From: Acidicapsa dinghuensis
Lineage (GTDB): Bacteria; Acidobacteriota; Terriglobia; Terriglobales; Acidobacteriaceae
Reading direction: 5' to 3'
Length of the DNA stretch: 64,000 nt
Assembly: GCF_025685685.1 (NCBI RefSeq)
Contig: NZ_JAGSYH010000003.1
Coordinates: 434,001 to 498,000 of the forward strand
Positions 1 through 64,000 of this stretch are shown here, in pieces. Under the pieces are notes generated by a model, which did no database searches, was not told the origin of the DNA, and was given only the letters and a program-made list of their open reading frames with translations. Both the position numbers and the translations under genes were made by a program. Within the stretch, counting starts at the first letter, position 1, and the number at the start of each line of letters is the position of its first letter.

Positions 1-768
1 GCGCGCCGCATCAGCGATCTCGCTTCACCTCAGTCAATCGGCCAAGAGGCGGCGCGGCGCGCATTGCGCCATCTTGGAGCGCGCCGAGTGCCGACGCAGC
101 ATGTCCCTATTGTCTTCTCGCCGGAGGTTTCGCGCACTCTGATCGGACATCTCTTTGAAGCTGCTTCAGGCGATGCTATCTGGCGGCATGCTTCTTACCT
201 GGCAGGCAAGCTTGGCGAACAAGTTGCCGCCTCAAACATCAATATCGTCGATGACCACACGATGCTGCTTCCGACGGGCGTCGGCGGGTTTGGCACCGCG
301 CCCTTCGATGGCGAGGGATTGCCGACTCGCCGCACTGTTGTTGTCGAAAACGGCGTGCTGCAGACCTATCTGCTCAACAGCTACAGCGCTCGCAAGCTGG
401 GCATGAAATCAACCGGCAACGCAACGCGCGGACTCGCCGGCAGTCCGGGCATCGGCGCAGGTAATCTCTATCTTGTGCCCGGCAGTCAGACGCCGGAAGC
501 AATCCTTGCCGATGTAAAAGAAGGTTTCTACGTGACCAGCCTGCTCGGCCAGGGAGTGAACCTCGTCACCGGCGACTACTCGCGCGGTGCATCGGGCCTG
601 TGGATCGAGAATGGTGATCTCACTTATGCCGTCGAAGAGGTCACTATTGCCGGAAGTCTGCGCGAGATGTTGCACAACATCACGGCTATTGGCGACGATC
701 TTATCTTTCGCGGCTCCATCGCAGCGCCTACGTTGCGTGTTGATGGCATGACCGTAGCTGGCGCGTAA
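1..768 (+). CDS. pmbA: TldE/PmbA family protein (C-terminal part, cut by window start)
   Basis: The frame is open from base 1 and the true start lies upstream; 255 residues are visible. They match the C-terminal half of TldE/PmbA, the non-catalytic partner of the TldD/TldE cytoplasmic protease, known for peptide maturation and CcdA antitoxin turnover. Seen in the sequence: SIGQEAARRAL, the VFSPEVSRTLIGHLFEAASGD stretch split around the family's hinge, the glycine-rich GVGGFGTAPFDGEG, and the closing DGMTVAGA. No HExxxH motif is visible, as expected for TldE rather than TldD. The next gene starts 21 nt after the stop on the same strand, so the two may be co-transcribed. TldD is not in the window. 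Confidence 0.85.
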   Translation, partial: ARRISDLASPQSIGQEAARRALRHLGARRVPTQHVPIVFSPEVSRTLIGHLFEAASGDAIWRHASYLAGKLGEQVAASNINIVDDHTMLLPTGVGGFGTAPFDGEGLPTRRTVVVENGVLQTYLLNSYSARKLGMKSTGNATRGLAGSPGIGAGNLYLVPGSQTPEAILADVKEGFYVTSLLGQGVNLVTGDYSRGASGLWIENGDLTYAVEEVTIAGSLREMLHNITAIGDDLIFRGSIAAPTLRVDGMTVAGA

Positions 769-789
769 CGGGAGAAGTAGAATCAGCCC

Positions 790-2040
790 ATGGCCAGCCT
801 GCTGCTGACGGAAAACCTCGCCTTCGATCCAGTTCGTCCAGAAGAGGCGCTGCGTCAGCTTCCTTCGCGTAAGGCTGTCTTTGCGCTTTATGGCGAAGAC
901 GAAAAGGCAGAGCCTTACATCGGTCTCACGCCCGACCTACGCCGCCGTTTGGAACGTCTGCTGCGCCCGGCAAAGGGCCAGACCAAGCGGCTGCAGCTTG
1001 TCTCGCGTGTACGACGTATTGCGTGGCGGCTTACTGGTTCGGAGTTTGAATCACTGCTGCTACAGTTCTCACTGCTGGAGTCCGTTTACGGAGCAAAAGC
1101 TCTTGAGCGTATGCACCTGCGCCCTCCGGCTTTTGTGAAGTTTCACGGCAGCAATCGCTTCCCGCACGTTACCATCACTAACCGGCGTGGCCAGCGGGAA
1201 GGCCAATGGGCTTTTGGACCTTTCCCCTCGCGCGCTGCTGCTGAGCGTTACGCCGATGAGCTGCTGAAGCTGTTCCTTCTGCGCCGCTGTGAGGAGAATC
1301 TCGATCCCAGCCCAAGCCATCCCGGCTGCGTCTACGGTGAGATGAAAATGTGTCTCGCGCCATGCCAGGTAGCCTGCACTGACGCTCGCTACGCCGAAGA
1401 AGCAGAAGCGGTGCGCAGTTTTCTCGCAACGCGTGGCGAGAGTAGACTCGTTACGATCCAGCGGCAGCGCGATAAGGCATCAGAGGATCTCGAGTTCGAA
1501 GATGCTGCGCGGCTGCATGCGCAGGTGGAAAAGATAGAAGCGGTGCGGGCTCTCGCATCGGAACTCGTGCACCCCATGAGCGAACTGCGGGCAGCGGTAT
1601 TGCAGACTTCAGCCGCGTCAGACGAGGTTTCGGTTTTCCTCTTTGAAGACGGCGTTTTTCATGGACCTGAACCATTCTCGACCATCGGCATGCGCATTCA
1701 GAATGAGCAGTCAGGCTCGAGTTCACTCTATGCGCAGCCCATGGCGGTGCAGCCTGTTCCTGAACAAGGTGCTATGACTAAAGCCTCTCGCGACGTACTC
1801 GAAGCCCGCATGGAGTCGGTACTCGATGCATTGGGCTCGGAGGATAGCACTGTGAACACAACGCTGCGGCAGGGTCATCTGGCGTTGCTGGCCCGCTGGT
1901 ACTACCGTCCACAGCAGAAGCGTGCCGGGGAAATCTGTTTCGCTGATGCAGAAGGCAAATGGCCGCTACGATCGATGATGCGCAGTGTGGGTCGAGTGGC
2001 AGGCAGCAACCTGCCCAAGCCGACCCCACCTGCCAAATAA
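790..2040 (+). CDS. Half-length UvrC-like nuclease (GIY-YIG, Cys cluster and UVR domain only)
   Basis: This 416-residue protein resembles the N-terminal part of excinuclease UvrC, which nicks damaged DNA 3' of the lesion. A degenerate GIY-YIG domain lies at about residues 25-100 (FALYG, YIGLTPDLRRRLERLL). It is followed by FGPFPSR and four cysteines (RRC, PGC, KMC, APC) spaced like the iron-sulfur ligands of UvrC. A UVR helix pair (LEFEDAARLHAQVEKIEAV) lies near residues 230-255. The RNase H-like 5'-incision domain and the C-terminal helix-hairpin-helix pair are absent; UvrC is usually near 600 residues. The architecture is therefore closer to Cho, an alternative 3'-incision nuclease, with an extra UVR region. 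Its stop codon directly abuts the stop of the opposing gene. Confidence 0.8.
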   Translation: MASLLLTENLAFDPVRPEEALRQLPSRKAVFALYGEDEKAEPYIGLTPDLRRRLERLLRPAKGQTKRLQLVSRVRRIAWRLTGSEFESLLLQFSLLESVYGAKALERMHLRPPAFVKFHGSNRFPHVTITNRRGQREGQWAFGPFPSRAAAERYADELLKLFLLRRCEENLDPSPSHPGCVYGEMKMCLAPCQVACTDARYAEEAEAVRSFLATRGESRLVTIQRQRDKASEDLEFEDAARLHAQVEKIEAVRALASELVHPMSELRAAVLQTSAASDEVSVFLFEDGVFHGPEPFSTIGMRIQNEQSGSSSLYAQPMAVQPVPEQGAMTKASRDVLEARMESVLDALGSEDSTVNTTLRQGHLALLARWYYRPQQKRAGEICFADAEGKWPLRSMMRSVGRVAGSNLPKPTPPAK

Positions 2041-3222
2041 CTACTTGCTCACAATCAACAGCGTCACGCCGTGCGTCAGAATCGTGTCTGTAAAGACACC
2101 GGAGCGGTGTCCGAGGTCCTTACCTTTCCACACATCGCGCACGTTGCCCCCGTTTTTGAAACCGATTTGCGCCAAATCTACCGAGATATCGCGCGTTGAC
2201 CAGCTTCGATTGAACAGGCCCACAGCTACCCGCCCGCCACTCAGCGGTTTCGTCCACACATCCAAATCACCGCTCTCGTAGAGCCGGTCGCCTTGTTTCG
2301 CCAGCGGGTCCTGATCGATGGCGATTGCATCCTTGTTCATCAGGATGCTCTTGTCCATGTCACTCATTTTGCTCAGATCGTTACCGGCCAGCAGCGGTGC
2401 GGCCAGCAGTACCCACAGGCTCATGTGCGTACGGTATTCATCGGCCGTCATCTTGCCGTTGCCAACTTCGAGCATGTCCGGATCGTTCCAATGACCGGGA
2501 CCTGCATATTTCGATAGACCAGCCTGGCTGAATCCGATGGCGATCATGCGCCCATACGAGTCGTCGATATCGTCAGTCGTGCGCCACATGGACGCACCGA
2601 CGCCAGGTCCCCACTTCCAGGGATCATCTATTCCATACTGGCACAGGCTGTAGACAATTGGACGGCCTGTCGCCTTGAGCGCATCGCCCATCTTCTTATA
2701 TGCCGCGATCATCATGCGGTTCTTGATGCCTGTGTCTTCGGGGTGTTCCTTCTGCGCCTGGATCATCAGATCCTGATAGGAGCATAGGTCGTACTTCAGG
2801 AAGTCCACACCCCACTCGGCGTAGGTCTTCGCGTCCTGCGCCTCGTGATCGATGCTGCCCGCATAGCCGCCGCAAGTTTTCGGACCAGGCGAAGAATAGA
2901 TGCCGAACTTCAGGCCTTTCGAATGGATGTAGTCACCCAGCGCTTTCATGTCGGGAAAGCGGTCATTGGGATGGATCACGCCCTGCGCGTCACGGGTGCC
3001 CTGCCAGGTGTCATCAACGTTTACATAGACGTAGCCGGCGTCGCGCATCCCGGTTGAGACGAGCATGTCTGCGGCCGAGCGCACGTCCGCATCGGTCACG
3101 TGACCGGCAAAGTGGTTCCAGCTATTCCAGCCCATGGGCGGCAACGGAGCAGCTTTCTCCTGGGCCCAAAGGGCGGTAGAAGCAACAAAGGCGAGACAGG
3201 CAATCCGAACCACGGCACGCAT
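2041..3222 (-). CDS. Alpha-galactosidase, glycoside hydrolase family 27, secreted
   Basis: GH27 enzymes remove terminal alpha-galactose (or beta-L-arabinopyranose) with retention of configuration. The chosen start gives a signal peptide (MRAVVRIACLAFVASTALWAQ) and has TGGAG 9 nt upstream. An in-frame start 54 nt further upstream would put a perfect LacI-type operator inside the gene, so it is rejected. The mature protein opens with PPMGWNSWNHF. The predicted nucleophile is Asp145 in FLKYDLC and the acid/base is Asp218 in TDDIDDS. The GHWNDPDMLEVGNG stretch typical of GH27 is present, as is a C-terminal beta-sandwich region. It lies 137 nt downstream of the DUF2264 gene on the same strand. A close paralogue sits at the other end of the window. 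Confidence 0.93.
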   Translation of the reverse strand: MRAVVRIACLAFVASTALWAQEKAAPLPPMGWNSWNHFAGHVTDADVRSAADMLVSTGMRDAGYVYVNVDDTWQGTRDAQGVIHPNDRFPDMKALGDYIHSKGLKFGIYSSPGPKTCGGYAGSIDHEAQDAKTYAEWGVDFLKYDLCSYQDLMIQAQKEHPEDTGIKNRMMIAAYKKMGDALKATGRPIVYSLCQYGIDDPWKWGPGVGASMWRTTDDIDDSYGRMIAIGFSQAGLSKYAGPGHWNDPDMLEVGNGKMTADEYRTHMSLWVLLAAPLLAGNDLSKMSDMDKSILMNKDAIAIDQDPLAKQGDRLYESGDLDVWTKPLSGGRVAVGLFNRSWSTRDISVDLAQIGFKNGGNVRDVWKGKDLGHRSGVFTDTILTHGVTLLIVSK

Positions 3223-3236
3223 CAGACAGACTCCAA

Positions 3237-3250
3237 TGTAAGCGTTTGCA
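3237..3250. promoter_or_regulatory. LacI-family operator upstream of the alpha-galactosidase
   Basis: TGTAAGCGTTTGCA fits the LacI/GalR-family consensus TGNAANCGNTTNCA at all ten fixed positions. It lies 14 nt upstream of the alpha-galactosidase start codon, where a bound repressor would block initiation or early elongation. This suggests sugar-responsive repression. No LacI-type regulator gene is present in the window, so the regulator is unidentified. Confidence 0.65.
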
Positions 3251-3359
3251 AAGCGGGCACCAGAATAGCGCGTCACGCCATCAATAGTCGATCCGGTTCA
3301 ATCGCCGCCGAAATTTCGCAGATACAGGAAAATGCAATCCGCAGACCAAATGGAGGATA

Positions 3360-4667
3360 TTAAGCCTTTTCTGCCGGTGTGAGAGCATGATCCGCTCTCA
3401 CCGCTTCACCGTTCCACACCCGCTTTGAAGTCCACGGCATCGATTCCGCGGCCCAGAAAGGATCGTTTGCATTCAGCCCCAGCGGCAGCCATGCGGCCGA
3501 GCAGAGATAGCAGCTTCCCGTTGAGATGTAGCTCTCAGCAATCGACGGCTGATGCCCGGAGAAGCCGATTTGCAGCCAGCCATTCTCATCGAACGTTCCC
3601 GGAGCCTCAGCCATCCGCCGCATCACCGCCGTCAGCACGCTTCTTACTTGCGCCGGATGGACACCTTCCGGCAGATTCTTTCGCAGCGCCATATCGGCCA
3701 GCAGATGAAACGCTCCAAACCGATAGCCGAGTGAGCGGCCGATCGGAGGAAACGACGCATCGGGTGCAATCATCCGCTCCTGAATTGCCGCATACCGCCC
3801 GGCGCGCTCCAAGGCTGGCTTTCTGAATCGGTCCCAGGATGGCGATGTTTTTGATACCGTATCGAGAACCGCCAGCAGCATTGGATGTATTACGAAGCTG
3901 TTGTAGTAGTCCCAGTGAAATTCCGGCCCGTCGCCGTAAACTCCATCGCCCTTGTACCAGCTATCGAGGCTGCGCACGGCGTAATCCACGCGCATCGGAT
4001 CCCACCAGACGCCCATCATCGAAAGTGCGGCCTCAATTGTCGCCGGAAACAGGAGCCAATTGCTGTATCCGGGCTGGATTACACGCGTCGATTCGAGCGC
4101 GGCAACCAGGTTGCGCTGCGTCGTTGCATCGAGCTTCTTCCACAGCTCCGTAGGCGCGCGCAGTATCGCCAGAGCCAGAAATGCGGCATCGACAACCGGC
4201 TGGCCTCCTTTGTTGAAGTTCATGAAATCCGGCGACTTTGGATCCGTGCCAGCTTGAATCCCGGCCCGTGCCCACTCAGCATATTGATTGCGCAGCTTAC
4301 CTTCTTCGCCCCCGACTGATCCCGACTCCAGCCAGGGAGCCATCCCTGCCAGCAGACGTCCCATTGCTTCTAGATGTGAGTACTGGCGCCGGTCCTGCTC
4401 GAATCCCGGAGCCGCTTCTACCGGCATCTGCTCCTTGAGACGACGCTCGCTAAGCGCATGCAGTACCGGCCCGCCCACCCGGCTCATGAGCGATATCCAG
4501 TACTGGTGGTCATCTGAACCGGTGACGCCTGAAACCTCCGCGATCGTCTGCGGAGGCAGAGGCGCCAGCGCAGGCAACGCTGCCGCTGCCATTGCCGCGT
4601 TTTTCAGCAACTTCCTCCGAGAAATGGACCCGGTTTCCGTCGTGCTTCTCATCATTCCCGTCGCCAT
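3360..4667 (-). CDS. DUF2264 domain protein with Tat signal
   Basis: The 435-residue protein begins with a twin-arginine signal (SISRRKLLKNAA, then AAALPALAP), so export in folded form is expected. The rest matches the DUF2264 family (for example QYSHLEAMGRLLAGMAPWL and GPEFHWDYYNSFVIHPM), an alpha/alpha-toroid-like family usually found in polysaccharide-utilisation loci. Its reaction has not been established to my knowledge. Position just upstream of, and co-oriented with, the GH27 gene supports a role in glycan breakdown. Three in-frame ATG codons lie near the start (4667, 4655, 4652); none has a clear Shine-Dalgarno, so the exact start is uncertain. Confidence 0.82.
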   Translation of the reverse strand: MATGMMRSTTETGSISRRKLLKNAAMAAAALPALAPLPPQTIAEVSGVTGSDDHQYWISLMSRVGGPVLHALSERRLKEQMPVEAAPGFEQDRRQYSHLEAMGRLLAGMAPWLESGSVGGEEGKLRNQYAEWARAGIQAGTDPKSPDFMNFNKGGQPVVDAAFLALAILRAPTELWKKLDATTQRNLVAALESTRVIQPGYSNWLLFPATIEAALSMMGVWWDPMRVDYAVRSLDSWYKGDGVYGDGPEFHWDYYNSFVIHPMLLAVLDTVSKTSPSWDRFRKPALERAGRYAAIQERMIAPDASFPPIGRSLGYRFGAFHLLADMALRKNLPEGVHPAQVRSVLTAVMRRMAEAPGTFDENGWLQIGFSGHQPSIAESYISTGSCYLCSAAWLPLGLNANDPFWAAESMPWTSKRVWNGEAVRADHALTPAEKA

Positions 4668-4697
4668 TGTATGCCGCAGGGCATCTTAAGCTTGGGC

Positions 4698-4712
4698 AGG
4701 CTTGCAAAGCCT
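4698..4712. promoter_or_regulatory. Dyad in divergent promoter region
   Basis: AGGCTTGCAAAGCCT is a perfect 6-bp inverted repeat around GCA. It sits in the roughly 100-bp space between the divergent DUF2264 and rpe genes. It could be an operator for either gene or a small leader hairpin. The sequence does not identify a regulator. Confidence 0.3.
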
Positions 4713-4771
4713 TTCATCAACATCGCTCCAACAAGCCCTGCGATACACTTTCATCGAAGAGGAATTTCATC

Positions 4772-5455
4772 GTGACCGGTATGGTTGAACTGCTGCCCTC
4801 GATTCTTTCCGCTGATTTTGCCCGCCTTGCCGACGAAGTAGCAGCGGCTGAGCGTGGCGGCGGCACCGTCATCCACGTCGATGTCATGGATGGGCACTTT
4901 GTCCCCAACATCACCCTCGGCCCCCCAGTGGTCAAGAGCCTGCGCAAGGCTACAAATCTGCCGCTTGACTGCCATCTGATGATCGAGAACGCCAACGAAT
5001 ATATCCCTGCATTTGCCGACGCCGGCGCCAATTGGATCGGCGTCCATTACGAGGCCTGCCCGCATCTGCACCGCACCATCGAGCTGATTCTTAACCACGG
5101 CCTGAAACCCGGCGTTGTCATCAATCCGGCAACCCGCGTTGAGGTTCTGCTGGAAATTCTGCCGATGCTGCACCACGTGCTCGTCATGAGCGTGAATCCT
5201 GGCTTTGGCGGACAGAAATTTATCGACTTTTCGCTCAACAAGATCCGTCGCCTCGCCGAAATCAGGGAGGAGTTGGGCCTGCGGTTTAGAATTGAAGTGG
5301 ATGGCGGCGTGGCTCACGATACCATTGCTCAAGTCGTCCAAGCAGGTGCGGAGCTGTTGGTTGCCGGGAATGCAGTCTTCGGCAGCGGCAAAGCCGAACA
5401 AAATGCGCGCGAGCTGCTGGCTGCCGCCAAAGCGGCGGCAGGTATCGCGGTTTAG
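4772..5455 (+). CDS. rpe: Ribulose-phosphate 3-epimerase
   Basis: This cytoplasmic TIM-barrel enzyme interconverts D-ribulose 5-phosphate and D-xylulose 5-phosphate in the pentose phosphate pathway. Family motifs are clear: LLPSILSADF at the N-terminus, HVDVMDGHFVPN (metal and catalytic Asp), CHLMIENA, MSVNPGFGGQKF, and EVDGG near residue 180. A GTG start at 4772 is preferred because AGAGGA lies 8 nt upstream; the ATG at 4781 is 9 nt further from that site. The product is 227 residues, normal for the family. A longer open frame upstream has no family support. The BamD-like gene follows after 112 nt. Confidence 0.93.
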   Translation: MTGMVELLPSILSADFARLADEVAAAERGGGTVIHVDVMDGHFVPNITLGPPVVKSLRKATNLPLDCHLMIENANEYIPAFADAGANWIGVHYEACPHLHRTIELILNHGLKPGVVINPATRVEVLLEILPMLHHVLVMSVNPGFGGQKFIDFSLNKIRRLAEIREELGLRFRIEVDGGVAHDTIAQVVQAGAELLVAGNAVFGSGKAEQNARELLAAAKAAAGIAV

Positions 5456-5567
5456 GGAAGTAGCACTGATTCCCTCGCGGGTTTGGGTGGGCCTTCGGTT
5501 AAAATTTTCTCGGAAAGCAGCGCGGCAGCAGGCAATCCCCGGCGGCGTGCAGCGACACAGAGGTGGT

Positions 5568-7166
5568 ATGAGTCTTTTCACATGCACGATGCCCGGCAGA
5601 ACTCTCCGCATCGTCTCCACTGCGAGCATTCTTGCGATCGCTCTTTCGGTCATTCCCGCCAACGCGAAGGAAAAACCGAAGAAGCACAAGAAGAATGAAG
5701 ACCTTAGCGCCAACCCGCTGGCTGACGTCAACAGCAAGCAGCCTGACAAGCAGCTCTATGACAAGGCGATGCTTGCCCTGAAGAAGGGCCGCTTCGATGT
5801 TGCCCGCCTCGATCTGCAGACACTGCTCAATACCTATCCGCAGTCTGAGTACCAGATGCGCGCCAAGCTGGCCGTCGGTGACGCCTGGTTCAAGGAGGGC
5901 GGCACTGCGGCGCTGGCCCAGGCCGAGGCCGAGTACGAGGACTTCATCACCTTCTTCCCGACTGCTCCCGAGGCCGCCGAAGCCAAGATGAAGGTGGGTG
6001 ACATCTACTTCATGCAGATGGAAAAGCCCGACCGCGACTACACCAATGCCGAGAAAGCCGAGCAGAAGTATCGCGAAATGATCCAGCAATTCCCCGATTC
6101 TTCCCTGATTCCGCGCGCCAAACAAAGGCTGCGCGAGGTGCAGGAAGTGCTGGCAGAACGCGAATATCAGATCGGCGCTTACTACTCCAGTCGTCTGAAC
6201 TGGCCGGGGTCCATTGCCCGCCTGCAGACAGTGGCCGATACATACCCGCTCTACAGCAGGAGCGATCAGGTTTGGCTGACAATCGGAGACGACTATGCCG
6301 GAGAAGCTAAACAGGTGCAGCTTGCCAAGGGACTTCCGGCAGCGGTTCGGGAGCGGCTGCAGCAGGTGTACTATGACAAAGCCGCCGCTGCCTACGCCAA
6401 GGTTGTGACTCGCTACCCGATGGCCCCCATGGTCGAGGATGCCCGTGACCGCCTCATTGCCATGAACCGGCCCATACCTGAGCCGACGCAAGCCGCCATC
6501 GCAGAGAGTGAAGCGGAAGAACAGAGCCGTCAGCCTGTCCGGTTTACCGACAAAGCGCTCGGCATGGTCAAGCACGGACCGGTGGTAGTGGAAGCAGCCC
6601 ATGTCGGTGAACCGACAATGACCTCGCCCACCCGCACCACGGCGCCCGAAATTACCAAGGAGAATCAACAGATTTTCCTCGCAGCCTACAAAACTTCACA
6701 GCCAGGATCGGCCTCATCTACGACAGAAGCCGCGGGAGCGGCGAAGCCGACGTCTCCAAACGAACCGCCGCGCTCCGACCAACCGCAGGCTCCGTTGCAG
6801 TTTGAGAAGGTTGGCGGCTCCGAGGATAGCGGCAGCGGAGGCAACTCTGTTGGCGTATCGATCGTAAGTGCGCCCAATTCAGCAGCGGATGCGAGTAAAG
6901 ACGCTAACAAACCGGCTGAAGATCCAAATGCAGTTGTTAAGTCTGTCGGCACCACTCAGACCACACTGCCTGCGGCTGAAGCACCTTCTGCCGCTCCAGA
7001 TCAGGTCAATGACATTAAGTCTGGTTCAAATCCGCAACCGGCTGCGCAGACCGCCGACGCGAACGGCAAGTCGGCGAAAGCAAAGAAACCAAAGCTGGAC
7101 GAGAGCGAAGATGCCTCGAGCAAGAAGAAAAAGAAGAAAGGGCTCTCGAAGCTTAACCCCTTCTAA
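5568..7166 (+). CDS. bamD: BamD-like outer-membrane assembly factor with long charged tail
   Basis: The 532-residue protein carries a signal peptide (about residues 1-33, ending PANA) and then TPR-like repeats matching YfiO/BamD, for example LYDKAMLALKKGRFDVARLDLQTLLNTYP and the later FPDSSLIPRAKQRLREVQ. BamD supports folding of beta-barrel proteins in the outer membrane. It differs from E. coli BamD in two ways. The signal region has no lipobox cysteine, so it looks soluble or anchored by partners. It also has about 250 extra C-terminal residues of low complexity (Ser, Ala, Pro, Glu), ending in a lysine-rich tail with six lysines in a row. The start has AGAGGTGG just upstream. A longer open frame running back into rpe is not credible. 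Confidence 0.85.
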   Translation: MSLFTCTMPGRTLRIVSTASILAIALSVIPANAKEKPKKHKKNEDLSANPLADVNSKQPDKQLYDKAMLALKKGRFDVARLDLQTLLNTYPQSEYQMRAKLAVGDAWFKEGGTAALAQAEAEYEDFITFFPTAPEAAEAKMKVGDIYFMQMEKPDRDYTNAEKAEQKYREMIQQFPDSSLIPRAKQRLREVQEVLAEREYQIGAYYSSRLNWPGSIARLQTVADTYPLYSRSDQVWLTIGDDYAGEAKQVQLAKGLPAAVRERLQQVYYDKAAAAYAKVVTRYPMAPMVEDARDRLIAMNRPIPEPTQAAIAESEAEEQSRQPVRFTDKALGMVKHGPVVVEAAHVGEPTMTSPTRTTAPEITKENQQIFLAAYKTSQPGSASSTTEAAGAAKPTSPNEPPRSDQPQAPLQFEKVGGSEDSGSGGNSVGVSIVSAPNSAADASKDANKPAEDPNAVVKSVGTTQTTLPAAEAPSAAPDQVNDIKSGSNPQPAAQTADANGKSAKAKKPKLDESEDASSKKKKKKGLSKLNPF

Positions 7167-7190
7167 TCTCTTCACATAGCACCAATCCAA

Positions 7191-7225
7191 GAATAGCCCG
7201 CCACTCAGGCGGGCTATTCTTTTTC
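7191..7225 (+). terminator. Rho-independent terminator after the BamD-like gene
   Basis: A perfect 12-bp stem (GAATAGCCCGCC pairing with GGCGGGCTATTC) encloses a 5-nt loop and is followed by a TTTTTC run. It starts 24 nt after the BamD-like stop codon. The opposing response-regulator gene ends 15 nt beyond it, so the stem may also serve that transcript, although the T-run on that side is poor. Confidence 0.9.
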
Positions 7226-7240
7226 TGGATCATTTGCGAC

Positions 7241-7633
7241 CTACGCGGTTGTCTCCTCCGTCACGACGCGAATGCGCTCCAGCAGGTCTGTTGGATGAAT
7301 CGGTTTGGTAATGAGGTCGAAAGCGTGTCCATTCTCGGAGGCTTCCTGCAACAGCCCAACGGTAGCTGCCTGGCCGGAAAAGAGTAATATTTTGCACTTC
7401 GGAAAGGATTTCCGTACCGCAATCGCCAGATCGACACCCGATAATCGTGGCATCATCACATCTGTAATGAGCAGATCGGGAGGGTTTTCGTGGATAGCCG
7501 TCAGTGCCTTCGCCGGATCGGTATAAGAAATCGCGTTGTAGCCGTTTTTCTGAAGAATGGTAGCTAAAGTGACAGCGATGATGGACTCGTCGTCCACGAC
7601 GAAAACGCGACGGCGATCATGTAGTTCGGACAC
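7241..7633 (-). CDS. Single-domain response regulator (receiver only)
   Basis: The 130-residue protein is a stand-alone CheY-like receiver domain. Acidic pocket residues Asp14 and Asp15 (FVVDDE), phospho-acceptor Asp58 (LLITDVMMP), Ser86 (LLFSG) and Lys110 (LITKP) are all present, so phosphorylation should be possible. There is no output domain, so it would act by protein contact or as a phosphorelay intermediate. The start is GTG with AGAGAGG 7 nt upstream. It is divergent from the Crp/Fnr gene across a 197-bp space. No partner kinase is adjacent; the PAS kinase in this window is more than 30 kb away. Confidence 0.92.
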   Translation of the reverse strand: MSELHDRRRVFVVDDESIIAVTLATILQKNGYNAISYTDPAKALTAIHENPPDLLITDVMMPRLSGVDLAIAVRKSFPKCKILLFSGQAATVGLLQEASENGHAFDLITKPIHPTDLLERIRVVTEETTA

Positions 7634-7743
7634 GGATTAGCCTCTCTTGTTTGACCTTCGGTTTTGCTGCATGCAGAGCCCATGACCGTCCACTCGCCCA
7701 CAACGGTTCTTTCAGAGCGTATCGGGTTCGACTTTGCCCGTAT

Positions 7744-7757
7744 GTTCGACATCGAAC
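7744..7757. promoter_or_regulatory. 14-bp dyad between response regulator and Crp/Fnr genes
   Basis: GTTCGACATCGAAC is a perfect 6-bp inverted repeat with a 2-bp centre. It lies 74 nt before the Crp/Fnr start in the divergent promoter region. It fits neither the Crp (TGTGA-N6-TCACA) nor the Fnr (TTGAT-N4-ATCAA) consensus. An autoregulatory operator is one possible reading. Confidence 0.3.
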
Positions 7758-7830
7758 GTAGAGTGAAGAATTTTACGGATAAGCTGTTTGGAAACAGTAT
7801 TTTGCCGCTGCAACTGAGGAGCACCAACAA

Positions 7831-8544
7831 GTGGAAGCAGGTATTTTCAAGAACACTCTATTGCGGATGCTTGATGCCAGGACGGTCTCACGCCTCAATC
7901 TTGCACCGGTCAAATTCGAACTCAACTACGAGATGGAGTATCCTCACAGACCTATCAAGTACCTGTATTTTCTCGAGTCGGGAATGGCCTCGATGACCGC
8001 TACCTTCAAAGATGGCTCACAGGTGGAGGTTAGTACCTTCGGCTTCGAATCCATCATCGGCGTCTCATCTCTGATGGGAGCCAAACGCTCTCTCAATCGC
8101 ATCTATACGCAGATCGCTGGCCATGGCTACGCCTCGCCAGTCGATGCCGCACGCAAGGAGTTTCGTCTCGGCGGCGATTTCCAGACGCTTGCGCTGCGCT
8201 ATGTTCAGGCACAGCTCGATCAGGCCACACAATATGTCGGGTGCAATGCCAAGCACCAGTTTGAGCCACGCCTGGCGCGCTGGCTGCTGGTCTGTTCAGA
8301 CCGTTCGCACACTGACACCTTCCGCATGAGCCATGAGTTGCTGGCCGATATGCTCGGAGGCACTCGCGCTACCGTGACCCTCGCAGCGGGCAGTCTCAAG
8401 CGCAAGGGGCTTATCGAATACAAGCGCGGAATCATGCGCATCGTTGACTCTCCCGGCCTTGAAAAGGTCGCGTGCGAATGCTACCAGGTCATCAAATACC
8501 ACCTGAAAAATTACGCCGAATTCGACATGCCCATCGCCGAGTAG
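7831..8544 (+). CDS. Crp/Fnr-family transcription regulator
   Basis: This is a cytoplasmic DNA-binding regulator of 237 residues. Residues about 25-125 form a cyclic-nucleotide-binding-like beta-roll (YLYFLESGMASMTATFKDGSQVEVSTFGFESIIG). Residues about 160-215 are a Crp-type winged helix (FRMSHELLADMLGGTRATVTLAAGSLKRKGLIEYKRGIMRIVD). The classical cAMP-binding signature with its Arg-Ser pair is not evident, and no N-terminal iron-sulfur cysteine cluster is present, so the effector is unknown. The GTG start has TGAGGA 10 nt upstream. The stop lies 20 nt from the end of the convergent PEP carboxylase gene. Confidence 0.88.
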   Translation: MEAGIFKNTLLRMLDARTVSRLNLAPVKFELNYEMEYPHRPIKYLYFLESGMASMTATFKDGSQVEVSTFGFESIIGVSSLMGAKRSLNRIYTQIAGHGYASPVDAARKEFRLGGDFQTLALRYVQAQLDQATQYVGCNAKHQFEPRLARWLLVCSDRSHTDTFRMSHELLADMLGGTRATVTLAAGSLKRKGLIEYKRGIMRIVDSPGLEKVACECYQVIKYHLKNYAEFDMPIAE

Positions 8545-8564
8545 AGCCAGGTATACTCCGATAC

Positions 8565-11411
8565 TCAGCCGGTGTTGCGCAGTCCAGCGGCGATACCGCT
8601 GATGGTTGCAGAAATAGCGCGGTTCACTTCCGGTGTATCTTCTCCCTTGCGCTTACGCCGCAGCAGATCTACCTGGATCAGGTGCATCGGGTCAACGTAG
8701 GGATTGCGAAGTCGAATCGATCGCGCCAGCACCGCGTTGTTCTCCAGCAACGCCTTCTGTCCCGTAACCGCCAACACAGCTTCCACTGAGCGATCGAACT
8801 CGCGCTCAAAATCGTCATATATCCGTTGCCGCAGAGCTGTATCTTCCACCAGGGTTGAGTAAAGGCGCGCCGTACCCATGTCCACTTTGCCCAGTGCCAT
8901 CTCTACGTTGCGAATGAGATCGATGAACAAGGGACATTCGCGCGCCATCGTACGTAGCGTAGCCAGCCGCCGTTCGCGCAGACTATCTTCGGCGAGATAC
9001 TGCTCCACGGCGTATCCCACGCCGTACCATGCGGGAACCAACAGCCGGGATTGTGTCCATCCAAACACCCACGGAATCGCACGTAACGTATCTAAATTGA
9101 ACGAACCCTTGCGTTTGGAGGGGCGCGAACCTATCTTGGCGTGTTCGAGCTCCGTCATGGGTGTCGATTGTGCGAAGTATGTCAGCAATCCCGAATCTTC
9201 GAGAATATGTTCGCGATAGAACTCGTAAGCCAGTGTCGAAAGCGTATCAAGCGCTTCTTCCCACTCCGGCTTCAACGCACCACTGAAGTGCCCCTCTGGA
9301 TCGCGCAGATTGGGCCGCGCAAGCGCGTCGAGCGAAGCCGCAATCATCAGCTCCAGGTTGCGCTCGGCCAGCACCACGTCGGCATATTTGAAGTTGAGTA
9401 CCTCGCCCTGCTCCGTGATGCGCAGTTGCCCTTCAAACGAGTCCAGCGGCTGGGCAAAGATGGCACGATGAGTCGGGCCACCGCCGCGACCGACCGTTCC
9501 TCCTCGCCCATGGAAGAGCCGCAGATGCACGCCTTCCTCGCGCGCAACCTGATGCAATTCACGATGCGCACGGAAGATCTCCCAGGTGCTGGTTAGCATG
9601 CCACCGTCTTTGTTGGAGTCGGAGTAACCGAGCATGATCTCCTGCGTGTTGCCCCATGTCTCTAGCAGTGCACGGTAGTCCGGCCGCTTCCACAGCTCGC
9701 GGCAGACCTCCGGCGCATTGCGCAGATCCTCAATCGACTCGAACAGCGGTACCGGCATCAAACCCGGATCATCCTCGCCGCCCTCAAATCGCACACCAGC
9801 CAGCCGTCCCAGCCGGATCACAGCCAGTACGTCATCCACGCATGTTGCGCCGCTAATCACGTAATGCCGGATCGCCTCCGGCGTCACGCCATCCTTCACT
9901 TCTCCGATCACGCGAAAAGTCTCGAAAATGCTCGCCGTTTCCGGGGACGGAGGCTTGGGCAGCGTATGCGCCATCGTGTCTTTGATCGCCTCTTTCAACG
10001 CCTGCGCATGCTGTTTCGCGTGTTGGCGGATATCGAGTGTATGCAGATGCAGCCCAAACGTCTTCACCAGCAAAAGAAGTGGATCTATCAGATTGCGCGC
10101 AATGCGCAGGCCCCGATTTGTCGCCAGTGAGTCGCGCAGCAATTCCAGATCGGCAGCAAGCTCATGAGCCGAGGCATATCCCGGCAATACCTGCTCCAGC
10201 ATTGGTTGCGATTCAATCAGCGTCGATGGCCGCGGCAACCGTACAGTGTCGATGCCGGCGTCCTGCATGGTTCTTCGCGCACGCATACGAATGCAGATCA
10301 GGAACCGCCGGTACAGCTCGAACTCGAAGTTCTGCCCGTATGCTTCCGAAACCGCGGTGCGAATGCGTGTTTCGTACTCTTCCAGCCGCGCACGCAGCGC
10401 CTCGCTCACTGGAGTCTGCTGCGCTGAACTCGACAGCAAATCGATCACTTTCTGCAACTGGTCATCGTAAAAGCCCAGTAGATGCTCCCGAGCCAGTTGA
10501 ATCGCGTTGCGTGTCACGTCGGGCGTCACAAATGGATTGCCGTCGCGGTCACCGCCGATCCAAGAGCCAAATGCGAGAACCTTCGGCAACTCATGCAGTT
10601 CCAGCTTGATTCCATAAGCCGAATTCAACGCTTCGGAGATTTCACGGTATAAGCTCGGCAGCGTGGCAAAGATGGAGACATCGTAGTAATCAAGCCCCAT
10701 CTTGATCTCGTCATAGACGGTTGGCCTGCGGCTGCGTACCTCGTCGGTCTGCCAGAGCGATGTGATCTCAGCCAGCACCTGCTCTTCCAGTCGCGCCAGC
10801 TCACTCTCTGCCACCGGAATGCGGTCCAACAACTCCAGCAGTTCTCCGATGCGACGCCGCTTGAACATAACGGAACGCCGCGCAACTTCAGTGGGATGCG
10901 CTGTGAACACGGGTACCACCAGGATTTTGCGGAGCCACTCCAGCGCCTCATCGGCCGTAATGCCAACCCGCGCCATCGCACACAGGGTTCCGGCAAGCGA
11001 GCCGCGCTGCCGCCCCGTTCCACTGCTTACCTGCAATGCCAGTCTGCGGCGCTTGCGATGGTTCGTCTCTGCTAGATTGATTAGCTCAAAATAGAATCCG
11101 AAAGCGCGGGTCAGCAATAGAGCGCGATCGACAGGTAGCTTGCGCACCATGGCCATCGCGTTGGCAGCGTGCTCTGCGGCGGCTGCTTCCGCACCCTGGT
11201 CTTCAGCTTCACGGCGACGAATCGTACCCTGCCGCAATACTTCGACCTGCTCATACAGCTCGTCACCGGCCTGCTCGCGCAGCACCTCACCCAGCAACAT
11301 GCCCAGCGAGCGAACGTCCCGTCGAAGCGGCGTCTCTTTCAGCTCACCTGAGTCATCCTGCAGCTCTGCCAGCCGTTGCTGCCAGCTCTCCGGATTCCAC
11401 AAAACACCCAT
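8565..11411 (-). CDS. ppc: Phosphoenolpyruvate carboxylase
   Basis: This cytoplasmic enzyme carboxylates PEP with bicarbonate to oxaloacetate, refilling the TCA cycle. The 948-residue length is normal for bacterial PEPC. Catalytic landmarks are intact: His172 in VFTAHPTEVARR, GSWIGGDRDGNPFVT, GYSDSNKDGG, and the glycine loop FHGRGGTVGRGGGPTH. The C-terminal NTG ending after an IAAGLR helix is also typical. No Shine-Dalgarno is visible before the ATG, but the N-terminal NPESWQQRLAELQ matches the usual beginning of the family. No obvious operon partner is present; the duplicated permease begins well upstream on the same strand. Confidence 0.96.
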   Translation of the reverse strand: MGVLWNPESWQQRLAELQDDSGELKETPLRRDVRSLGMLLGEVLREQAGDELYEQVEVLRQGTIRRREAEDQGAEAAAAEHAANAMAMVRKLPVDRALLLTRAFGFYFELINLAETNHRKRRRLALQVSSGTGRQRGSLAGTLCAMARVGITADEALEWLRKILVVPVFTAHPTEVARRSVMFKRRRIGELLELLDRIPVAESELARLEEQVLAEITSLWQTDEVRSRRPTVYDEIKMGLDYYDVSIFATLPSLYREISEALNSAYGIKLELHELPKVLAFGSWIGGDRDGNPFVTPDVTRNAIQLAREHLLGFYDDQLQKVIDLLSSSAQQTPVSEALRARLEEYETRIRTAVSEAYGQNFEFELYRRFLICIRMRARRTMQDAGIDTVRLPRPSTLIESQPMLEQVLPGYASAHELAADLELLRDSLATNRGLRIARNLIDPLLLLVKTFGLHLHTLDIRQHAKQHAQALKEAIKDTMAHTLPKPPSPETASIFETFRVIGEVKDGVTPEAIRHYVISGATCVDDVLAVIRLGRLAGVRFEGGEDDPGLMPVPLFESIEDLRNAPEVCRELWKRPDYRALLETWGNTQEIMLGYSDSNKDGGMLTSTWEIFRAHRELHQVAREEGVHLRLFHGRGGTVGRGGGPTHRAIFAQPLDSFEGQLRITEQGEVLNFKYADVVLAERNLELMIAASLDALARPNLRDPEGHFSGALKPEWEEALDTLSTLAYEFYREHILEDSGLLTYFAQSTPMTELEHAKIGSRPSKRKGSFNLDTLRAIPWVFGWTQSRLLVPAWYGVGYAVEQYLAEDSLRERRLATLRTMARECPLFIDLIRNVEMALGKVDMGTARLYSTLVEDTALRQRIYDDFEREFDRSVEAVLAVTGQKALLENNAVLARSIRLRNPYVDPMHLIQVDLLRRKRKGEDTPEVNRAISATISGIAAGLRNTG

Positions 11412-11506
11412 TATGTTTTGATTATGCCTGAGCCATTTCGCACGAATCCCAGCAGGCAGGAGAATCAGACCCCTGCCGCCCGCGCTCTACACCTGCACGC
11501 CAAACA

Positions 11507-13999
11507 TTATTCGGACCGCAATGCGCGCATCGGATCGATGGTCGCCGCGCGCCGCGCCGGCAAAGCCGACGCAGCAATAGCCAGAGCAAAGACCGCGATT
11601 GCAGCTCCGGCCATCACCACCGGATCGAACGGGCTGACACCGAACAGTATAGAGCGCAACAGGCCCGATGCAGCCGCGGCACCAACCAACCCCAGCACGC
11701 AACCAACTACGGCCATTTTTGCTCCGGAGCTGATAATGAGGCGCATGATATCCGCGCGTTGAGAGCCCAGAGCCATGCGGATCGCCATCTCCTGAATACG
11801 TGACGCAACCGAAAATGCGATCACACTGTAGATGCCAAGCACCGCCAGCAGCACCGCGGCAAAGGCAAAACTACTGATCAGTATAGTGTTAAATCGCCGC
11901 GGAGCCTCGCTCTCTGAAACCGCGTGCTCCATGGTCTGCACCTGGGTCAGCGCCAGTTGCGGATCAAGCGCACGCACTGTGGCTGTCAACGAATTCTCCA
12001 TCCGCTCAGCGGGCAACATCGAGCGCAACACGATATAGCCGCCGTTGCCGTTAATATCTCCAGGCTGTGCCATGTCTCCGATAGCATCTTCGGATTGATC
12101 GAGCGAAATATAGTATTGCTCCTTCGTCACCTCATCGGGAGAGTTCAGCTTTACATCCACCACTTCACCCACGACCGTCATCCACGGCGTCTTCATCTGC
12201 TCGGTGCCAACCCGAAGGTGCTTGCCGATCGGATCCTGATTAGGCCAATACTTCTGCGCCAGCTTGTGATTCACGATCAATACAAGTTGAGATCCATGCT
12301 TGTCTGCTTCAGTGAAATATCGCCCACGCAGCAACGGAATTCGCATGGCGTTGAAGTAGTCGCCCATGACGGTGGCTACTGTGGCAAGATTCATATCCGC
12401 GCCCTTTGGGGGCGTATATCCTTCAACGACAAAAACCTGGTTGTTATTGTTGCCGGAAGCTGGCAAGAAGCTCGTAAAGCCCACCGAAGCAGCGCCGGGA
12501 AGCTCTCTCAGCCGCCTCAGCAACTCTTTGTTGAAAACATCTACCTGTGTCTGAGTCGAATACTGCTTCTGCGGCAGCGAGTACGCAGCGGTGGTCACGT
12601 TCTCCGGCGCATAACCAAGATTCACATGGCGCATCTTGTCAAAGCTGCGCAACAGCAGCCCCGATGCCGTCAGCAGTACCAGTGCCACAGCGATCTCTGC
12701 AATCACAAGCGCAGAACGGAGCCGCGCATGACTTCCGCCCGCTGTCCCGCTGCGCCCTCCCTCTTTCAACGTGTCATTGACATTCGTCCGTAATGCTGCG
12801 AATGCGGGCGCAAGGCCACAAAGCGCACCGGTCACGATACCCAGCAGCAGCGCAAATCCAACCACACTCCAGTCAAGCCCAATCTCGCTGACTCTGGGCA
12901 GACTCTCAGGCAACAGCCGCTTGCCCACAAACAAGGCAAGCGCCGCAAGACCCAGACCGATCAGTCCGCCACTAACACTCAGAAGCAGACTCTCCATCAG
13001 GGATTGCCGCAACAGGGCAATCGCTCTTGCGCCGAGGGCCAGTCGTACCGCAACTTCACGCTGTCTTCTCATTGCGCGTACCAGCATCAGTCCCGCCAAA
13101 TTTGCGCACGCAATCAGCAGAACGACAGCTACGGCGAGAAACAGCGTTCGGATCAGAGGACGCGACTGCTCAATCGTCTCTTCCTGCAATGGCCGCACCA
13201 CAGGGCTAATGCGCAGGTTCGCTATTTCTGCCGGAAAGCCGCGCATGATCTCTTGCGCCACACGGTTAGCGTCGGTTTGCGCCTGCTGCGGCGAGACTCC
13301 CGGTTTCAGCCGGCCCACCATCTGATAGCTCCAGTTGGCAGCGGCCTGCGGCGAAAGCTCCTGCGGACTGAAACTCATCGGCACCCAAAGCTCGACATGA
13401 TTAAGCTGCCCAGGCTGTAATGGAAATTCAAATCCCTTCGGCATAACGCCGATCACGAGATACGGCTTGCGATCCAGCAGGATCTTCGTGCCAATGACTC
13501 GCTCATCGCCGTGGAAACGGCTTCGCCACGCCGAATAACTCAACACGGCAACCTGCACGCTATGTTCGTCCTCGTCCGAGGTAAACACACGCCCGAACAA
13601 TGGCGTTACCTGCAATGCCTGAAAGACGCCTGCCGTCAGACGCGCCGCATTGACCTGCGCTGGTTCGCTTACACCCGAGAGCTCATAGCCGTTGAAAGTA
13701 TAGCCGCCCAATGCTGCAAACGTATGCGTGTCGCGAGAGTAAGTACGAATGCCCTGCACCGTCACTCCCGCCTCTCCGTTACCGCCAACATTGACGCCCG
13801 CAATCGTGTCCGCAAGCACCATCAGCCGGTTCGACTCAGGAAATGGCAGCGGCCGCAGCAGCACGCCCTCCACAATGGAGAAGATAGCTGTCGTCGAGCC
13901 AATGCCCAGCGCCAGCATCAGCAGCGCGGTAAGAGTAAAGCCGGGCGACTTCAGCAATTGCCGAATGGCCACCTTCGTGTCCAGAATTAAGGCCTGCAT
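11507..13999 (-). CDS. Duplicated MacB/FtsX-type permease (acidobacterial ADOP type)
   Basis: An 830-residue membrane protein made of two MacB/FtsX units. Each unit has a transmembrane helix, a large periplasmic core domain and a block of three further helices. The first helix is at about residues 22-42 (TALLMLALGIGSTTAIFSI) and the first core at about 50-270. Helices follow near 290, 345, 385 and 430, then a second core, then three helices near 705-815. The ending PARRAATIDPMRALRSE is characteristic. It matches the 'acidobacterial duplicated orphan permease' family, found in many copies per genome without a neighbouring ATPase; none is adjacent here. Cargo is unknown; export or efflux is inferred from MacB. 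A palindrome lies upstream. Confidence 0.88.
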   Translation of the reverse strand: MQALILDTKVAIRQLLKSPGFTLTALLMLALGIGSTTAIFSIVEGVLLRPLPFPESNRLMVLADTIAGVNVGGNGEAGVTVQGIRTYSRDTHTFAALGGYTFNGYELSGVSEPAQVNAARLTAGVFQALQVTPLFGRVFTSDEDEHSVQVAVLSYSAWRSRFHGDERVIGTKILLDRKPYLVIGVMPKGFEFPLQPGQLNHVELWVPMSFSPQELSPQAAANWSYQMVGRLKPGVSPQQAQTDANRVAQEIMRGFPAEIANLRISPVVRPLQEETIEQSRPLIRTLFLAVAVVLLIACANLAGLMLVRAMRRQREVAVRLALGARAIALLRQSLMESLLLSVSGGLIGLGLAALALFVGKRLLPESLPRVSEIGLDWSVVGFALLLGIVTGALCGLAPAFAALRTNVNDTLKEGGRSGTAGGSHARLRSALVIAEIAVALVLLTASGLLLRSFDKMRHVNLGYAPENVTTAAYSLPQKQYSTQTQVDVFNKELLRRLRELPGAASVGFTSFLPASGNNNNQVFVVEGYTPPKGADMNLATVATVMGDYFNAMRIPLLRGRYFTEADKHGSQLVLIVNHKLAQKYWPNQDPIGKHLRVGTEQMKTPWMTVVGEVVDVKLNSPDEVTKEQYYISLDQSEDAIGDMAQPGDINGNGGYIVLRSMLPAERMENSLTATVRALDPQLALTQVQTMEHAVSESEAPRRFNTILISSFAFAAVLLAVLGIYSVIAFSVASRIQEMAIRMALGSQRADIMRLIISSGAKMAVVGCVLGLVGAAAASGLLRSILFGVSPFDPVVMAGAAIAVFALAIAASALPARRAATIDPMRALRSE

Positions 14000-14100
14000 A
14001 AGAAACCTCGCGAACGCTCGGAAACGAGATGGGCATGCACCTCGCCTGCCAGACTATACGCGGGCACGGTCAGGTTGGTTCAATAGCCACTCTCAGGCTT

Positions 14101-14118
14101 ATTCAGTGACCACTGAAT
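14101..14118. promoter_or_regulatory. 18-bp palindrome upstream of the duplicated permease
   Basis: ATTCAGTGACCACTGAAT is an 8-bp perfect inverted repeat around AC, 102 nt upstream of the permease start on the minus strand. No gene covers it. The position fits an operator at or upstream of the promoter. The repressor is unknown; similar permeases are often linked to PadR-type regulators, but this is not the usual PadR site. Confidence 0.4.
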
Positions 14119-14149
14119 TTCCTTGCTCTCGCGAGAAAGTGATTATCTC

Positions 14150-14184
14150 TCCATAAACGAACACGCGACCCGGAGGTTGCGTGT
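14150..14184 (-). terminator. Probable terminator of the Gfo/Idh operon
   Basis: On the minus strand a 10-bp stem with one G-U pair (ACACGCAACC with GGTCGCGTGT) and a TCCG loop begins 30 nt after the Gfo/Idh stop. It is followed by TTCGTTTATGG. The T-run is interrupted, so strength is uncertain. Confidence 0.6.
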
Positions 14185-14214
14185 CTTGGCTGCAATCGGC
14201 TTATGGGCTGAGTC

Positions 14215-15489
14215 TCACGCAAATTGATTCAGATCCATGCCGAGCTCATACGTCTCGCCATGCGCCATCAGCTCATCCCACGTCACTTCGTGCTTCTGGT
14301 AGCCTGCCATGCGGCCCAGCATGCAGCTCAACGCCGTGTCCACGCCTGAGGCAATCTCGTTGATCGGCTTGCCTGAAGTAATGGTCTCGATAAAAGCGCG
14401 TTCCTTGTCACGATCTGCATATTTCAGATTGTCGAGGAAGGCGCCATTTGCGGCGAATTTACCGGATCCCTCCTGCGCCGCCGGCTGATCCGGGTCCTGC
14501 CACTCCCAAGCCTGTGAGCCAAGAATCTTTACCGGTCCTGAGTATGGACAGGTCGCCATGCCTTCGGAGCCATAGAACTTCAAGCCCGCATCGAATCCGC
14601 CGTACGCGCCAAACTGCGTCGAAGCGAATGACAGCTTCACATCGCCGGGATAGTGATAATCGACCTGATAGTTATCCCAGATGTCTCCCCAGTGATTCAG
14701 AACATTCCGGCCACCCGTTGCTGACGCCTTCACCGGCTTTGTGCCCAGGATCCAGTTGCAGAGATCGATGATATGAATATTCTGCTCGACAAGAATGTCA
14801 CCCGAGAGAGCGCGGTCCCACAACCAGTTGCGCAGCCTGTATTCGTCCTTGCCTTCGCCCTCGCGCGTCTTCTCCGTAGAGGCCGGTGCGTTGTAGTTAC
14901 CCACTACCACTGCGGTCTTACCAAGTGCTCCGCCACGAATGTGCTCGGCCAGAGCTGCGATCGGCGGCGCATTCCGGCATTGGAATCCGACCGCAACGCT
15001 CTGCGTCGGCTTGACGCGCTTGGCGATCTCAAGCGCCTGCCGCGCCTGCTTCACATCGATGCCTACCGGCTTTTCGCAATAGACATGCTTTCCACCGGCG
15101 ACGGCCGCTCCCAGATGCTGCACGTGAAAGAAAGGCGGCGTCGAAATCTGGATCAGGTCCACATCCGGCGAGTGTGCCAGCTCTTCAAAGGCATGCGGCC
15201 CACGAAACAGAAGCTTGTCATTGATGGCCGCTTTGCCGAGATCAGCATTGACCTTGTTGAAGTGCTCGTGCCCCTTTGCAAGGTTGTCCGCAAAGATGTC
15301 GCCCAGCGCTACAATCTGTGCGCTCGTGTTCTGCGCAAACGAAGTGGCAACGCCAGTGCCGCGGTTGCCACAGCCGAGCAGCGCGTGCCGCACTGCCGAA
15401 TTCGCCTGATAGCCAAACGCCGTGCTCGGCTTCACAAGAAGCAGCCCTGAAGCCACACCCGCTGTCTGTATAAACTGCCGTCGATCCAT
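14215..15489 (-). CDS. Gfo/Idh/MocA-family oxidoreductase with Tat signal
   Basis: The protein begins with a Tat signal (MDRRQFIQTAGVASGLLLVKP). The start at 15489 is chosen because AGGGAG precedes it and it opens exactly at the Tat motif; an upstream in-frame ATG gives an implausible leader. A Rossmann NAD(P)-binding domain follows (RHALLGCGNRGTGVATSF). The family's catalytic Glu-Lys-Pro is in YCEKPVGIDVKQ, and a C-terminal alpha/beta substrate domain completes it. Gfo/Idh/MocA enzymes oxidise or reduce sugars and cyclitols, and some are NAD-dependent glycosidases. The substrate cannot be read from sequence. The TIM-barrel gene lies 39 nt upstream on the same strand, so both are probably one operon acting on one sugar. 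Confidence 0.88.
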   Translation of the reverse strand: MDRRQFIQTAGVASGLLLVKPSTAFGYQANSAVRHALLGCGNRGTGVATSFAQNTSAQIVALGDIFADNLAKGHEHFNKVNADLGKAAINDKLLFRGPHAFEELAHSPDVDLIQISTPPFFHVQHLGAAVAGGKHVYCEKPVGIDVKQARQALEIAKRVKPTQSVAVGFQCRNAPPIAALAEHIRGGALGKTAVVVGNYNAPASTEKTREGEGKDEYRLRNWLWDRALSGDILVEQNIHIIDLCNWILGTKPVKASATGGRNVLNHWGDIWDNYQVDYHYPGDVKLSFASTQFGAYGGFDAGLKFYGSEGMATCPYSGPVKILGSQAWEWQDPDQPAAQEGSGKFAANGAFLDNLKYADRDKERAFIETITSGKPINEIASGVDTALSCMLGRMAGYQKHEVTWDELMAHGETYELGMDLNQFA

Positions 15490-15528
15490 AGAACGCGCTC
15501 TCCCTGAAATCGATATTGATATCAATCG

Positions 15529-16479
15529 CTACGAAGCAAACACCTCATCCAGAATGCGCTGCAGATACACCTTCTCATGCCGCACATCCTCGATCTGCTG
15601 CGGCCCGGAGGTTTCGCGCTCAATTGTCACCGCGCCTGTGTATCCGAGCTTGTGTAGCTTGGTGAAAACTTCCTTGAAGTTTACGATGCCTTTGCCGATC
15701 TCCACCTCTTCTCCCAGCTTGTCCGGATCGGTAGGCCAATTGCCATCTTTGGCATGTATGCCGCGCACATGTGGCCCGAGAATATCGACCGCATCTACCG
15801 GATTCGCCTTGCCATACAGAATCAGATTCGCCGTATCGAGCCCCACAGCGAGATTTGGCATATTCACGTCGCGAATCATACGCGACATCGCCGTCGGCGT
15901 CTCCTGCCCTGTCTCCATCAGAAAGTACTGGCCATTGCCGTGACAATGCTCAGTCACCGCGCGAATCGCCTCCACCGCTCCTGGATACAGCGCGTCCGCC
16001 GGATCTTCCGGGATAAATCCACAATGCGTCTGCACTTGCTGGATTCCGAGCTGCTTCGCAAAATCCGAAGCCTGCTTCAGCGCATCGATGCGCGCCGTCC
16101 GCGTCTTCGGAGGCACCAAGCCGATCGTCGAAGGGCCGTGCTCGAAGTCCCACACCAGCGGTGGTGGACCAACCACCTCAACCGTCGTCACTGTGATGCC
16201 ATATTTATCGATCAGCCCACGATACAGATCGACCACTTGAGGAGTAAAGCCGCTGCCACCAGGGTCGATATAGCCATCGAGCGATAGATAGCAGTTGCGA
16301 AGACCAAGATCTTTGAGCACCTTGAACTTCTCTTCCGGAGCAGAATACGGCACAATCAGCAGCCCAATTTCCATTGGCTTCAACGGCGCATGAGCTATGG
16401 CCGCAGCCGGTACAGCCTTACTCATTGCACCCGCAGCTGCCGCCGCCATTGCACCACCAATAAACTCTCTTCGGTCCAT
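15529..16479 (-). CDS. Sugar phosphate isomerase/epimerase-like TIM barrel with Tat signal
   Basis: The 316-residue protein starts with a Tat signal (MDRREFIGGAMAAAAAGAMSKA) preceded by AGAGG. The remainder is an AP-endonuclease-2/xylose-isomerase-like TIM barrel. Candidate divalent metal ligands follow the family pattern: Glu in FLMETGQ, Asp in GLDTANL, His in IHAKDGNW and Glu in TIERE. Members include ketose 3-epimerases and inosose isomerases or dehydratases. Pairing with an exported Gfo/Idh/MocA oxidoreductase is common in this superfamily and suggests sequential oxidation and epimerisation of a sugar outside the cytoplasm. The exact reaction is unknown. Confidence 0.85.
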   Translation of the reverse strand: MDRREFIGGAMAAAAAGAMSKAVPAAAIAHAPLKPMEIGLLIVPYSAPEEKFKVLKDLGLRNCYLSLDGYIDPGGSGFTPQVVDLYRGLIDKYGITVTTVEVVGPPPLVWDFEHGPSTIGLVPPKTRTARIDALKQASDFAKQLGIQQVQTHCGFIPEDPADALYPGAVEAIRAVTEHCHGNGQYFLMETGQETPTAMSRMIRDVNMPNLAVGLDTANLILYGKANPVDAVDILGPHVRGIHAKDGNWPTDPDKLGEEVEIGKGIVNFKEVFTKLHKLGYTGAVTIERETSGPQQIEDVRHEKVYLQRILDEVFAS

Positions 16480-16590
16480 AGCTTAACCTCTTTATTCGAA
16501 ACACCAGCCTACACCACGCATCCACACTCTCGTAACGAGCCGCAGCGCCAGGCAGTATCGTAGCCTGAAATCCCGCTAAAGACTTGTTAC

Positions 16591-17157
16591 CTATGATTGC
16601 TCAGCCCCGATCGAACGAATCACCCGCGCGGGATTCCCTCCCACAAGAGTATTCGGTGGAACGTTCTTAGTGATCACCGAGCCCGCGGCAACTACCGAGT
16701 TTTCACCTACTGTAACCCCGCCGATAATAGTTGCGCCGGCTGCGATCCAAACATTGCGCTCAATCACTATCTGTTTTCCGATTGTCGCGATGCGACGCTT
16801 CGATGGCTCAAGCGGATGACCACTCGTGATGATGCTCACGTTCGGGCCAATCATCACATCGTCCGCAATGTCGAGTCCGCCAAGATCATAGAAAGTACAG
16901 TTTTGATTGATGAAAACATTACGCCCGACGCGGATTTCGTCTCCACCTGTCGTATAGAACGGCGGAATCAGCAGAAAGCTCTCGTCTACCTTCTTACCGA
17001 TGAGCTCGCTAAATAAAGCCCTAACTTCGTCCGCGTCATTGAATGTCAAACGGTTCAGCGCAGCCGTAATCGCCATCGCTCGTTTGACATTCGCCAACAT
17101 CGCCGCAGACTCCGGCGTCCTCCTGTGAATGATCCTGGCGCTGTTCTCATCCGACAT
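16591..17157 (-). CDS. Hexapeptide-repeat sugar O-acetyltransferase (maltose/galactoside type)
   Basis: This 188-residue cytoplasmic enzyme matches the LacA/Maa family, which moves acetyl from acetyl-CoA to a sugar hydroxyl. An N-terminal helical cap (about 1-55) is followed by a left-handed beta-helix with isoleucine-patch hexapeptides (VFINQNCTFYDLGGLDIADDVMIGPNV). The catalytic His lies in ITSGHPLEP, and the end is VGGNPARVIRSI. The ATG has AAGGA 9 nt upstream. It lies 111 nt upstream of the TIM-barrel gene on the same strand and may belong to the same sugar operon. Confidence 0.9.
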   Translation of the reverse strand: MSDENSARIIHRRTPESAAMLANVKRAMAITAALNRLTFNDADEVRALFSELIGKKVDESFLLIPPFYTTGGDEIRVGRNVFINQNCTFYDLGGLDIADDVMIGPNVSIITSGHPLEPSKRRIATIGKQIVIERNVWIAAGATIIGGVTVGENSVVAAGSVITKNVPPNTLVGGNPARVIRSIGAEQS

Positions 17158-17232
17158 TCGCGATTTTCCTTAACGTGCCATCAAACGTGCGTTCCAACTA
17201 CGAGGTTGGCATTCTGATACCGCGCAACAGTG

Positions 17233-19218
17233 TTACTGCAGCGCTGCCTGCTCTTCCAGAGCCATCATCAGCTCTTCCCACTCAGCGGTCAGTTTCGTTA
17301 ACTGCTCGCGCAGGTCATCGAGCAGCTTCGTTTGCCGTTCTGTTTCAGCGACGGAAACAAAGTTCCCCAGTGCCGTCTCGGTTGTTGCGATGGCGGCTTC
17401 AATGCGCGGCACCTCTTCCTCAAGAAACGCGCAACGATCCTCCATCTGCTTCAGCTTGATCGGATTCAGTCTGCGCACTTTCTCCTTGCCAGGGGCAGGG
17501 GCCGAACCGTCGTTCGCTGCCGCAACACTCCCCGCCACAGGTGCTACCGTGGGTGCAACCGATGCAGCTTCCGCTGTCTTCGGCGCCGTACCCTGCTCGG
17601 CAGCTTCACGATCCCGCACGAAATCTGCATAGCCGCCGGGGTACATCTCAATATTACCGTCCTTCACCTCCATCACCTTCGTCGCCAGCCTGTCGAGGAA
17701 GTAGCGGTCATGCGAAACGAAAATTACCGTGCCGGAGAAGGCCTCGATCGCTTCCAACAGCACATCTTTTGCGCGCATATCGAGATGGTTTGTGGGCTCG
17801 TCGAGCAGCAGAAAATTCGATGGAGAAACCAGGATCCGCGCCAGCGCAAAGCGATTACGCTCACCGCCTGACAACACACCGAGCGTCTTGAAAACATCGT
17901 CGCCTGAGAAAAGAAAACAACCCAGCAGCGAGCGCAGCTCCACCTCCGGCACTTTGCGCGCCGCGCGATTCATCTCATCGATCATCCGCGCGTCCGGATC
18001 GAGCACCTTGTACTGATCCTGCGCAAAGTACTCCGGCACCACGTTATGCCCAAGCTGTACAGTGCCTGAGGTCGCCGCTTCCACTCCTGTTAGCAGCCGG
18101 ATCAGTGTCGATTTGCCCGCACCATTGTGCCCCACCAGTGCAATGCGGTCGCCGCGCTCAATAGTAAAGCTAATGCCATTGCTATTCGCGCCCGTAAGAA
18201 CCTGCTTTTCGCCGTAGCTCTTTTTCAGATCCTTCGCCGTAACCACCGTGCGTCCCGAAGGCGGCGGCTGCGGAAAACTAAAGTGGATCACCGGTTCTTC
18301 TTCCGGAACCTCGATGCGCTCGATCTTCTCAAGCTCCTTGATTCGTGACTGCACCTGCTTCGCCTTCGTCGCCTGCGCGCGAAAGCGGTTGATGAACGAT
18401 TCGAGATGCTCAATCTGGTCACGCTGATTCTTGTATGCGGCGATTAACTGCGCTTTGCGGTCTTCCTTCTGCTTCAGATATTTCGTGTAGTTGCCCGCGT
18501 AAATGTTGAGCTTCTTGTTCCAGACCTCGACTGTTCGGTCTACGGTCACGTCAAGAAAGTACCGGTCATGCGAGATCAGCACATAGCCAAAAGGGTAGGC
18601 ACGCAGATAACTCTCCAACCAGTTACGCGTTTCCAGATCCAGATGGTTCGTCGGCTCGTCGAGAAGAAGAAGGTTAGGCCTTGCCAGCAACAGCTTCGCC
18701 AGCGCAATGCGCATCTGCCATCCGCCCGAGAACTCCTCTGTCCGGCGCGCCCAATCCTCTTTGCCGAAACCAAGCCCCGTAAGCACGGTGCCTACCTGAG
18801 CATCCAGCGCATATCCATCCAGCGCGTGAAAACGTGCCTGCAGCATCGAGTAGCGCTCAGCAGCCGAGGTATACTCCGCGCTCGCGCGATCAAGGATGGC
18901 CATCTGCCCGGCCACCGACTCGATCTCTGTCTCCATCGCGCGCAGTTCGTCGAAGACCGTCAGGCACTCCTCAAAGACGGTGCGCCCGCTGAGCCTTAAC
19001 CCTTCCTGCGGCAAATACCCGATGGACATACCGCGCGTACGCTGCATCTCGCCGTAATCCAGGGTTTCCAGTCCAGCCAGCACCTTCATCAGCGTGGATT
19101 TGCCCGTGCCGTTGGCACCCACCAGCGCCGTTTTCTCCTTCGCTGTAATCAGCCAGTTGGCCTCAGTGAACAGAATTCGCGCGCCAAAGCGTTTGCCAGC
19201 ATTTTGTAACGAAAGCAT
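17233..19218 (-). CDS. ABC-F family ATPase with C-terminal coiled coil
   Basis: A 661-residue soluble protein with two ABC ATPase domains and no membrane segments. Walker A motifs are GANGTGKST (near residue 35) and GHNGAGKST (near 355). Signature and Walker B are EFSGGWQMRIALAKLLL with LLLLDEPTNHLDLE, and LSGGERNRFALARIL with LLLDEPTNHLD. The linker between domains is charged and helical, as in the P-site tRNA-interaction motif of ABC-F proteins. The C-terminus (about 590-661) is a coiled coil like the Uup/YheS tail. ABC-F proteins act on the ribosome. The close match is to the Uup/YheS type; there is no evidence for an antibiotic-resistance role. GAAGAGG precedes the ATG. Confidence 0.93.
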   Translation of the reverse strand: MLSLQNAGKRFGARILFTEANWLITAKEKTALVGANGTGKSTLMKVLAGLETLDYGEMQRTRGMSIGYLPQEGLRLSGRTVFEECLTVFDELRAMETEIESVAGQMAILDRASAEYTSAAERYSMLQARFHALDGYALDAQVGTVLTGLGFGKEDWARRTEEFSGGWQMRIALAKLLLARPNLLLLDEPTNHLDLETRNWLESYLRAYPFGYVLISHDRYFLDVTVDRTVEVWNKKLNIYAGNYTKYLKQKEDRKAQLIAAYKNQRDQIEHLESFINRFRAQATKAKQVQSRIKELEKIERIEVPEEEPVIHFSFPQPPPSGRTVVTAKDLKKSYGEKQVLTGANSNGISFTIERGDRIALVGHNGAGKSTLIRLLTGVEAATSGTVQLGHNVVPEYFAQDQYKVLDPDARMIDEMNRAARKVPEVELRSLLGCFLFSGDDVFKTLGVLSGGERNRFALARILVSPSNFLLLDEPTNHLDMRAKDVLLEAIEAFSGTVIFVSHDRYFLDRLATKVMEVKDGNIEMYPGGYADFVRDREAAEQGTAPKTAEAASVAPTVAPVAGSVAAANDGSAPAPGKEKVRRLNPIKLKQMEDRCAFLEEEVPRIEAAIATTETALGNFVSVAETERQTKLLDDLREQLTKLTAEWEELMMALEEQAALQ

Positions 19219-19306
19219 GCCTCTTCAGGGTATCGCCTTGGGGCAACTCGTTGCATCCAGCCGCATTTCAGCTCGAGATAACGGTAGATTTAGCTCGTAT
19301 CTACGT

Positions 19307-20008
19307 CTACAGCTTTGGCTGTGACTGCTGATCTGAAGCCTTGGGGGTAGACCGCAACTGCGTTCCCGGCTTATTTGTCTGGTCGGTCTCGCGATGGTGT
19401 TGCGACCCAGGTGGTGGCTGATTTGCATCCTGGGATGGATTTCGCCTGGCAGAGTGGTTCGCCATTGCATGCTCCACTGTTCCCGGCTCTAGCGACGCCA
19501 CAAATCTACCGTATGTCGCCAGGTATCGAAAGGAGCTTAGCGTTTCGAACTCGGTTGCCATCAGCAATCCCTTGCCGTCGAGGCTTTCAATGCCCTCATA
19601 CGAGATCACCAACTGCTGCCCCTGTGCGTTAATCGCTTGCCCTGTGCAATAAACCCTCGGCTTGCCATGCACCGTGCTGGCCTGCTGCGCTGAATTCAGA
19701 TGAAACGACTTGTAGCCGGAAGCCTCACGCCGCGACACATTCATGAACCATTCCGAAAGCGTACCCCACATAGGTTCTGGGGCCATCAAACGCATCCGGT
19801 TCAGCGATCCAGGCTGCGCCGGAATAAACACCATCGCTTCCGGCGTGGCCTGCGCGTGCCAGCCCGCAGGCGTCTGGTAGTACCATCCATTCCAGGTTTC
19901 GGAGTTAGCCGCATGCGAAGCACTCGATCCCTGGCTGAATGCGAACTGGCCCCTCACCGCCATCAGCAGAACTGTAAGAACCAGAATTTTCCGGAACCGA
20001 TAGCGCAT
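19307..20008 (-). CDS. Secreted protein of unknown function
   Basis: I do not recognise this family. The product is 233 residues from the ATG at 20008, chosen because GGAG lies upstream and because the signal peptide begins there (MRYRFRKILVLTVLLMAVRGQFAFSQ). An ATG 18 nt upstream is possible. The mature part (about 30-175) has a compact, Trp- and Tyr-rich pattern (WNGWYYQTPAGWHAQATPEAMVFIP) typical of periplasmic beta-rich domains. The last 55 residues are disordered and rich in Gln, Pro, Ser and Thr. It is probably periplasmic. The ABC-F gene lies downstream on the same strand. Confidence 0.6.
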   Translation of the reverse strand: MRYRFRKILVLTVLLMAVRGQFAFSQGSSASHAANSETWNGWYYQTPAGWHAQATPEAMVFIPAQPGSLNRMRLMAPEPMWGTLSEWFMNVSRREASGYKSFHLNSAQQASTVHGKPRVYCTGQAINAQGQQLVISYEGIESLDGKGLLMATEFETLSSFRYLATYGRFVASLEPGTVEHAMANHSARRNPSQDANQPPPGSQHHRETDQTNKPGTQLRSTPKASDQQSQPKL

Positions 20009-20233
20009 CGCAACAGAACTCTCCATTGAGATTTGCGGAAAGTCGTTACTTTTCTGCTCACAAATCTCGGCTCATAAATCCAGAGCAAGCAATCAATAGC
20101 ATTAACTTGCTCGTCCAGAGTAGGCCTGTCCGGCCCTATCGCGTCATAAGAAAAACAAAAATTGCTGCCGCGCTGGACTCAGCAGATCATCCTCGCTGAC
20201 TCCATCCTTGGAAACTCGGCGAAAATAGAGGTT

Positions 20234-20617
20234 ATGCAAACCGTCCGCATGGATAAGTGGCTCTGGGCCGCGCGCTTCTTCAAGACCCGTGCACTGGCAT
20301 CGCGCGCCTGCGAGCTGGGCCGTATCCGCTCGGGCGCTATTGAGGCCAAACCTGCTCGCGATGTCCGCGTTGGTGATCTACTGCATATCAAAACCGAAGG
20401 CGGCGAATTCGAGGTCGAGGTTCTCGTCCTTAGCGAAGTGCGCGGCCCCGCAGCCGCCGCTCAAGCTCTCTACCGCGAAACCGACGCGAGCCGCCAGCGC
20501 CGTGAAGAGCTCGTCGCCGCCCAGCGCGCACTACGCCAGATTGAGGGTGCGCAGCCAGCCGGCCGCCCCTCCAAGCGCGACCGCCGTGAGATCAACCGCT
20601 TCCGCGGCCGCGTGTAG
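20234..20617 (+). CDS. S4-domain RNA-binding protein (Hsp15-like)
   Basis: The start at 20234 is set by AGAGG immediately upstream and by the family N-terminus MDKWLWAARFFKTRALASRACELG. The 127-residue product is an S4 RNA-binding domain with a basic tail (RPSKRDRREINRFRGRV), as in Hsp15 (HslR). Hsp15 binds stalled 50S subunits carrying peptidyl-tRNA so that translation can be recycled. A longer in-frame extension upstream lacks family similarity. It stands alone; the next gene is more than 400 nt downstream. Confidence 0.88.
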   Translation: MQTVRMDKWLWAARFFKTRALASRACELGRIRSGAIEAKPARDVRVGDLLHIKTEGGEFEVEVLVLSEVRGPAAAAQALYRETDASRQRREELVAAQRALRQIEGAQPAGRPSKRDRREINRFRGRV

Positions 20618-21049
20618 TTGCTCATGCTCTCCGGGAAATCAACCGGAAGAGACATATCCATATAGAAAAGCCTTGAATACAGTCGGGATCCTCGATTGAT
20701 GCGAAATCGCCGGGGATCTCATAGATCCACGAACGCCATAATGCAGCTTCCTGGCACGTCGTCGACACTTGGTCTAGCCAGATGCGGACGATCTGCTCTT
20801 TTAGAACGCGCCGCCCCATCCCTCAAGTACATTCAGCGGTTCGCATAACGTATTCGTCATCTCGCATTCATCCGCTGTAAACAAAATTAATGCATGGTAA
20901 TCACAGTCTCTGCCCGAAGCCTTGTGGCGTCACGTGCCCTTTCTTTATCGCTCGATCCGGGCTGATCGCTTGTGAACCACATGCAAGTCCCCGCTTTAGC
21001 AAGAGATCGATTACATATTTTTGAAAAATCCTATCGGAGGTAGTGCAAT
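20618..21049. other. Intergenic region before the TonB receptor
   Basis: About 430 bp without a convincing gene. A 65-codon minus-strand frame at 20622-20819 has no recognisable similarity and no Shine-Dalgarno, so I do not call it. The last 30 nt hold the CGGAGG site of the TonB receptor. I see no clear sigma-70 promoter or operator. Confidence 0.5.
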
Positions 21050-23698
21050 ATGCAGCATTCTTTGCGCGCGCGTTTTCGTGCGCTCGAGGCCTTGTGTGTC
21101 TTGATTTTCTGCTGGTTAACATTTGGTTTTTCGCTGGCGGCTCAGCAACCTGCTGACGCAGCATCGATTGCAGGGACCGTGGTCGATACCCGCGGAGCGG
21201 TGATCCCACACGCTACCGTTAGCGTGAACAGTCAAGATACGGGCAAGACCGCTAAGGCCGAGACAGATTCTTCCGGGCACTTTACCATCTCGGGCCTGAC
21301 CGAAGGCCGCTACACGCTAACCGCTGCCGCACCGGGATTCGGCATGACTGTCGAAAAGGACCTGCTTGCCTCTGCGCAACCTGCAGGAATCACCGTCACG
21401 CTCAACGTCGGCAGCGTCTCGCAAGATGTCAGAGTGAGCGCCATCGCGGGCGACTCCGTTGCCGCCCAGCAGGCACTCTCGCAAAACTCTCTGGACGCCG
21501 AAGTCCCCATGTCCGAGATCGGCAGCAAGTTTATTCAGGAGTTCACGCCCGGCACCACCGACTACTCAGAAATTGTCAATATCGCTCCTGGAACCATCAG
21601 CTACAACTCCAACGGCGTGGGCCTGGGGCAGGGAACGATTTATTTCCGCGGGTTCATCGATGGCGATTTCAACGTCACGTGGGACGGCATTCCCGAGGGC
21701 GACACGAATAACTTCACCCATCACTCCTGGGTCTGGTTCCCCGGCCCTTGGATTGGCAGTGTTCAGTTCGACCGGAGTCCCGGCACTGCCTCGACCATCG
21801 GACCTGCTACCTATGGCGGTTCCATCAACCTGTTTTCTCCCGACGTTCCCACAGAGCAGTCGGTTCAGGGTGAGGCCACTTACGGCTCCTTCAACACGCT
21901 GCTCGTCGACGGCAAGTACAGCCCCGGGATGCTCGGTCCAAAGAAAAACATCGGTCTGACTCTCGATGTCCATCGCTTGACTTCGGACGGCTTTGAATCC
22001 TTCAACTATATCGAGCGCACCGCCGGCGACATCAAGGTCTTGTACAAGCTCTCCGACAACACCACTATCACCGGCTACAGCGGCGTTATTCACCTCTTCA
22101 GCAATGCACCCAACGTCTCGCCCTACCGCGCTCAGATCGGGGCTTACGGCTGGAATTACATGATGGAGACCAACGATCCCACCAGCGCGTTCTACCAAGC
22201 CTACAATCGCAACCTGATCCCCACCGATTTTGAGTATGTTGGCGTGCATTCCACGCTGAGCCACGGCTGGTTCCTTGAGGTTAAGCCGTATACCTACAGC
22301 TACAACAACGCACAGTACTATCCAAACGACCCCTCCGGCGATACGACCGGCCTGGCCACCGGCCCCGACGGTTCGAGCGGCTGGATAACACCGGCCTCGT
22401 GTTCCACGGTGGCAGACGGTGGAACCCTTACCGTCGCTCCGTACCCTGGCGCGACGCCCCCACCCGGCGTAACCTACTCGAAGCTCCCCTGCGCCGTCGA
22501 CAAGCTGAACAGCTATCGCAAGTATGGCGAAACCTCCACCGTCAGCCAGAGCTCGAAGTACGGTATCTTCCGCGCAGGCGTATGGTACGAGTGGTCCAAA
22601 AGCAATCGCTATCAGATTCCCTCTGATCCCCTCACCGGCTATGACCAGCCGGTGCCCAACTTCCACGAGTACTACTGGATCAATAACTACAACCCTTTTG
22701 CCGAGTATGAATGGCACGCCACCCCTAAGCTAACCGTCACGGCAGGTTTCAAGTACGCTTACTATACCTTCGCCCTTCAGCAGTTCGCCGACGACGGCAA
22801 GGTGGTAGGGGCATTGCCCAACGGTGCGACCTCCGTAAGCACCGAGAGAGGCTTCGGCGCGAGCCTGCCTTCGGCTTCGGCCAACTACCGCCTGACAAAT
22901 AACTGGTCCGTCTACGGCGACTTCGGAAAGGGTGATGAGATTCCGCCCAGCAGTTTGTGGGATGTGGCCGGCGGCGGTCCGGAAGTGGGCACGGTGGGCA
23001 GCCCCATGATGACCACTACCTATCAGGGCGGCACGGTGGCCAAGTACAACCGCTTTACCTTCGATGCCGACGTCTTCCGCGTCAAGTTCCAAAACAACTA
23101 TGTCTCCTTAGCCGTCACCAATCCCAACAACCCGGCCTATGACCTGAACGAATATTACCTGGGCCCCGACTCGACCACCCTGGGCTTTGAGGCCGAGGCC
23201 AACGCTTCGCTTGGCTATGGCATTAACCTCTACGCCAATGGCACAGTCGACAAAGCTCAATATGCCGGTTCGGGCGTGCCTTCAGGGCTGAATGTTGCCG
23301 ATACGCCCTCCTACACGCAGGGTCTGGCCGTGACTTATCAAGGACACGGTATGGATCTGGGCGTCCTGGAAAAGCGCGTAGGCAGCTACTACGACGACAA
23401 CGGCTCCTATCACAACCAGGTCAACGTTGCTCCCTATAACAACGTGAACGTCTTCCTGAACTACACGATTCGCAAAAACTGGATGTTCGACGAGTCCAAG
23501 ATCAAGTTCAGCGTCAACAACCTCTTCAACAGCGAGGACATCACCGACGCATTTCCCTATAACAGTCCGGTACCGACAAATAACTCCGCGTATTACGCCA
23601 CGACGCCCACTTCTCCGCTCGATCAGATCAACCTGACTGCTGGCCGCAGCTTCACGGTCAGTCTCAAACTCGGCGTATTTCCCAATCGCCACGAGTAG
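21050..23698 (+). CDS. TonB-dependent receptor with N-terminal carboxypeptidase-regulatory-like domain
   Basis: An 882-residue outer-membrane protein. A signal peptide (about residues 1-34, ending SLAAQ) is followed by a beta-sandwich (SIAGTVVDTRGAVIPHATVSVNSQDTGKT), then a plug domain with TIYFRGFIDGDFNVTWDGIPEGD, then a beta-barrel ending in an aromatic-rich strand (TVSLKLGVF). No TonB box is obvious, as is common in this acidobacterial group. Such receptors import large nutrients, probably oligosaccharides here. CGGAGG lies 9 nt before the ATG. It is 268 nt upstream of the sugar-acid operon on the same strand, suggesting a linked substrate. The plug resembles receptors whose plug takes up 'GDTNNFTHHSW'-like loops, rather than the Oar-like receptor further on. 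Confidence 0.9.
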   Translation: MQHSLRARFRALEALCVLIFCWLTFGFSLAAQQPADAASIAGTVVDTRGAVIPHATVSVNSQDTGKTAKAETDSSGHFTISGLTEGRYTLTAAAPGFGMTVEKDLLASAQPAGITVTLNVGSVSQDVRVSAIAGDSVAAQQALSQNSLDAEVPMSEIGSKFIQEFTPGTTDYSEIVNIAPGTISYNSNGVGLGQGTIYFRGFIDGDFNVTWDGIPEGDTNNFTHHSWVWFPGPWIGSVQFDRSPGTASTIGPATYGGSINLFSPDVPTEQSVQGEATYGSFNTLLVDGKYSPGMLGPKKNIGLTLDVHRLTSDGFESFNYIERTAGDIKVLYKLSDNTTITGYSGVIHLFSNAPNVSPYRAQIGAYGWNYMMETNDPTSAFYQAYNRNLIPTDFEYVGVHSTLSHGWFLEVKPYTYSYNNAQYYPNDPSGDTTGLATGPDGSSGWITPASCSTVADGGTLTVAPYPGATPPPGVTYSKLPCAVDKLNSYRKYGETSTVSQSSKYGIFRAGVWYEWSKSNRYQIPSDPLTGYDQPVPNFHEYYWINNYNPFAEYEWHATPKLTVTAGFKYAYYTFALQQFADDGKVVGALPNGATSVSTERGFGASLPSASANYRLTNNWSVYGDFGKGDEIPPSSLWDVAGGGPEVGTVGSPMMTTTYQGGTVAKYNRFTFDADVFRVKFQNNYVSLAVTNPNNPAYDLNEYYLGPDSTTLGFEAEANASLGYGINLYANGTVDKAQYAGSGVPSGLNVADTPSYTQGLAVTYQGHGMDLGVLEKRVGSYYDDNGSYHNQVNVAPYNNVNVFLNYTIRKNWMFDESKIKFSVNNLFNSEDITDAFPYNSPVPTNNSAYYATTPTSPLDQINLTAGRSFTVSLKLGVFPNRHE

Positions 23699-23705
23699 CA
23701 TCCAT

Positions 23706-23760
23706 GAGCCCAAAGCCGCGCCAGCTTTTGAGCCAGCGCGGCTTTGGCCGGTTTACCGGC
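23706..23760 (+). terminator. Hairpin pair after the TonB receptor
   Basis: A perfect 12-bp stem (CCAAAGCCGCGC with GCGCGGCTTTGG) begins 11 nt after the stop codon and is followed at once by a second dyad, GCCGGT-TT-ACCGGC. There is no T-run, so this may be a Rho-assisted or 3'-protecting structure rather than a classical terminator. Confidence 0.45.
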
Positions 23761-23966
23761 AGATCGGAAGCAATCCTGAAAGGTGCCGGCAAATGTTTTT
23801 CTTGGCGCCTGTTCCGTTAGCTCACTGGTTCTGAGTTCTCTCCGCAGAGATTTATCCGCCCCAAGAGTACGCGTGACAATCTCGACCTGTCCTCGTTTTC
23901 GGTACGGGCGGTATGCTGTTGCGGGTATTCTTGTTGGGTCGAAGTTTACCTCCGTCGGAGTAGCTT

Positions 23967-24740
23967 GTGAGCAAATTATTTGATCTCTCCGGAAAGACCG
24001 CCGTAGTTGTAGGCGGCACCACCGGCATCGGTCACTCTCTGTCGCTCGGCCTCGCGCAGGCGGGAGCCGATGTTATCGCTTCCTCGCGCCGTCTGGAAGA
24101 AGTAGACAAAACCGCCGCCGAGATCGAAGCGCTTGGCCGCAAAACGCTACGCCTCACCAGCGACGTCAAAAATCGAAGCTCGCTCGTCTCCCTGCGCGAA
24201 GCCGTGATTGAGTTCTTTGGCAAAGTCGACATCCTCGTCAACTGCGCCGGCACGACCAAGCGCACGCCTACGCTCACGGTTCCGGAAGATGAGTGGAATA
24301 ACATCATCGAAACCAACCTCACCGGCACCCTGCGCGGCTGCCAGGTCTTCGGCGAGCACATGATCCAGCGCGGCCAGGGACGCATCATCAATATCGCCTC
24401 GCTGACCACATTCCTCGGCTTCAACGAGGTCGCAGCCTACGCTGCAAGCAAAGCCGCTGTCGGTTCGCTGACCAAGACTCTGGCGGTTGAGTGGTCCAAG
24501 CACGGCGTCAACGTCAACGCCATTGCTCCCGGCATGTTCCGTACCGCCCTCAACGCCAATCTGCTCGATAACACCGAGCGCGGCAAGGAACTCAAGCTGC
24601 GCACGCCGATGGCCCGTTGGGGTCACACCGATGAGTTGATCGGCGCAGCTGTCTACCTCGCATCCGATGCCTCCAGCTTCGTAGCAGGCGAGATCATCGC
24701 CGTCGATGGTGGTTTCCTCGCCAGCGGAGTGAATCAGTAA
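23967..24740 (+). CDS. SDR-family sugar/gluconate dehydrogenase (KduD/Gno-like)
   Basis: This 257-residue cytoplasmic NAD(P)-dependent short-chain dehydrogenase carries the cofactor motif GGTTGIGHSLSLG, NCAG in VDILVNCAGTT, and the catalytic Ser in NIASLT with YAASK about 14 residues later. The ending IIAVDGGFLASG is typical. It is closest in pattern to gluconate 5-dehydrogenases and 2-deoxy-D-gluconate 3-dehydrogenase (KduD). The start is GTG with GGAG upstream. It is the first gene of a plus-strand operon with a KDG-type kinase and KDPG aldolase, so it likely makes a keto-sugar acid for that route. Confidence 0.9.
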   Translation: MSKLFDLSGKTAVVVGGTTGIGHSLSLGLAQAGADVIASSRRLEEVDKTAAEIEALGRKTLRLTSDVKNRSSLVSLREAVIEFFGKVDILVNCAGTTKRTPTLTVPEDEWNNIIETNLTGTLRGCQVFGEHMIQRGQGRIINIASLTTFLGFNEVAAYAASKAAVGSLTKTLAVEWSKHGVNVNAIAPGMFRTALNANLLDNTERGKELKLRTPMARWGHTDELIGAAVYLASDASSFVAGEIIAVDGGFLASGVNQ

Positions 24741-24764
24741 CCAGACCATCCGAGGAGAACGAAC

Positions 24765-25880
24765 TTGTCCGCCCCCATTCTGAATCTCAAACCCAAAGAT
24801 ACGTGCAAGTGGGATGAAGTCTCCCTCGGCGAAATCATGCTGCGCCTCGATCCCGGCATCGGCCGCGTCCACACCACGCGCCGCTTCGATGTCTGGGAGG
24901 GTGGCGGCGAATACAACGTAGCCCGCGGCCTCAAGCGCTGTTTTAACCTGCGCACCGCCGTCGTCTCCGCACTCGCAGACAACCCCGTCGGGTGCCTCGT
25001 CGAAGACCTCATCTACCAGGGTGGCGTCGATCAGTCCCACATGAAGTGGGTCAAGTATGACGGCGTCGGCCGCACCGTCCGCAATGGGCTCAACTTCACC
25101 GAACGCGGATTCGGCGTGCGTGCGGCCCTTGGCTGCAGTGACCGCGGCAACACCGCTATCAGCCAGCTCAAGCCCGGTGAAATCGACTGGGACGAAATCT
25201 TCGTGAAAGAGGGCACGCGCTGGTTCCACACCGGCGGCATCTTTGCCGCGCTCTCCGCGACCACCCCGCTCGTTGCCAAGGAAGCCCTCGAAGCCGCGCA
25301 TCGCGACGGCGTCATCGTCTCTTATGATCTGAACTATCGCGATTCGCTCTGGAAGGCCATCGGCGGTAAGGCCCGTGCTCTCGAAGTCAACAGCGAGCTC
25401 GCCCCGCTCGTCGACGTTATGCTCGGCAACGAAGAAGACTTCACCGCCTCACTCGGCTTCGAAGTCGAAGGCCTCGACAATCTCGAAGCCCACACCGGCG
25501 ATCTCGACACCGGCAACTTCCGCCGCATGATCGAGAAGGTCGTCGCCAAATACCCCAACTTCAAAGTCGTCGCTACCACCCTGCGCACCGCACGCACGGC
25601 CACCGTCAACGACTGGGGAGCCATCTGCTACGCGGGCGGCGAATTCTACGAAGCGCGCCCCATGCCTGGCCTCGAAATTCTCGATCGCGTGGGCGGCGGC
25701 GACAGCTTCGCTTCCGGCCTCATCTACGGTTTTCTAGCCGAAAAAGGCCCGCAGTACGCCGTCGATTGCGGCTGTGCTCACGGCGCGCTGGCCATGACCA
25801 CCCCCGGCGACACCACCATGGTTACGCTGCCCGAAGTCGAGCGCGTGATGAAAGGCGGCGGAGCCCGCGTCCAGCGATAA
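24765..25880 (+). CDS. PfkB-family sugar kinase, probable 2-keto-3-deoxygluconate kinase
   Basis: The TTG start is supported by AGGAG 7 nt upstream and a 24-nt gap from the SDR stop. The 371-residue protein is a ribokinase-like (PfkB) kinase. An N-terminal substrate glycine motif is in WEGGGEYNVARGLKR, a DLNYRDSLW stretch lies mid-protein, and the catalytic signature is GGGDSFASGLIYG. Position between an SDR and a KDPG aldolase makes ATP-dependent phosphorylation of 2-keto-3-deoxygluconate the likely reaction. Somewhat longer than typical KdgK (about 310 residues), with an insertion near residues 225-250. A kinase for another keto-sugar acid remains possible. Confidence 0.85.
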   Translation: MSAPILNLKPKDTCKWDEVSLGEIMLRLDPGIGRVHTTRRFDVWEGGGEYNVARGLKRCFNLRTAVVSALADNPVGCLVEDLIYQGGVDQSHMKWVKYDGVGRTVRNGLNFTERGFGVRAALGCSDRGNTAISQLKPGEIDWDEIFVKEGTRWFHTGGIFAALSATTPLVAKEALEAAHRDGVIVSYDLNYRDSLWKAIGGKARALEVNSELAPLVDVMLGNEEDFTASLGFEVEGLDNLEAHTGDLDTGNFRRMIEKVVAKYPNFKVVATTLRTARTATVNDWGAICYAGGEFYEARPMPGLEILDRVGGGDSFASGLIYGFLAEKGPQYAVDCGCAHGALAMTTPGDTTMVTLPEVERVMKGGGARVQR

Positions 25881-25906
25881 GCTCTCAGCATTGCGAGTGA
25901 TTTCGT

Positions 25907-26194
25907 ATGAATATCCAACCTGATGAAGCCTCAATTGTCGGAACCTGGATCTTGCAGGAAGGAAAGATCGTCAGCGACACCGCGTGTAAACGCATAGAGT
26001 CCCTAGTTCAATCGGAGTTAGTTTTTGTCGCCAGAGGCAAGAGTGGATGGGAAGTACTCTATGTCGATGTAAACGACGGCCGCTATTGGGAGCAGACTTT
26101 TCCGCACAGCGAAATGCATGGCGGTGGTCCTCCGATGTTGCAAGTCATCGAACTCAAAGATGCAGCTCACAAATACGAACTACCTGATAGGTAG
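25907..26194 (+). CDS. Imm27-like immunity protein (orphan)
   Basis: This 95-residue protein looks like the Imm27 family of polymorphic-toxin immunity proteins. The hallmarks are near residues 54-76: NDGRYWEQTFP followed by HSEMHGGGPP, with an N-terminal VGTWILQEGK and ACKRIESL. Immunity proteins of this kind neutralise a cognate toxin by direct binding in the cytoplasm. No toxin gene is nearby. It lies between the kinase and aldolase of a sugar operon, with 26- and 30-nt gaps on the same strand. Its codon choice is visibly AT-richer than its neighbours (many tta, gta, ata-type codons), which suggests insertion by transfer. No Shine-Dalgarno is evident. The assignment rests on remembered family motifs. 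Confidence 0.68.
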   Translation: MNIQPDEASIVGTWILQEGKIVSDTACKRIESLVQSELVFVARGKSGWEVLYVDVNDGRYWEQTFPHSEMHGGGPPMLQVIELKDAAHKYELPDR

Positions 26195-26224
26195 CAGAAT
26201 CCGTACAGTCATAAGGCAAAGATC

Positions 26225-26890
26225 ATGCACAAATCCGAAGTCCTAAAGAAAATCCGCCAGGTCGGCCTAGTCCCGGTCCTCCGCGCCGACAGCGAAGAAG
26301 AAGCTCTCCAGATCGCCTACGCCCTCGAAGCCGGCGGCGTCACCGTCCTCGAAGTTACTATGACGGTCCCCGGCGCGGTCGACGCCATCAAGCGCCTCGC
26401 CTCCGAAGCCGGCGACCGCATCCTCGTCGGCGCAGGCACCGTGCTTGACCCCGAAACCGCACGTGCCTGCATGCTCGCCGGAGCGCATTTCATCGTCAGC
26501 CCCGCACTCAACCTGCGCACCATTGAGCTCTGCCGTCGCTATGATGTTGCTGTCTTTCCCGGCGGCCTCACGCCTACCGAAGTCCTCACCGCCTGGGAAG
26601 CAGGCGCTGACGCCGTCAAGGTCTTCCCTTGCTCTGCAGTCGGCGGAGCCAAATACCTCAAGGCTCTCAAAGCCCCGCTGCCGCAGATCGAACTCATCCC
26701 CACCGGTGGCGTTTCGCTCTCAACCGCAGGTGAGTTCCTCGAAGCCGGAGCAATCGCCCTCGGCGTCGGCGGCGATCTGGTCGACAACAAAGCCGTCCGC
26801 GCCGGTAAACCCGAAGTCATTACCGAGAACGCGAAGAAGTATCTTGAAATAGTAGCCGCGCACCACGCAAAAACGAGTCACCAAAAATAA
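26225..26890 (+). CDS. eda: KDPG/KHG aldolase
   Basis: The class I aldolase cleaves 2-keto-3-deoxy-6-phosphogluconate to pyruvate and glyceraldehyde 3-phosphate. The Schiff-base Lys132 is in AVKVFPCSAVGG, the catalytic Glu43 in VLEVTMTVPG, and FPGGLTPTEV and IPTGGVSL are conserved phosphate and substrate loops. The length of 221 is normal. It completes the route begun by the SDR and PfkB kinase upstream. The dehydrogenase gene follows after 18 nt. The promoter is probably shared with the whole operon. Confidence 0.94.
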   Translation: MHKSEVLKKIRQVGLVPVLRADSEEEALQIAYALEAGGVTVLEVTMTVPGAVDAIKRLASEAGDRILVGAGTVLDPETARACMLAGAHFIVSPALNLRTIELCRRYDVAVFPGGLTPTEVLTAWEAGADAVKVFPCSAVGGAKYLKALKAPLPQIELIPTGGVSLSTAGEFLEAGAIALGVGGDLVDNKAVRAGKPEVITENAKKYLEIVAAHHAKTSHQK

Positions 26891-26908
26891 CTCCTTGGAC
26901 CCGTCACG

Positions 26909-27922
26909 ATGAAAGCTGTTGTAATCGAAAAACCCGGCCAGGCCGCCGTGCAGAGCGTTGCCGATCCAACACCAAAGCCCGGCGAAGTCTTGCTCAAGAT
27001 CCGCCGCGTAGGCCTATGCGGTACCGACCTCAATTCTTTCCGCGGCAAGAATCCCATGGTCAGCTATCCGCGCGTCATCGGCCACGAGATCTGCGCAACA
27101 GTTGTCGAGGCCAGCTCCGGCCACCCGCACCTAACCACCGGAACCAATGTTACCGTCTCTCCCTACATCCCCTGCGGCAGATGCCCGGCCTGCCTGCGTG
27201 GACGCGCCAACGCCTGCCAGATCAACCAGACTCTCGGTGTCATGTGCGACGGCGCGCTCGCCGAGTACTTCGCGATCGACGCAGCCAAGCTTTACACCGC
27301 CAGCCTTGGCCTTGAAGAGCTATGCCTGGTTGAGCCGCTCTCCGTCGGCTTCCATGCTGTTGCTCGTGGCCGTGTCGCTGCAGATGATGCAGTCGCCATT
27401 TGGGGTTGCGGTGGCGTGGGTCTCGGAGCCATCGCCGCCTCCGGTTTCCGCGGCGCAAAGACCATCGCCATCGACATGGACGACGCCAAGCTCGCGCTTG
27501 CCCGGAAGGCCGGAGCCACGGATACCATCAACGCAGCCACCGAGCCAGTGCACGACAAATTGCTCGAAATCACTAATGGCCGCGGCCCCGATGTCGCAAT
27601 CGAAGCCATCGGCCTGCCTGCCACTTTCCGCGCCGCTGTCGAAGAGGTCGCCTTCACGGGTCGCGTTGTCTATATTGGCTACGCAAAAGAGCAGGTCGCC
27701 TATGAAACCCGTCTCTTTGTCCAGAAAGAACTCGACATCCTCGGCTCACGCAACGCCCAGTCTGCAGACTTCCGCGAGGTCATTGCCATGCTCGAAGCCG
27801 GGCGCTTCCCTGTCGACTCCGCCATAAGCCACACAATCTCCCTCAACGAAACACCCGAGACCCTGCAAGCCTGGAGTACCAACCCGGTCGCTTATTCCAA
27901 AATTATCGTTCGAGTCAGTTAG
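26909..27922 (+). CDS. Zinc-dependent medium-chain alcohol/polyol dehydrogenase
   Basis: This 337-residue MDR-superfamily enzyme has a catalytic zinc site (Cys in GLCGTDL, His-Glu in VIGHEI) and a structural zinc lobe with CGRCPACLRGRANAC. The Rossmann motif is WGCGGVGLGA. It resembles galactitol-1-phosphate, L-threonine or L-galactonate-type 5-dehydrogenases. As the last gene of the operon, it probably oxidises a sugar acid or polyol so that the product can enter the keto-deoxy-acid pathway. The true substrate is not decidable from sequence. No clear Shine-Dalgarno precedes the ATG. Confidence 0.9.
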   Translation: MKAVVIEKPGQAAVQSVADPTPKPGEVLLKIRRVGLCGTDLNSFRGKNPMVSYPRVIGHEICATVVEASSGHPHLTTGTNVTVSPYIPCGRCPACLRGRANACQINQTLGVMCDGALAEYFAIDAAKLYTASLGLEELCLVEPLSVGFHAVARGRVAADDAVAIWGCGGVGLGAIAASGFRGAKTIAIDMDDAKLALARKAGATDTINAATEPVHDKLLEITNGRGPDVAIEAIGLPATFRAAVEEVAFTGRVVYIGYAKEQVAYETRLFVQKELDILGSRNAQSADFREVIAMLEAGRFPVDSAISHTISLNETPETLQAWSTNPVAYSKIIVRVS

Positions 27923-27972
27923 TCATCTTGTATACCCTGCTAGGGCACGTGGCCTTGGGTCTCTCGTTGTGG

Positions 27973-29025
27973 TCAGCTATCTCGCCGTGCGACTGGCGGC
28001 GTCTTTGGAGCCAGATAGGTGTGGCGCCACCTCTTCTCTTTTACAATCCGGAGGAATTGGCGTTTAATCCGGCGCCCAATACCGCTCGCGCTGTGATGAC
28101 GCATCAGTTCAAGATACTTCCAACCTGCGGATGCTACAAAACCGTGACGCAAAGGTTCAACTTGACGGCTCTCCGACGACCGGCGCTCGAGAAATTGCCC
28201 GATCTCACCACCCAGCCTCACAAGATAATCCTGCCACCAATCGCGACATTCGTTCTGCAACGCATTCATCTTTGCAGGATTATTCCTAAGCGTCAGAATC
28301 AACTTTCTTGCGCCGTTCCATGAAGAAACCGTTGGCAGCGGATGCTTACCTAGCATGGACCTGAAGTAATCGAGCGTGAGCCGACGCTCAACAATTGGAA
28401 TCGTTCCAGCTTCCAACGCCTCATAAACGCGAAACGAATCTAGATTGACGTTGCCCATTGGACAAGGAGCAAAAACCGATTCGTGCAGAACCTGGTCGCA
28501 TTTTTGCCGCGTTAACAAAGCAGGACGCGTTCCATCAGGCCGAGTATCCGTTGTGTGGATAAAATTAGGTTCCACTGAGCGCAAAGCATGTAGCACCTCA
28601 GGCCTGCTCGATTTTTCCGCCTGCCCCAGAAAGCTCCATAAATAGGGACGTTTGGAAGCAGCCAACTCCGGCGCCTGCCATGGATCAGACTTCGGATGCC
28701 CCAATGGAAGAGTCATCACACCATCTGTATTAAAACCATCTGACCAGTAGTTGCGGAATACTCCACGAAAGTTTCGATACTGAGAATAATCACCACCCTC
28801 ATAAGTCTCGTCATTGAGGTGAACCAGGAAAACATTCTTTCCATTAAATTGCGTGTAATATGACTTATCTCGAATGTGAACAAACTTATCGAAGAGTATT
28901 GCATTATCCAGAACGATCTTATACTCTCCGTCAAAGCACTGCTTTTCGATATAAGGCTCGAAAAGACGCATCAGCCATGCGTACTCTCCAAACGCCGTAC
29001 CTTGCCAGATAGCGGTAAATTTCAT
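27973..29025 (-). CDS. Exostosin-like glycosyltransferase
   Basis: The 350-residue protein matches exostosin (GT47-like) glycosyltransferases. The nucleotide-sugar-binding region holds YLWSFLGQAEKSSRPEVLHAL and then FAPCPMGNVNLDSFRVYEALEAGTIPIVERR. No signal peptide or membrane span is seen, so it is cytoplasmic or peripheral. The C-terminal 50 residues are very basic. It stands alone with no polysaccharide cluster around it. The 5' half of the gene and its upstream region are markedly AT-richer than flanking genes, and a MITE-like element lies 180 nt upstream; both suggest recent acquisition. AGGGG lies 5 nt before the ATG. Confidence 0.78.
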   Translation of the reverse strand: MKFTAIWQGTAFGEYAWLMRLFEPYIEKQCFDGEYKIVLDNAILFDKFVHIRDKSYYTQFNGKNVFLVHLNDETYEGGDYSQYRNFRGVFRNYWSDGFNTDGVMTLPLGHPKSDPWQAPELAASKRPYLWSFLGQAEKSSRPEVLHALRSVEPNFIHTTDTRPDGTRPALLTRQKCDQVLHESVFAPCPMGNVNLDSFRVYEALEAGTIPIVERRLTLDYFRSMLGKHPLPTVSSWNGARKLILTLRNNPAKMNALQNECRDWWQDYLVRLGGEIGQFLERRSSESRQVEPLRHGFVASAGWKYLELMRHHSASGIGRRIKRQFLRIVKEKRWRHTYLAPKTPPVARRDS

Positions 29026-29208
29026 TCAATCCCCTGAATAACAGATCGATTCATCGTCTTCTATTCGAAGTCAAGCCCTTTGAGTTCTCTTGCGCCATGA
29101 ATAGATCTTATTTACGAAACTTCCCTGCAGGAGCGCACCTTCAAACCAGGTTTCGGCCCGACTCGCGATTAGAATATCAAAATACATTCGGTTCTTCGTC
29201 CCGCCCTC

Positions 29209-29325
29209 TAGAGCAGTTCTCCTTCTACTGTGCGCTCCCGAAAAATTGCGAAGTGCGGTTTTTCTTGAGGAAAAACCGCGAGGAATTCTGCGGTTTCGAT
29301 GTACATCGGAAAGAGAGCTGCTCTA
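29209..29325. mobile_element. MITE-like fold-back element with TA-flanked terminal inverted repeats
   Basis: The 117-bp segment starts TAGAGCAGTTCTC and ends GAGAGCTGCTCTA: 13-bp terminal inverted repeats with one mismatch. The centre is a perfect 10-bp hairpin (GCGGTTTTTC with GAAAAACCGC, 5-nt loop). The two arms are equal in length (56 nt each side of the loop). Both ends carry TA, the target duplicated by IS630/Tc1-type transposases. It has no coding capacity. No second copy was found by eye in this window, so mobility is inferred only from structure. Confidence 0.5.
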
Positions 29326-29361
29326 ACGTCTGGTCCAAGCCAATCAGCCGTCTCCAAACAC

Positions 29362-29399
29362 GCAATAAGAAAGCGACAAGCGAGAATCCGCTTGCCGCT
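29362..29399 (-). terminator. Terminator of nrdJ
   Basis: On the minus strand, 71 nt after the nrdJ stop, an 11-bp stem with one mismatch (AGCGGCAAGCG with CGCTTGTCGCT) and a 6-nt loop is followed by TTCTTATT. This fits intrinsic termination. Confidence 0.72.
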
Positions 29400-29469
29400 C
29401 CAACACTTCGCTCCGCCATAAATGTTGCCCTTGCGGTAGCAGTGCAAACTGACTCTTTTGCCTCCGTTG

Positions 29470-32400
29470 TTAACTGCAACCGCTCGTTGACCCGCAGCTC
29501 ATGCAGCGATAGCAAGATCCGTTGCGCACCATGATAGCGCCGCAAGTCTGGCAACTAGGCGCATCACCCATGTCATACATCTCCCGCATGGCGTCGGCTG
29601 CGTGATATACGCCGCGGTCTGCCATCCCCGGCAGTTTGACAGCTGCTGTTGAGGACGCTGCCTGCATCGGGTCCATCGCAGGAGTCGAAGCCATTCGCAC
29701 CTGAGGCACCGAACCTACCGCCCCAGCATTCACCTGATTCAGCCGACGTGCAATGTCCTCGACCAGCCTGGTCAATGCCTCACCCGAAACGCCTGGAACA
29801 CCCTCGCCCGGTGCAGGCTCGGCTTCCGGCTCCGGTTCTGGCAAAAGCGTGGGCGGAGGTGGCGCAATCTGGGCCGGCTGCGGAGCCAGCCCGGCAAACA
29901 GCGACAACTGCGTACCAGAGAGGAAGCGCAATTGTAGCCAGCGGAAGATGTAATCCATCAGGCTCTTCGCGTAGCCAATCTGCTCATTGCCTGTCCATCC
30001 CGAAGGCTCAAAGCGCGTGTGCGCAAACTTCTCGCACAGCACCTTGAGTGGAACGCCATGTTGCAGCGCCAGCGAAATCGAAGTCGCAAAGGCATCCATC
30101 AGGCCTGAAACCGTCGAGCCTTCCTTCGCCATCTTGATGAAGATCTCGCCCGGCTGCCCCGTGGGATACATGCCCACTGTGATGTAGCCCTCGTGTCCGG
30201 CAATCGAGAATTTATGCGTCACCGAAGCTCGCTCTTCCTGCAGCCTATGCCGCACAGCCTTCGGCGGAGCATTCAGATCCTGATTCGCCTCAATCGGCAC
30301 AACAGGTACAGCCGACGCAACCCGAACCTGCTGCGTCGCCGCAGTAGCACTTGCCTGAGCTGCCGCAGTCCGAGCTTGTGCAGCTGATGCCTTCAGTTCC
30401 AGTGCCGCAATCACTTCCATCTGCTTCTGGAAGGCAGCAGCAGCCGCAGCTACTTGCTTCGCTGTCACTTCAAGCTTGTCTGCAACCTTCGTTTCCAGCG
30501 TCTTCACATCCGCATCAGGAGCATTCGCACCCGTCGCCATCGCAGCCAACACGCGATCACCCGCGGCATCCAACGCCGAGGGCTCACTCTTCTTCGTGTC
30601 AGTGCTCGTGTTCAGCGGCTGCACGCCCTTCGAACCATCGCGATAGATCGCCACAGCCTTCAGGCCCTGACGCCAGCTCTCCGCATACGCCTCGGCAATA
30701 TCTTCCACTGTCGCCTCGTGCGGTAGATTCACCGTCTTCGAGATCGCGCCGGAAAGGAATGGCTGCGTAGCCGACATCATCTTGATATGGCCCATGTAGT
30801 GAATCGAGCGCGTTCCCTTTGACGGCTTGAATGAGCAGTCGAAGACGCTCAGATGCTCCGGCTTGATGCCCGGTGCGCCCTCGATCGTGCCCGTCGCGTC
30901 AATGTAGCTCACGATCGCATTCACTTCTTCGTCTGTGTACCCCAGCTTGAACAACGCTGAAGGCACCGTCTGGTTCACGATCTTGATCATGCCGCCGCCG
31001 ACGAGCTTCTTGTACTTCACCAGCGCCAGATCTGGCTCAATGCCCGTCGTGTCGCAATCCATCATGAAACCGATCGTTCCCGTCGGAGCCAGCACCGTCG
31101 TCTGCGAATTGCGATAGCCGTAGCGCTCGCCGTAGATCAGCGCCATATCCCAGCACTCGCGGCTCGCCTCAATCAGCGGATCAAGCTGCGGCACCGTAAA
31201 TGGCTCGCCGCTCGTTTTCGACTTGCCGATCTTGTTCACTTCAGCGCGATGCATCCGGATCACATCCAGGAATGGCTCACGATTCACATAGAACCCAGGG
31301 CATGCGCCCCCTTGACGATCCACCTGTGCCGTTAGCGTCGTTGCGGAACCGAGTGGCGGGCACGTCGCAGCTATGATTGAGGACTGCAGATACGCCTGAC
31401 CGCACATAATCGCCGTCAGACATGCAGCATAGTCGCGCCCCGCATCCGAGTCATACGGCAACCCCGTCGCCATCAGCAGCGCGCCCAGATTCGCATAACC
31501 CAATCCAAGCGGACGATAGTCGTGCGAGTTACGCGCTATGTTCTCTGTCGGATAACCAGAGTTATCGACGAGAATCTCCATCGCCGTGATCACAACCGAA
31601 ACCGCGTGACGGTAAGCGGCAATATCAAACGTTCCCGACGGCGTCATGAACTTCAACAGGTTAAAGCTAGCCAGGTTGCACGCCGAGTTATCCAGGAACA
31701 TGTACTCCGAGCACGGATTCGACGCATTGATACGCGCCGTATTCTTGCTTGTGTGCCAGCGGTTAATCGTCGAGTCAAACTGCATGCCCGGATCACCGCA
31801 CCGCCAGGTCGCCTCGGCAATCTTCGTCATAATCTCGCGGGCCTTGTAAGTCTTCACCACCTGCTGATCCTTGACCGTCAGCGTGCTGAATTCGCCATCA
31901 CGCTCATATGCCCGCATAAACTCATCGTTCACACGCACCGAGTTATTGGCATTCTGGAAAAAGATTGAGGAGTACGCCTCGGAGTCCGGACCGGAGCCGT
32001 CATAGCCTGCGCGAATCAGTGAAAAGGCCTTTGCCTCTTCCTTCGCCTTGCACTCGATGAAGTCGATGATGTCCGGATGGTCGACATTCAGAATCACCAT
32101 CTTCGCCGCCCGCCGCGTTTTTCCGCCCGACTTGATCACACCGGCGAATGCATCGAACCCGCGCATAAAGCTCAGCGGCCCTGAAGCCGTACCGCCGCCT
32201 GACAGCAATTCCATCGATCCGCGAATCGACGAGAGATTAGTTCCCGTCCCCGATCCCCATTTGAAGAGCATGCCTTCGGTCTTCGCCAGCGTCAGAATCG
32301 AGTCCAGCGAGTCATCCACGGCATTGATGAAGCAAGCCGAGCACTGCGGATTCCGATAGCCCGTTACCGAAAAACGCACCGCACACGTATGTGGATCCCA

Positions 32401-32913
32401 ATGCCAGTTCTGCGCATCCGAATTTGGCTCGAGCCGGTCGCAGCCCACGTTGAACCACACCGGCGAGTTAAACGCCACTTTCTGCGACACCAACATCGCT
32501 ACCAATTCATCGTGGAAGATCGCCGCATCCTGAGCGCTCGCAAAATACCCCCCGGTCAAACCCCAGTCGCGGATCGTCTCTGCCACGCGGCCCACAAGTT
32601 CACGTACGCCCGTTTCCCGCTCCGGCGTGTTCATCTGGCCGTGCAGGTACTTCGAAGCCACGATGTTGGTCGCCGTCATCGACCAGTCGACCGGCACTTC
32701 CACATCCTTCTGCTCAAAAATCGACTTTCCGCTCGCATCGGTAATCGACGCCGTACGGCGCTCCCATTGAACCTCGTCGTAGGGCGAGATACCAGCACGG
32801 GAAAAACGGCGCGCAAAGTTCAGGCCGCCGCGGGGAAAACCACTCGCCGGCACATTGGGAACGGAAGCAGATACGGAATTTGCGGTGGATGTCGTGGAAT
32901 AGGCGTCGGGCAT
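29470..32913 (-). CDS. nrdJ: Class II (adenosylcobalamin-dependent) ribonucleotide reductase
   Basis: The enzyme reduces ribonucleotides to deoxyribonucleotides for DNA synthesis using coenzyme B12 to make the thiyl radical, so no oxygen is needed. Seen here: an N-terminal barrel entry (VASKYLHGQMNTPERETGVRELV), the substrate redox cysteine region at Cys191-Cys194 (PQCSACFI), and the radical Cys401 in NPCSEY with the Asn-x-Cys-x-Glu geometry. The C-terminus has CxxC pairs (CQTCG, CYRCMSCG), a zinc-ribbon-like redox tail. About residues 770-870 form an alanine-rich coiled linker not part of the catalytic barrel. The start at 32913 is set by AAGGAG 6 nt upstream; a longer frame begins 54 nt earlier. 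No nrdAB genes are in the window. Confidence 0.94.
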   Translation of the reverse strand: MPDAYSTTSTANSVSASVPNVPASGFPRGGLNFARRFSRAGISPYDEVQWERRTASITDASGKSIFEQKDVEVPVDWSMTATNIVASKYLHGQMNTPERETGVRELVGRVAETIRDWGLTGGYFASAQDAAIFHDELVAMLVSQKVAFNSPVWFNVGCDRLEPNSDAQNWHWDPHTCAVRFSVTGYRNPQCSACFINAVDDSLDSILTLAKTEGMLFKWGSGTGTNLSSIRGSMELLSGGGTASGPLSFMRGFDAFAGVIKSGGKTRRAAKMVILNVDHPDIIDFIECKAKEEAKAFSLIRAGYDGSGPDSEAYSSIFFQNANNSVRVNDEFMRAYERDGEFSTLTVKDQQVVKTYKAREIMTKIAEATWRCGDPGMQFDSTINRWHTSKNTARINASNPCSEYMFLDNSACNLASFNLLKFMTPSGTFDIAAYRHAVSVVITAMEILVDNSGYPTENIARNSHDYRPLGLGYANLGALLMATGLPYDSDAGRDYAACLTAIMCGQAYLQSSIIAATCPPLGSATTLTAQVDRQGGACPGFYVNREPFLDVIRMHRAEVNKIGKSKTSGEPFTVPQLDPLIEASRECWDMALIYGERYGYRNSQTTVLAPTGTIGFMMDCDTTGIEPDLALVKYKKLVGGGMIKIVNQTVPSALFKLGYTDEEVNAIVSYIDATGTIEGAPGIKPEHLSVFDCSFKPSKGTRSIHYMGHIKMMSATQPFLSGAISKTVNLPHEATVEDIAEAYAESWRQGLKAVAIYRDGSKGVQPLNTSTDTKKSEPSALDAAGDRVLAAMATGANAPDADVKTLETKVADKLEVTAKQVAAAAAAFQKQMEVIAALELKASAAQARTAAAQASATAATQQVRVASAVPVVPIEANQDLNAPPKAVRHRLQEERASVTHKFSIAGHEGYITVGMYPTGQPGEIFIKMAKEGSTVSGLMDAFATSISLALQHGVPLKVLCEKFAHTRFEPSGWTGNEQIGYAKSLMDYIFRWLQLRFLSGTQLSLFAGLAPQPAQIAPPPPTLLPEPEPEAEPAPGEGVPGVSGEALTRLVEDIARRLNQVNAGAVGSVPQVRMASTPAMDPMQAASSTAAVKLPGMADRGVYHAADAMREMYDMGDAPSCQTCGAIMVRNGSCYRCMSCGSTSGCS

Positions 32914-33183
32914 CAAATCTCCTTCAGAACCTTGGGGTTGAGGTTCGTAAAACGCGGCAGGGACCAATACCGGACCCTAACCATTAGATGAAACAGCCGC
33001 CGGCTCGAACTATCCGGAACGGCTTCACAACATCAGCTGCTCGACGCCGAAAAAGAAAAGCAATCCTTCTAAAACCAGTGTCTTCCCTGGTTTCCGGGTT
33101 CTACCCTGCCATTTCCGGGAAATCGAGCCGAAACCCTAAAACAACCCAAGTTGTTTCACGATTTCGTAACAGCCGCAGTTGCA

Positions 33184-33212
33184 AAAATACCGCTGTCAGT
33201 GGTGCAGGTCAA
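33184..33212 (-). promoter_or_regulatory. Sigma-70-type promoter for nrdJ
   Basis: On the minus strand TTGACC (33212-33207) and TATTTT (33189-33184) are separated by exactly 17 bp. Transcription from here would give a leader of about 265 nt before nrdJ. No B12 riboswitch core was recognised in that leader. Confidence 0.6.
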
Positions 33213-33218
33213 GCGAGA

Positions 33219-33233
33219 ACCACAAGATGTGGT
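33219..33233. promoter_or_regulatory. NrdR-box-like palindrome upstream of the nrdJ promoter
   Basis: ACCACAAGATGTGGT is a perfect 6-bp dyad around AGA. It keeps the C-w-A, central AT, T and G positions of the NrdR box consensus (acaCwAtATaTwGtgt). It lies 6 bp upstream of the nrdJ -35 element. NrdR boxes usually occur as two copies about 30 bp apart; only one is seen. Confidence 0.45.
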
Positions 33234-33615
33234 ACTTTCATAACCTTACCGGGCACCATCCTCGCTAATGACTGGTTTTCGCTGTGCAAAACACAAAACC
33301 CCTCATTTTTGCGCGATTTCCGGCCGTCTTGAGGCACGCAAATACTGGCCAATCAGACAGACCAAAATGGAACTCCGCACGGACTTTCTTACCACGCACA
33401 AGCGCTCCGTTTCCAAGACTAGGCGTCACGCTCCACACCTTGCAAGGCGCAGAAACTGTGCAATCGGCGTACATGGATGTGCAAGCTGTGGACAACTGGC
33501 TTGAAGCCGCCGCGCGCCTTCAAAACGCCCTTTCCCGCACGCCCACGAAACGGAGCGCCCATCTCTTTCACCAGAACTCATAATTTTCTGCTCGGTGGAG
33601 GAAGTCGAAGCTACA

Positions 33616-35037
33616 ATGGCTGGCACTTTGAAGATGTGGCTCACTACCGTCTGCCTGCTGGCGGTCATCTCCCCCGTATTCGCCGAATCCTGGACATGGA
33701 AGGATAGCAAGGGTGTTGAGCACTCCCGCGCCGAGTTGGACGAGATCCTTCGGGCGCATCGACGCTGGGTCGATAACGATGGAAAGGAAGGTACCCGGGC
33801 CATTCTCGCAGGCGCCGATCTAACCCGTGCCAACCTCTCTGGAAGCGTGCTCAACAACGCAGACCTATCCAAGGCAACCCTCGACCACGCCGACCTGAGC
33901 AAAGCGCAGCTCAAAGGCGCAATCCTAAAAAACGCCGACCTTACACGCGCGAATCTATCCGAAGCCGATCTTGAGGACGCAGACCTTTCCGGCGCACAGC
34001 TCTCGGGCGGAGACGAAGATTCGCCCGGTGCCGATCTCTGGAGCGCTCATCTTGATAACGCACGGCTCCAGAAATCAAATTTGACCCACGCTTATCTAGG
34101 CCAGACTGACTTGATGGGAACTTACTTCGACAGCGACACCGACGTATCGTTCATCAATCTCGATCAAGCGCTCTTTCAGCCCAGAGGCGATCTCGACCCA
34201 GAGATCTTCCGTACCGCGAGCAATCTTGCCGCATTGAAATATGTCGATGACCCAAAGCCCATCATCGACCTGCGCAACGCACTGCGCGACTCGGGAATCG
34301 AGCAGCCGGCAAGACAGTTGACCGAAGCCTATCTACGCCATGATCCCAATGTTCCCCCGCAAACCCCTGAAGCAGCCAAGACCACTCATCATCATCACCC
34401 CGAGGAGTCCGATCCTGAAAACGCGTTGCGGCTTTATACCGGAGCCGAATACTGGATTCATGTCGCTGGATACTGGGCCGGTGAAACACTCCAGTGGATG
34501 CGGGAAGCTGCCTTTGACTGGACCTGCGGCTGGGGTGCCGATCCTGGTCGCCCACTTATCATCATCGCCATCATGGCGCTGCTTTGCACCCCTATCTACT
34601 GGCTGGGCACTCATGTTCAGCGGTGCAAATGGGGTCTATTTCTGGTCGTCAGCGGCAAGCGCCGCAGGACCGGTCTGTCCCGGCAACATGTGTTTCACAT
34701 CCGTGTTCGCCACACGTGGCGTACGCCCAAGCTGCGGGAACCTGATGCAATGCCCGGCCCCGGAGACTGGATGCTCCATCTCTGGAAGACCCGCAGCCAG
34801 TGGATGCGGGTAGAATTGCGCGCTCTCTGGACCGCCATGCTCTTCAGCCTCATGAGCGTCTTCAACATCGGCTTCCAGGGCTTCAACGGTGGTGAATGGA
34901 TCCGCATGCTGCAGCCACGCGAGTTTGACCTGCGCGCCCGCGGATGGATGCGCACCGTCTCCGGTGTGCAGTCGCTCTTGGGCGTCGGCCTGCTTGCGCT
35001 CTCCATCCTCAGCTACTTCGGCCATCCGTTCGATTAA
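33616..35037 (+). CDS. Pentapeptide-repeat membrane protein
   Basis: The start is the ATG at 33616, with GGAGGAAG 11 nt upstream, rather than a GTG inside that site. The 473-residue product has a signal peptide (MAGTLKMWLTTVCLLAVISPVFA). Residues about 55-160 are pentapeptide repeats of the A(D/N)LxxA type (ADLTRANLSGSVLNNADLSKA), which fold as a right-handed quadrilateral beta-helix. A His-rich stretch (THHHHPEE) follows. The C-terminal half has hydrophobic segments near residues 315-335 (IIIIAIMALLCTPIYWLG), 400-415 and 450-470. The repeat part would face the periplasm. Function is unknown. A terminator of the next, convergent gene lies just beyond the stop. Confidence 0.75.
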   Translation: MAGTLKMWLTTVCLLAVISPVFAESWTWKDSKGVEHSRAELDEILRAHRRWVDNDGKEGTRAILAGADLTRANLSGSVLNNADLSKATLDHADLSKAQLKGAILKNADLTRANLSEADLEDADLSGAQLSGGDEDSPGADLWSAHLDNARLQKSNLTHAYLGQTDLMGTYFDSDTDVSFINLDQALFQPRGDLDPEIFRTASNLAALKYVDDPKPIIDLRNALRDSGIEQPARQLTEAYLRHDPNVPPQTPEAAKTTHHHHPEESDPENALRLYTGAEYWIHVAGYWAGETLQWMREAAFDWTCGWGADPGRPLIIIAIMALLCTPIYWLGTHVQRCKWGLFLVVSGKRRRTGLSRQHVFHIRVRHTWRTPKLREPDAMPGPGDWMLHLWKTRSQWMRVELRALWTAMLFSLMSVFNIGFQGFNGGEWIRMLQPREFDLRARGWMRTVSGVQSLLGVGLLALSILSYFGHPFD

Positions 35038-35130
35038 CCCGATCCAGGCTGCAATCACTATCCAAAGGTTCAGCAGAATCGTCTGCTGGCTCTTCACAAG
35101 GCTTGACGCTTCAAAAAATAGCTAGGGCAG

Positions 35131-35167
35131 AAAAAGAATCCCGCGCTGCCTCTCGGCCGCGCGGGAT
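35131..35167 (-). terminator. Terminator of the 1192-residue TonB receptor gene
   Basis: Twenty-six nt past the stop on the minus strand, a 9-bp stem (ATCCCGCGC with GCGCGGGAT), extended inside by three more pairs, is followed by TTCTTTTT. Confidence 0.88.
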
Positions 35168-35192
35168 GGATAGATGAGACTTATCGAGATAC

Positions 35193-38100
35193 CTAGTAAT
35201 GGAATCGCAACCCCACCTGGAGCGTTCGCGGGTTGCTTGTCGTCTTGCCTGTAACCAGGCCAAATTGCGACGAGGTCGGGTTCAAGTTCGGCCCGGCCAG
35301 GTTTGGATGGTTAATGAAGTTAAATGCCTCAGCGCGGAACTCAAATCCCGTTCCTTCGGTTACCGGGAAGGCCTTGATCATCGCCAAGTTCCAGTTCTGC
35401 AATCCGGGCTGATAGACCTCGTCGCGAATGCCGCCCTGCAGGTTGAAAGTTCCCGCAGTTGGAGCAGTAAATATCTTGCTGCCATCGCTGTTGGTCGTTG
35501 CAAACCACGCAGCGCCTGTAGCGGCAGCACCGGCAAAATGCCCCAGTACCTTTGGATTTCCGTTCTTTACATAGAACTCGCCTTCGCTGCCGCAACCGAA
35601 GCTTCCAACCTCGCCTACACCGGCATAATCCGTGTTTGTCCCGATGCCGCATGGTGTTCCGGTTTGGGCTTGCACGTTGCCGCTCAACTGCCAGCCGCCT
35701 AAGGTTTCACCCGCAAGGTTGTGCTCGTTCTTGAAGAAGGGTAGCGCGTAGAGCCCGTTGACAATCAGCACGTGGCGCACATCGTACTCCGACGGCCCCC
35801 ACAAATTGCTTGTGTTGTAAGAGTCTGGCACGATATCGCGGTAGTTCGAGCTCGAATCCATGCTCTTTGAGTAGGTGTACGCCGCACCAATCGACGACCC
35901 CGAACGGAACCGGGTCGTCCATGAAGCCTGCAGCGCATCGTAGGTCGAGCTCACACCACTCTGCTCCTGCTGAATCGAGGCAAAGCCTTTGTACGGACGC
36001 AGCGCCGCCAGTTGTACGCCAGGATTTGCCTGCTGTGCCCCAACTGCCGGCTGATTGATATCGACCACATCCCAGTTATGCAGTCCCCGAGCGCCCACAT
36101 ACGCCACCTGAAACACGGACTGCAACGGCCTCAGCTCATGCTCCACAGTAAGATTCCAGTTCCATCGCGTGGGGGGCACCAGATGGTTGTTGAGTGTGGT
36201 CAGCGTAATTGGCGGCTCGACCGTAGGCGTCAGTGAGGCGCCTGGGTTGTCCACCGACACATTGGTCACCGTCACCGTTGGCTGGAAGGGCGAGTTTCCG
36301 CCTGGGAAGATGTTGTCCAGCAACCCCTTGTTGCTGATAAAGCGGCCCGCACCCGCGCGTATCACAGTCCTTGGGAAGAGCTGATATGCGATACCCACAC
36401 GCGGCTGCACCTGCACCGTCGTGTTCACATATCCCTTAGGCAGGTTCGGTGCGAACAGTCCGGTACATGGTTGCCCGGCGCATTCGTCGTTGGAAGCGGT
36501 AGCCGCCGGCACGCGGTTGTTCTGGGTTGCCGAGCCGGGGAAGCTGCTGAAGCCCGGAATCACCACGCCGTCGTACGGATTGCCAGTACCCAGCGTGACG
36601 TTCCCTGTCGTCGGGCTTACATACGGCGCTGTTGCCGGATCGTAAGACGCCGGATCGAAGAATGTCGCATTGGCCCATTGCGCAAACGGTGGAAAAACAT
36701 TCGTGATGCGCAGACCATAGTCAAGATGCAGTTTTGGAGTAACCTGCCAGCTGTCCTGCGCAAAGTACTCGAAGGTCCATCCGCGCCACTCTGTAAACGC
36801 CTTGGGTCCGATCTCCGTATAACTATCCGACAATCCCAAAGCCAGATTGGCTATAGACGCTCCTGAGGTTGCGCCAAGGTTGTTGTGGTTATCGGTAAAG
36901 CCAAAGGTTCCGTTCTGGTTGCTCGCGCCTCCGGGAACCGTACTCACGTTGATCTGATCGTTGTCGTTTTCGCCCATGTATGTGAGCGAGAAGCCACCTT
37001 TGAGGGTGTGATTACCCCACACTTTCGTCACGCTGTCCGAGGCCACGAAGATCAGACCCGAAGAGTGCGAGGGATATGGGCCGCCTGCAATGTTGGAGAA
37101 GTTATCGTTAAGGTTGGCGGTGGGAATCTTGTTTTCTTGGGCCTTGAGACCGGGAAGAATATAGGGAAAGTTAATCCCAAATGAGCTGCGGTCGTATCCT
37201 GCTCCGCCAGGAGCAGCACTGATATAGACATCGTCGATGCTGACACTCGCGCGCGCCTCGTTGATCATCGTCGGACTTACCGTCCAAACCCAGCCCACAG
37301 CATCAGTCTGGTTGGGCCTTTCATAGACGATAGGCACCTGCGGATTGCTCTGGTTGAACGGGCTCAACTGATAATACGAGTCATCCGAGCGGCGGAACTC
37401 CAGGTGGTGCACCGGCGTAATCAGCAGGTCTCCGTTGATTTGTCCCTTGCGCTGATTGATTGGATCGGGCAGCGACCCGTCGTAGTTCGACGTGCCTTGC
37501 AGAAATCCCGGTGTCGGTGCAGGATACGAGTTCAGGATGCCGAGGCCGTTGGCGCTCAGCAACTGCGGCGCGTTATCGGCAATATCGTTGTTCGGGATGG
37601 GCACGCAGGTTGCCGCACCAACCTTCGGGCAGGTTCCTGGGTAATAGATTTGCGTGGGTTTGTACCACGGATTGACAGTTGAATCCGAACTGAGCAACTC
37701 ACTGAAATTACCCTGCCGCATTAGCGCCGTGGGCACTGCCATGGTTTGTGGCGTGTCGTAGCGGTAACGGATCCAATCCTCATTGACAAAGAAGAAGAAC
37801 TTATCCCGCAGCTTGTCCAGCACTGGAACCTTCGGGGCCCACACTGGGCCGCCCACGGAAAAACCGAAGTTGTTGTACACAAATGGAGCGGTAAACTGCG
37901 TGCTCGGAGTCAAGTTGCGGGTCCAAGTATTAGCGTTCATCGCCGAGTTGCGAAGATACTCATACGCCGTTCCATGAAAATCCTTAGTTCCGCTCTTGGT
38001 GATGACGCGAATCTGTGCACCCGAAGCACTTCCATACTCAGCCGAATAATCAGCCGTCAGCACCTGAATCTCCTGCACCGCATCCGTATTTGCGCCGGCG

Positions 38101-38771
38101 ATGATCTGGCTGTCGGCGCGTGTGCGTGCCGCTGGAGCATCATCCAGCGTGTAGCGCGTGTCGTTCTGCCGCGCGCCATTCACCTCGAAGCTGTCGCCGC
38201 TGTTGAAGGCAAAGTTGAAGTCGCCCATCGTCGTCGTGCTGAAGACGCCCGGTGACAACTGCGCCATGTAGAGCGGGTTGCGGCCGTTCAACTCCTGCTT
38301 GTCGACCTGCTCTCCTGTGACCTCGGCCTGCACCGACCCGGACTGCGTTTGCAACACCGTTTCGGTGTCCGAGACCTCAATCGTCTGCGTCTCCTGCCCA
38401 ACCGCTAGTTGTGCATCAATGGAAATTGTCGTGTTCGACGCAAGGCGATTATGAACACTCGAGAACTTCTGGAAGCCGCTCAGCTCTGCTGTTACCGAGT
38501 AGACTGCCGGAGGCAAATCCGGAACCGTGTAATGTCCTTGAGCGTCAGACGTTACAGTGCGCGCCTCGCCTGTGCCCTCATTCTGCACAGTCACATGCGC
38601 TCCCGGCACAACTGCGCCGGATTGGTCTTTTACAAAACCCACAATGCTGCCCACGTCACTCTGCCCCAGAGCGCCTGTTGTACAGAAACCAATCAGCAGA
38701 ATCGCGCAGATGCACGCTATCTTTACGTGCGTCTTCCAATGAAATGCCCTATTCGACCCGTAGAGATTCAT
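35193..38771 (-). CDS. Oar-like TonB-dependent receptor
   Basis: From the ATG at 38771 (GAGGAGG 6 nt upstream) the product is 1192 residues. A signal peptide (VKIACICAILLIGFCTTGALGQ) is followed by a carboxypeptidase-regulatory-like domain (SIVGFVKDQSGAVVPGAHVTVQNEGTGE), a plug with NGRNPLYMAQLSPGV and VNGARQNDTRYTLDDAPA, and a large beta-barrel. The last residues, TLQVGLRFHY, end in an aromatic residue as outer-membrane barrels do. This is the OmpA/Oar-type receptor found in dozens of copies in acidobacterial genomes. The ligand is unknown; large polymers or oligosaccharides are likely. A PAS histidine kinase lies upstream on the same strand. Confidence 0.92.
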   Translation of the reverse strand: MNLYGSNRAFHWKTHVKIACICAILLIGFCTTGALGQSDVGSIVGFVKDQSGAVVPGAHVTVQNEGTGEARTVTSDAQGHYTVPDLPPAVYSVTAELSGFQKFSSVHNRLASNTTISIDAQLAVGQETQTIEVSDTETVLQTQSGSVQAEVTGEQVDKQELNGRNPLYMAQLSPGVFSTTTMGDFNFAFNSGDSFEVNGARQNDTRYTLDDAPAARTRADSQIIAGANTDAVQEIQVLTADYSAEYGSASGAQIRVITKSGTKDFHGTAYEYLRNSAMNANTWTRNLTPSTQFTAPFVYNNFGFSVGGPVWAPKVPVLDKLRDKFFFFVNEDWIRYRYDTPQTMAVPTALMRQGNFSELLSSDSTVNPWYKPTQIYYPGTCPKVGAATCVPIPNNDIADNAPQLLSANGLGILNSYPAPTPGFLQGTSNYDGSLPDPINQRKGQINGDLLITPVHHLEFRRSDDSYYQLSPFNQSNPQVPIVYERPNQTDAVGWVWTVSPTMINEARASVSIDDVYISAAPGGAGYDRSSFGINFPYILPGLKAQENKIPTANLNDNFSNIAGGPYPSHSSGLIFVASDSVTKVWGNHTLKGGFSLTYMGENDNDQINVSTVPGGASNQNGTFGFTDNHNNLGATSGASIANLALGLSDSYTEIGPKAFTEWRGWTFEYFAQDSWQVTPKLHLDYGLRITNVFPPFAQWANATFFDPASYDPATAPYVSPTTGNVTLGTGNPYDGVVIPGFSSFPGSATQNNRVPAATASNDECAGQPCTGLFAPNLPKGYVNTTVQVQPRVGIAYQLFPRTVIRAGAGRFISNKGLLDNIFPGGNSPFQPTVTVTNVSVDNPGASLTPTVEPPITLTTLNNHLVPPTRWNWNLTVEHELRPLQSVFQVAYVGARGLHNWDVVDINQPAVGAQQANPGVQLAALRPYKGFASIQQEQSGVSSTYDALQASWTTRFRSGSSIGAAYTYSKSMDSSSNYRDIVPDSYNTSNLWGPSEYDVRHVLIVNGLYALPFFKNEHNLAGETLGGWQLSGNVQAQTGTPCGIGTNTDYAGVGEVGSFGCGSEGEFYVKNGNPKVLGHFAGAAATGAAWFATTNSDGSKIFTAPTAGTFNLQGGIRDEVYQPGLQNWNLAMIKAFPVTEGTGFEFRAEAFNFINHPNLAGPNLNPTSSQFGLVTGKTTSNPRTLQVGLRFHY

Positions 38772-39159
38772 AGATTGCCTCCTCAGAGAAAGAACCTTTG
38801 TCTTCGGCCTTCCCACTGTTTTGCAGATCGTGAGCCAGGGGATCGGCCGAGTTGCTAACGCTTCCGTCGAAGCCTTGATTGCTACGCTTTGAATTGGGAT
38901 TGAATTGAGTGTGTATTGAAAAGCTGATGTGTTATGACTCTTTGAACTGCTCCAGATTGCTGTCAGTCATACGGAGGTCAGGTAAGTGCGGCGGCAGGCC
39001 CGCCCACCTCATCAATTCTTCATTGGTACCGATTCCAGCTAGCATCACAGCCGCATGAAATTCGGCAAATTGTCGGACTTTTTACATTGCCCCCTCAGGA
39101 GCAATCTGTGCTGTATCGCACTTCGCAGATAATTTATTAACTTCAATTAGATTAAGTCT
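38772..39159. other. Upstream region of the Oar-like receptor
   Basis: Nearly 390 bp without a gene. The first 20 nt hold the GAGGAGG ribosome site. At 38853-38866 there is a partial LacI-type site matching 8 of 10 fixed positions, which is too weak to call. No promoter stands out. Confidence 0.4.
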
Positions 39160-41730
39160 TCAAACTTTAAGTTGATTTTGACTTCCACACTCTGACACAG
39201 GCAACAGAATCATCACTGCTGTTCCATGTTCCGCTGTTCCGGTATTTGACCTCAGCCGTATACGTCCACCATGCTTCTCCACAAGCTGTTTTGAAACCCA
39301 CAAGCCCAATCCAGTTCCAGTAGAGCTGCGTGTAGTGAAGAATGGTTCGAAGATCTGCGTGCGAATCTCCTGGGGCACACCACAACCGTCGTCTGCGAAC
39401 GTGATGCGTACATACTGCTTTGCGTCTTCAAGCACGCGGCTTTGACCCATTCTTATCCGGATATTCCCGCCATGCTTCATTGCCTCAATGCTGTTGGACA
39501 ACAGATTGCAGAAGACCTGCCGCAGTTCTCCGCCCACAGCCTCGATCGCGATATCATCTTTCCACTCTTGCCTTATCGCTACCTGCTGTTTACGGAGCTT
39601 ACCGCGAAAAAGCTCGATAGCAGACTGCATTACGGCCGCAAGGGACGTTATCTGCGCAGTCGAAGGCTCCCGGTAAAAGCCCAGCGATTGCCGCGTAATA
39701 TGCGCCACGCGCTCCAACTCTTCCGAAGCCATGCTGATGTATTGCTGCGCTTCCTCTGGCAGGTTTGGTACATGCCGCGTCAGATAGAGCAGATTCGTAA
39801 CCGCTTCCAGAGGATTATTAATCTCATGGGCAATAGAAGCCGCCAGGCGTCCCGCAGAGGCAAGCTTCTCACTGCGTATGAGAGCCTCCTGAGTGCGCTT
39901 TCGCTCCGTGATGTCAATAGCCGCGCAGCTGACCCCGGTAATATCTCCGTCTGCATCGCGCAGAGGTTCCACCTGCAAATCATAAATTTCATCCGCTCCT
40001 CGCGACCGTACAACGATCTCGCGCCGCTGTCCCACGCCGGTGCGAATCACTTCCCGTTTGATTGTTTCCGTCATCTCGGCATCACTGGCACGCTCGATAA
40101 AATCCCGATCACGCTTGCCCAACATCTCGTTCGGATCCATCCCTCGCGCCGGGTTATAAACCCATATGTAGCGCAGATCGCGATCCTGATGAAACACCGA
40201 AACCGGTGTGCCGTGGAGTGCAAGCTGGAAGCGCTCATGCGCCAATCTGGCTTGCTCCTCCACACCCTTCCGATCCGTGATATTTGTGACCAACGCCGAT
40301 AAGCCTTCGCCTGTCGGATGTGCATGTACAAGAAAATAGCGTGTCGTGCCATCGCCCATGGGGTACTTCACTTCGAAGCGATGCGGCGTCCGCTCTCGCA
40401 TCACCTTTTCATACCCAGCCTTGAACTCGGTCTCGAGCGCGGCAGGATAAATCTCCCATACCGACTTGCCTTGCATCTCGCTCCAGGCCATGCCGCGATG
40501 CTCCATCACACTGTCGTTCGCGTACTGAAAGCGCCAGTCCTTGTCCAGCACAATGAACGACTCGGAAATGGAGCTAAGCAACACGCTTAGGCGGTCATGT
40601 GCCGCTCGCAGTTCAATCTCCGCTTTCTTGCGGGCCGTTACGTCAATAGCCACACCAAGCCAGCGGCGCGCGCCACTCAAATCAAAAAATGGCTCCAGAT
40701 GGGCAAGATGCCAGTGATATTCCTCATCACGTGCATGCCGTACGCGATGTTCGTCCTCAAATATCTTGCCCGATGCAAGACTTGCGCTGATCTTTGTCAG
40801 CATCCTCTCGCGATCTTCAGGGTGAAACAACTCCAGCGCTTTGCCCGCCTTCACTTCCTCGAGAGTCATGCCGCAGAACTCAAGGAAATACTTGTTGCAA
40901 TAGTCGATCTTGCCGTTCTCGTCCGCAGTCCAGATATATTGCGACAACGTTTCGGTCAGCAGCCGGTATCGAGACTCACTATTCGCTAGCGCGGCCTGTG
41001 CGTGTCGTTCGCGTGTCGTTTCCAGGACCGCAGTTCCAACCGCCTCGATCTTGCCTCTTGCGTTACGCACCGGAAAGTAGCTCGTCAACCAGTAGCGCTG
41101 CTTGTTATTCGCCTCATGCGGATCACCGGCGATCTCCACCGTCGTGCTCTCTCCCGTCTCCAGCACGCGCTTCAGATGCGGTATCAGACTCGCCGCCAGT
41201 CCCGGCACGGCCTCTGCCAGGGTACGCCCCAGGTGCTCCTCGCGGCGCATCTCGTTCCACTCCGCGAGCTGCGGATTGATGTCGATATAGCTTGTATCTG
41301 GCCTGTGCAACGAAAAGCCAATAGGAGCGGAATGCGTGAAATCAGCGAATGCCCGTATTGAACGCGCTTCCCCGGCTCGCGCGAGTTTCAGCTTGTGCGC
41401 CAGCAGGCACACATAGCCGCTCAGCGCCGTGTACAAAAACTCCCGCACCATCAGCGAGACGCCATGCGTATACACGAATCTGCGCCAAAACAGCAGCCCC
41501 AGCAGAATATCGGACAACACAAGCGCGGTTATGCTCGACTGAAAATCGCCATAAATGGCCGAAGCCGTAACCGCACAGAGATAGAAACATGCCGGCACAG
41601 CGGGATACTCAGGGAGATATGGCGAAAACGCGAGACTGGCTCCGGTCGCTAATGCCACCCATATCAGAGCCAGTACGTGATGCCGCATCGATGTTCGCGG
41701 CAGATTTTCCGAGCTACCTAAAAGGCGCAT
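39160..41730 (-). CDS. Membrane-bound multi-PAS sensor histidine kinase
   Basis: This 856-residue kinase has an N-terminal membrane region of about four helices (residues 18-115, DUF4118-like: LALIWVALATGASLAF, AVPACFYLCAVTASAIYG). Four PAS domains follow at about 125-240, 250-370, 375-490 and 500-615 (for example YRLLTETLSQYIWTADENGKIDYCNKYF). A HisKA domain carries the phospho-acceptor His635 (SIAHEINNPLEAV). The HATPase domain has the N box (NLLSNSIEAM), G1 (DDGCGVP) and G2 (TGTGLGLWV). It should autophosphorylate and pass the phosphate to a response regulator; none is adjacent. The stimulus is unknown. A possible small gene overlaps its start. Confidence 0.92.
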   Translation of the reverse strand: MRLLGSSENLPRTSMRHHVLALIWVALATGASLAFSPYLPEYPAVPACFYLCAVTASAIYGDFQSSITALVLSDILLGLLFWRRFVYTHGVSLMVREFLYTALSGYVCLLAHKLKLARAGEARSIRAFADFTHSAPIGFSLHRPDTSYIDINPQLAEWNEMRREEHLGRTLAEAVPGLAASLIPHLKRVLETGESTTVEIAGDPHEANNKQRYWLTSYFPVRNARGKIEAVGTAVLETTRERHAQAALANSESRYRLLTETLSQYIWTADENGKIDYCNKYFLEFCGMTLEEVKAGKALELFHPEDRERMLTKISASLASGKIFEDEHRVRHARDEEYHWHLAHLEPFFDLSGARRWLGVAIDVTARKKAEIELRAAHDRLSVLLSSISESFIVLDKDWRFQYANDSVMEHRGMAWSEMQGKSVWEIYPAALETEFKAGYEKVMRERTPHRFEVKYPMGDGTTRYFLVHAHPTGEGLSALVTNITDRKGVEEQARLAHERFQLALHGTPVSVFHQDRDLRYIWVYNPARGMDPNEMLGKRDRDFIERASDAEMTETIKREVIRTGVGQRREIVVRSRGADEIYDLQVEPLRDADGDITGVSCAAIDITERKRTQEALIRSEKLASAGRLAASIAHEINNPLEAVTNLLYLTRHVPNLPEEAQQYISMASEELERVAHITRQSLGFYREPSTAQITSLAAVMQSAIELFRGKLRKQQVAIRQEWKDDIAIEAVGGELRQVFCNLLSNSIEAMKHGGNIRIRMGQSRVLEDAKQYVRITFADDGCGVPQEIRTQIFEPFFTTRSSTGTGLGLWVSKQLVEKHGGRIRLRSNTGTAEHGTAVMILLPVSECGSQNQLKV

Positions 41731-41915
41731 GACATACCAGCCTCTGCGAGCAGTTCAATACACTTCAAACATTCACCCCTGCGCATGACCTCCATTCCTG
41801 GCATGCCTTCTCCGCCCATCGACGGTATCCGGCGTCCGCCCCGGAAATCAGGAATCAATCGCATGCTCTCAATCAAATCCGGCTGGCTTTCAAACACTAT
41901 ACCGCTTTCCCACAT
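41718..41915 (-). CDS. Possible small protein overlapping the histidine kinase start
   Basis: A 65-codon frame runs into the kinase gene, its stop lying 13 nt inside the kinase coding sequence, which would allow translational coupling. The product contains a Cys-x-x-Cys (ECLKC) and no signal peptide. Only a weak AGAAG precedes its ATG. I recognise no family; a chance frame is quite possible. Confidence 0.22.
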   Translation of the reverse strand: MWESGIVFESQPDLIESMRLIPDFRGGRRIPSMGGEGMPGMEVMRRGECLKCIELLAEAGMSCAF

Positions 41916-42015
41916 AGCTTCTGTATTGTGTATCGTAAAACTCCGTAGATCTCCTGACCCCAGAACGAATCAAGCCGCCTGTGGTAACATCCCATCCAAC
42001 GGAGGAACCTCCACC

Positions 42016-42894
42016 ATGGCTCCTTTCTCCCGACGCGCATTCCTCAAAACCACACTTGCCGCGAGTGCAGTCGCTTCCAGTACGCTGCCGCTTCAGGCTA
42101 AACAGCAGACTGCCACCGATTGGGTAACCCTTGGCAAATCTGACATCAAGGTCACGCGCCTTGCCTTTGGCACCGGTACCTTCAGCGGCCAGGTCCAGCG
42201 CGATCTCGGTCAGGACCAGTTCACCAAACTCGTGCGCTATGCCTATGACCGCGGCATTCGCTTCTACGAGACCGCTGAGTCTTACCACGAGATGCACACC
42301 ATGCTCGGCATTGCGCTTCAGGGCGTGCCGCGCGACAGCTACCGCATCATGTCTAAAGTCACCACGCGCCCCGGCGTCGATCCGCAAGCCAAGTTCGATG
42401 AGCTGCGGACCATGGCGAAGACTGATTATTTCGACATCATGCTATTGCACTACCAGCACACACCCACCTGGCCGGAAGACACAAAGCACTGGCAGGACGC
42501 CATCATGGAAGCCGAACATCGTGAGGTGATTCGCAGCCATGGGGCATCCGTACACGGTCTACCTGCGCTGCGACAGGTACCAACGATGGACTGGCTCGAT
42601 GTCGCCATGATTCGCATGAACCATAAAGGCACACGCATGGATGCGGAGATCCCAGATGCCGATGAGCTTGGAAATGTGAACGAAGTTGTCACCCATGTGA
42701 AATCTGCGCACAAGGCAGGCATGGGAGTCATCAGCATGAAGCTCGTAGGGGAAGGTGTCTTCAATCACGAAGACCGTCAGAAAGCCTTACGCTTCGCATT
42801 CAAGAATGCCGGGGTAGACGCCGTTACCATCGGCTACAAAGCCCCCAACGAAGTCGACGAAGCCATCGACAATCTCAACCTGGCACTGGCCTGA
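42016..42894 (+). CDS. Aldo/keto reductase with Tat signal
   Basis: The ATG at 42016 has GGAGGAA 8 nt upstream. A Tat signal begins the protein (PFSRRAFLKTTLAASAVASS). The rest is an AKR TIM barrel. Of the catalytic tetrad, Tyr (AESYHE), Lys (RIMSKV) and His (LLHYQH) are visible, but the usual Asp is replaced by Glu in RFYETAE. The NADPH-binding end near residues 245-290 is shorter than in classical AKRs. Export of a nicotinamide-dependent enzyme implies it folds with its cofactor before transport. Substrate unknown; oxidation or reduction of a sugar is plausible from context. It is divergent from the histidine kinase. Confidence 0.83.
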   Translation: MAPFSRRAFLKTTLAASAVASSTLPLQAKQQTATDWVTLGKSDIKVTRLAFGTGTFSGQVQRDLGQDQFTKLVRYAYDRGIRFYETAESYHEMHTMLGIALQGVPRDSYRIMSKVTTRPGVDPQAKFDELRTMAKTDYFDIMLLHYQHTPTWPEDTKHWQDAIMEAEHREVIRSHGASVHGLPALRQVPTMDWLDVAMIRMNHKGTRMDAEIPDADELGNVNEVVTHVKSAHKAGMGVISMKLVGEGVFNHEDRQKALRFAFKNAGVDAVTIGYKAPNEVDEAIDNLNLALA

Positions 42895-42911
42895 GATAGA
42901 TTTCGGTCATA

Positions 42912-42955
42912 AAAACAAAGGGCGTCCTATTTGGACGCCCTTTGTCGTTTTGACT
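42912..42955. terminator. Bidirectional terminator between aldo/keto reductase and phosphoesterase
   Basis: An 11-bp perfect stem (AAAGGGCGTCC with GGACGCCCTTT) has a 5-nt loop. On the plus strand it is followed by GTCGTTTT, and on the minus strand by GTTTTTATG. Both convergent genes end within 25 nt of it. Confidence 0.88.
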
Positions 42956-42962
42956 GACTTTA

Positions 42963-44669
42963 TTACTGAGGCAGCGTAGCCGTACCTTCCCAGCGCACGC
43001 CATCCAGCCGCTTCGGATCGATCCCCAGCGACTTCAGAATCGTCGGCGCCACCTGGTTCGTCCCTACGTTGCTATACACCGTGTGGGGCACGATCCCGGG
43101 GTTCGACACCAACAGAATCACGTTCGTGTCATCATGCGCAAATCCGCCGTGCTCGGATTCTTTCTTCGTGCTGCCGGTATACACCACGCCCACATTTGGA
43201 GTCACAATGATGTCCGGCGTGCGCGGATCAAGTCCCGCACCCAGACCTGGTGTGTTGTAGTTCAGTGACAGAGAAGGACCGTAGAAGATCTGCCCAATCC
43301 CTGCCTGATCCTTGTTGGTTTCCAGAAGGCTAACCGCAGTCTTTGTCTCAGAAGAAGAATTCAGCCACAGCAGCGAGATATCGTCTTCCGTCGGTCCAAT
43401 GCCCGTCGCATTGTTGGTTGACTCCGAAAATGGAAGCAGGTTGGCGTTGCTCAATATCGTCGCCGGCGAAGTTCCGGAATTCAGGATCGGAACATAAAAC
43501 GCCGGATCGATCGGGTTCTGTCCATGTTTCGCCGTGATGATGATCAGGGTAGACTCGTACAGCCCACGATCCTTGATCTTGTTCACCATTGCACCAATCG
43601 AGTCGTCGATGAATTGGAATTCAGTCAGGAGTGCCGGAGTAGGAGTAGCGGCCGCATTCTGATATCCGCCCGTCGTGCCATTGCTCTTCTCTACCAGCTT
43701 CTGCCCCACACTGACGGCCTGGAAGTTCATGCCAAAGATCGTTGGCACCTTGGCATTCTTGCCATCGTGTGTCTTGCCTTCAATTTCATTCAGGATTGCG
43801 TTGACCTTGAGCTGGTCGTAGCACTGAATATTCTGGAAGCTGTTCGTCCACGCTGTCAGATCCGAGCCTGAATCAGGAACGACAGAACAATCAATGCCGG
43901 TCGGCGTCTTGACCCCTGGCAGACCCACTACGTTCGAGTTGATCTCCGGCGAATAGTAATCGTTCAGCGCTCCCGCGCCATCCGGATTGCGCCCGGCCAC
44001 GGCTGAATACGCAGGGTGTTTGTCCGACCATGCCGTGTAGCCACCCTCTTGATGAATGACTCCGAAGATTGTGTTGGTCCGCACAAACTCCCACGGCCAG
44101 ACCGGAGCGCAACCGCGTTTGGGATCACGAATCAGACGCTGCGGATCGATCGAAGCAATGCCACCGTCCGTCGGACCCGCTCCTGGAGCTCCACCGTTCA
44201 CTAAGCCCTGATTCTTATCGATGCCCTCTTCATACTCAGTTCGGGTACCGGTCGGCGCCGCTCCCGCGGTGCATGGTCCGGCTGCAACACCATTACCTGT
44301 CGTCTTCGCCGGCGCATCCAGTGAGCGATCGTAAGATACGTCGTAATACACACCCATCGTACGCGGTGTGGCGCCGGTAACAATCGACATCAAGCCGGGG
44401 AAAGAATCAGATGGTCTCGACGTGCTCGCCGCCGTGTAGTTCACGCCGGTCGTCGTTAGGGCAGCCAGATTCGGACAATAAGGATCGCCCCCGTTCACTC
44501 CCGGGACGCCGTTTGCGCAGTTCAGGAGATCTACCGCATGCATGCCATCTACGCTGATCAAGAGCACATGGCGAATCGGTGTATGATCCCAGTCTTTGTT
44601 GGATTCTTGAGAATAACCAACCGCTGCGATGGCGGCCAGAGAAAACACTGCCAGGGATTTGAATTTCAT
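42963..44669 (-). CDS. Secreted alkaline-phosphatase-superfamily phosphoesterase
   Basis: The ATG at 44669 is chosen because AGGAGGGG lies just upstream; an in-frame ATG 21 nt earlier is less likely. The 568-residue protein has a signal peptide (MKFKSLAVFSLAAIAAVGYSQ). The first metal Asp is in LLISVDGMHAVDL. The nucleophile region is STSRPSDSFPGLMSIVTG, and later metal ligands lie in TAKHGQNP and HGGFAHDDTNVILLVSNPG. The pattern is that of type I phosphodiesterase/nucleotide pyrophosphatase relatives. The usual Asp before His-Gly is Lys here (AKHG), so metal geometry may differ. It is probably periplasmic and cleaves phosphate esters, but the substrate is unknown. Confidence 0.83.
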   Translation of the reverse strand: MKFKSLAVFSLAAIAAVGYSQESNKDWDHTPIRHVLLISVDGMHAVDLLNCANGVPGVNGGDPYCPNLAALTTTGVNYTAASTSRPSDSFPGLMSIVTGATPRTMGVYYDVSYDRSLDAPAKTTGNGVAAGPCTAGAAPTGTRTEYEEGIDKNQGLVNGGAPGAGPTDGGIASIDPQRLIRDPKRGCAPVWPWEFVRTNTIFGVIHQEGGYTAWSDKHPAYSAVAGRNPDGAGALNDYYSPEINSNVVGLPGVKTPTGIDCSVVPDSGSDLTAWTNSFQNIQCYDQLKVNAILNEIEGKTHDGKNAKVPTIFGMNFQAVSVGQKLVEKSNGTTGGYQNAAATPTPALLTEFQFIDDSIGAMVNKIKDRGLYESTLIIITAKHGQNPIDPAFYVPILNSGTSPATILSNANLLPFSESTNNATGIGPTEDDISLLWLNSSSETKTAVSLLETNKDQAGIGQIFYGPSLSLNYNTPGLGAGLDPRTPDIIVTPNVGVVYTGSTKKESEHGGFAHDDTNVILLVSNPGIVPHTVYSNVGTNQVAPTILKSLGIDPKRLDGVRWEGTATLPQ

Positions 44670-44811
44670 TCTCCCCTCCTTGGCACGCAACTTTAGCTTT
44701 GCAACATAAAGAACGATGTCTTGCGCTCATGAATTCTCGGTGAATTCAAGACTGAAAAAGGAGAAAACTTTATTAAATTCTTATGTTTATCTGTTTTGAC
44801 ATGTGCAATTC

Positions 44812-44849
44812 AGCACACCGTCACGTCAAGAGCACACCGTCACGTCAAG
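44812..44849. repeat. Perfect 19-bp tandem duplication
   Basis: AGCACACCGTCACGTCAAG occurs twice with no spacer, at 44812-44830 and 44831-44849. It sits in the non-coding space upstream of the phosphoesterase gene and beyond the end of the carbonic anhydrase gene. It may be a recent replication slip or a paired binding site. Confidence 0.8.
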
Positions 44850-44896
44850 GTAGTTCTTTTTTCCACCACTGTTTTTGGCATAACCAGATTGCCCGG

Positions 44897-44951
44897 CATA
44901 AAAGAAAGCTGACTCAAAAAGAAAGCTGGCTGCGATACACAGTCAGCTTTC
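44897..44951 (-). terminator. Double terminator of carbonic anhydrase (one 5' arm, two 3' arms)
   Basis: On the minus strand, 49 nt after the stop, GAAAGCTGACTG can pair with CAGCCAGCTTTC (12 bp, one mismatch, 7-nt loop) followed by TTTTTG. It can alternatively pair with AGTCAGCTTTC (11 bp, perfect, 26-nt loop) followed by TTTTATG. The second 3' arm looks like a 17-bp tandem duplication of the first. Only one of the two stems can form at a time. Confidence 0.8.
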
Positions 44952-44999
44952 AAATGTTTCACTCTGATAGTTACAGAAGGCCCTTTCGATGAAGCCGCG

Positions 45000-45767
45000 C
45001 TATTCGCTGGCCTCAACCTTCCGCCCATGCGGCGATTGCAGCATACGGCTGTTCACCGGATAGAGCGCGCCAAACGCCCGCAGTTGGCCACGCGACAACT
45101 CCACTGGCCGCTCCATTACAAACCATTGCACGCCCTCCGTGCATGGTGGTGCTGTCAGCGATCCTTCATACATCCAGTAACCCGGATCGCGTGGAATCAG
45201 TCCTAGCGGGCTCATCAGATCGGGCATCTTGTCGCTTGCGCCCACTGTCTTTGGCAGATGCTCCCACAGGGCGGCCAGCACAGCGTTGGCATTCCCTTCC
45301 ATCAGCCGCACGGCGACCACCGCAATCTTGCCGTCCGCACTCTTGTGCACCAGATGCACGTCCATATCCGGCAGCGTGCCCTTCACAGCCTCCTCGCCCG
45401 GATGATGAAAATGAAACTGCACCAAGTCATACCGGGTGCCGTTCGCAATAATGTAGCTGCCCGGCGCAGCCGTCACCTGGACCGTATGTCCGGTATTTAC
45501 CAGCGTCATCGGCCCAGCAAGATAGTGAAACTCGATCGGCTGCAGATTCTTATCCAGATGCGCGCCGCGAATATCGATCGGCGACTGCTCCTTACCGTCA
45601 GCGCAAGTCTTGTATGCCGGATCAAGCTTGCCCCAGTGAAAAGGCCCCAGTTTGCCGGTGTAGTCCCACGCAGCGCCGCCCTGCTGCTGTGCCAGCGTCG
45701 CCACCGGAATCGAACCAATTCCAGCACACAATCCCAATCCAATCACTATCCGAACCAGTCGTGCCAT
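45000..45767 (-). CDS. Alpha-class carbonic anhydrase, secreted
   Basis: The enzyme interconverts CO2 and bicarbonate in the periplasm. The 255-residue protein has a signal peptide (about 1-27, ending ATLAQ). Zinc ligands are His119 and His121 (QFHFHHPGEE) and His138 (DMDVHLVH). The family's SPIDI motif (EQSPIDIRG) and TAPPCTEGVQWFV loop are present. Cys55 (YKTCADG) and the Cys in PPCTEG are placed to form the conserved disulfide, which fits an exported protein. Length and motif order are normal. GAGGAAGGTG precedes the ATG. It stands alone, ended by the double terminator. Confidence 0.95.
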   Translation of the reverse strand: MARLVRIVIGLGLCAGIGSIPVATLAQQQGGAAWDYTGKLGPFHWGKLDPAYKTCADGKEQSPIDIRGAHLDKNLQPIEFHYLAGPMTLVNTGHTVQVTAAPGSYIIANGTRYDLVQFHFHHPGEEAVKGTLPDMDVHLVHKSADGKIAVVAVRLMEGNANAVLAALWEHLPKTVGASDKMPDLMSPLGLIPRDPGYWMYEGSLTAPPCTEGVQWFVMERPVELSRGQLRAFGALYPVNSRMLQSPHGRKVEASE

Positions 45768-45897
45768 CGTCAGTAGTTCACCTTCCTCACAGAAATTTCC
45801 AAAATCTCAGGCTTAAGAGAATGGACGCACCAGATCAGAATCAGTCCTCTCTTTTAACCAAGGACATAACCCTGGGCACACAACTACAGACACAACC

Positions 45898-46431
45898 TCA
45901 GAATGCGTATGTCGGAGGCGTAATTCCCTTCAGCCGCAAATACACCTCAGCCTGCCCACGATGATGCGCCGTGTGCGTAAAGTACGACCACAACCACTCC
46001 GAACCCATCAGATGACGATTTGCCGGCCCAACCACCGTAGCCATGTTGCTCGCGGGCATCTCAGTAATAGCCTTCTGACAAAAAGCAAAGGTGTCCTGAA
46101 GAAACTGCACCGCCGTCTCCTTGTCCACATCCGCTTTCACCAGATCCTTGGTCCAGTCGCCGACCTTGGCCGGTAGCGCAGGCGCTGTGAGCCCGCTCGC
46201 GTTGGCGCACGCATTGCGATCAGCGGCGGCAATATGCACCATCAGCTCGCCAAAGCTCATCTCAGCCGGCACAGGGCGAAACGAATAGCCCTCGGAGGGC
46301 ATGGCATTGGCTACTGCAATAGTGAGATCTCCCGAGGTCTTCCAGTGCTTCAACAGCACATCCTTGTCAGTTGTCTGGCTGAAACAGGGCAGTGCGACGG
46401 TTAGCAACATTAGCGCAAACAGCTTCTTCAT
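45898..46431 (-). CDS. DinB-family protein, secreted
   Basis: The start at 46431 is set by GAGGAG upstream and by a signal peptide (MKKLFALMLLTVALPCFSQ); an earlier in-frame start gives an unlikely leader. The mature part is a DinB/YfiT-like four-helix bundle. Three metal-binding-type histidines fit the family: one in LMVHIAAADRNAC and two in FTHTAHHRGQAEVYLRLKG. DinB-fold proteins are often thiol-dependent transferases or of unknown function. A signal peptide is unusual for the fold but occurs in acidobacteria. The gene lies between carbonic anhydrase and metK, separated from both. Confidence 0.82.
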   Translation of the reverse strand: MKKLFALMLLTVALPCFSQTTDKDVLLKHWKTSGDLTIAVANAMPSEGYSFRPVPAEMSFGELMVHIAAADRNACANASGLTAPALPAKVGDWTKDLVKADVDKETAVQFLQDTFAFCQKAITEMPASNMATVVGPANRHLMGSEWLWSYFTHTAHHRGQAEVYLRLKGITPPTYAF

Positions 46432-46552
46432 TCCGGCTCCTCTGATTCTCTCGATTTGATTCTTTCGATTTTCCAACAGTTCCGCAGCCGCATCGGCCAC
46501 ATGCGGTTCCGCAGCATCCCCGGACAGACTACCTTGTTCCTATCAGCTTTCC

Positions 46553-46585
46553 AAAACAAAAGGCCTCCGCATCGCGGAGGCCTTT
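46553..46585 (-). terminator. Terminator of metK
   Basis: On the minus strand, 20 nt after the stop, a perfect 12-bp stem (AAAGGCCTCCGC with GCGGAGGCCTTT) with a 3-nt loop is followed by TGTTTTGG. Confidence 0.87.
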
Positions 46586-46605
46586 GTTATCACATCCAGG
46601 TATCG

Positions 46606-47769
46606 CTACTTCGCCGCTACCGCTACGCCGGCTTGCTCTGCAAGAGCAGCAGCCTTGTCGGTTGCTTCCCAAGTAAAGTCAGCCTCCGTGCGTCCGAAGT
46701 GCCCATAAGCAGCCGTCTTGCGATAGATCGGACGGCGCAGCTTCAGGCTCTCGATAATGCCCTTGGGCGTCAGCGAGAAGTTCTTGCGCACCAGCTCTGT
46801 CAGCTTCGCAGAGCTCACCTTGCCCGTGCCAAAGGTATCCACCAGCACCGAAACCGGCTCAGCTACACCGATCGCGTACGCAAGCTGTACTTCGCACTTG
46901 CTGGCCAGACCTGCCGCAACGATGTTCTTGGCAATGTGACGGGCCATGTACGCAGCCGAACGATCCACTTTCGTCGGATCCTTACCGCTGAATGCGCCAC
47001 CACCGTGCCGGCCAGCCCCGCCGTAGGTGTCCACGATGATCTTGCGGCCCGTCAGGCCCGTGTCACCCATCGGACCGCCAATCACAAACCGGCCCGTCGG
47101 GTTGATGTGGTACTTGGTGTTCTCATCCAGCCACTCCGCCGGAAGAACAGCCTGAATTACGTGTTTCAGAATGTCCGCGCGCAGCTCCTCGTTGGAGACG
47201 TGCTCCGCATGCTGAGTCGAAATCACCACCGCATCGATGCGAGCGACCTTGCCGTTTTCGTCGTACTCCACCGTCACCTGGCTCTTGCCATCTGGCCGCA
47301 GATACGCGAGCTTGCCATTCTTGCGCACTTCAGAGAGTTTGTGCGTCAGCTTATGCGCCAGCGAGACCGCTGCCGGCATCAACTCCGGCGTCTCATTCGT
47401 GGCAAAGCCGAACATCATGCCCTGGTCGCCAGCGCCGCCCGTATCCACGCCCTGCGCAATATCACCCGACTGGCGATTGATCGACGAGATCACCGCGCAG
47501 GTATTCGAGTCAAAGCCGTACAGCGCATTGTCATACCCGATCGAGGCCACCACGCCGCGCACCAGCGTCTGGAAATCCACATAGGCCTTGGTCGTGATCT
47601 CGCCCGCAATGACAACCAGTCCGGTCGCCGTTAGCGTCTCTGCCGCAACGCGGCTGTAAGGATCCTGCTCCAGGCAGGCATCCAGAATGGCATCGGAAAT
47701 CTGGTCGGCAATCTTGTCCGGATGGCCTTCCGTGACCGATTCCGACGTAAACAATGTGCGATCGCTCAA
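46606..47769 (-). CDS. metK: S-adenosylmethionine synthetase
   Basis: This cytoplasmic enzyme makes S-adenosylmethionine from methionine and ATP. A TTG start at 47769 is chosen: AGGAGG lies 7 nt upstream and the protein then opens with [22 protein letters not shown], the family's N-terminus. The adenosine-binding motif is [12 protein letters not shown] and the phosphate loop [19 protein letters not shown]. Length 387 is normal. An in-frame ATG 51 nt upstream would add an unsupported leader. The leader to the RodZ-like gene is about 290 nt, but no known SAM or SAH riboswitch is recognised there. Confidence 0.96.
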
Positions 47770-48061
47770 AGCGTCTCCTCCTGTGTTATCTGTGCCGGCT
47801 TTCTCCGGACCGAAACGCACGCATCGCCTTCAGCCACTCGAGCCCAAGACGCCTCGCACATTCCCACAGTGCAGCGGATAGCGCATCACGCCGGAATCCG
47901 CATCTTTACCATCATAATTTCCCGGCTAGCAACAGGGCAAAGACCCTCAGCCAATGGCTCTTTGAGCCATCTCAAAGGCGCTCCAGGCAGTCTGAGTGGG
48001 AAATAGCCATTTCTCTAAAAAGCGCGTGTTCGATCTGGAGGAATTGGCGATTTGAAACCTG
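47770..48061. other. Leader region of metK
   Basis: Nearly 300 bp without a gene. It contains a small perfect hairpin at 47955-47971 (ATGGCTC, 3-nt loop, GAGCCAT) and an AGGGTCTTTGCCCT stem nearby. Neither is followed by a T-run and neither fits a riboswitch I know. The metK AGGAGG site lies at the gene end. Confidence 0.35.
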
Positions 48062-48568
48062 TCAGTGGTCTAGCCTGAGCTGATAGGCCTCGGCTTGGCG
48101 GTCCTGCACCGCCGTCTCCCGGCCCGGCACCACTGTCGGCCACCACCCAGAGCGATAGCCGTAATAGCGATAGCCAAAAAACAACGCAATCCCGACAACC
48201 AGCAGCAGCAACACGGCTCCGGCCCACTTCAACCGCTCCGTCGCAGCATCCCGCGGCCTTACCCGCGCCCGCCCCACATTGGCGGCAAACTCCATCCAGT
48301 TGCGGTCGTCATCGAGCACATCACCTGAAGCGGCGTAGGCGCTCTGGAATCGCCCGATCCAGTCCATCTCATCCAGACCGAGAACTTTGACGTACCCGCG
48401 AACAATGCCTTTGTTCAGGATTCCACCCGGAAGCACACGAAACTGGTTCTCCTCCAGCGCAACCAAATGCCGCTGGCTGATCTTCGTGATCTCCGTGATT
48501 TTCTCGAGTGCGATGCCTCGGTTTAACCGCTCCATTCGCAACTCTTCGCCAAAGTTACCCATGCTCAT
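48062..48568 (-). CDS. RodZ-like protein with HTH and one membrane helix
   Basis: The 168-residue protein has an N-terminal Xre-like helix-turn-helix of the RodZ type (GNFGEELRMERLNRGIALEKITEITKISQRHLVALEENQF), a cytoplasmic linker, and one transmembrane helix at about residues 115-133 (WAGAVLLLLVVGIALFFGY). The short C-terminus would be periplasmic. RodZ links MreB to the elongation machinery and shapes rods. This version lacks the usual large periplasmic beta domain. A regulator role is possible but less likely given the membrane anchor. Either of two close ATGs (48568, 48562) may be used. Confidence 0.82.
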   Translation of the reverse strand: MSMGNFGEELRMERLNRGIALEKITEITKISQRHLVALEENQFRVLPGGILNKGIVRGYVKVLGLDEMDWIGRFQSAYAASGDVLDDDRNWMEFAANVGRARVRPRDAATERLKWAGAVLLLLVVGIALFFGYRYYGYRSGWWPTVVPGRETAVQDRQAEAYQLRLDH

Positions 48569-48909
48569 CGCAATCGGGACACTTTTCCCTGTAAGGGATT
48601 TCCACAGTCAAAGATACTGCCGAATCCCCGCGCGGGTCAAAATGACTTTCGGAACTTCCCTTTATTTTCATACAGGTGGACTCGATTTTGCCAATACGGG
48701 AAAACCTTTGCCCATCCTCGCACTTTATCCCTCAAGTCCAGTATCTCTCTTCCAATCGGGCATAAACTATCGAATCACGCCTCGCCTGTTACCCTCATCC
48801 AAGGAACCGGAGCGGTTTTTCTCGTCCAAGTGGCTCGGCTATTCGCGAGTCACGGTGATCGCCAGTTCTTAAGGAGCTCTGAAGCCTGTCCCCAGGCTCG
48901 CCATTGTCT
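48569..48909. other. Divergent intergenic region
   Basis: About 340 bp between the RodZ-like gene and the FtsX-like permease. No gene, hairpin with T-run, or clear promoter is seen; a short CCCT-GTA-AGGG stem near 48590 is too small to interpret. Confidence 0.4.
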
Positions 48910-50013
48910 ATGAACAAGCTCGTCTTCGCCAACCTGATCCACCGCCCGATGCGTTCGGTCATTTCCGCGGTCGCCATCGCGATTGAAGTGGTTATGATCC
49001 TCTCCGTATCTGCCATCTTCCTCGGCCAGATCGACAGCCAGAAGATCCGCACTAACGGCATCGGCGCCGATCTCATCGTCGCACCTCCCGGCTCCAGCTT
49101 TATCTCTGCTCTCGGCAGCTCACCTGTCCCGGCCAAAAACGCCGAAGCTATCCGCAAGCTGCCTCATGTATCCATTGTCTCGCCCGTTATCCAAAAAACT
49201 ACCGTCGGCGGAGCGCTCGAAGTCCTCTATGGCATTGATTACCCCACCTACAGTGCGCTAAAGCCCTTCATTTTCCTCTCCGGAGGCCCATTTACCGGGG
49301 CCAACGATGTCATCGTCGACGATGTCTTCGCCCGATCCGACAAAGGTTACAAAGTCGGTGATACCATCCAGATCCTCGGCCACCCCTTCCACATCTGCGG
49401 CATCGTCGAGAGCGGCAAAGGTGGCCGCAAGATGATTCCAATCGAAACACTCGGCGATCTGACTGGTGCCGAAGGCAAAGCCACCCTCTTCTATGTCAAG
49501 AGTGATGTCTCCTCCAATCACGATCTCGTTCAGAAAGAGATTCTTGCAACGCCCGGCTTCCAGAATTACCAGGTCTGGACCATCGAGGAGTGGCTCTCTC
49601 TCTGGGCGCCCGAGCACATCCCCGGCTTCAACATCGCCCTCAACGTTGTCACTTTGATCGCTTCCATCATTGGCTTCCTCGTCATATTCCTCTCCATGTA
49701 CACCGCAATACTCGAGCGCACACGGGAAATCGGCATTCTCAAATCCATGGGTGCCTCGAAAACCGCCATCGTCACCCTCGTTTTACAAGAATCCGTGCTC
49801 ATGAGCATCGCTGGTATCGTTCTCGGCCTTGCCCTCACCTATGGCATCCATTCGTTTCTACTGGCCACCAAACCCACACTGCTCTTTGAGATCACGCAAA
49901 GCTGGATTATCGAGGCCTGCATCATCGCCTTCTGCGGCGCTGTCATCGGCGCTGCCTATCCTGCGTGGCTGGCCGCCCGTAAAGACCCCATCGACGCCCT
50001 GGCTTACGAATAG
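48910..50013 (+). CDS. FtsX/MacB-type ABC transporter permease
   Basis: The 367-residue membrane protein has one N-terminal helix (about 15-38, SVISAVAIAIEVVMILSVSAIF), a periplasmic MacB-like core (about 45-240), and three C-terminal helices near 245-275, 295-320 and 330-355. FtsX-domain signatures are ILERTREIGILKSMGAS and the end AAYPAWLAARKDPIDALAYE. Such permeases pair with a MacB/LolD-type ATPase for lipoprotein, peptide or drug movement, yet no ATPase gene is adjacent. A TTG 6 nt upstream is an alternative start. The gene stands alone and ends in a strong terminator. Confidence 0.88.
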   Translation: MNKLVFANLIHRPMRSVISAVAIAIEVVMILSVSAIFLGQIDSQKIRTNGIGADLIVAPPGSSFISALGSSPVPAKNAEAIRKLPHVSIVSPVIQKTTVGGALEVLYGIDYPTYSALKPFIFLSGGPFTGANDVIVDDVFARSDKGYKVGDTIQILGHPFHICGIVESGKGGRKMIPIETLGDLTGAEGKATLFYVKSDVSSNHDLVQKEILATPGFQNYQVWTIEEWLSLWAPEHIPGFNIALNVVTLIASIIGFLVIFLSMYTAILERTREIGILKSMGASKTAIVTLVLQESVLMSIAGIVLGLALTYGIHSFLLATKPTLLFEITQSWIIEACIIAFCGAVIGAAYPAWLAARKDPIDALAYE

Positions 50014-50033
50014 CCTTACGATGCTGAGAACAG

Positions 50034-50067
50034 AAAAGGCCGGAAGCAATTGCTTCCGGCCTTTTTC
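50034..50067 (+). terminator. Terminator of the FtsX-like gene
   Basis: A perfect 16-bp dyad (arms AAAAGGCCGGAAGCAA and its complement) begins 20 nt after the stop; the 3' arm runs into TTTTTC. Symmetry is complete, so it could also stop transcription from the other side. Confidence 0.92.
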
Positions 50068-50144
50068 TTGAACGTTGACCTTAACACTCGCCTTGTAACA
50101 GAACGCGAATTGACTCGCTATTCAGCTCCGAGGCGGGCTTTTTC

Positions 50145-51170
50145 CTAATTCGCGCCCTGAATTGTCACTAGATGCCCACCCGGCGAAACCATATCCTTCT
50201 GCGGCGCCCTCCAGTGGTCGATGTAGCTCACCTGATGCACGCAACTGATCGTGCAATTCGGCGCGCACGACTTCGCCGTCAAGAATTCCCGCTTCAGATC
50301 CTCGCGCGTATACTGCGCAATCGGAACACCCGGAAAACCACGCTGCTGCGAGCAGTAATGCACCAGCCCGTCTTCGCAGATATACAGATACCTCGAGCCT
50401 GCCCGGCACCGCCATTCATTCGGCCTGCCCTGCGCAATCGCCTCTTGGAACTCATTGAAGCGTGAATAGCTCCTGCGCTCCAGTCCTCGCACCTCAAAAT
50501 AGATCTTCGCTTCTTCCTCGCCCAGCGGCTTCAACTGCCCATCGCCATCGTGAATGATACCGATCGTGTTGCTGAACCCCAGCTCCAATGCACGCTTCGA
50601 AATCACCAGCGCGTCGTTTGGATTTTTAATGCCGCCGCCCACCACCGAGTTGATATTCACATGGAACTCGGCATGTTCGGCCAGCATCTCCAGCTTCTTG
50701 TCCAGCACCTTCAGGCTCTTCATCGACACATCGTCCGGATTGATGTTGTCGATCGAGATCTGCATGTGGTCGAGCCCAGCCTTGTTCAGCCGCTCGATCC
50801 GCTCCGCATTCAGCAGATATCCATTCGTGATCATCCCAGCCATCGCGCCAACCTTACGCATGCGCATGATCACACCATCCAACTCTGGATGCGTCAGCGG
50901 CTCGCCGCCCGAGATCGTAATGATGCTCGTCCCCAGCCGGCCCAGATGATCGATGCGCCGCTCCATCTCAGCCAGCGGCACCGGCTTCGAAACCTTGTCG
51001 TACTCATTGCAATACGCGCACGACAGGTTGCAGAACCGCATCGGCACAATCTGCGCCATTACCGGATGCCCGGTCGAGGCCAGCGCCTTTCCTACCAGCG
51101 CCAGCTCACGCGCCCGCCGCAACGCGGCCTTCGCGCGTCCTTTAGCCGTCAATCTTGCAGGAGTAGCCAT
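50145..51170 (-). CDS. Radical SAM protein with SPASM-like C-terminus
   Basis: The enzyme should bind a 4Fe-4S cluster at Cys47, Cys51 and Cys54 (FCNLSCAYC) and cleave S-adenosylmethionine to make a radical. SGGEPLTHPEL, a core SAM-binding motif, follows. The C-terminal region has more cysteines (RCRAGSRYLYICEDG, HYCSQQRG, SCAPNCTISC) of the SPASM or Twitch type. The N-terminal 35 residues are basic. The ATG at 51170 is used, though no good Shine-Dalgarno is visible; the frame could extend to 51320. No peptide substrate or partner gene is adjacent, so the product modified is unknown. Confidence 0.84.
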   Translation of the reverse strand: MATPARLTAKGRAKAALRRARELALVGKALASTGHPVMAQIVPMRFCNLSCAYCNEYDKVSKPVPLAEMERRIDHLGRLGTSIITISGGEPLTHPELDGVIMRMRKVGAMAGMITNGYLLNAERIERLNKAGLDHMQISIDNINPDDVSMKSLKVLDKKLEMLAEHAEFHVNINSVVGGGIKNPNDALVISKRALELGFSNTIGIIHDGDGQLKPLGEEEAKIYFEVRGLERRSYSRFNEFQEAIAQGRPNEWRCRAGSRYLYICEDGLVHYCSQQRGFPGVPIAQYTREDLKREFLTAKSCAPNCTISCVHQVSYIDHWRAPQKDMVSPGGHLVTIQGAN

Positions 51171-51390
51171 CTTTACTATTGAATCACATCCATCGTTTCT
51201 CTGCGACGCAGCGCCCAAACGCGGTGACAAACCGCCCGAATCCCAAGGTTGCATATAAACCGCGAGCATGAAGAAATCACATGCGGTCTGGATTCCCTCC
51301 GCAAAGTTGTCGGGACTCATTTTCGAGATTTGCTACTTCCAGAAGATCGGGCGTGGGCGACGATGCTGCATTTGGGAAAGGTGGAAACGG

Positions 51391-51424
51391 CACAAGGGGT
51401 GCGAGACCGCACCCCCTTTTCGTC
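51391..51424 (-). terminator. Possible terminator of the sigma-factor operon
   Basis: Just after the last gene of the operon on the minus strand, AAGGGGGTGCG can pair with CGCACCCCTT around GTCT (one bulged base). The minus-strand tail is TGTGCCG, so it lacks a T-run. The plus-strand tail is TTTT, but no plus gene ends here. Confidence 0.4.
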
Positions 51425-51430
51425 TTGGGG

Positions 51431-51967
51431 TTATTTTGCGCCGAGGGGTTGGGCGAGAAGCTGGATTTCTACTTTCTGAGCGTTGATCCCATCGCCGGAA
51501 GAAAAGATGGTGGTCAGCTTACCGAGCGGCACGATTGGGACGAGTGAATAAGCCAACCGGCGTCGTACCGGCTGGCCTTGCGCGTCGGAGGCGATGGCTG
51601 CGTCATTTTCGATGCGCAACTGCATTCCAAGCATCGAGTCGATTTGCCGCAAAGAATCGACATCAATGTTGGTTCCCACGTCAACGTATTGGTAAGTCGA
51701 ACTTCCGGGCGCGGTTGGAACAGGAACATGGTCCGTGTCGCGAACAGAGGGATTGCCGAAGGGCGAGCCTTTGCCCCGGCTCGCGGCGGCCAGTGTGTAG
51801 CTTTGATCGATGGTTTTCTTTCCATGATCTGTGACGACGAGGGTGAGCGTGAGTTGGTAGGGTGCTGTTGTCCCGGGAGCCTCGGCGGTTGCAGATTGCG
51901 GCTCCTGTGCGCAAGCCATGGGAAGGACGAACAGAAGACAGAGCAGTAAGAGACGGTGATTGCGCAT
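51431..51967 (-). CDS. Secreted protein encoded with the sigma factor
   Basis: I do not recognise this 178-residue protein. It has a signal peptide (MRNHRLLLLCLLFVLPMACAQ) with cleavage probably after Cys-Ala; the cysteine context is a poor lipobox, so a lipoprotein is doubtful. The mature part is beta-rich (PYQLTLTLVVTDHGKKTIDQSYTLAA, YQYVDVGTNIDVDSL). AAGGA precedes the ATG. It starts 11 nt after the probable anti-sigma gene, as third gene of the sigma-factor operon. A periplasmic sensor or output of that system is a reasonable guess. Confidence 0.65.
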   Translation of the reverse strand: MRNHRLLLLCLLFVLPMACAQEPQSATAEAPGTTAPYQLTLTLVVTDHGKKTIDQSYTLAAASRGKGSPFGNPSVRDTDHVPVPTAPGSSTYQYVDVGTNIDVDSLRQIDSMLGMQLRIENDAAIASDAQGQPVRRRLAYSLVPIVPLGKLTTIFSSGDGINAQKVEIQLLAQPLGAK

Positions 51968-51977
51968 TGGTTTTCCT

Positions 51978-52556
51978 TTAAAAGCTGGGGTGGTCTGCCT
52001 GATCCATCGTGATTGCCTGGATCACGACGGGGGTGGAAGAGATAGGTTTGGTCTGGATAGGCTGAACCATTATTGGGTTATCTGCTATCGGGCTAAGGGC
52101 TGCGGACGCGGGTTTGGAGATGGCGAGAGCATCTTCGGTATGGAGTGCGACAAATTGAATGAGCAGACGGTCTTCTGAAGTGAGCTGCGGTTGGCCTTGT
52201 TCAGGTTGGGTGGCACGGTGAGCGCGGTGAAGGATGACCGGTTCCGCATGAGGAGTGACGGCGTGTGTTCGCGTTTGCGCGGGCCTTGGAATCGGCTGTG
52301 ATGACGCCGCGCCTTGGACAATTTCCTGCTGCTTCCGGTTTGGGTAAGTGCTGGTTGCGATGAATGCAATGATTGCTGCGAGGGAGACTGCTGCCGCTGT
52401 TACCCAGAGAAAATTGCGGGCCGAAAGGTGCCGTGAGGCGTGCCCGGAGGCACGGGCAAGTATGCGGTCTTCAAGGCCGAGGCGCGGTTTGGCAGAAGAG
52501 TAGGACCGGAGAGCCTTATCGAGCAGATGGTCGAAGCTTTCTGGCGACTGAGTCAT
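51978..52556 (-). CDS. Probable anti-sigma factor, single-pass membrane protein
   Basis: The 192-residue protein has a short cytoplasmic part (about 1-45, FDHLLDKALRSYSSAKPRLGLEDRILA), one transmembrane helix at about 48-66 (FLWVTAAAVSLAAIIAFIA), and a Pro- and Gln-rich periplasmic tail. Its start overlaps the end of the ECF sigma gene by 41 nt and AAAGGAG lies 6 nt upstream, so it is translationally coupled. Gene order and topology fit an anti-sigma factor that holds the sigma factor at the membrane. The usual zinc-binding HxxxCxxC motif is absent, so the assignment rests on context. Confidence 0.62.
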   Translation of the reverse strand: MTQSPESFDHLLDKALRSYSSAKPRLGLEDRILARASGHASRHLSARNFLWVTAAAVSLAAIIAFIATSTYPNRKQQEIVQGAASSQPIPRPAQTRTHAVTPHAEPVILHRAHRATQPEQGQPQLTSEDRLLIQFVALHTEDALAISKPASAALSPIADNPIMVQPIQTKPISSTPVVIQAITMDQADHPSF

Positions 52557-53121
52557 GCGCGCGCTCCTTTCTTGTTGAATGGGTTGAGTTTTCCCATTGA
52601 CGGCGCAGCTGTTCGCGGGCGGTGTGGACGCGGCGGCGGACTGTGCCTTCGGGGATGCCGAGGATGGCGGCGACCTCGGGTGACGTTAGCTCTTCGATTG
52701 CCATGAGGACGAGCGGCTGGCGTAGCTTTTCGGGCAGGCGGTCGATTAGTTCATGGAGGGTGGATTCGGCCTGGCGGTGGATGACTTCTTGCTCGGGGCC
52801 GGCGGAGTTTGCGGGCAGGTTGAACGGGAGCTCGCCGGCAGGCTTTGGGCGGTGGCGGATGGCGATGCGCCATGTGACGCGGGCGAGATAGGCGCGGTGG
52901 TCGGCGATCTGGGGCCAGCCTGTCGTGCGGTAGAGCTGGAGGAAGGCTTCCTGGACAATGTCTTCAGCGTCATCGCTGTTGCGGGTGACGCTGAGGGCGA
53001 TCTTGTGCATGAGGCTTGCATGAGCGGTGACGATTTCCGCAAAGGCGGAGCGACTCGCTTCCTCAGTCTCTGCCGGTTTTCGGAGAGATCCCAGCGTCGT
53101 CATCGTCAGCGCGTTTTCCAT
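52516..53121 (-). CDS. ECF-type RNA polymerase sigma factor
   Basis: The 201-residue protein has sigma region 2 at about 22-92 (AFAEIVTAHASLMHKIALSVTRNSDDAEDIVQEAFLQLYRT, binding RNA polymerase and the -10 element) and region 4 at about 118-172 (LIDRLPEKLRQPLVLMAIEELTSPEVAAILGIPEGTVRRRVHTAREQL, binding -35). Regions 1 and 3 are absent, as in group 4 (ECF) sigma factors. AGGTGAG lies directly before the ATG. It leads an operon with a coupled membrane protein and a secreted protein. The target promoters are unknown; the VWFA-related gene upstream is a candidate. Confidence 0.92.
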   Translation of the reverse strand: MENALTMTTLGSLRKPAETEEASRSAFAEIVTAHASLMHKIALSVTRNSDDAEDIVQEAFLQLYRTTGWPQIADHRAYLARVTWRIAIRHRPKPAGELPFNLPANSAGPEQEVIHRQAESTLHELIDRLPEKLRQPLVLMAIEELTSPEVAAILGIPEGTVRRRVHTAREQLRRQWENSTHSTRKERAHDSVARKLRPSAR

Positions 53122-53379
53122 CTCACCTAGTAAAGAGCAGGAAATCGGAGAAGCGTTCGGATATTCGGAAATATTTTGTTCGTGGAAGGTGAATCGCCTG
53201 TGTTCTTCACAAAGCCGGGTCGGAAATCTGTTTGTTATTTGTCAGACCGCGGATTGTGCTGCGAAGGATGGGCAAGGCAGAGCAGTAACAGTGCGATGGC
53301 TCGCGAGAGGAGTCATTGGAACGGATGCGATGGCCGAGGCACAGCGCAGCTCAGGTTCCGAGAGCCAGATTCCGAGGAG

Positions 53380-56304
53380 TCAGGGTTCCGAGATGGTTGT
53401 GCCGGTCAGAATTCTTGACGTGGATACGAAGCGATGGAAGTCGCGGAATCGAATCTGGTTCAGCTCCAGCGTAGATCGGAGACTTCCTCTCCGCACAACG
53501 ATCTGCGCTCCGACCGGAAGCAGGTATTGCTGGTTGTTGATGGAGACGAAGTCGTAGTCTGCACTGACAAGAGACTCGCGGATGAGAGATTTTTTGGGCA
53601 CATCGTCTGCGATCTCAGTGATGCGCCGGACCACGTGAGTAGCGCTGTCGATATAAACCATACCGTGATAACCGACGAGAAAAACCTCCATGGGTCCGGA
53701 GCGCAGCGTTAGATTCGAGTTTTCTTTGGCGACGCGATACTTGAAAACCTGTACGGTTCCGTCACCGAGTGCGTCACTTTCAACCCACGTGATCTCCGCT
53801 TTAGCGGCTGGCCGAAACAAGCCGCGAATGAGGCCGCCGAAGACTCCGGCGCTGGTGACGCCGCCTCGCGCGTCGGAGCTGCTGTCACGGTTTCTCTTTT
53901 GGTCCTTCTCGAGCTGCTGGAATTCCCAGTCTTCTTGATGTTCGAAGTAGGTGAGCTGGCCGGAAAGTGTATCGATGTGTTCCCAGTTTTTTTCATTGTG
54001 GGAGCCGACAAATCGCTCGGTGACTTGGTGGCACATGAAGTTCGGCAGAGAATCCCAATATGCATTTGCATATTGCGCTGCTTCGGCAAGGAGCGCTTTG
54101 AGTTCATCGTCGGAGGGGCGTTGAACAGGATTGGGTGAGACGGCAATATTCAACGGACCGGAAGGCCGCGCGACAGATTCGACGCTTGAAGTGTTGCCTG
54201 CGGTGTCCGCTTCAGCGCCCTCCATACCGCTGAGCGTGAAAGAAGTGTCCGACTCCGCGCTCTTCCCATCCTGGGTGAGCAGAGCTTCAACCTGGTAGGT
54301 GCCATCGGTTGCAGGATTTAGAGAAAAGCTGCCGAGGTACGAATAGTACTCTCCCCCGCGGACTTGTCGCGCCAATAATGGGGCGCCTCCTAATACTTGT
54401 CCATCGCGGAGCACCTTTATCTCAAGCTTTGCCGGTTGCGGTGAGAGCGGGTTTTCGTGTACTGCGAAAAAAATGGAAACGTTGCTGTTGCCTGCTGCGA
54501 GGGCTCCGGAGAGATTTGGCATAATGCGAGTTTTGCCATCACGCAGTGGATCGGTTATATCGAGATCGCTGGAGAGAACAGGATCGGTCCGCCGCACGAG
54601 GATCATATTGCCGAGAGAGGGTGCGCTAGACCCGCTCGACACCTCGAAGGAAATCTGTTTCGCCGCAGCTTTGCCGCTCGTGGTGTCGACGATCAAAACT
54701 TCGAGGGTGTATTTGCCCGGTGGCAGAATGAAATGACGTTGCAGCGAGATGACTTCGTTGCTTTTGACGCTTGCCTGATGGGAACCGATACGCTGCGGGG
54801 TGTCGGAACTGAAGTGCGCCGCGACGGCGCCGGTCTCGTCTTTCACATTGGCGATCATCGCCACATGTGCCAGTGAACCGGGAGAGTTTGCGTCTTGCTG
54901 TAGATTCAGGTTTTCGACCGGAACCTCAATCGCCAGCGTACTTCTCCTGCCATCCTCACTATCACCCATATCAAGAACCGTGGCTCGGAAAGGGAATTGG
55001 GCAGGCAAGGGCGACTCTTTGAGCTGTTTCAACAGTGGCAGCTCAAACGGTTGCAGGCTACTGCCGTCCGCCGAGGGAGGAGGCAACGCAAGATAGGCAG
55101 TCTGGGTACGAATCTTGAGCCCTTTGCGAAGTGGGGTGACTACGAGCGGATGAAGCTTTCCATCGTATTCCTCGCTTCTGGGAAGAAAGGAAGCCTCGTA
55201 ATATGTCGACATATCTCCGGTGAGTTGGCGCATCGATTTCAAGTTGTCGCCATTGAGATAGATGCCGCCCGTTGCTTCGGCCATGCGCTTCAAGTCTGTA
55301 TCGATGGGTGCATCATCCACGACTTCCATGGTGCTTTCGCCAGTGCCGTAGTCACGGAAGCTCAATGCGCTGGCGATAGCCGCGCTGCCGGGATTTGTGA
55401 GTATTACCTTGGATCCATGATGGCCGAAGGAAGACACATCGACCACATCAACGCGGACGTTAGCCTGATTGGCTGCACCAGCGATCGACTCGATTGCCTG
55501 CGTGCCAATATCACTGATCTGATCCTGGCGCATCGAACTGAGATAGATGATCGTTTTTCTTCCAGCCAGATTTTGCTGTGATTGCACGAGGGCCAAAAGA
55601 GAGGAGAAAGATGGCAAGATATGTCGGTCCTGCGCAATGCGTGTCGAGTTGCGAAGCGCGGCATAGATTGACTGCGCCTGCAAGCGGTCATGCGTTGCAA
55701 CCCTCTTGCCTTCCAGATCGGCTCCGCTGAGCGCGACCGAGATTATCTCTCTCTCGGAAATCGCCGCATGATCCTTGTCTCTGGATGCAATCGGCCCTGT
55801 AGCTGCTTCAATGGCGGCTTTTACCGCGTTCAGATCGGAAGTGAAGCTTTGCTGAAGATGCAGCCTTGAATCAATGCTGAGCACCGAAAAGTCACATCCG
55901 CTTTCAGTGAGCAGTGTAAGGATTTTCAAGGCTGCATCTCGCGCCGTTGCGATCCGCGACGAACTCTTCTGCGAGTGCGCGTCTTTCTCCGGTGGGAACG
56001 GATCGAAGACAAAGCTGACGAGTTGCTTTGCATCCTTGTGCTGGTCGACAAGCCGAAGATTGTCTAGTTTGACGGGCACACCGTCTTCCGTGATGGTCAA
56101 TTCGTCTGGCTTGAGGTCGAGAACTGGCTCTCCTCTCTTGTCATGTGCAATAAGCGAGAGTTGCACGGCGTCGGCAGAGCCAGATGAACTCGGCGAAGCT
56201 GGAGCTGGAGCCGAAGCCGCTGACCCCTGTACCGCGCTTGCTAGAAAAAGCGAAGCGGAAAGAGCGACGGCAAGCAGCACACTCAATGTCAAGCGGTTGC
56301 TCAT
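53380..56304 (-). CDS. VWFA-related acidobacterial protein, secreted
   Basis: The 974-residue protein has a signal peptide (about 1-35, from the ATG at 56304). It matches the VWFA-related domain family common in Acidobacteriota: an N-terminal beta segment (VQLSLIAHDKRGEPVLDLKPDELTITEDG) and a von Willebrand A-like fold at about 85-320 (KQLVSFVFDPF, KTIIYLSSM). The MIDAS metal motif is not clearly conserved. Residues 410-700 are beta-sandwich repeats. Residues about 730-974 form a separate outer-membrane-lipoprotein-like beta domain (SLPNFMCHQVTERFVG to GAQIVVRRGSLRSTLELNQIRF). Function unknown; adhesion or periplasmic scaffolding is suggested. It lies 258 nt upstream of the sigma-factor operon on the same strand. 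Confidence 0.82.
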   Translation of the reverse strand: MSNRLTLSVLLAVALSASLFLASAVQGSAASAPAPASPSSSGSADAVQLSLIAHDKRGEPVLDLKPDELTITEDGVPVKLDNLRLVDQHKDAKQLVSFVFDPFPPEKDAHSQKSSSRIATARDAALKILTLLTESGCDFSVLSIDSRLHLQQSFTSDLNAVKAAIEAATGPIASRDKDHAAISEREIISVALSGADLEGKRVATHDRLQAQSIYAALRNSTRIAQDRHILPSFSSLLALVQSQQNLAGRKTIIYLSSMRQDQISDIGTQAIESIAGAANQANVRVDVVDVSSFGHHGSKVILTNPGSAAIASALSFRDYGTGESTMEVVDDAPIDTDLKRMAEATGGIYLNGDNLKSMRQLTGDMSTYYEASFLPRSEEYDGKLHPLVVTPLRKGLKIRTQTAYLALPPPSADGSSLQPFELPLLKQLKESPLPAQFPFRATVLDMGDSEDGRRSTLAIEVPVENLNLQQDANSPGSLAHVAMIANVKDETGAVAAHFSSDTPQRIGSHQASVKSNEVISLQRHFILPPGKYTLEVLIVDTTSGKAAAKQISFEVSSGSSAPSLGNMILVRRTDPVLSSDLDITDPLRDGKTRIMPNLSGALAAGNSNVSIFFAVHENPLSPQPAKLEIKVLRDGQVLGGAPLLARQVRGGEYYSYLGSFSLNPATDGTYQVEALLTQDGKSAESDTSFTLSGMEGAEADTAGNTSSVESVARPSGPLNIAVSPNPVQRPSDDELKALLAEAAQYANAYWDSLPNFMCHQVTERFVGSHNEKNWEHIDTLSGQLTYFEHQEDWEFQQLEKDQKRNRDSSSDARGGVTSAGVFGGLIRGLFRPAAKAEITWVESDALGDGTVQVFKYRVAKENSNLTLRSGPMEVFLVGYHGMVYIDSATHVVRRITEIADDVPKKSLIRESLVSADYDFVSINNQQYLLPVGAQIVVRRGSLRSTLELNQIRFRDFHRFVSTSRILTGTTISEP

Positions 56305-56651
56305 TCGATTCCACACTTGAGATTAGCTCTGATGCGGCCAGAAGTACTCATTTTCACCGCGCCCATGAAGAAAACACCCCTTCTGGTCCCGAATCCTGAC
56401 CGAGTTAGGCATTAAGTAATGTGCAGGTTTTTCATTCGGGAAAGTATAGCCCACAAATTCAGGAACGGAGTGGCAAGCGCAGATCCATCGAATTTGTGCG
56501 TTCGCGAGCTGCAAGACTTTTTGTGCATTACGGGACGGCGCGAGCGAGATCTGTCAGGAAAACGACATCGAGGAATTGATTGGATCGCATCTGTTACCCA
56601 TTGGTTATGGTCACGCGTGACCACGGAATCCAGGGCTTGTTGGTTGGCGAA
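56305..56651. other. Intergenic region between the VWFA-related gene and the BlaI promoter
   Basis: About 350 bp between divergent genes. Short overlapping frames on both strands look like chance. No promoter for the VWFA-related gene is evident. The AT content rises toward the BlaI operators. Confidence 0.4.
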
Positions 56652-56671
56652 CGAACTATTAATTTCATAAT
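56652..56671 (+). promoter_or_regulatory. Operator copy 1 of the BlaI/M56 system
   Basis: CGAACTATTAATTTCATAAT differs by one base from the copy at 56705. Its inner ATTA and TAAT form a short dyad. Its last base is the first base of the -35 element, so a bound repressor would meet polymerase from upstream. Confidence 0.65.
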
Positions 56672-56699
56672 TGACAAGCGGTGCCGGTAGCCGTATAAA
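56671..56699 (+). promoter_or_regulatory. Consensus sigma-70 promoter of the BlaI/M56 operon
   Basis: TTGACA (56671-56676) and TATAAA (56694-56699) are separated by exactly 17 bp, close to an ideal housekeeping promoter. Initiation is expected near 56706, within operator copy 2. A promoter this strong normally needs a repressor, which the next gene supplies. Confidence 0.8.
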
Positions 56700-56704
56700 C
56701 ATTT

Positions 56705-56724
56705 CGAACTATTAATTTCTTAAT
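56705..56724 (+). promoter_or_regulatory. Operator copy 2 of the BlaI/M56 system
   Basis: CGAACTATTAATTTCTTAAT repeats copy 1 with one change and contains the dyad ATTAA-TTTC-TTAAT. It covers the expected transcription start. Start-to-start distance from copy 1 is 53 bp, about five DNA turns, so two bound dimers would lie on the same face of the helix. Confidence 0.65.
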
Positions 56725-56745
56725 CGCTGGATGCGGAGGAAAGCG

Positions 56746-57138
56746 TTGGCAAGGAAAAAGTCATTCCATCTCACTGAGGGCGAGTTGCCGCTCATGGAAG
56801 TGCTTTGGAAAAAGGGGCGCGCGACTGTGGGTGATGTCGTGACGGCATTGCCGGCCGATCCGCCGCTTGCCTATAGTACGGTGCTGACCACTCTGCGCAT
56901 CCTCGAGTCCAAGGGCTACCTGCGGCACACGAAGGAAGGGCGAGCCTTCGTTTATGAGCCCATCATTGTGCAGGAAGAGGCCAGCCGCAAAGCGCTTGGC
57001 TACCTGGTGAACCGTTTTTTTGGAGGCTCCTGCGAGCAGTTGGTGGTGAATCTGCTGAAGGAAGAAACGATCAGCCGGGCGGAATTGCGACGAATCAAAA
57101 AGATGATTGCCGAAAGCGAGCAAGGAGAGAAGAAATGA
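56746..57138 (+). CDS. BlaI/MecI-family transcriptional repressor
   Basis: A TTG start at 56746 is preferred because GGAGGA lies 5 nt upstream; the ATG at 56731 has no ribosome site and would place GGAGGA inside the gene. The 130-residue product is a BlaI-type winged helix (FHLTEGELPLMEVLWKKGRATVGDVV, YSTVLTTLRILESKGYLRHTKEGRAFVYEPI) with a C-terminal dimer domain (FFGGSCEQLVVNLL). BlaI repressors bind as dimers and are inactivated by proteolysis triggered by an M56 peptidase. The operon and operators fit autoregulation. Its stop overlaps the next start (ATGA), indicating tight coupling. Confidence 0.92.
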   Translation: MARKKSFHLTEGELPLMEVLWKKGRATVGDVVTALPADPPLAYSTVLTTLRILESKGYLRHTKEGRAFVYEPIIVQEEASRKALGYLVNRFFGGSCEQLVVNLLKEETISRAELRRIKKMIAESEQGEKK

Positions 57139-60023
57139 CCCATGTCAATTTTGCGATGACAACTCTTCTCAACGGAATCTGGGAAGGAACACTGCTGGCA
57201 GCGGCGATGTGGCTCTTTCTGAAACTGTTTCCCCGATTGAACCCAACAACTCGCTTTACGGTTCTTTGGGTAACACTGCTCTCTGTCCTGGTGTTGCCTC
57301 TCGGGCCTCTTACGTCGAGAGTGACCCCCGCATACGCGCCGATGTCAACGAACTTGCCTGTGATTACCGCAGCGAACCAGCTCATGAGCGTAGCGGCCGC
57401 GCCGGATACGATTCAGCATCCCACGGCCAGCCAGCGGCACACGAAAGCGGCCTCTGAATTGCATCCTGTTGCAGCTCCGAAATCAAAGCCACTGCCATTG
57501 TTGAAGCAAGAGCCTGCAGTTGTTGAAACGCCGAATACCGCCCCCCGGACGGCATCGCCGGTGGTAACGGCCGTTCCGCACCCGCTAATTCGTATCCATT
57601 CTGCGAGCATTCTGAGCGCGCTTGCAACTATGTGGGTGTTCCTTTCTTTTGTGTTGCTGGCGCGTCTCGGATTTGGCCTTTTGAAGCTGCGTAAATTAAA
57701 GGCAGAGGCCGCAGAGGTCTCAACAGAGTGGCAGCTGCGTTTGGAAGACCTGAGCCGAATCAATGATGTGCGCCGGCAGACGCAATTGCTCGTTTCGAGC
57801 CGCATTGCCGCGCCCATGTCGCTCGGATTTTTCCATCCGGCGATTCTGATTCCGCAGGCTCTTTTCGATACTCTTTCGGACTCGGAACTTGAGCATGTTG
57901 TGCTGCATGAACTCGCCCACCTGCGGCGTCGCGATGATTGGACCAACCTCGCGCAAAAAGTGATTGAAGCCATGCTGCCGATTCAGCCGGCGATCTACTG
58001 GGTCGGTCACCAGATGACGATTGAGCGCGAGATGGCGTGCGATGACTGGGTTATTGCGGCAACTGGAACGGTTGAGCGATATGCGGCTTCGCTCACGAGA
58101 GTGGCTGAACTCTCGCAATGGAGACACGCGGGCATCCTGGCGGCAGGCGCAACAGGCAACCGCTCACAACTTTTCACCCGTGTTCATCACATGCTGGACA
58201 AAACCCGGAACGCGGCTCCGAAGCTCGCGCTGCGCCCGTTGGCTGCGGCGATTGCAGCAGCAGGAGTCTTGATCTACGTGGGTGTACGGACCCCGCAGAT
58301 GATCGCCTTCGCGCAGAATACAGCGCATGACAACAGCCATCCGCAAGTAGCAGCGCTTACCCCACTGCAACCGCTGCATGCTGCACAGGTACAAGTTCCA
58401 GTACCGGCTCATAACGTTGTGCTGGAGCAAGGGACGCAGCTCTCGGCGCTAATTCCCGAATCTTCAGGCCAGCTGCCCCCGTCACCACTATCACCACTTT
58501 CTCCTGGCTCGCCGGAGTCGCCCTTGGCCGCTGTTGCTCCGCCCGCACCAATGACACCAGTCGCTTCACAACAAAGCGGCGAGACGCACATGGAGATGAC
58601 GACACGCAATGGAATGACCTCGCTCAGTGTGAAGATCGACGGCTCCATTGAATTTACTGATGACGACAGTGATGTGAAGTCGCTCTCGCCGGGCGGCCGC
58701 TTCCGCATAGAAGACGGAAACTTATTTTCCGCGCGTGTTTATGACGTAAAGGCAGACTCGGCGGGGAATCTTACAAAGACATACTCGGTGGGCGGGTCTG
58801 TGAAGCCGCTGGATGCCGAGGGGCGGGCATGGCTTGCGCGGTTGATGCCGCAGATGATTCGAGAGAGTGGCGTTGGAGCGGAACGCCGTGTCGCTCGCAT
58901 ACTCCGTCAAGGCGGTCCGCAGGCGGTAATCACTGAAATTGGTTTGATTCACAGCGACGGATCGAAGCGCATCTATCTGGAACAACTGTTCTCACAGGCA
59001 ACATTGAACATCGAGCAGTTAAAAGAGGCCGCCAGACTGATCCGTGGAATCTCCTCGGATGGCGACAAAGCGCAGGTGCTCACCACCGTGGACGGAAAAT
59101 ATTTCACTGGCGACTTGCGCGGGAATTTGTTCGACGCGGTTCAGAGCATCAGCTCGGATGGCGACAAACGCAGGGTGCTTTCCGACATCCTCAACAAGGA
59201 CGCAGGAAATATCGATACGCTTCTCAGCGTGGCGAGGACAGCCGAACATATCTCCTCCGACGGGGACAAGGCCCAAGTGCTGATCGAGATGGCAAACCCA
59301 TATCGTGCGAATGGCGGCGTCGCGATGGCGTATTTCGAGGCGGCGAAATCGGTGTCATCGGATGGGGATCACGCGCGTGTCCTGCTGGCCATGCTGGCAG
59401 CGCATGGAGACGATCACGACACGCTGGCTCGCACACTGCGGTCGGCCCAGAAGATTTCTTCCGATGGGGACAAAGCGCGCGTCCTCAAAGAGGCAGTTGC
59501 ACGCTACAGCGATGACGAGATCATTCGCAAGGCCTTCATCGACGCTGCCGACTCCATTTCGAGCGACGGCGATCACCAGCAGGTGTTAGTGACGCTTGTT
59601 CACCGGCAGGGACTGAGTTCAACCACGCTGGGCGGAATTGCTCATTCAGCGCAGCGCATTTCGTCCGATGGAGATAAGGCTCGCGTTCTGGTCGAACTTG
59701 CTGGAACGAATGTCGAACCTGTCCGCGACGATTTCTTTGCCGCAGCCGACAGCATCAATTCGGATGGCGATCACAGCCACGTTCTGACGGTCTTGCTCGA
59801 CAAGCCAGGCACTTCTTCGGCGATGGCGATTGCGGCGATTCAGTCGGCAACTCGTATTTCTTCCGACGGAGACAAGAGCCGGGTATTGCTGGATGCGGCC
59901 GACCGGTATTCGAAAGATCCGGCGGTAAATTCAGCACTGCGCAAAGCGGTGGAAAGCGTGCACTCCGATGGCGAATATCGATCGGTGATGACCGAAATTA
60001 TGCGGCACGACCAAAACCATTGA
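57135..60023 (+). CDS. M56 (BlaR1-like) membrane peptidase with eleven 34-residue SSDGD repeats
   Basis: The 962-residue protein starts with M56 peptidase organisation: membrane helices near 8-28, 38-58 and 155-178, then the zinc site HELAH (His258, Glu259, His262) with a third ligand in IEREMACDD (Glu297 or Glu299), and a further helix near 365-385. A Pro-rich linker follows. Residues 606-962 are about eleven copies of a 34-residue repeat, each opening with SSDGD(K/H)xxVL; neighbouring copies are 102 bp apart, with single steps of 99 and 96 bp. This repeat domain takes the place of the penicillin-binding sensor of BlaR1. It should lie in the periplasm. By analogy, a signal there activates the cytoplasmic peptidase, leading to loss of BlaI. 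The ligand is unknown. Confidence 0.88.
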   Translation: MTHVNFAMTTLLNGIWEGTLLAAAMWLFLKLFPRLNPTTRFTVLWVTLLSVLVLPLGPLTSRVTPAYAPMSTNLPVITAANQLMSVAAAPDTIQHPTASQRHTKAASELHPVAAPKSKPLPLLKQEPAVVETPNTAPRTASPVVTAVPHPLIRIHSASILSALATMWVFLSFVLLARLGFGLLKLRKLKAEAAEVSTEWQLRLEDLSRINDVRRQTQLLVSSRIAAPMSLGFFHPAILIPQALFDTLSDSELEHVVLHELAHLRRRDDWTNLAQKVIEAMLPIQPAIYWVGHQMTIEREMACDDWVIAATGTVERYAASLTRVAELSQWRHAGILAAGATGNRSQLFTRVHHMLDKTRNAAPKLALRPLAAAIAAAGVLIYVGVRTPQMIAFAQNTAHDNSHPQVAALTPLQPLHAAQVQVPVPAHNVVLEQGTQLSALIPESSGQLPPSPLSPLSPGSPESPLAAVAPPAPMTPVASQQSGETHMEMTTRNGMTSLSVKIDGSIEFTDDDSDVKSLSPGGRFRIEDGNLFSARVYDVKADSAGNLTKTYSVGGSVKPLDAEGRAWLARLMPQMIRESGVGAERRVARILRQGGPQAVITEIGLIHSDGSKRIYLEQLFSQATLNIEQLKEAARLIRGISSDGDKAQVLTTVDGKYFTGDLRGNLFDAVQSISSDGDKRRVLSDILNKDAGNIDTLLSVARTAEHISSDGDKAQVLIEMANPYRANGGVAMAYFEAAKSVSSDGDHARVLLAMLAAHGDDHDTLARTLRSAQKISSDGDKARVLKEAVARYSDDEIIRKAFIDAADSISSDGDHQQVLVTLVHRQGLSSTTLGGIAHSAQRISSDGDKARVLVELAGTNVEPVRDDFFAAADSINSDGDHSHVLTVLLDKPGTSSAMAIAAIQSATRISSDGDKSRVLLDAADRYSKDPAVNSALRKAVESVHSDGEYRSVMTEIMRHDQNH
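58950..60000 (+). repeat. Tandem 34-codon repeats in the M56 gene
   Basis: The SSDGD-like motif begins at 58950, 59052, 59151, 59253, 59355, 59457, 59559, 59661, 59757, 59859 and 59961. Eight of ten steps are exactly 102 bp. The residue after DGD alternates largely between Lys and His, suggesting a two-repeat (68-residue) super-unit. The first and last copies are degenerate (HSDGS, HSDGE). Confidence 0.9.
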
Positions 60024-60157
60024 TGGCTTCAGCAGTTTTTATTCGAGACCTGCTCAGGCGAGATTGCCATTACGCGCAATGGTCTCAAATTCTGTATTTA
60101 GGTTTCGAGTATCGTGCCCCACAGGCAAGCGCTACCAACCCATTCCAACAAGTACGG

Positions 60158-61315
60158 TTACGCGGTCAATTCGCTCATCTTTTTACCAACGGCGCCGGGG
60201 CCGAAATTGATATGAGCGTCTTTAATCGAAAGTCCGACAACTTCAATACGCTTCAGATCGCGTGTTCCGATTCCGGCTTCTTCCGCAAGACGCAGTGAAT
60301 TGTCGCCCCGGATGAACGGAGAAGAGCCGCGCTCCGCATACGTATCGTAGCCCATCACCGCCATCCCTACGGCGTCCACGTTGACTGCGTTGCGGCCGGC
60401 AATGATCACGCCCGGTGTCATCTTTTCCAGGCCCTGAAGCCACGGACCCTCTCCGCCGCGCACGGTCTCGACGCCGTCAACGATTGCGAGATCGATGGGC
60501 CGAATACCGTTCTGATCGACCAGAATGCGCGGAACCCGATAGCCCGGGTCGCGCGGCGAATCGGGATGCAGCTCGGCATCGACTACCGACGGAGCTGGCG
60601 TCGTTCCGCTGTGCAGCACAGGGCCGCGCTCTTGCGTCGGCCGCTCGTTCCCGTGGGGTCCACAGTCACCGCCATAGAGTGAGCAGGGCGTGTTGCCGAA
60701 GTTGTTCTTCATCGTCATGGTCACGCCTGCAATCCAATGGTTTTTCAGCTTGGCCATCGAAACGTATGTGTCGCACTCGAAGAACGCCGGGTTCAGGTGG
60801 TACGCCGGATAGGCGTATCCACCCCAGGGAACGGTCTTGCGCACATATTGCTTGTAGTTGCCGAGGTTCTGCACGTTTTCCCAAACCACAGGCACGCCCA
60901 TGTTGTTGATCGCGTGTACGTCCAGGCCGTAGCGCGCCCACAACGAGAGATCCTGATCGGCAGGGAAGAAGCTTTCAATCATGCGAACGCGCCGCGCACC
61001 CGCCTTGACAAACAGATGCACCGTCGCGGCCACCGACTGCGGATCGGTCCGGTAAGGAAGCTCAGGAGTCAGCGGAAAATACTTCGGGTTCCCTGTGAGA
61101 TTCAGCTTAAGTGCTACGGTTTTCCCGCGCACCAGCTTCTCAATGCCGCCGATCTGATCGAACGCGTGCGAGAGTTGCTGCTCATACTGCGCATAATCGC
61201 GACAACGCACGATCGCGACACTACTCGCTGGAGCGTCAGCCTTCATCAACTCCGGCATGCAAAATGCTCCGAGCGTCGCAGCACCCGTGGTAGCCAGCAT
61301 CTCTCGTCTGTTCAT
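60158..61315 (-). CDS. DUF362 family protein with Tat signal
   Basis: The start at 61315 gives a Tat signal (MNRREMLATTGAATLGAFC) and has GGAGGCGG upstream. The 385-residue protein matches DUF362 (SVAIVRCRDYAQYEQQLSHAFDQIGGIEKLVRGKTVALKLNLTG, then MAKLKNHWIAGVTMTMKNNFG and AIVDGVETVRGGEG). Its biochemical role is not established; some relatives are fused to ferredoxin domains, but no 4Fe-4S motif is seen here. It is convergent with the M56 gene and 149 nt downstream of the ManD-like gene on the same strand, with which it may form an operon. Confidence 0.83.
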   Translation of the reverse strand: MNRREMLATTGAATLGAFCMPELMKADAPASSVAIVRCRDYAQYEQQLSHAFDQIGGIEKLVRGKTVALKLNLTGNPKYFPLTPELPYRTDPQSVAATVHLFVKAGARRVRMIESFFPADQDLSLWARYGLDVHAINNMGVPVVWENVQNLGNYKQYVRKTVPWGGYAYPAYHLNPAFFECDTYVSMAKLKNHWIAGVTMTMKNNFGNTPCSLYGGDCGPHGNERPTQERGPVLHSGTTPAPSVVDAELHPDSPRDPGYRVPRILVDQNGIRPIDLAIVDGVETVRGGEGPWLQGLEKMTPGVIIAGRNAVNVDAVGMAVMGYDTYAERGSSPFIRGDNSLRLAEEAGIGTRDLKRIEVVGLSIKDAHINFGPGAVGKKMSELTA

Positions 61316-61464
61316 CTCTTCCGCCTCCTCCACAACATGCTACTCGGATATGTTCCGTCACGCGCGCCATATTTGATATCCAGAGGATCCTTTGGTAAGC
61401 CGCTCGCTGTAGCCTTCTTTCCAGAACTTTCGCCTCACGACAGGACGCTCTGAACCCGTGGGTT

Positions 61465-62805
61465 CTACTGCTTGATCACCGTTCCATCCCGCTTACGAAT
61501 CTCGCCCCATCCACCATTCAGATGGTTCGGGCCGTCCGTGAATGGATACTTTGCCGCGAGTTTCTCGTCAATCTCGATTCCCCACCCCGGCCTCTCGTTC
61601 ACCCAGAAATAGCCATCCTTCATCTCTGGACACCCTTTGAAGACTTCCTGTGTCGCGGCGTTGAAGGGCGTGTATTCCTGGATGCCGAAGTTATAGCTCA
61701 CAATATCCAGAGTTACGTTTGCCATGTGTCCCACCGGCGAAACATCCCCCGGTCCGTGCCACGCCGTCTTCACACCATACTGCTCAGCCAGGATCGCGAT
61801 CTTTCGGGCAGGTGAAAATCCGCCAACCTGCGACACATGGCAGCGGATATAGTCGATCAGCCTCTGCTCGATAAGCGGTTGCCATTCATGAGGATTGTTG
61901 AAGAGCTCTCCCATCGCGATGGGAGTAGCGCATTGCGCGCGTATCTGGCGGAAGTAGTCGTTGTCTTCAGGCGAAAGCGGGTCTTCGAGGAAAAACATCC
62001 TGAATTTTTCCGCCTCTTTGCAAAACTGCACCGCCTCGTTCGGAGCCAGGCGTTCATGCATGTCGTGCAACAGCTCGACTTCTTCACCAAGCTCCGTTCT
62101 GCAAATCTCTAGCAGCTTAAGCGCGCGGCGCATTTGATACGCCGGCTCGAACAAAGGTTTGTCGTGAAGCGCCTTCAACGGAGCAGTGTTCGTGTGCGCC
62201 GAGCCATAGCCTGCCATCCCCGGCAGCCCGACCTGCACGCGGATGTTGCGGAAGCCCTGAGCCATCAGTTTTTTCGCGGAAGCTACCACATCTTCAAATT
62301 CAGGTCCGTCTGCGTGAGCGTAGCAGTCCACCGCCTCCCGGCACTTGCCTCCAGCCAACTGATACACCGGCATCCCTCCCTGCCGCCCCTTGATGTCCCA
62401 TAGAGCCTGATCTATTCCGCTCAGCGCATTGTTAAGCACCGGACCATTCTTCCAGTATGAGCTGTCATAGCAACTCTGCCAGATATCTTCGATCCGGTCG
62501 GTCGTCTTGCCCAGCAGAAACGGCTTCAGATAGCGTTCCACGGCTGGTTTCACCAGGTCAGCTCGCTGCGTAAAAGTCGCGCAGCCATAGCCGTACAGCC
62601 CATCCTGATCGGTCGTGATTTTTACTACAGTCAACCGCGCGCCAGCGGGTGCACACTCAATGACGCTAATGTCTTTGATACGAGGCGATGCCATGCCCCG
62701 CGTTGCTTGCGCCAACTGCTCCTGCGCTCGAACAGCAGGCGCCGCCATGCCCAGCAAACCAAGGCCGCCCATGGACTTCAATAGATCACGCCGATACATT
62801 GACAT
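61465..62805 (-). CDS. ManD/RspA-like enolase-superfamily dehydratase with Tat-type signal
   Basis: The 446-residue protein begins with a twin-arginine signal (MSMYRRDLLKSMGGLGLLGMA). The mature part is an enolase-superfamily enzyme with an alpha+beta cap and a TIM barrel. Probable metal ligands are Asp in LLHDMHERL, Glu in FFLEDPLSPEDN and Glu in PIAMGELFNN. His in TAWHGPGDVSPVGH and in DMHE could act as acid/base. The pattern is that of the D-mannonate dehydratase (ManD)/RspA group, which makes 2-keto-3-deoxygluconate from sugar acids. That product would feed the kinase-aldolase operon at 24765-26890. Activity on mannonate is not proven by sequence. The DUF362 gene lies downstream. Confidence 0.84.
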   Translation of the reverse strand: MSMYRRDLLKSMGGLGLLGMAAPAVRAQEQLAQATRGMASPRIKDISVIECAPAGARLTVVKITTDQDGLYGYGCATFTQRADLVKPAVERYLKPFLLGKTTDRIEDIWQSCYDSSYWKNGPVLNNALSGIDQALWDIKGRQGGMPVYQLAGGKCREAVDCYAHADGPEFEDVVASAKKLMAQGFRNIRVQVGLPGMAGYGSAHTNTAPLKALHDKPLFEPAYQMRRALKLLEICRTELGEEVELLHDMHERLAPNEAVQFCKEAEKFRMFFLEDPLSPEDNDYFRQIRAQCATPIAMGELFNNPHEWQPLIEQRLIDYIRCHVSQVGGFSPARKIAILAEQYGVKTAWHGPGDVSPVGHMANVTLDIVSYNFGIQEYTPFNAATQEVFKGCPEMKDGYFWVNERPGWGIEIDEKLAAKYPFTDGPNHLNGGWGEIRKRDGTVIKQ

Positions 62806-63121
62806 AGAGCTGCTCCTATATGAACTGCGAATGCCTGAGAAGAATACCTGAAGACACTAGGCGTTCGATTAAGGCCCTGGGCGAGACGATCCTGTGGCTC
62901 CGCGTGTAAGCTCTCACAGCACAACCAGGCGCAGCACTAGACGCAATGAAAATTGCTCATCGCGCTTCGCTTCAGACTGCATGAACCGGCCCTGACATGA
63001 ACCGGTCAGGCCAACCGTGGAAACCGACCGATATGTAAAGGCAATTGCGGATGGGGTGTTGAAGGAGGCTCAATTCCTTCTGGATTGCAGCTCGTTTGCG
63101 AGTTCATCTGGAGCGGATAAC
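62806..63121. other. Intergenic region with short repeats
   Basis: No gene in about 316 bp. CATGAACCGG occurs twice 16 bp apart (62980 and 62996), and CCTGAC pairs with GTCAGG across the second copy (62991-63010), a small hairpin downstream of the GH27 gene but with no T-run. Confidence 0.35.
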
Positions 63122-64000
63122 TCATTGCCAGACGCGAAGCAGGACAACTCCGCCCTTGGGCGGAATAACCGTGTATGAGTCATGAAGCAAGCCGAGGTCT
63201 CTGTGTGCCCAGAGATCACGCGCATGAACGGAACTGCTGAATCCAATGTCCTTGAAGCGCAGCGTGATTGGCTGGGGAACGTCATCGGTAACAAAGTTGA
63301 ACAACGCAACAGCCTTTGATCCATCAGCAAGCGGTTTGATCCAGACCTGGAGCGGCGCGAGACGTGAGCCCTGGGTGCCCAGTCTGTCCTGATCAACGGC
63401 AATCACCTCCCGGTTCATCAGGATCGATTTGGTGGTATCGTCCATCTTGCTCAGGTCGTTTCCTGCCAGAAGAGGCGCGGCAAGAATGGCCCAGAGGCTC
63501 ATCTGCGTACGGTACTCGTCCGAAGTCATGTGTCCGTTGCCGATTTCGAGCATATCGGGATCGTTCCAATGGCCAGGACCCGCGTATCGTTCGAGTCCGG
63601 CTTGCGAGAAGCCGATCAGAGCCATGCTGCGGAAGCTATCGCTGATGTCGTCTGTGGTGCGCCAGAGGTTTCCACCAACCTCAGCTCCCCACTCCCACAC
63701 CGAGTCTGAACCGTATTGGCAGATGCTGTAGACGATGGGCCGGCCGGTTTTGACGAGCGCCTCGTGCATCTTGAGGTAGGCTTCGCGCATAATCGCGTTT
63801 GCCTTGTTCCAATCGGGCTGTGGTTTTTGACTGCGCATGACACTGCGAAGTCCGCAGAGATCGTACTTGAGAAAGTCAACACCCCATTCTGCGTAGGTCT
63901 GCGCGTCCTGCTCTTCGTGGCCGTAGCTTCCTTCAAATCCGGCGCAGGTTTTGGGCCCGGGTGAGGAATAGATGCCGAACTTCAATCCTTTGGAGTGGAC
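63122..64000 (-). CDS. Alpha-galactosidase, GH27, second copy (5' part beyond window)
   Basis: The frame is open to the window edge, so the N-terminus and start are outside. The visible 292 residues align with the first GH27 of this window: HSKGLKFGIYSSPGPKTC, FLKYDLCG (nucleophile Asp), RTTDDISDS (acid/base region, where the first copy has DDIDDS) and GHWNDPDMLEIGNG. The C-terminal beta domain is shorter and ends VVLLRVWQ. A second, diverged copy suggests related but different galactoside substrates. The Asp-to-Ser change next to the acid/base motif is worth noting. Confidence 0.9.
   Translation of the reverse strand, partial: VHSKGLKFGIYSSPGPKTCAGFEGSYGHEEQDAQTYAEWGVDFLKYDLCGLRSVMRSQKPQPDWNKANAIMREAYLKMHEALVKTGRPIVYSICQYGSDSVWEWGAEVGGNLWRTTDDISDSFRSMALIGFSQAGLERYAGPGHWNDPDMLEIGNGHMTSDEYRTQMSLWAILAAPLLAGNDLSKMDDTTKSILMNREVIAVDQDRLGTQGSRLAPLQVWIKPLADGSKAVALFNFVTDDVPQPITLRFKDIGFSSSVHARDLWAHRDLGLLHDSYTVIPPKGGVVLLRVWQ

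Follow-up and report, generated by a model that had tools for sequence, protein, structure and literature searches.

A putative autoregulated BlaI/M56 switch with a beta-plus-solenoid sensor module in Acidicapsa dinghuensis

A two-gene operon of Acidicapsa dinghuensis, pairing a BlaI-like repressor with an M56 membrane metallopeptidase, very probably encodes an autoregulated switch of the BlaI/BlaR1 kind, in which binding, cleavage, topology, the signal, and any wider output are predicted. The original prediction had read the locus as a sensor-protease-repressor switch, and this function, which we infer, is supported by BlaI and M56 profile matches, a fold model, and conserved sites.

Operators and promoter of the operon

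The operon lies on the forward strand of the window, the whole 64,000-nucleotide stretch of DNA that was analysed. Two 20-bp repeats (56652-56671 and 56705-56724) bracket the promoter TTGACA-17-TATAAA, and their previously claimed coordinates, single mismatch, and 53-bp spacing were all reproduced. The near-consensus promoter can likewise be read directly from the sequence, with the -35 element TTGACA at 56671-56676 and the -10 element TATAAA at 56694-56699, 17 nt downstream. It is missing from the list of an automated promoter scan because the scan accepts only a second hexamer that ends in T. The operator placing was also as described: the upstream operator (O1) shares 2 bp with the -35 element, and the downstream operator (O2) covers the predicted transcription start. 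A Shine-Dalgarno-like GGAGG follows at 56735-56739. Two matches to the repeat were observed within the window, versus 0.01 expected from shuffles.

The description of the sites as direct repeats stands for the repeats but was refined for O1, which forms an imperfect 19-bp dyad (AACTATTAATTTCATAATT, 56654-56672) with 7 of 9 arm pairs. O2 (AACTATTAATTTCTTAATC, 56707-56725) has 5 of 9 and contains an inner ATTAA-N4-TTAAT. Across the window and three orthologs, O1 has 7 to 9 of 9 arm pairs (9/9 in G082) and O2 has 5 to 6. The symmetry of O2 is thus poor in each of the four operons, which counts against the explanation favored here. An inverted-repeat search of the window found no pair in the operator region, so the dyads are not evident from the window alone; the best dyad near the promoter there is a 16-bp palindrome upstream rather than O1.

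The prediction was to be given up if close relatives had this operon without the repeats; both sites are kept in all three orthologous operons. In these and the window, the operators are 51 to 54 bp apart, the distance from O1 to TTGACA is identical, and all 8 sites contain a AACTATTAATT core. Pairwise identity among the four operons averages 0.90 in O1 and 0.89 in O2, compared with 0.28 in the 40 bp upstream and 0.46 in the spacer. The same cores are present in seven distant operons at 37 to 38 bp, which means that the helical phase is not fixed in general, and same-helical-face spacing is unsupported as a rule. In all 11 tabulated operons, TTGAC is found at O1 and a TAATT core lies 11 bp upstream of it. 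The table includes 8 loci of a set of 13 (L101-L106, L108, and L109), the others (L107 and L110-L113) being excluded for lack of this core pair; in L107 a different repeat pair lies 58 bp apart, and in L111 a weak one 52 bp apart.

A generic repeat-pair test was applied to 16 loci with 60 shuffles each. No shuffle was as good in the window, G082, G273, L101, L105, and L107; one was in L102, two in L108 and L109, three in L111, four in L103, seven in L112, and 15 to 25 in L104, L106, L110, and L113. The best pair in L106 and L108 differs from the operator pair.

The repressor and its operator classes

The repressor gene (56746-57138) encodes 130 amino acids from a probable TTG start, although the reading frame is also open from ATG 56731. 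We consider TTG 56746, which follows the GGAGG, the most likely start by sequence comparison, because TTG is common to the window and the three orthologs; seven distant homologs have ATG at the aligned codon. The BlaI-type call was confirmed by a Pfam match to PF03965 at 108.1 bits (cut-off 22.6), which covers residues 14-127 when the frame is counted from ATG 56731, and a search against the PDB matched MecI and BlaI structures. In a BlaI alignment, VVN|LL of the window protein falls at Asn101-Phe102, with Asn kept and Phe replaced by Leu. Of 12 aligned homologs, 11 have Asn at the cleavage position, and in all 12 the next residue is Leu, Ile, or Val, whereas Phe after the cleavage Asn is described as almost invariant in BlaI in the available passages of one study (PMC9834060). 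Membership in CopR/CopY was rejected: the translation has a single Cys and no Cys-X-Cys motif, and the NCBIfam CopY model scores 64.5 bits against a cut-off of 121.95. In support of the proposed switch, dN of blaI is 0.10-0.12 against a dS, near saturation, of 1.4-1.7.

Across 59 BlaI loci, the class of the recognition helix tracks the class of the operator, as read with classes that were defined after the motif pattern had been seen and from loci that share ancestry and may include duplicate genome records. (Of 61 starting loci, L017 and L061 gave no BlaI match and were dropped; G082 is outside the set.) Class A loci (VLTT-type) carry AACTA..TAGTT at up to one mismatch in 38 of 40 cases, 34 of them exact, the misses being L107 and L111. 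The motifs TGCTA..TAGCA of class B (8/8 loci) and TCCTA..TAGGA of class C (2/2) are exact throughout. At up to one mismatch, the A motif is absent from all B and C loci, and the B and C motifs from all A loci; under a looser pattern L068 bore both motif tags. Among 1180 shuffled upstream regions, the exact A, B, and C motifs were found in 2, 2, and 0, and at up to one mismatch in 38, 37, and 43. The remaining nine loci of the 59, classed as other, yielded no common motif.

The M56 protein and its C-terminal module

The second gene (57135-60023) overlaps blaI by ATGA, as predicted, and encodes a 962-residue BlaR1-like membrane metallopeptidase matching PF05569 (114.2 bits, cut-off 31) with four predicted transmembrane helices. 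A fold search returned BlaR1 for the membrane and protease part (8exs_A, Z 22.6, rmsd 2.9, 249 aligned residues); the first match other than BlaR1 has Z 15.7 and falls on the solenoid described below. The HExxH residues H258, E259, and H262 and the aligned glutamate E299 are invariant in 11 of 11 proteins and correspond in position to BlaR1 residues 201, 202, 205, and 242, of which we take Glu242 to be the third zinc ligand. His201 and Glu202 of BlaR1 are named in the available literature passages.

That the peptidase lacks the penicillin-binding sensor and has a repeat domain instead is agreed by profiles and model. No transpeptidase or class-D Pfam domain matched at E≤1, leading us to reject membership among beta-lactam receptors, and the alignment to BlaR1 ends at BlaR1 residue 339. 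The C-terminal module (58578-60020) consists, in the AF2 model and by repeat register, of a beta domain followed by eleven SDG-repeats of about 34 residues that form an alpha solenoid. Modelled separately, it has a mean pLDDT of 92.4 and a pTM of 0.81. For the whole protein the model is of fair quality only (mean pLDDT 75.3, pTM 0.49, with loop and linker below 50), so the placing of the domains is uncertain; the module is probably periplasmic. It matched nothing in Pfam at E≤0.01 or NCBIfam at E≤1. Fold searches with the solenoid returned generic helical repeats (best Z 13.8, with many close), and in Foldseek TM-scores were at most 0.34 among the matches listed, with the beta part barely covered. 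The TM2-TM3 loop, the topological counterpart of the BlaR1 extracellular loop, shows the lowest conservation in the protein (27% to 32% identity), and a BlaR1-style loop-in-sensor mechanism is therefore not favored. Titles, abstract openings, and open-licence full text contained nothing on a BlaI/M56 pair with a beta-plus-solenoid sensor.

The proposed switch, its alternatives, and known systems

In the proposed mechanism, a BlaI dimer would sit on O1, running into the -35 element, and on O2 at the start site, and would therefore block RNA polymerase at its own promoter. The M56 protein would span the membrane four times, with the zinc metalloprotease inside and the beta domain and eleven-repeat solenoid outside. 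If the solenoid bound or lost a partner in the periplasm, for which a peptide or protein is the likeliest candidate, the protease would become active, cut BlaI close to the conserved Asn of VVN|LL, and so release the operon. Since operators occur essentially only here and the operon has no third gene, the direct output would be more repressor and more receptor.

The original prediction proposed a search for regulon members, and searches with the 20-bp repeat and the core found none convincing outside the operon. In the 6.17-Mb genome, the repeat at up to three mismatches gave two forward and no reverse matches, both of them the repeats of this operon (reversed-pattern control: 0 forward, 1 reverse). 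Matches to the core at up to one mismatch lie at this promoter in 2 of 2 cases in G000, 2 of 2 in G082, and 2 of 3 in G273, compared with 0, 2, and 0 for the reversed core. The switch thus far looks closed and self-targeted from these searches. A wider regulon, in which weaker or single sites would let BlaI repress unlinked genes as well and self-control would be feedback only, is possible but doubtful. Clostridium thermocellum BlaI_0696 controls three operons according to the available text (PMC8457756), and the genome has 15 further sites at three mismatches, one of which (C15:26828, context GCTAATTTTTTAGTTGA) has a gene 113 bp downstream that is ExbB-like by eye. However, these do not exceed the 20 hits of the reversed control, and the C15 site resembles a paralog operator, AACTAATCCTTTAGTT, equally well. 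The extra one-mismatch core site in G273 (C135:360) is single, with no ORF of at least 90 amino acids over or just downstream of it in the retrieved stretch. As a side observation, viral contigs searched with an AT-rich 18-base pattern gave one match in each row, among the matches listed.

A sensor of cell-wall or beta-lactam stress like BlaR1/BlaI, in which the repeats replace the penicillin-binding domain, would fit the BlaR1 fold, the BlaI repressor, and an M. tuberculosis BlaR1 homologue that also is without the sensor domain in the description available (PMC9834060). We consider it improbable given the missing transpeptidase or class-D match and a solenoid that resembles generic folds only. 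Neither a beta-lactamase nor a PBP gene was found linked to the operon and controlled by its operator: the operon has two genes, no other copy of the 20-bp repeat exists at up to three mismatches, and the profiled neighbours encode an ECF sigma factor and, adjacent to the operon, VWA- and DUF362-type proteins. Less probable still is a role of the repeats for some other regulator, or their origin as a duplication, by chance or through a mobile element, that has nothing to do with BlaI. In favor of this alternative, the operon is patchy: of 398 family genomes, its own counted, 3 have a BlaI with at least 80% identity. Against it, the sites are about 90% identical compared with 28% just upstream, and operator class tracks the BlaI recognition helix; chance was rejected from shuffle tests, the genome-wide search, and conservation in orthologs. 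When seven window proteins were compared with short stretches around the operons of G082 (5.9 kb), G273 (9.0 kb), and L101 (6.9 kb), only BlaI and M56 matched, which also counts against this alternative, and a conserved neighbour gene was rejected. The operons of G082 and G273 are near contig ends, and the M56 gene of G273 is cut (480 residues, 45% identity).

An autoregulated BlaI/M56 switch of this kind would be a modular platform, with the inside half kept and the outside sensor swapped. With repressor classes that have their own operators, the ten BlaI-type repressors in this genome could run in parallel, and a link between helix class and operator class would allow targets to be predicted for Acidobacteria BlaI/M56 pairs that have yet to be studied. 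A bolder and rather unlikely version is a closed loop whose sole product is its own receptor, with the solenoid as both sensor and effector and the module as a mobile periplasmic binding device. If true, a partner-occupied solenoid would cause more solenoid to be made to hold more partner, and the beta-plus-solenoid module would be used on an M56 protease here and as a free secreted protein elsewhere.

Like BlaI/BlaR1 and MecI/MecR1 of S. aureus and B. licheniformis, the operon combines a PF03965 repressor with a PF05569 protease that has four predicted transmembrane helices, a BlaR1-like fold, and HExxH with an aligned Glu; operators are predicted at its own promoter, and the Asn at the repressor cleavage position is conserved. 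The dyad operator at the own promoter that marks the BlaI/MecI family is found by sequence in O1, while O2 is weakly symmetric. Unlike those systems, it has a beta domain and helical solenoid in place of the penicillin-binding sensor, no third gene, and a Leu where those have Phe after the Asn. The CopY branch shares the repressor superfamily and a pair of repeated operators, of which one lies at the -35 element, whereas the partner here is a protease rather than a copper exporter and Cys-X-Cys is absent. The BlaR1 homologue of M. tuberculosis, presumably Rv1845c, is a further relative. It too is an M56 protease without the penicillin-binding sensor, and its available description does not mention a solenoid (PMC9834060). 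C. thermocellum BlaI_1845, in the passages available, has two inverted-repeat pairs upstream of its own operon and a single-operon regulon that includes BlaR1 and two further genes, of which none was found here (PMC8457756). The operator is AACTATTAA..TTAATAGTT, versus the TACA/TGTA reported for BlaI/MecI in the accessible part of a study on pneumococcal CopY, in which two 21-base repeats are described, of which the distal is suggested to obstruct the -35 element and the proximal to occlude polymerase (PMC7253601). The two-repeat layout is thus already known from the CopY branch as that text presents it, and what is new is the sensor and the apparent self-only targeting.

Paired putative operators at the blaI-M56 promoter

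As the original prediction held, a BlaI-type repressor gene and an M56 peptidase gene overlap by ATGA, and their near-consensus promoter, read from the sequence (TTGACA, 17 bp, TATAAA), lies between two 20-bp repeats that are 19/20 identical and spaced 53 bp apart. These repeats, 56652-56671 at putative operator O1 and 56705-56724 at putative operator O2, are the two matches in the window (0.01 expected) and the only ones in the 6.17-Mb genome at <=3 mismatches. TTG 56746 is the most likely start codon of the repressor: the window and three orthologs have it in common, and ATG takes its place in seven tabulated distant homologs.

The expectation that relatives keep the repeats in the same operon was borne out, with both sites present, 51-54 bp apart, in the window and 3/3 orthologs. 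These are genomes G082 and G273 (BlaI identity 82% and 81%; the G273 M56 gene is truncated by a contig end) and locus L101 of an Acidobacteriaceae MAG (M56 identity 65% over residues 1-958). The core AACTATTAATT occurs in 8/8 sites, and pairwise identity averages 0.90 for O1 and 0.89 for O2, compared with 0.28 over the preceding 40 bp and 0.46 between the sites. The repeat pair is better than 60/60 shuffles in the window and in each ortholog. Across these four operons, O1 has 7-9/9 dyad arm pairs, reaching 9/9 in G082 (AACTATTAA-T-TTAATAGTT, extending into TTGACA), and O2 has 5-6/9; an inverted-repeat search of the window alone gave no match for either dyad. About 30 bp 5' of O1, positions 56608-56623 form a perfect 16-bp palindrome, TGGTCACGCGTGACCA, which does not appear in the lists of top dyads of the three orthologs.

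Seven distant operons, mostly from Acidobacteria (loci L102-L106, L108, and L109), carry the same cores at a spacing of 37-38 bp, with the second core at the expected -10 position; five further loci from the same search (L107, L110-L113) are without this core pair. The first-core TAATT lies 11 bp 5' of TTGAC in 11/11 tabulated operons.

Repressor classes and operator targets

The BlaI recognition helix could be aligned in 59/61 loci. VLTT-type helices occur with AACTA..TAGTT in 38/40 loci at <=1 mismatch (34 of them exact). TGCTA..TAGCA accompanies YSxVRxM helices in 8/8 loci, and TCCTA..TAGGA accompanies VQTMLN helices in 2/2. These counts are not independent because the loci share ancestry and the classes were defined after earlier inspection of the motifs. 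In shuffled upstream DNA, these motifs matched exactly in 2, 2, and 0 of 1180 cases and at <=1 mismatch in 38, 37, and 43 of 1180, respectively. At the sequence level, this link between helix class and operator class is the best evidence for the repeats as candidate BlaI sites.

At <=1 mismatch, the operator core has two matches in the Acidicapsa genome, two in G082, and three in G273 (reversed-pattern controls 0, 2, and 0), and all except one are the two sites of the blaI-M56 operon. At <=3 mismatches, the 15 extra sites in the Acidicapsa genome are no excess over the control of 20. This genome has ten PF03965 genes, several with their own dyads close to a TTGACA-like box (by eye). In other repeat-bearing M56 operons (L060, L062-L068), the dyads near the -35 are of the TGCTA..TAGCA type and differently arranged. 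In the Acidicapsa genome, a dyad-like GCTAATTTTTTAGTTGA (L127, C15:26828-26845) lies 113 bp 5' of a gene with an ExbB-like appearance (by eye); a BlaI paralog may target it, but the match is within chance. A paralogous blaI-M56 pair with dyad AACTAATCCTTTAGTT, also in the Acidicapsa genome (L131, C16:113887-117554), is followed by a gene for an HtrA/DegP-like protease (Trypsin_2 and two PDZ stretches), an obvious output for this paralog; a similar gene order is seen at L107 (by eye).

The M56 protease and its solenoid module

The M56 protein has four hydrophobic stretches (from residues 11, 41, 158, and 364), all helical in the full-length model (mean pLDDT 75.3; loop and linker <50). The predicted structure resembles BlaR1 across its transmembrane and protease part (8exs_A; Z 22.6, rmsd 2.9, 249 aligned), and HExxH and the aligned Glu, which align with BlaR1, are invariant in 11/11 homologs. 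The repeat domain proposed for the peptidase is present as eleven SDG repeats at 32-34-residue spacing, which follow TM4, a disordered linker, and a beta domain. The beta domain and repeats form a probably periplasmic module that, modelled alone, reaches a mean pLDDT of 92.4. Searches of Pfam (E<=0.01) and NCBIfam (E<=1) gave no match to this module, and in a fold search its only resemblance was to generic helical-repeat solenoids. Identity in the repeats and the protease part is 78% and 62% versus G082, and 75% and 72% (slightly higher in the repeats) versus L101; the TM2-TM3 loop and linker are the least conserved parts.

Module matches at E<=1e-15 occur in 4/119 phylum genomes, counting its own. 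The module is in one frame with an M56-like part in G411 and is a separate ORF in G468 (350 aa) and G478 (385 aa; L143 1042-2199, minus strand, with an apparent signal peptide and a sigma-factor-like ORF nearby, both by eye), so its occurrence is not confined to M56 proteins. Further family genomes also carry M56 relatives with repeats.

Possible operon mobility and the proposed switch

The operon has no third same-strand gene before a convergent DUF362 gene. On its other side, within 52516-56316 on the minus strand, lie a divergently oriented ECF sigma factor gene and the gene of an acidobacterial protein with a VWA domain (TIGR03436 at 113.2 bits; cut-off 81.25). The window neighbours were not found in the examined stretches beside the orthologs. 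A 19.5-kb stretch of the congeneric genome G169 keeps the DUF362 neighbour (92%) and is without the blaI-M56 pair and the ECF-sigma and VWA genes. DNA similarity to G169 (60121-61839) begins about 100 bp past the M56 stop; by this alignment, 60121 is one edge of variable DNA. The operon has a patchy distribution and appears to move as a whole.

An autoregulated BlaI/M56 switch with a solenoid sensor is, in our judgment, a well-favored explanation, held with slightly reduced confidence because O2 is weakly symmetric. We infer BlaI binding, BlaI cleavage, and the signal: a signal reaching the solenoid would activate the protease, which would cut BlaI, and cut BlaI would leave O1 and O2, so that more repressor and receptor would be made. 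In the BlaR1/BlaI system, cleavage of BlaI by the receptor protease falls between Asn101 and Phe102 (PMC9834060); the present repressor keeps the Asn and has Leu in place of Phe. The two-repeat layout is already known from CopY, which has a repeated operator whose distal copy is proposed to lie at the -35 (PMC7253601), and C. thermocellum is described as having a BlaI regulon of one operon, with inverted repeats in pairs (PMC8457756). What is new in the present operon is its class of operator sequence, its solenoid sensor, and targeting that appears to be confined to the operon itself.
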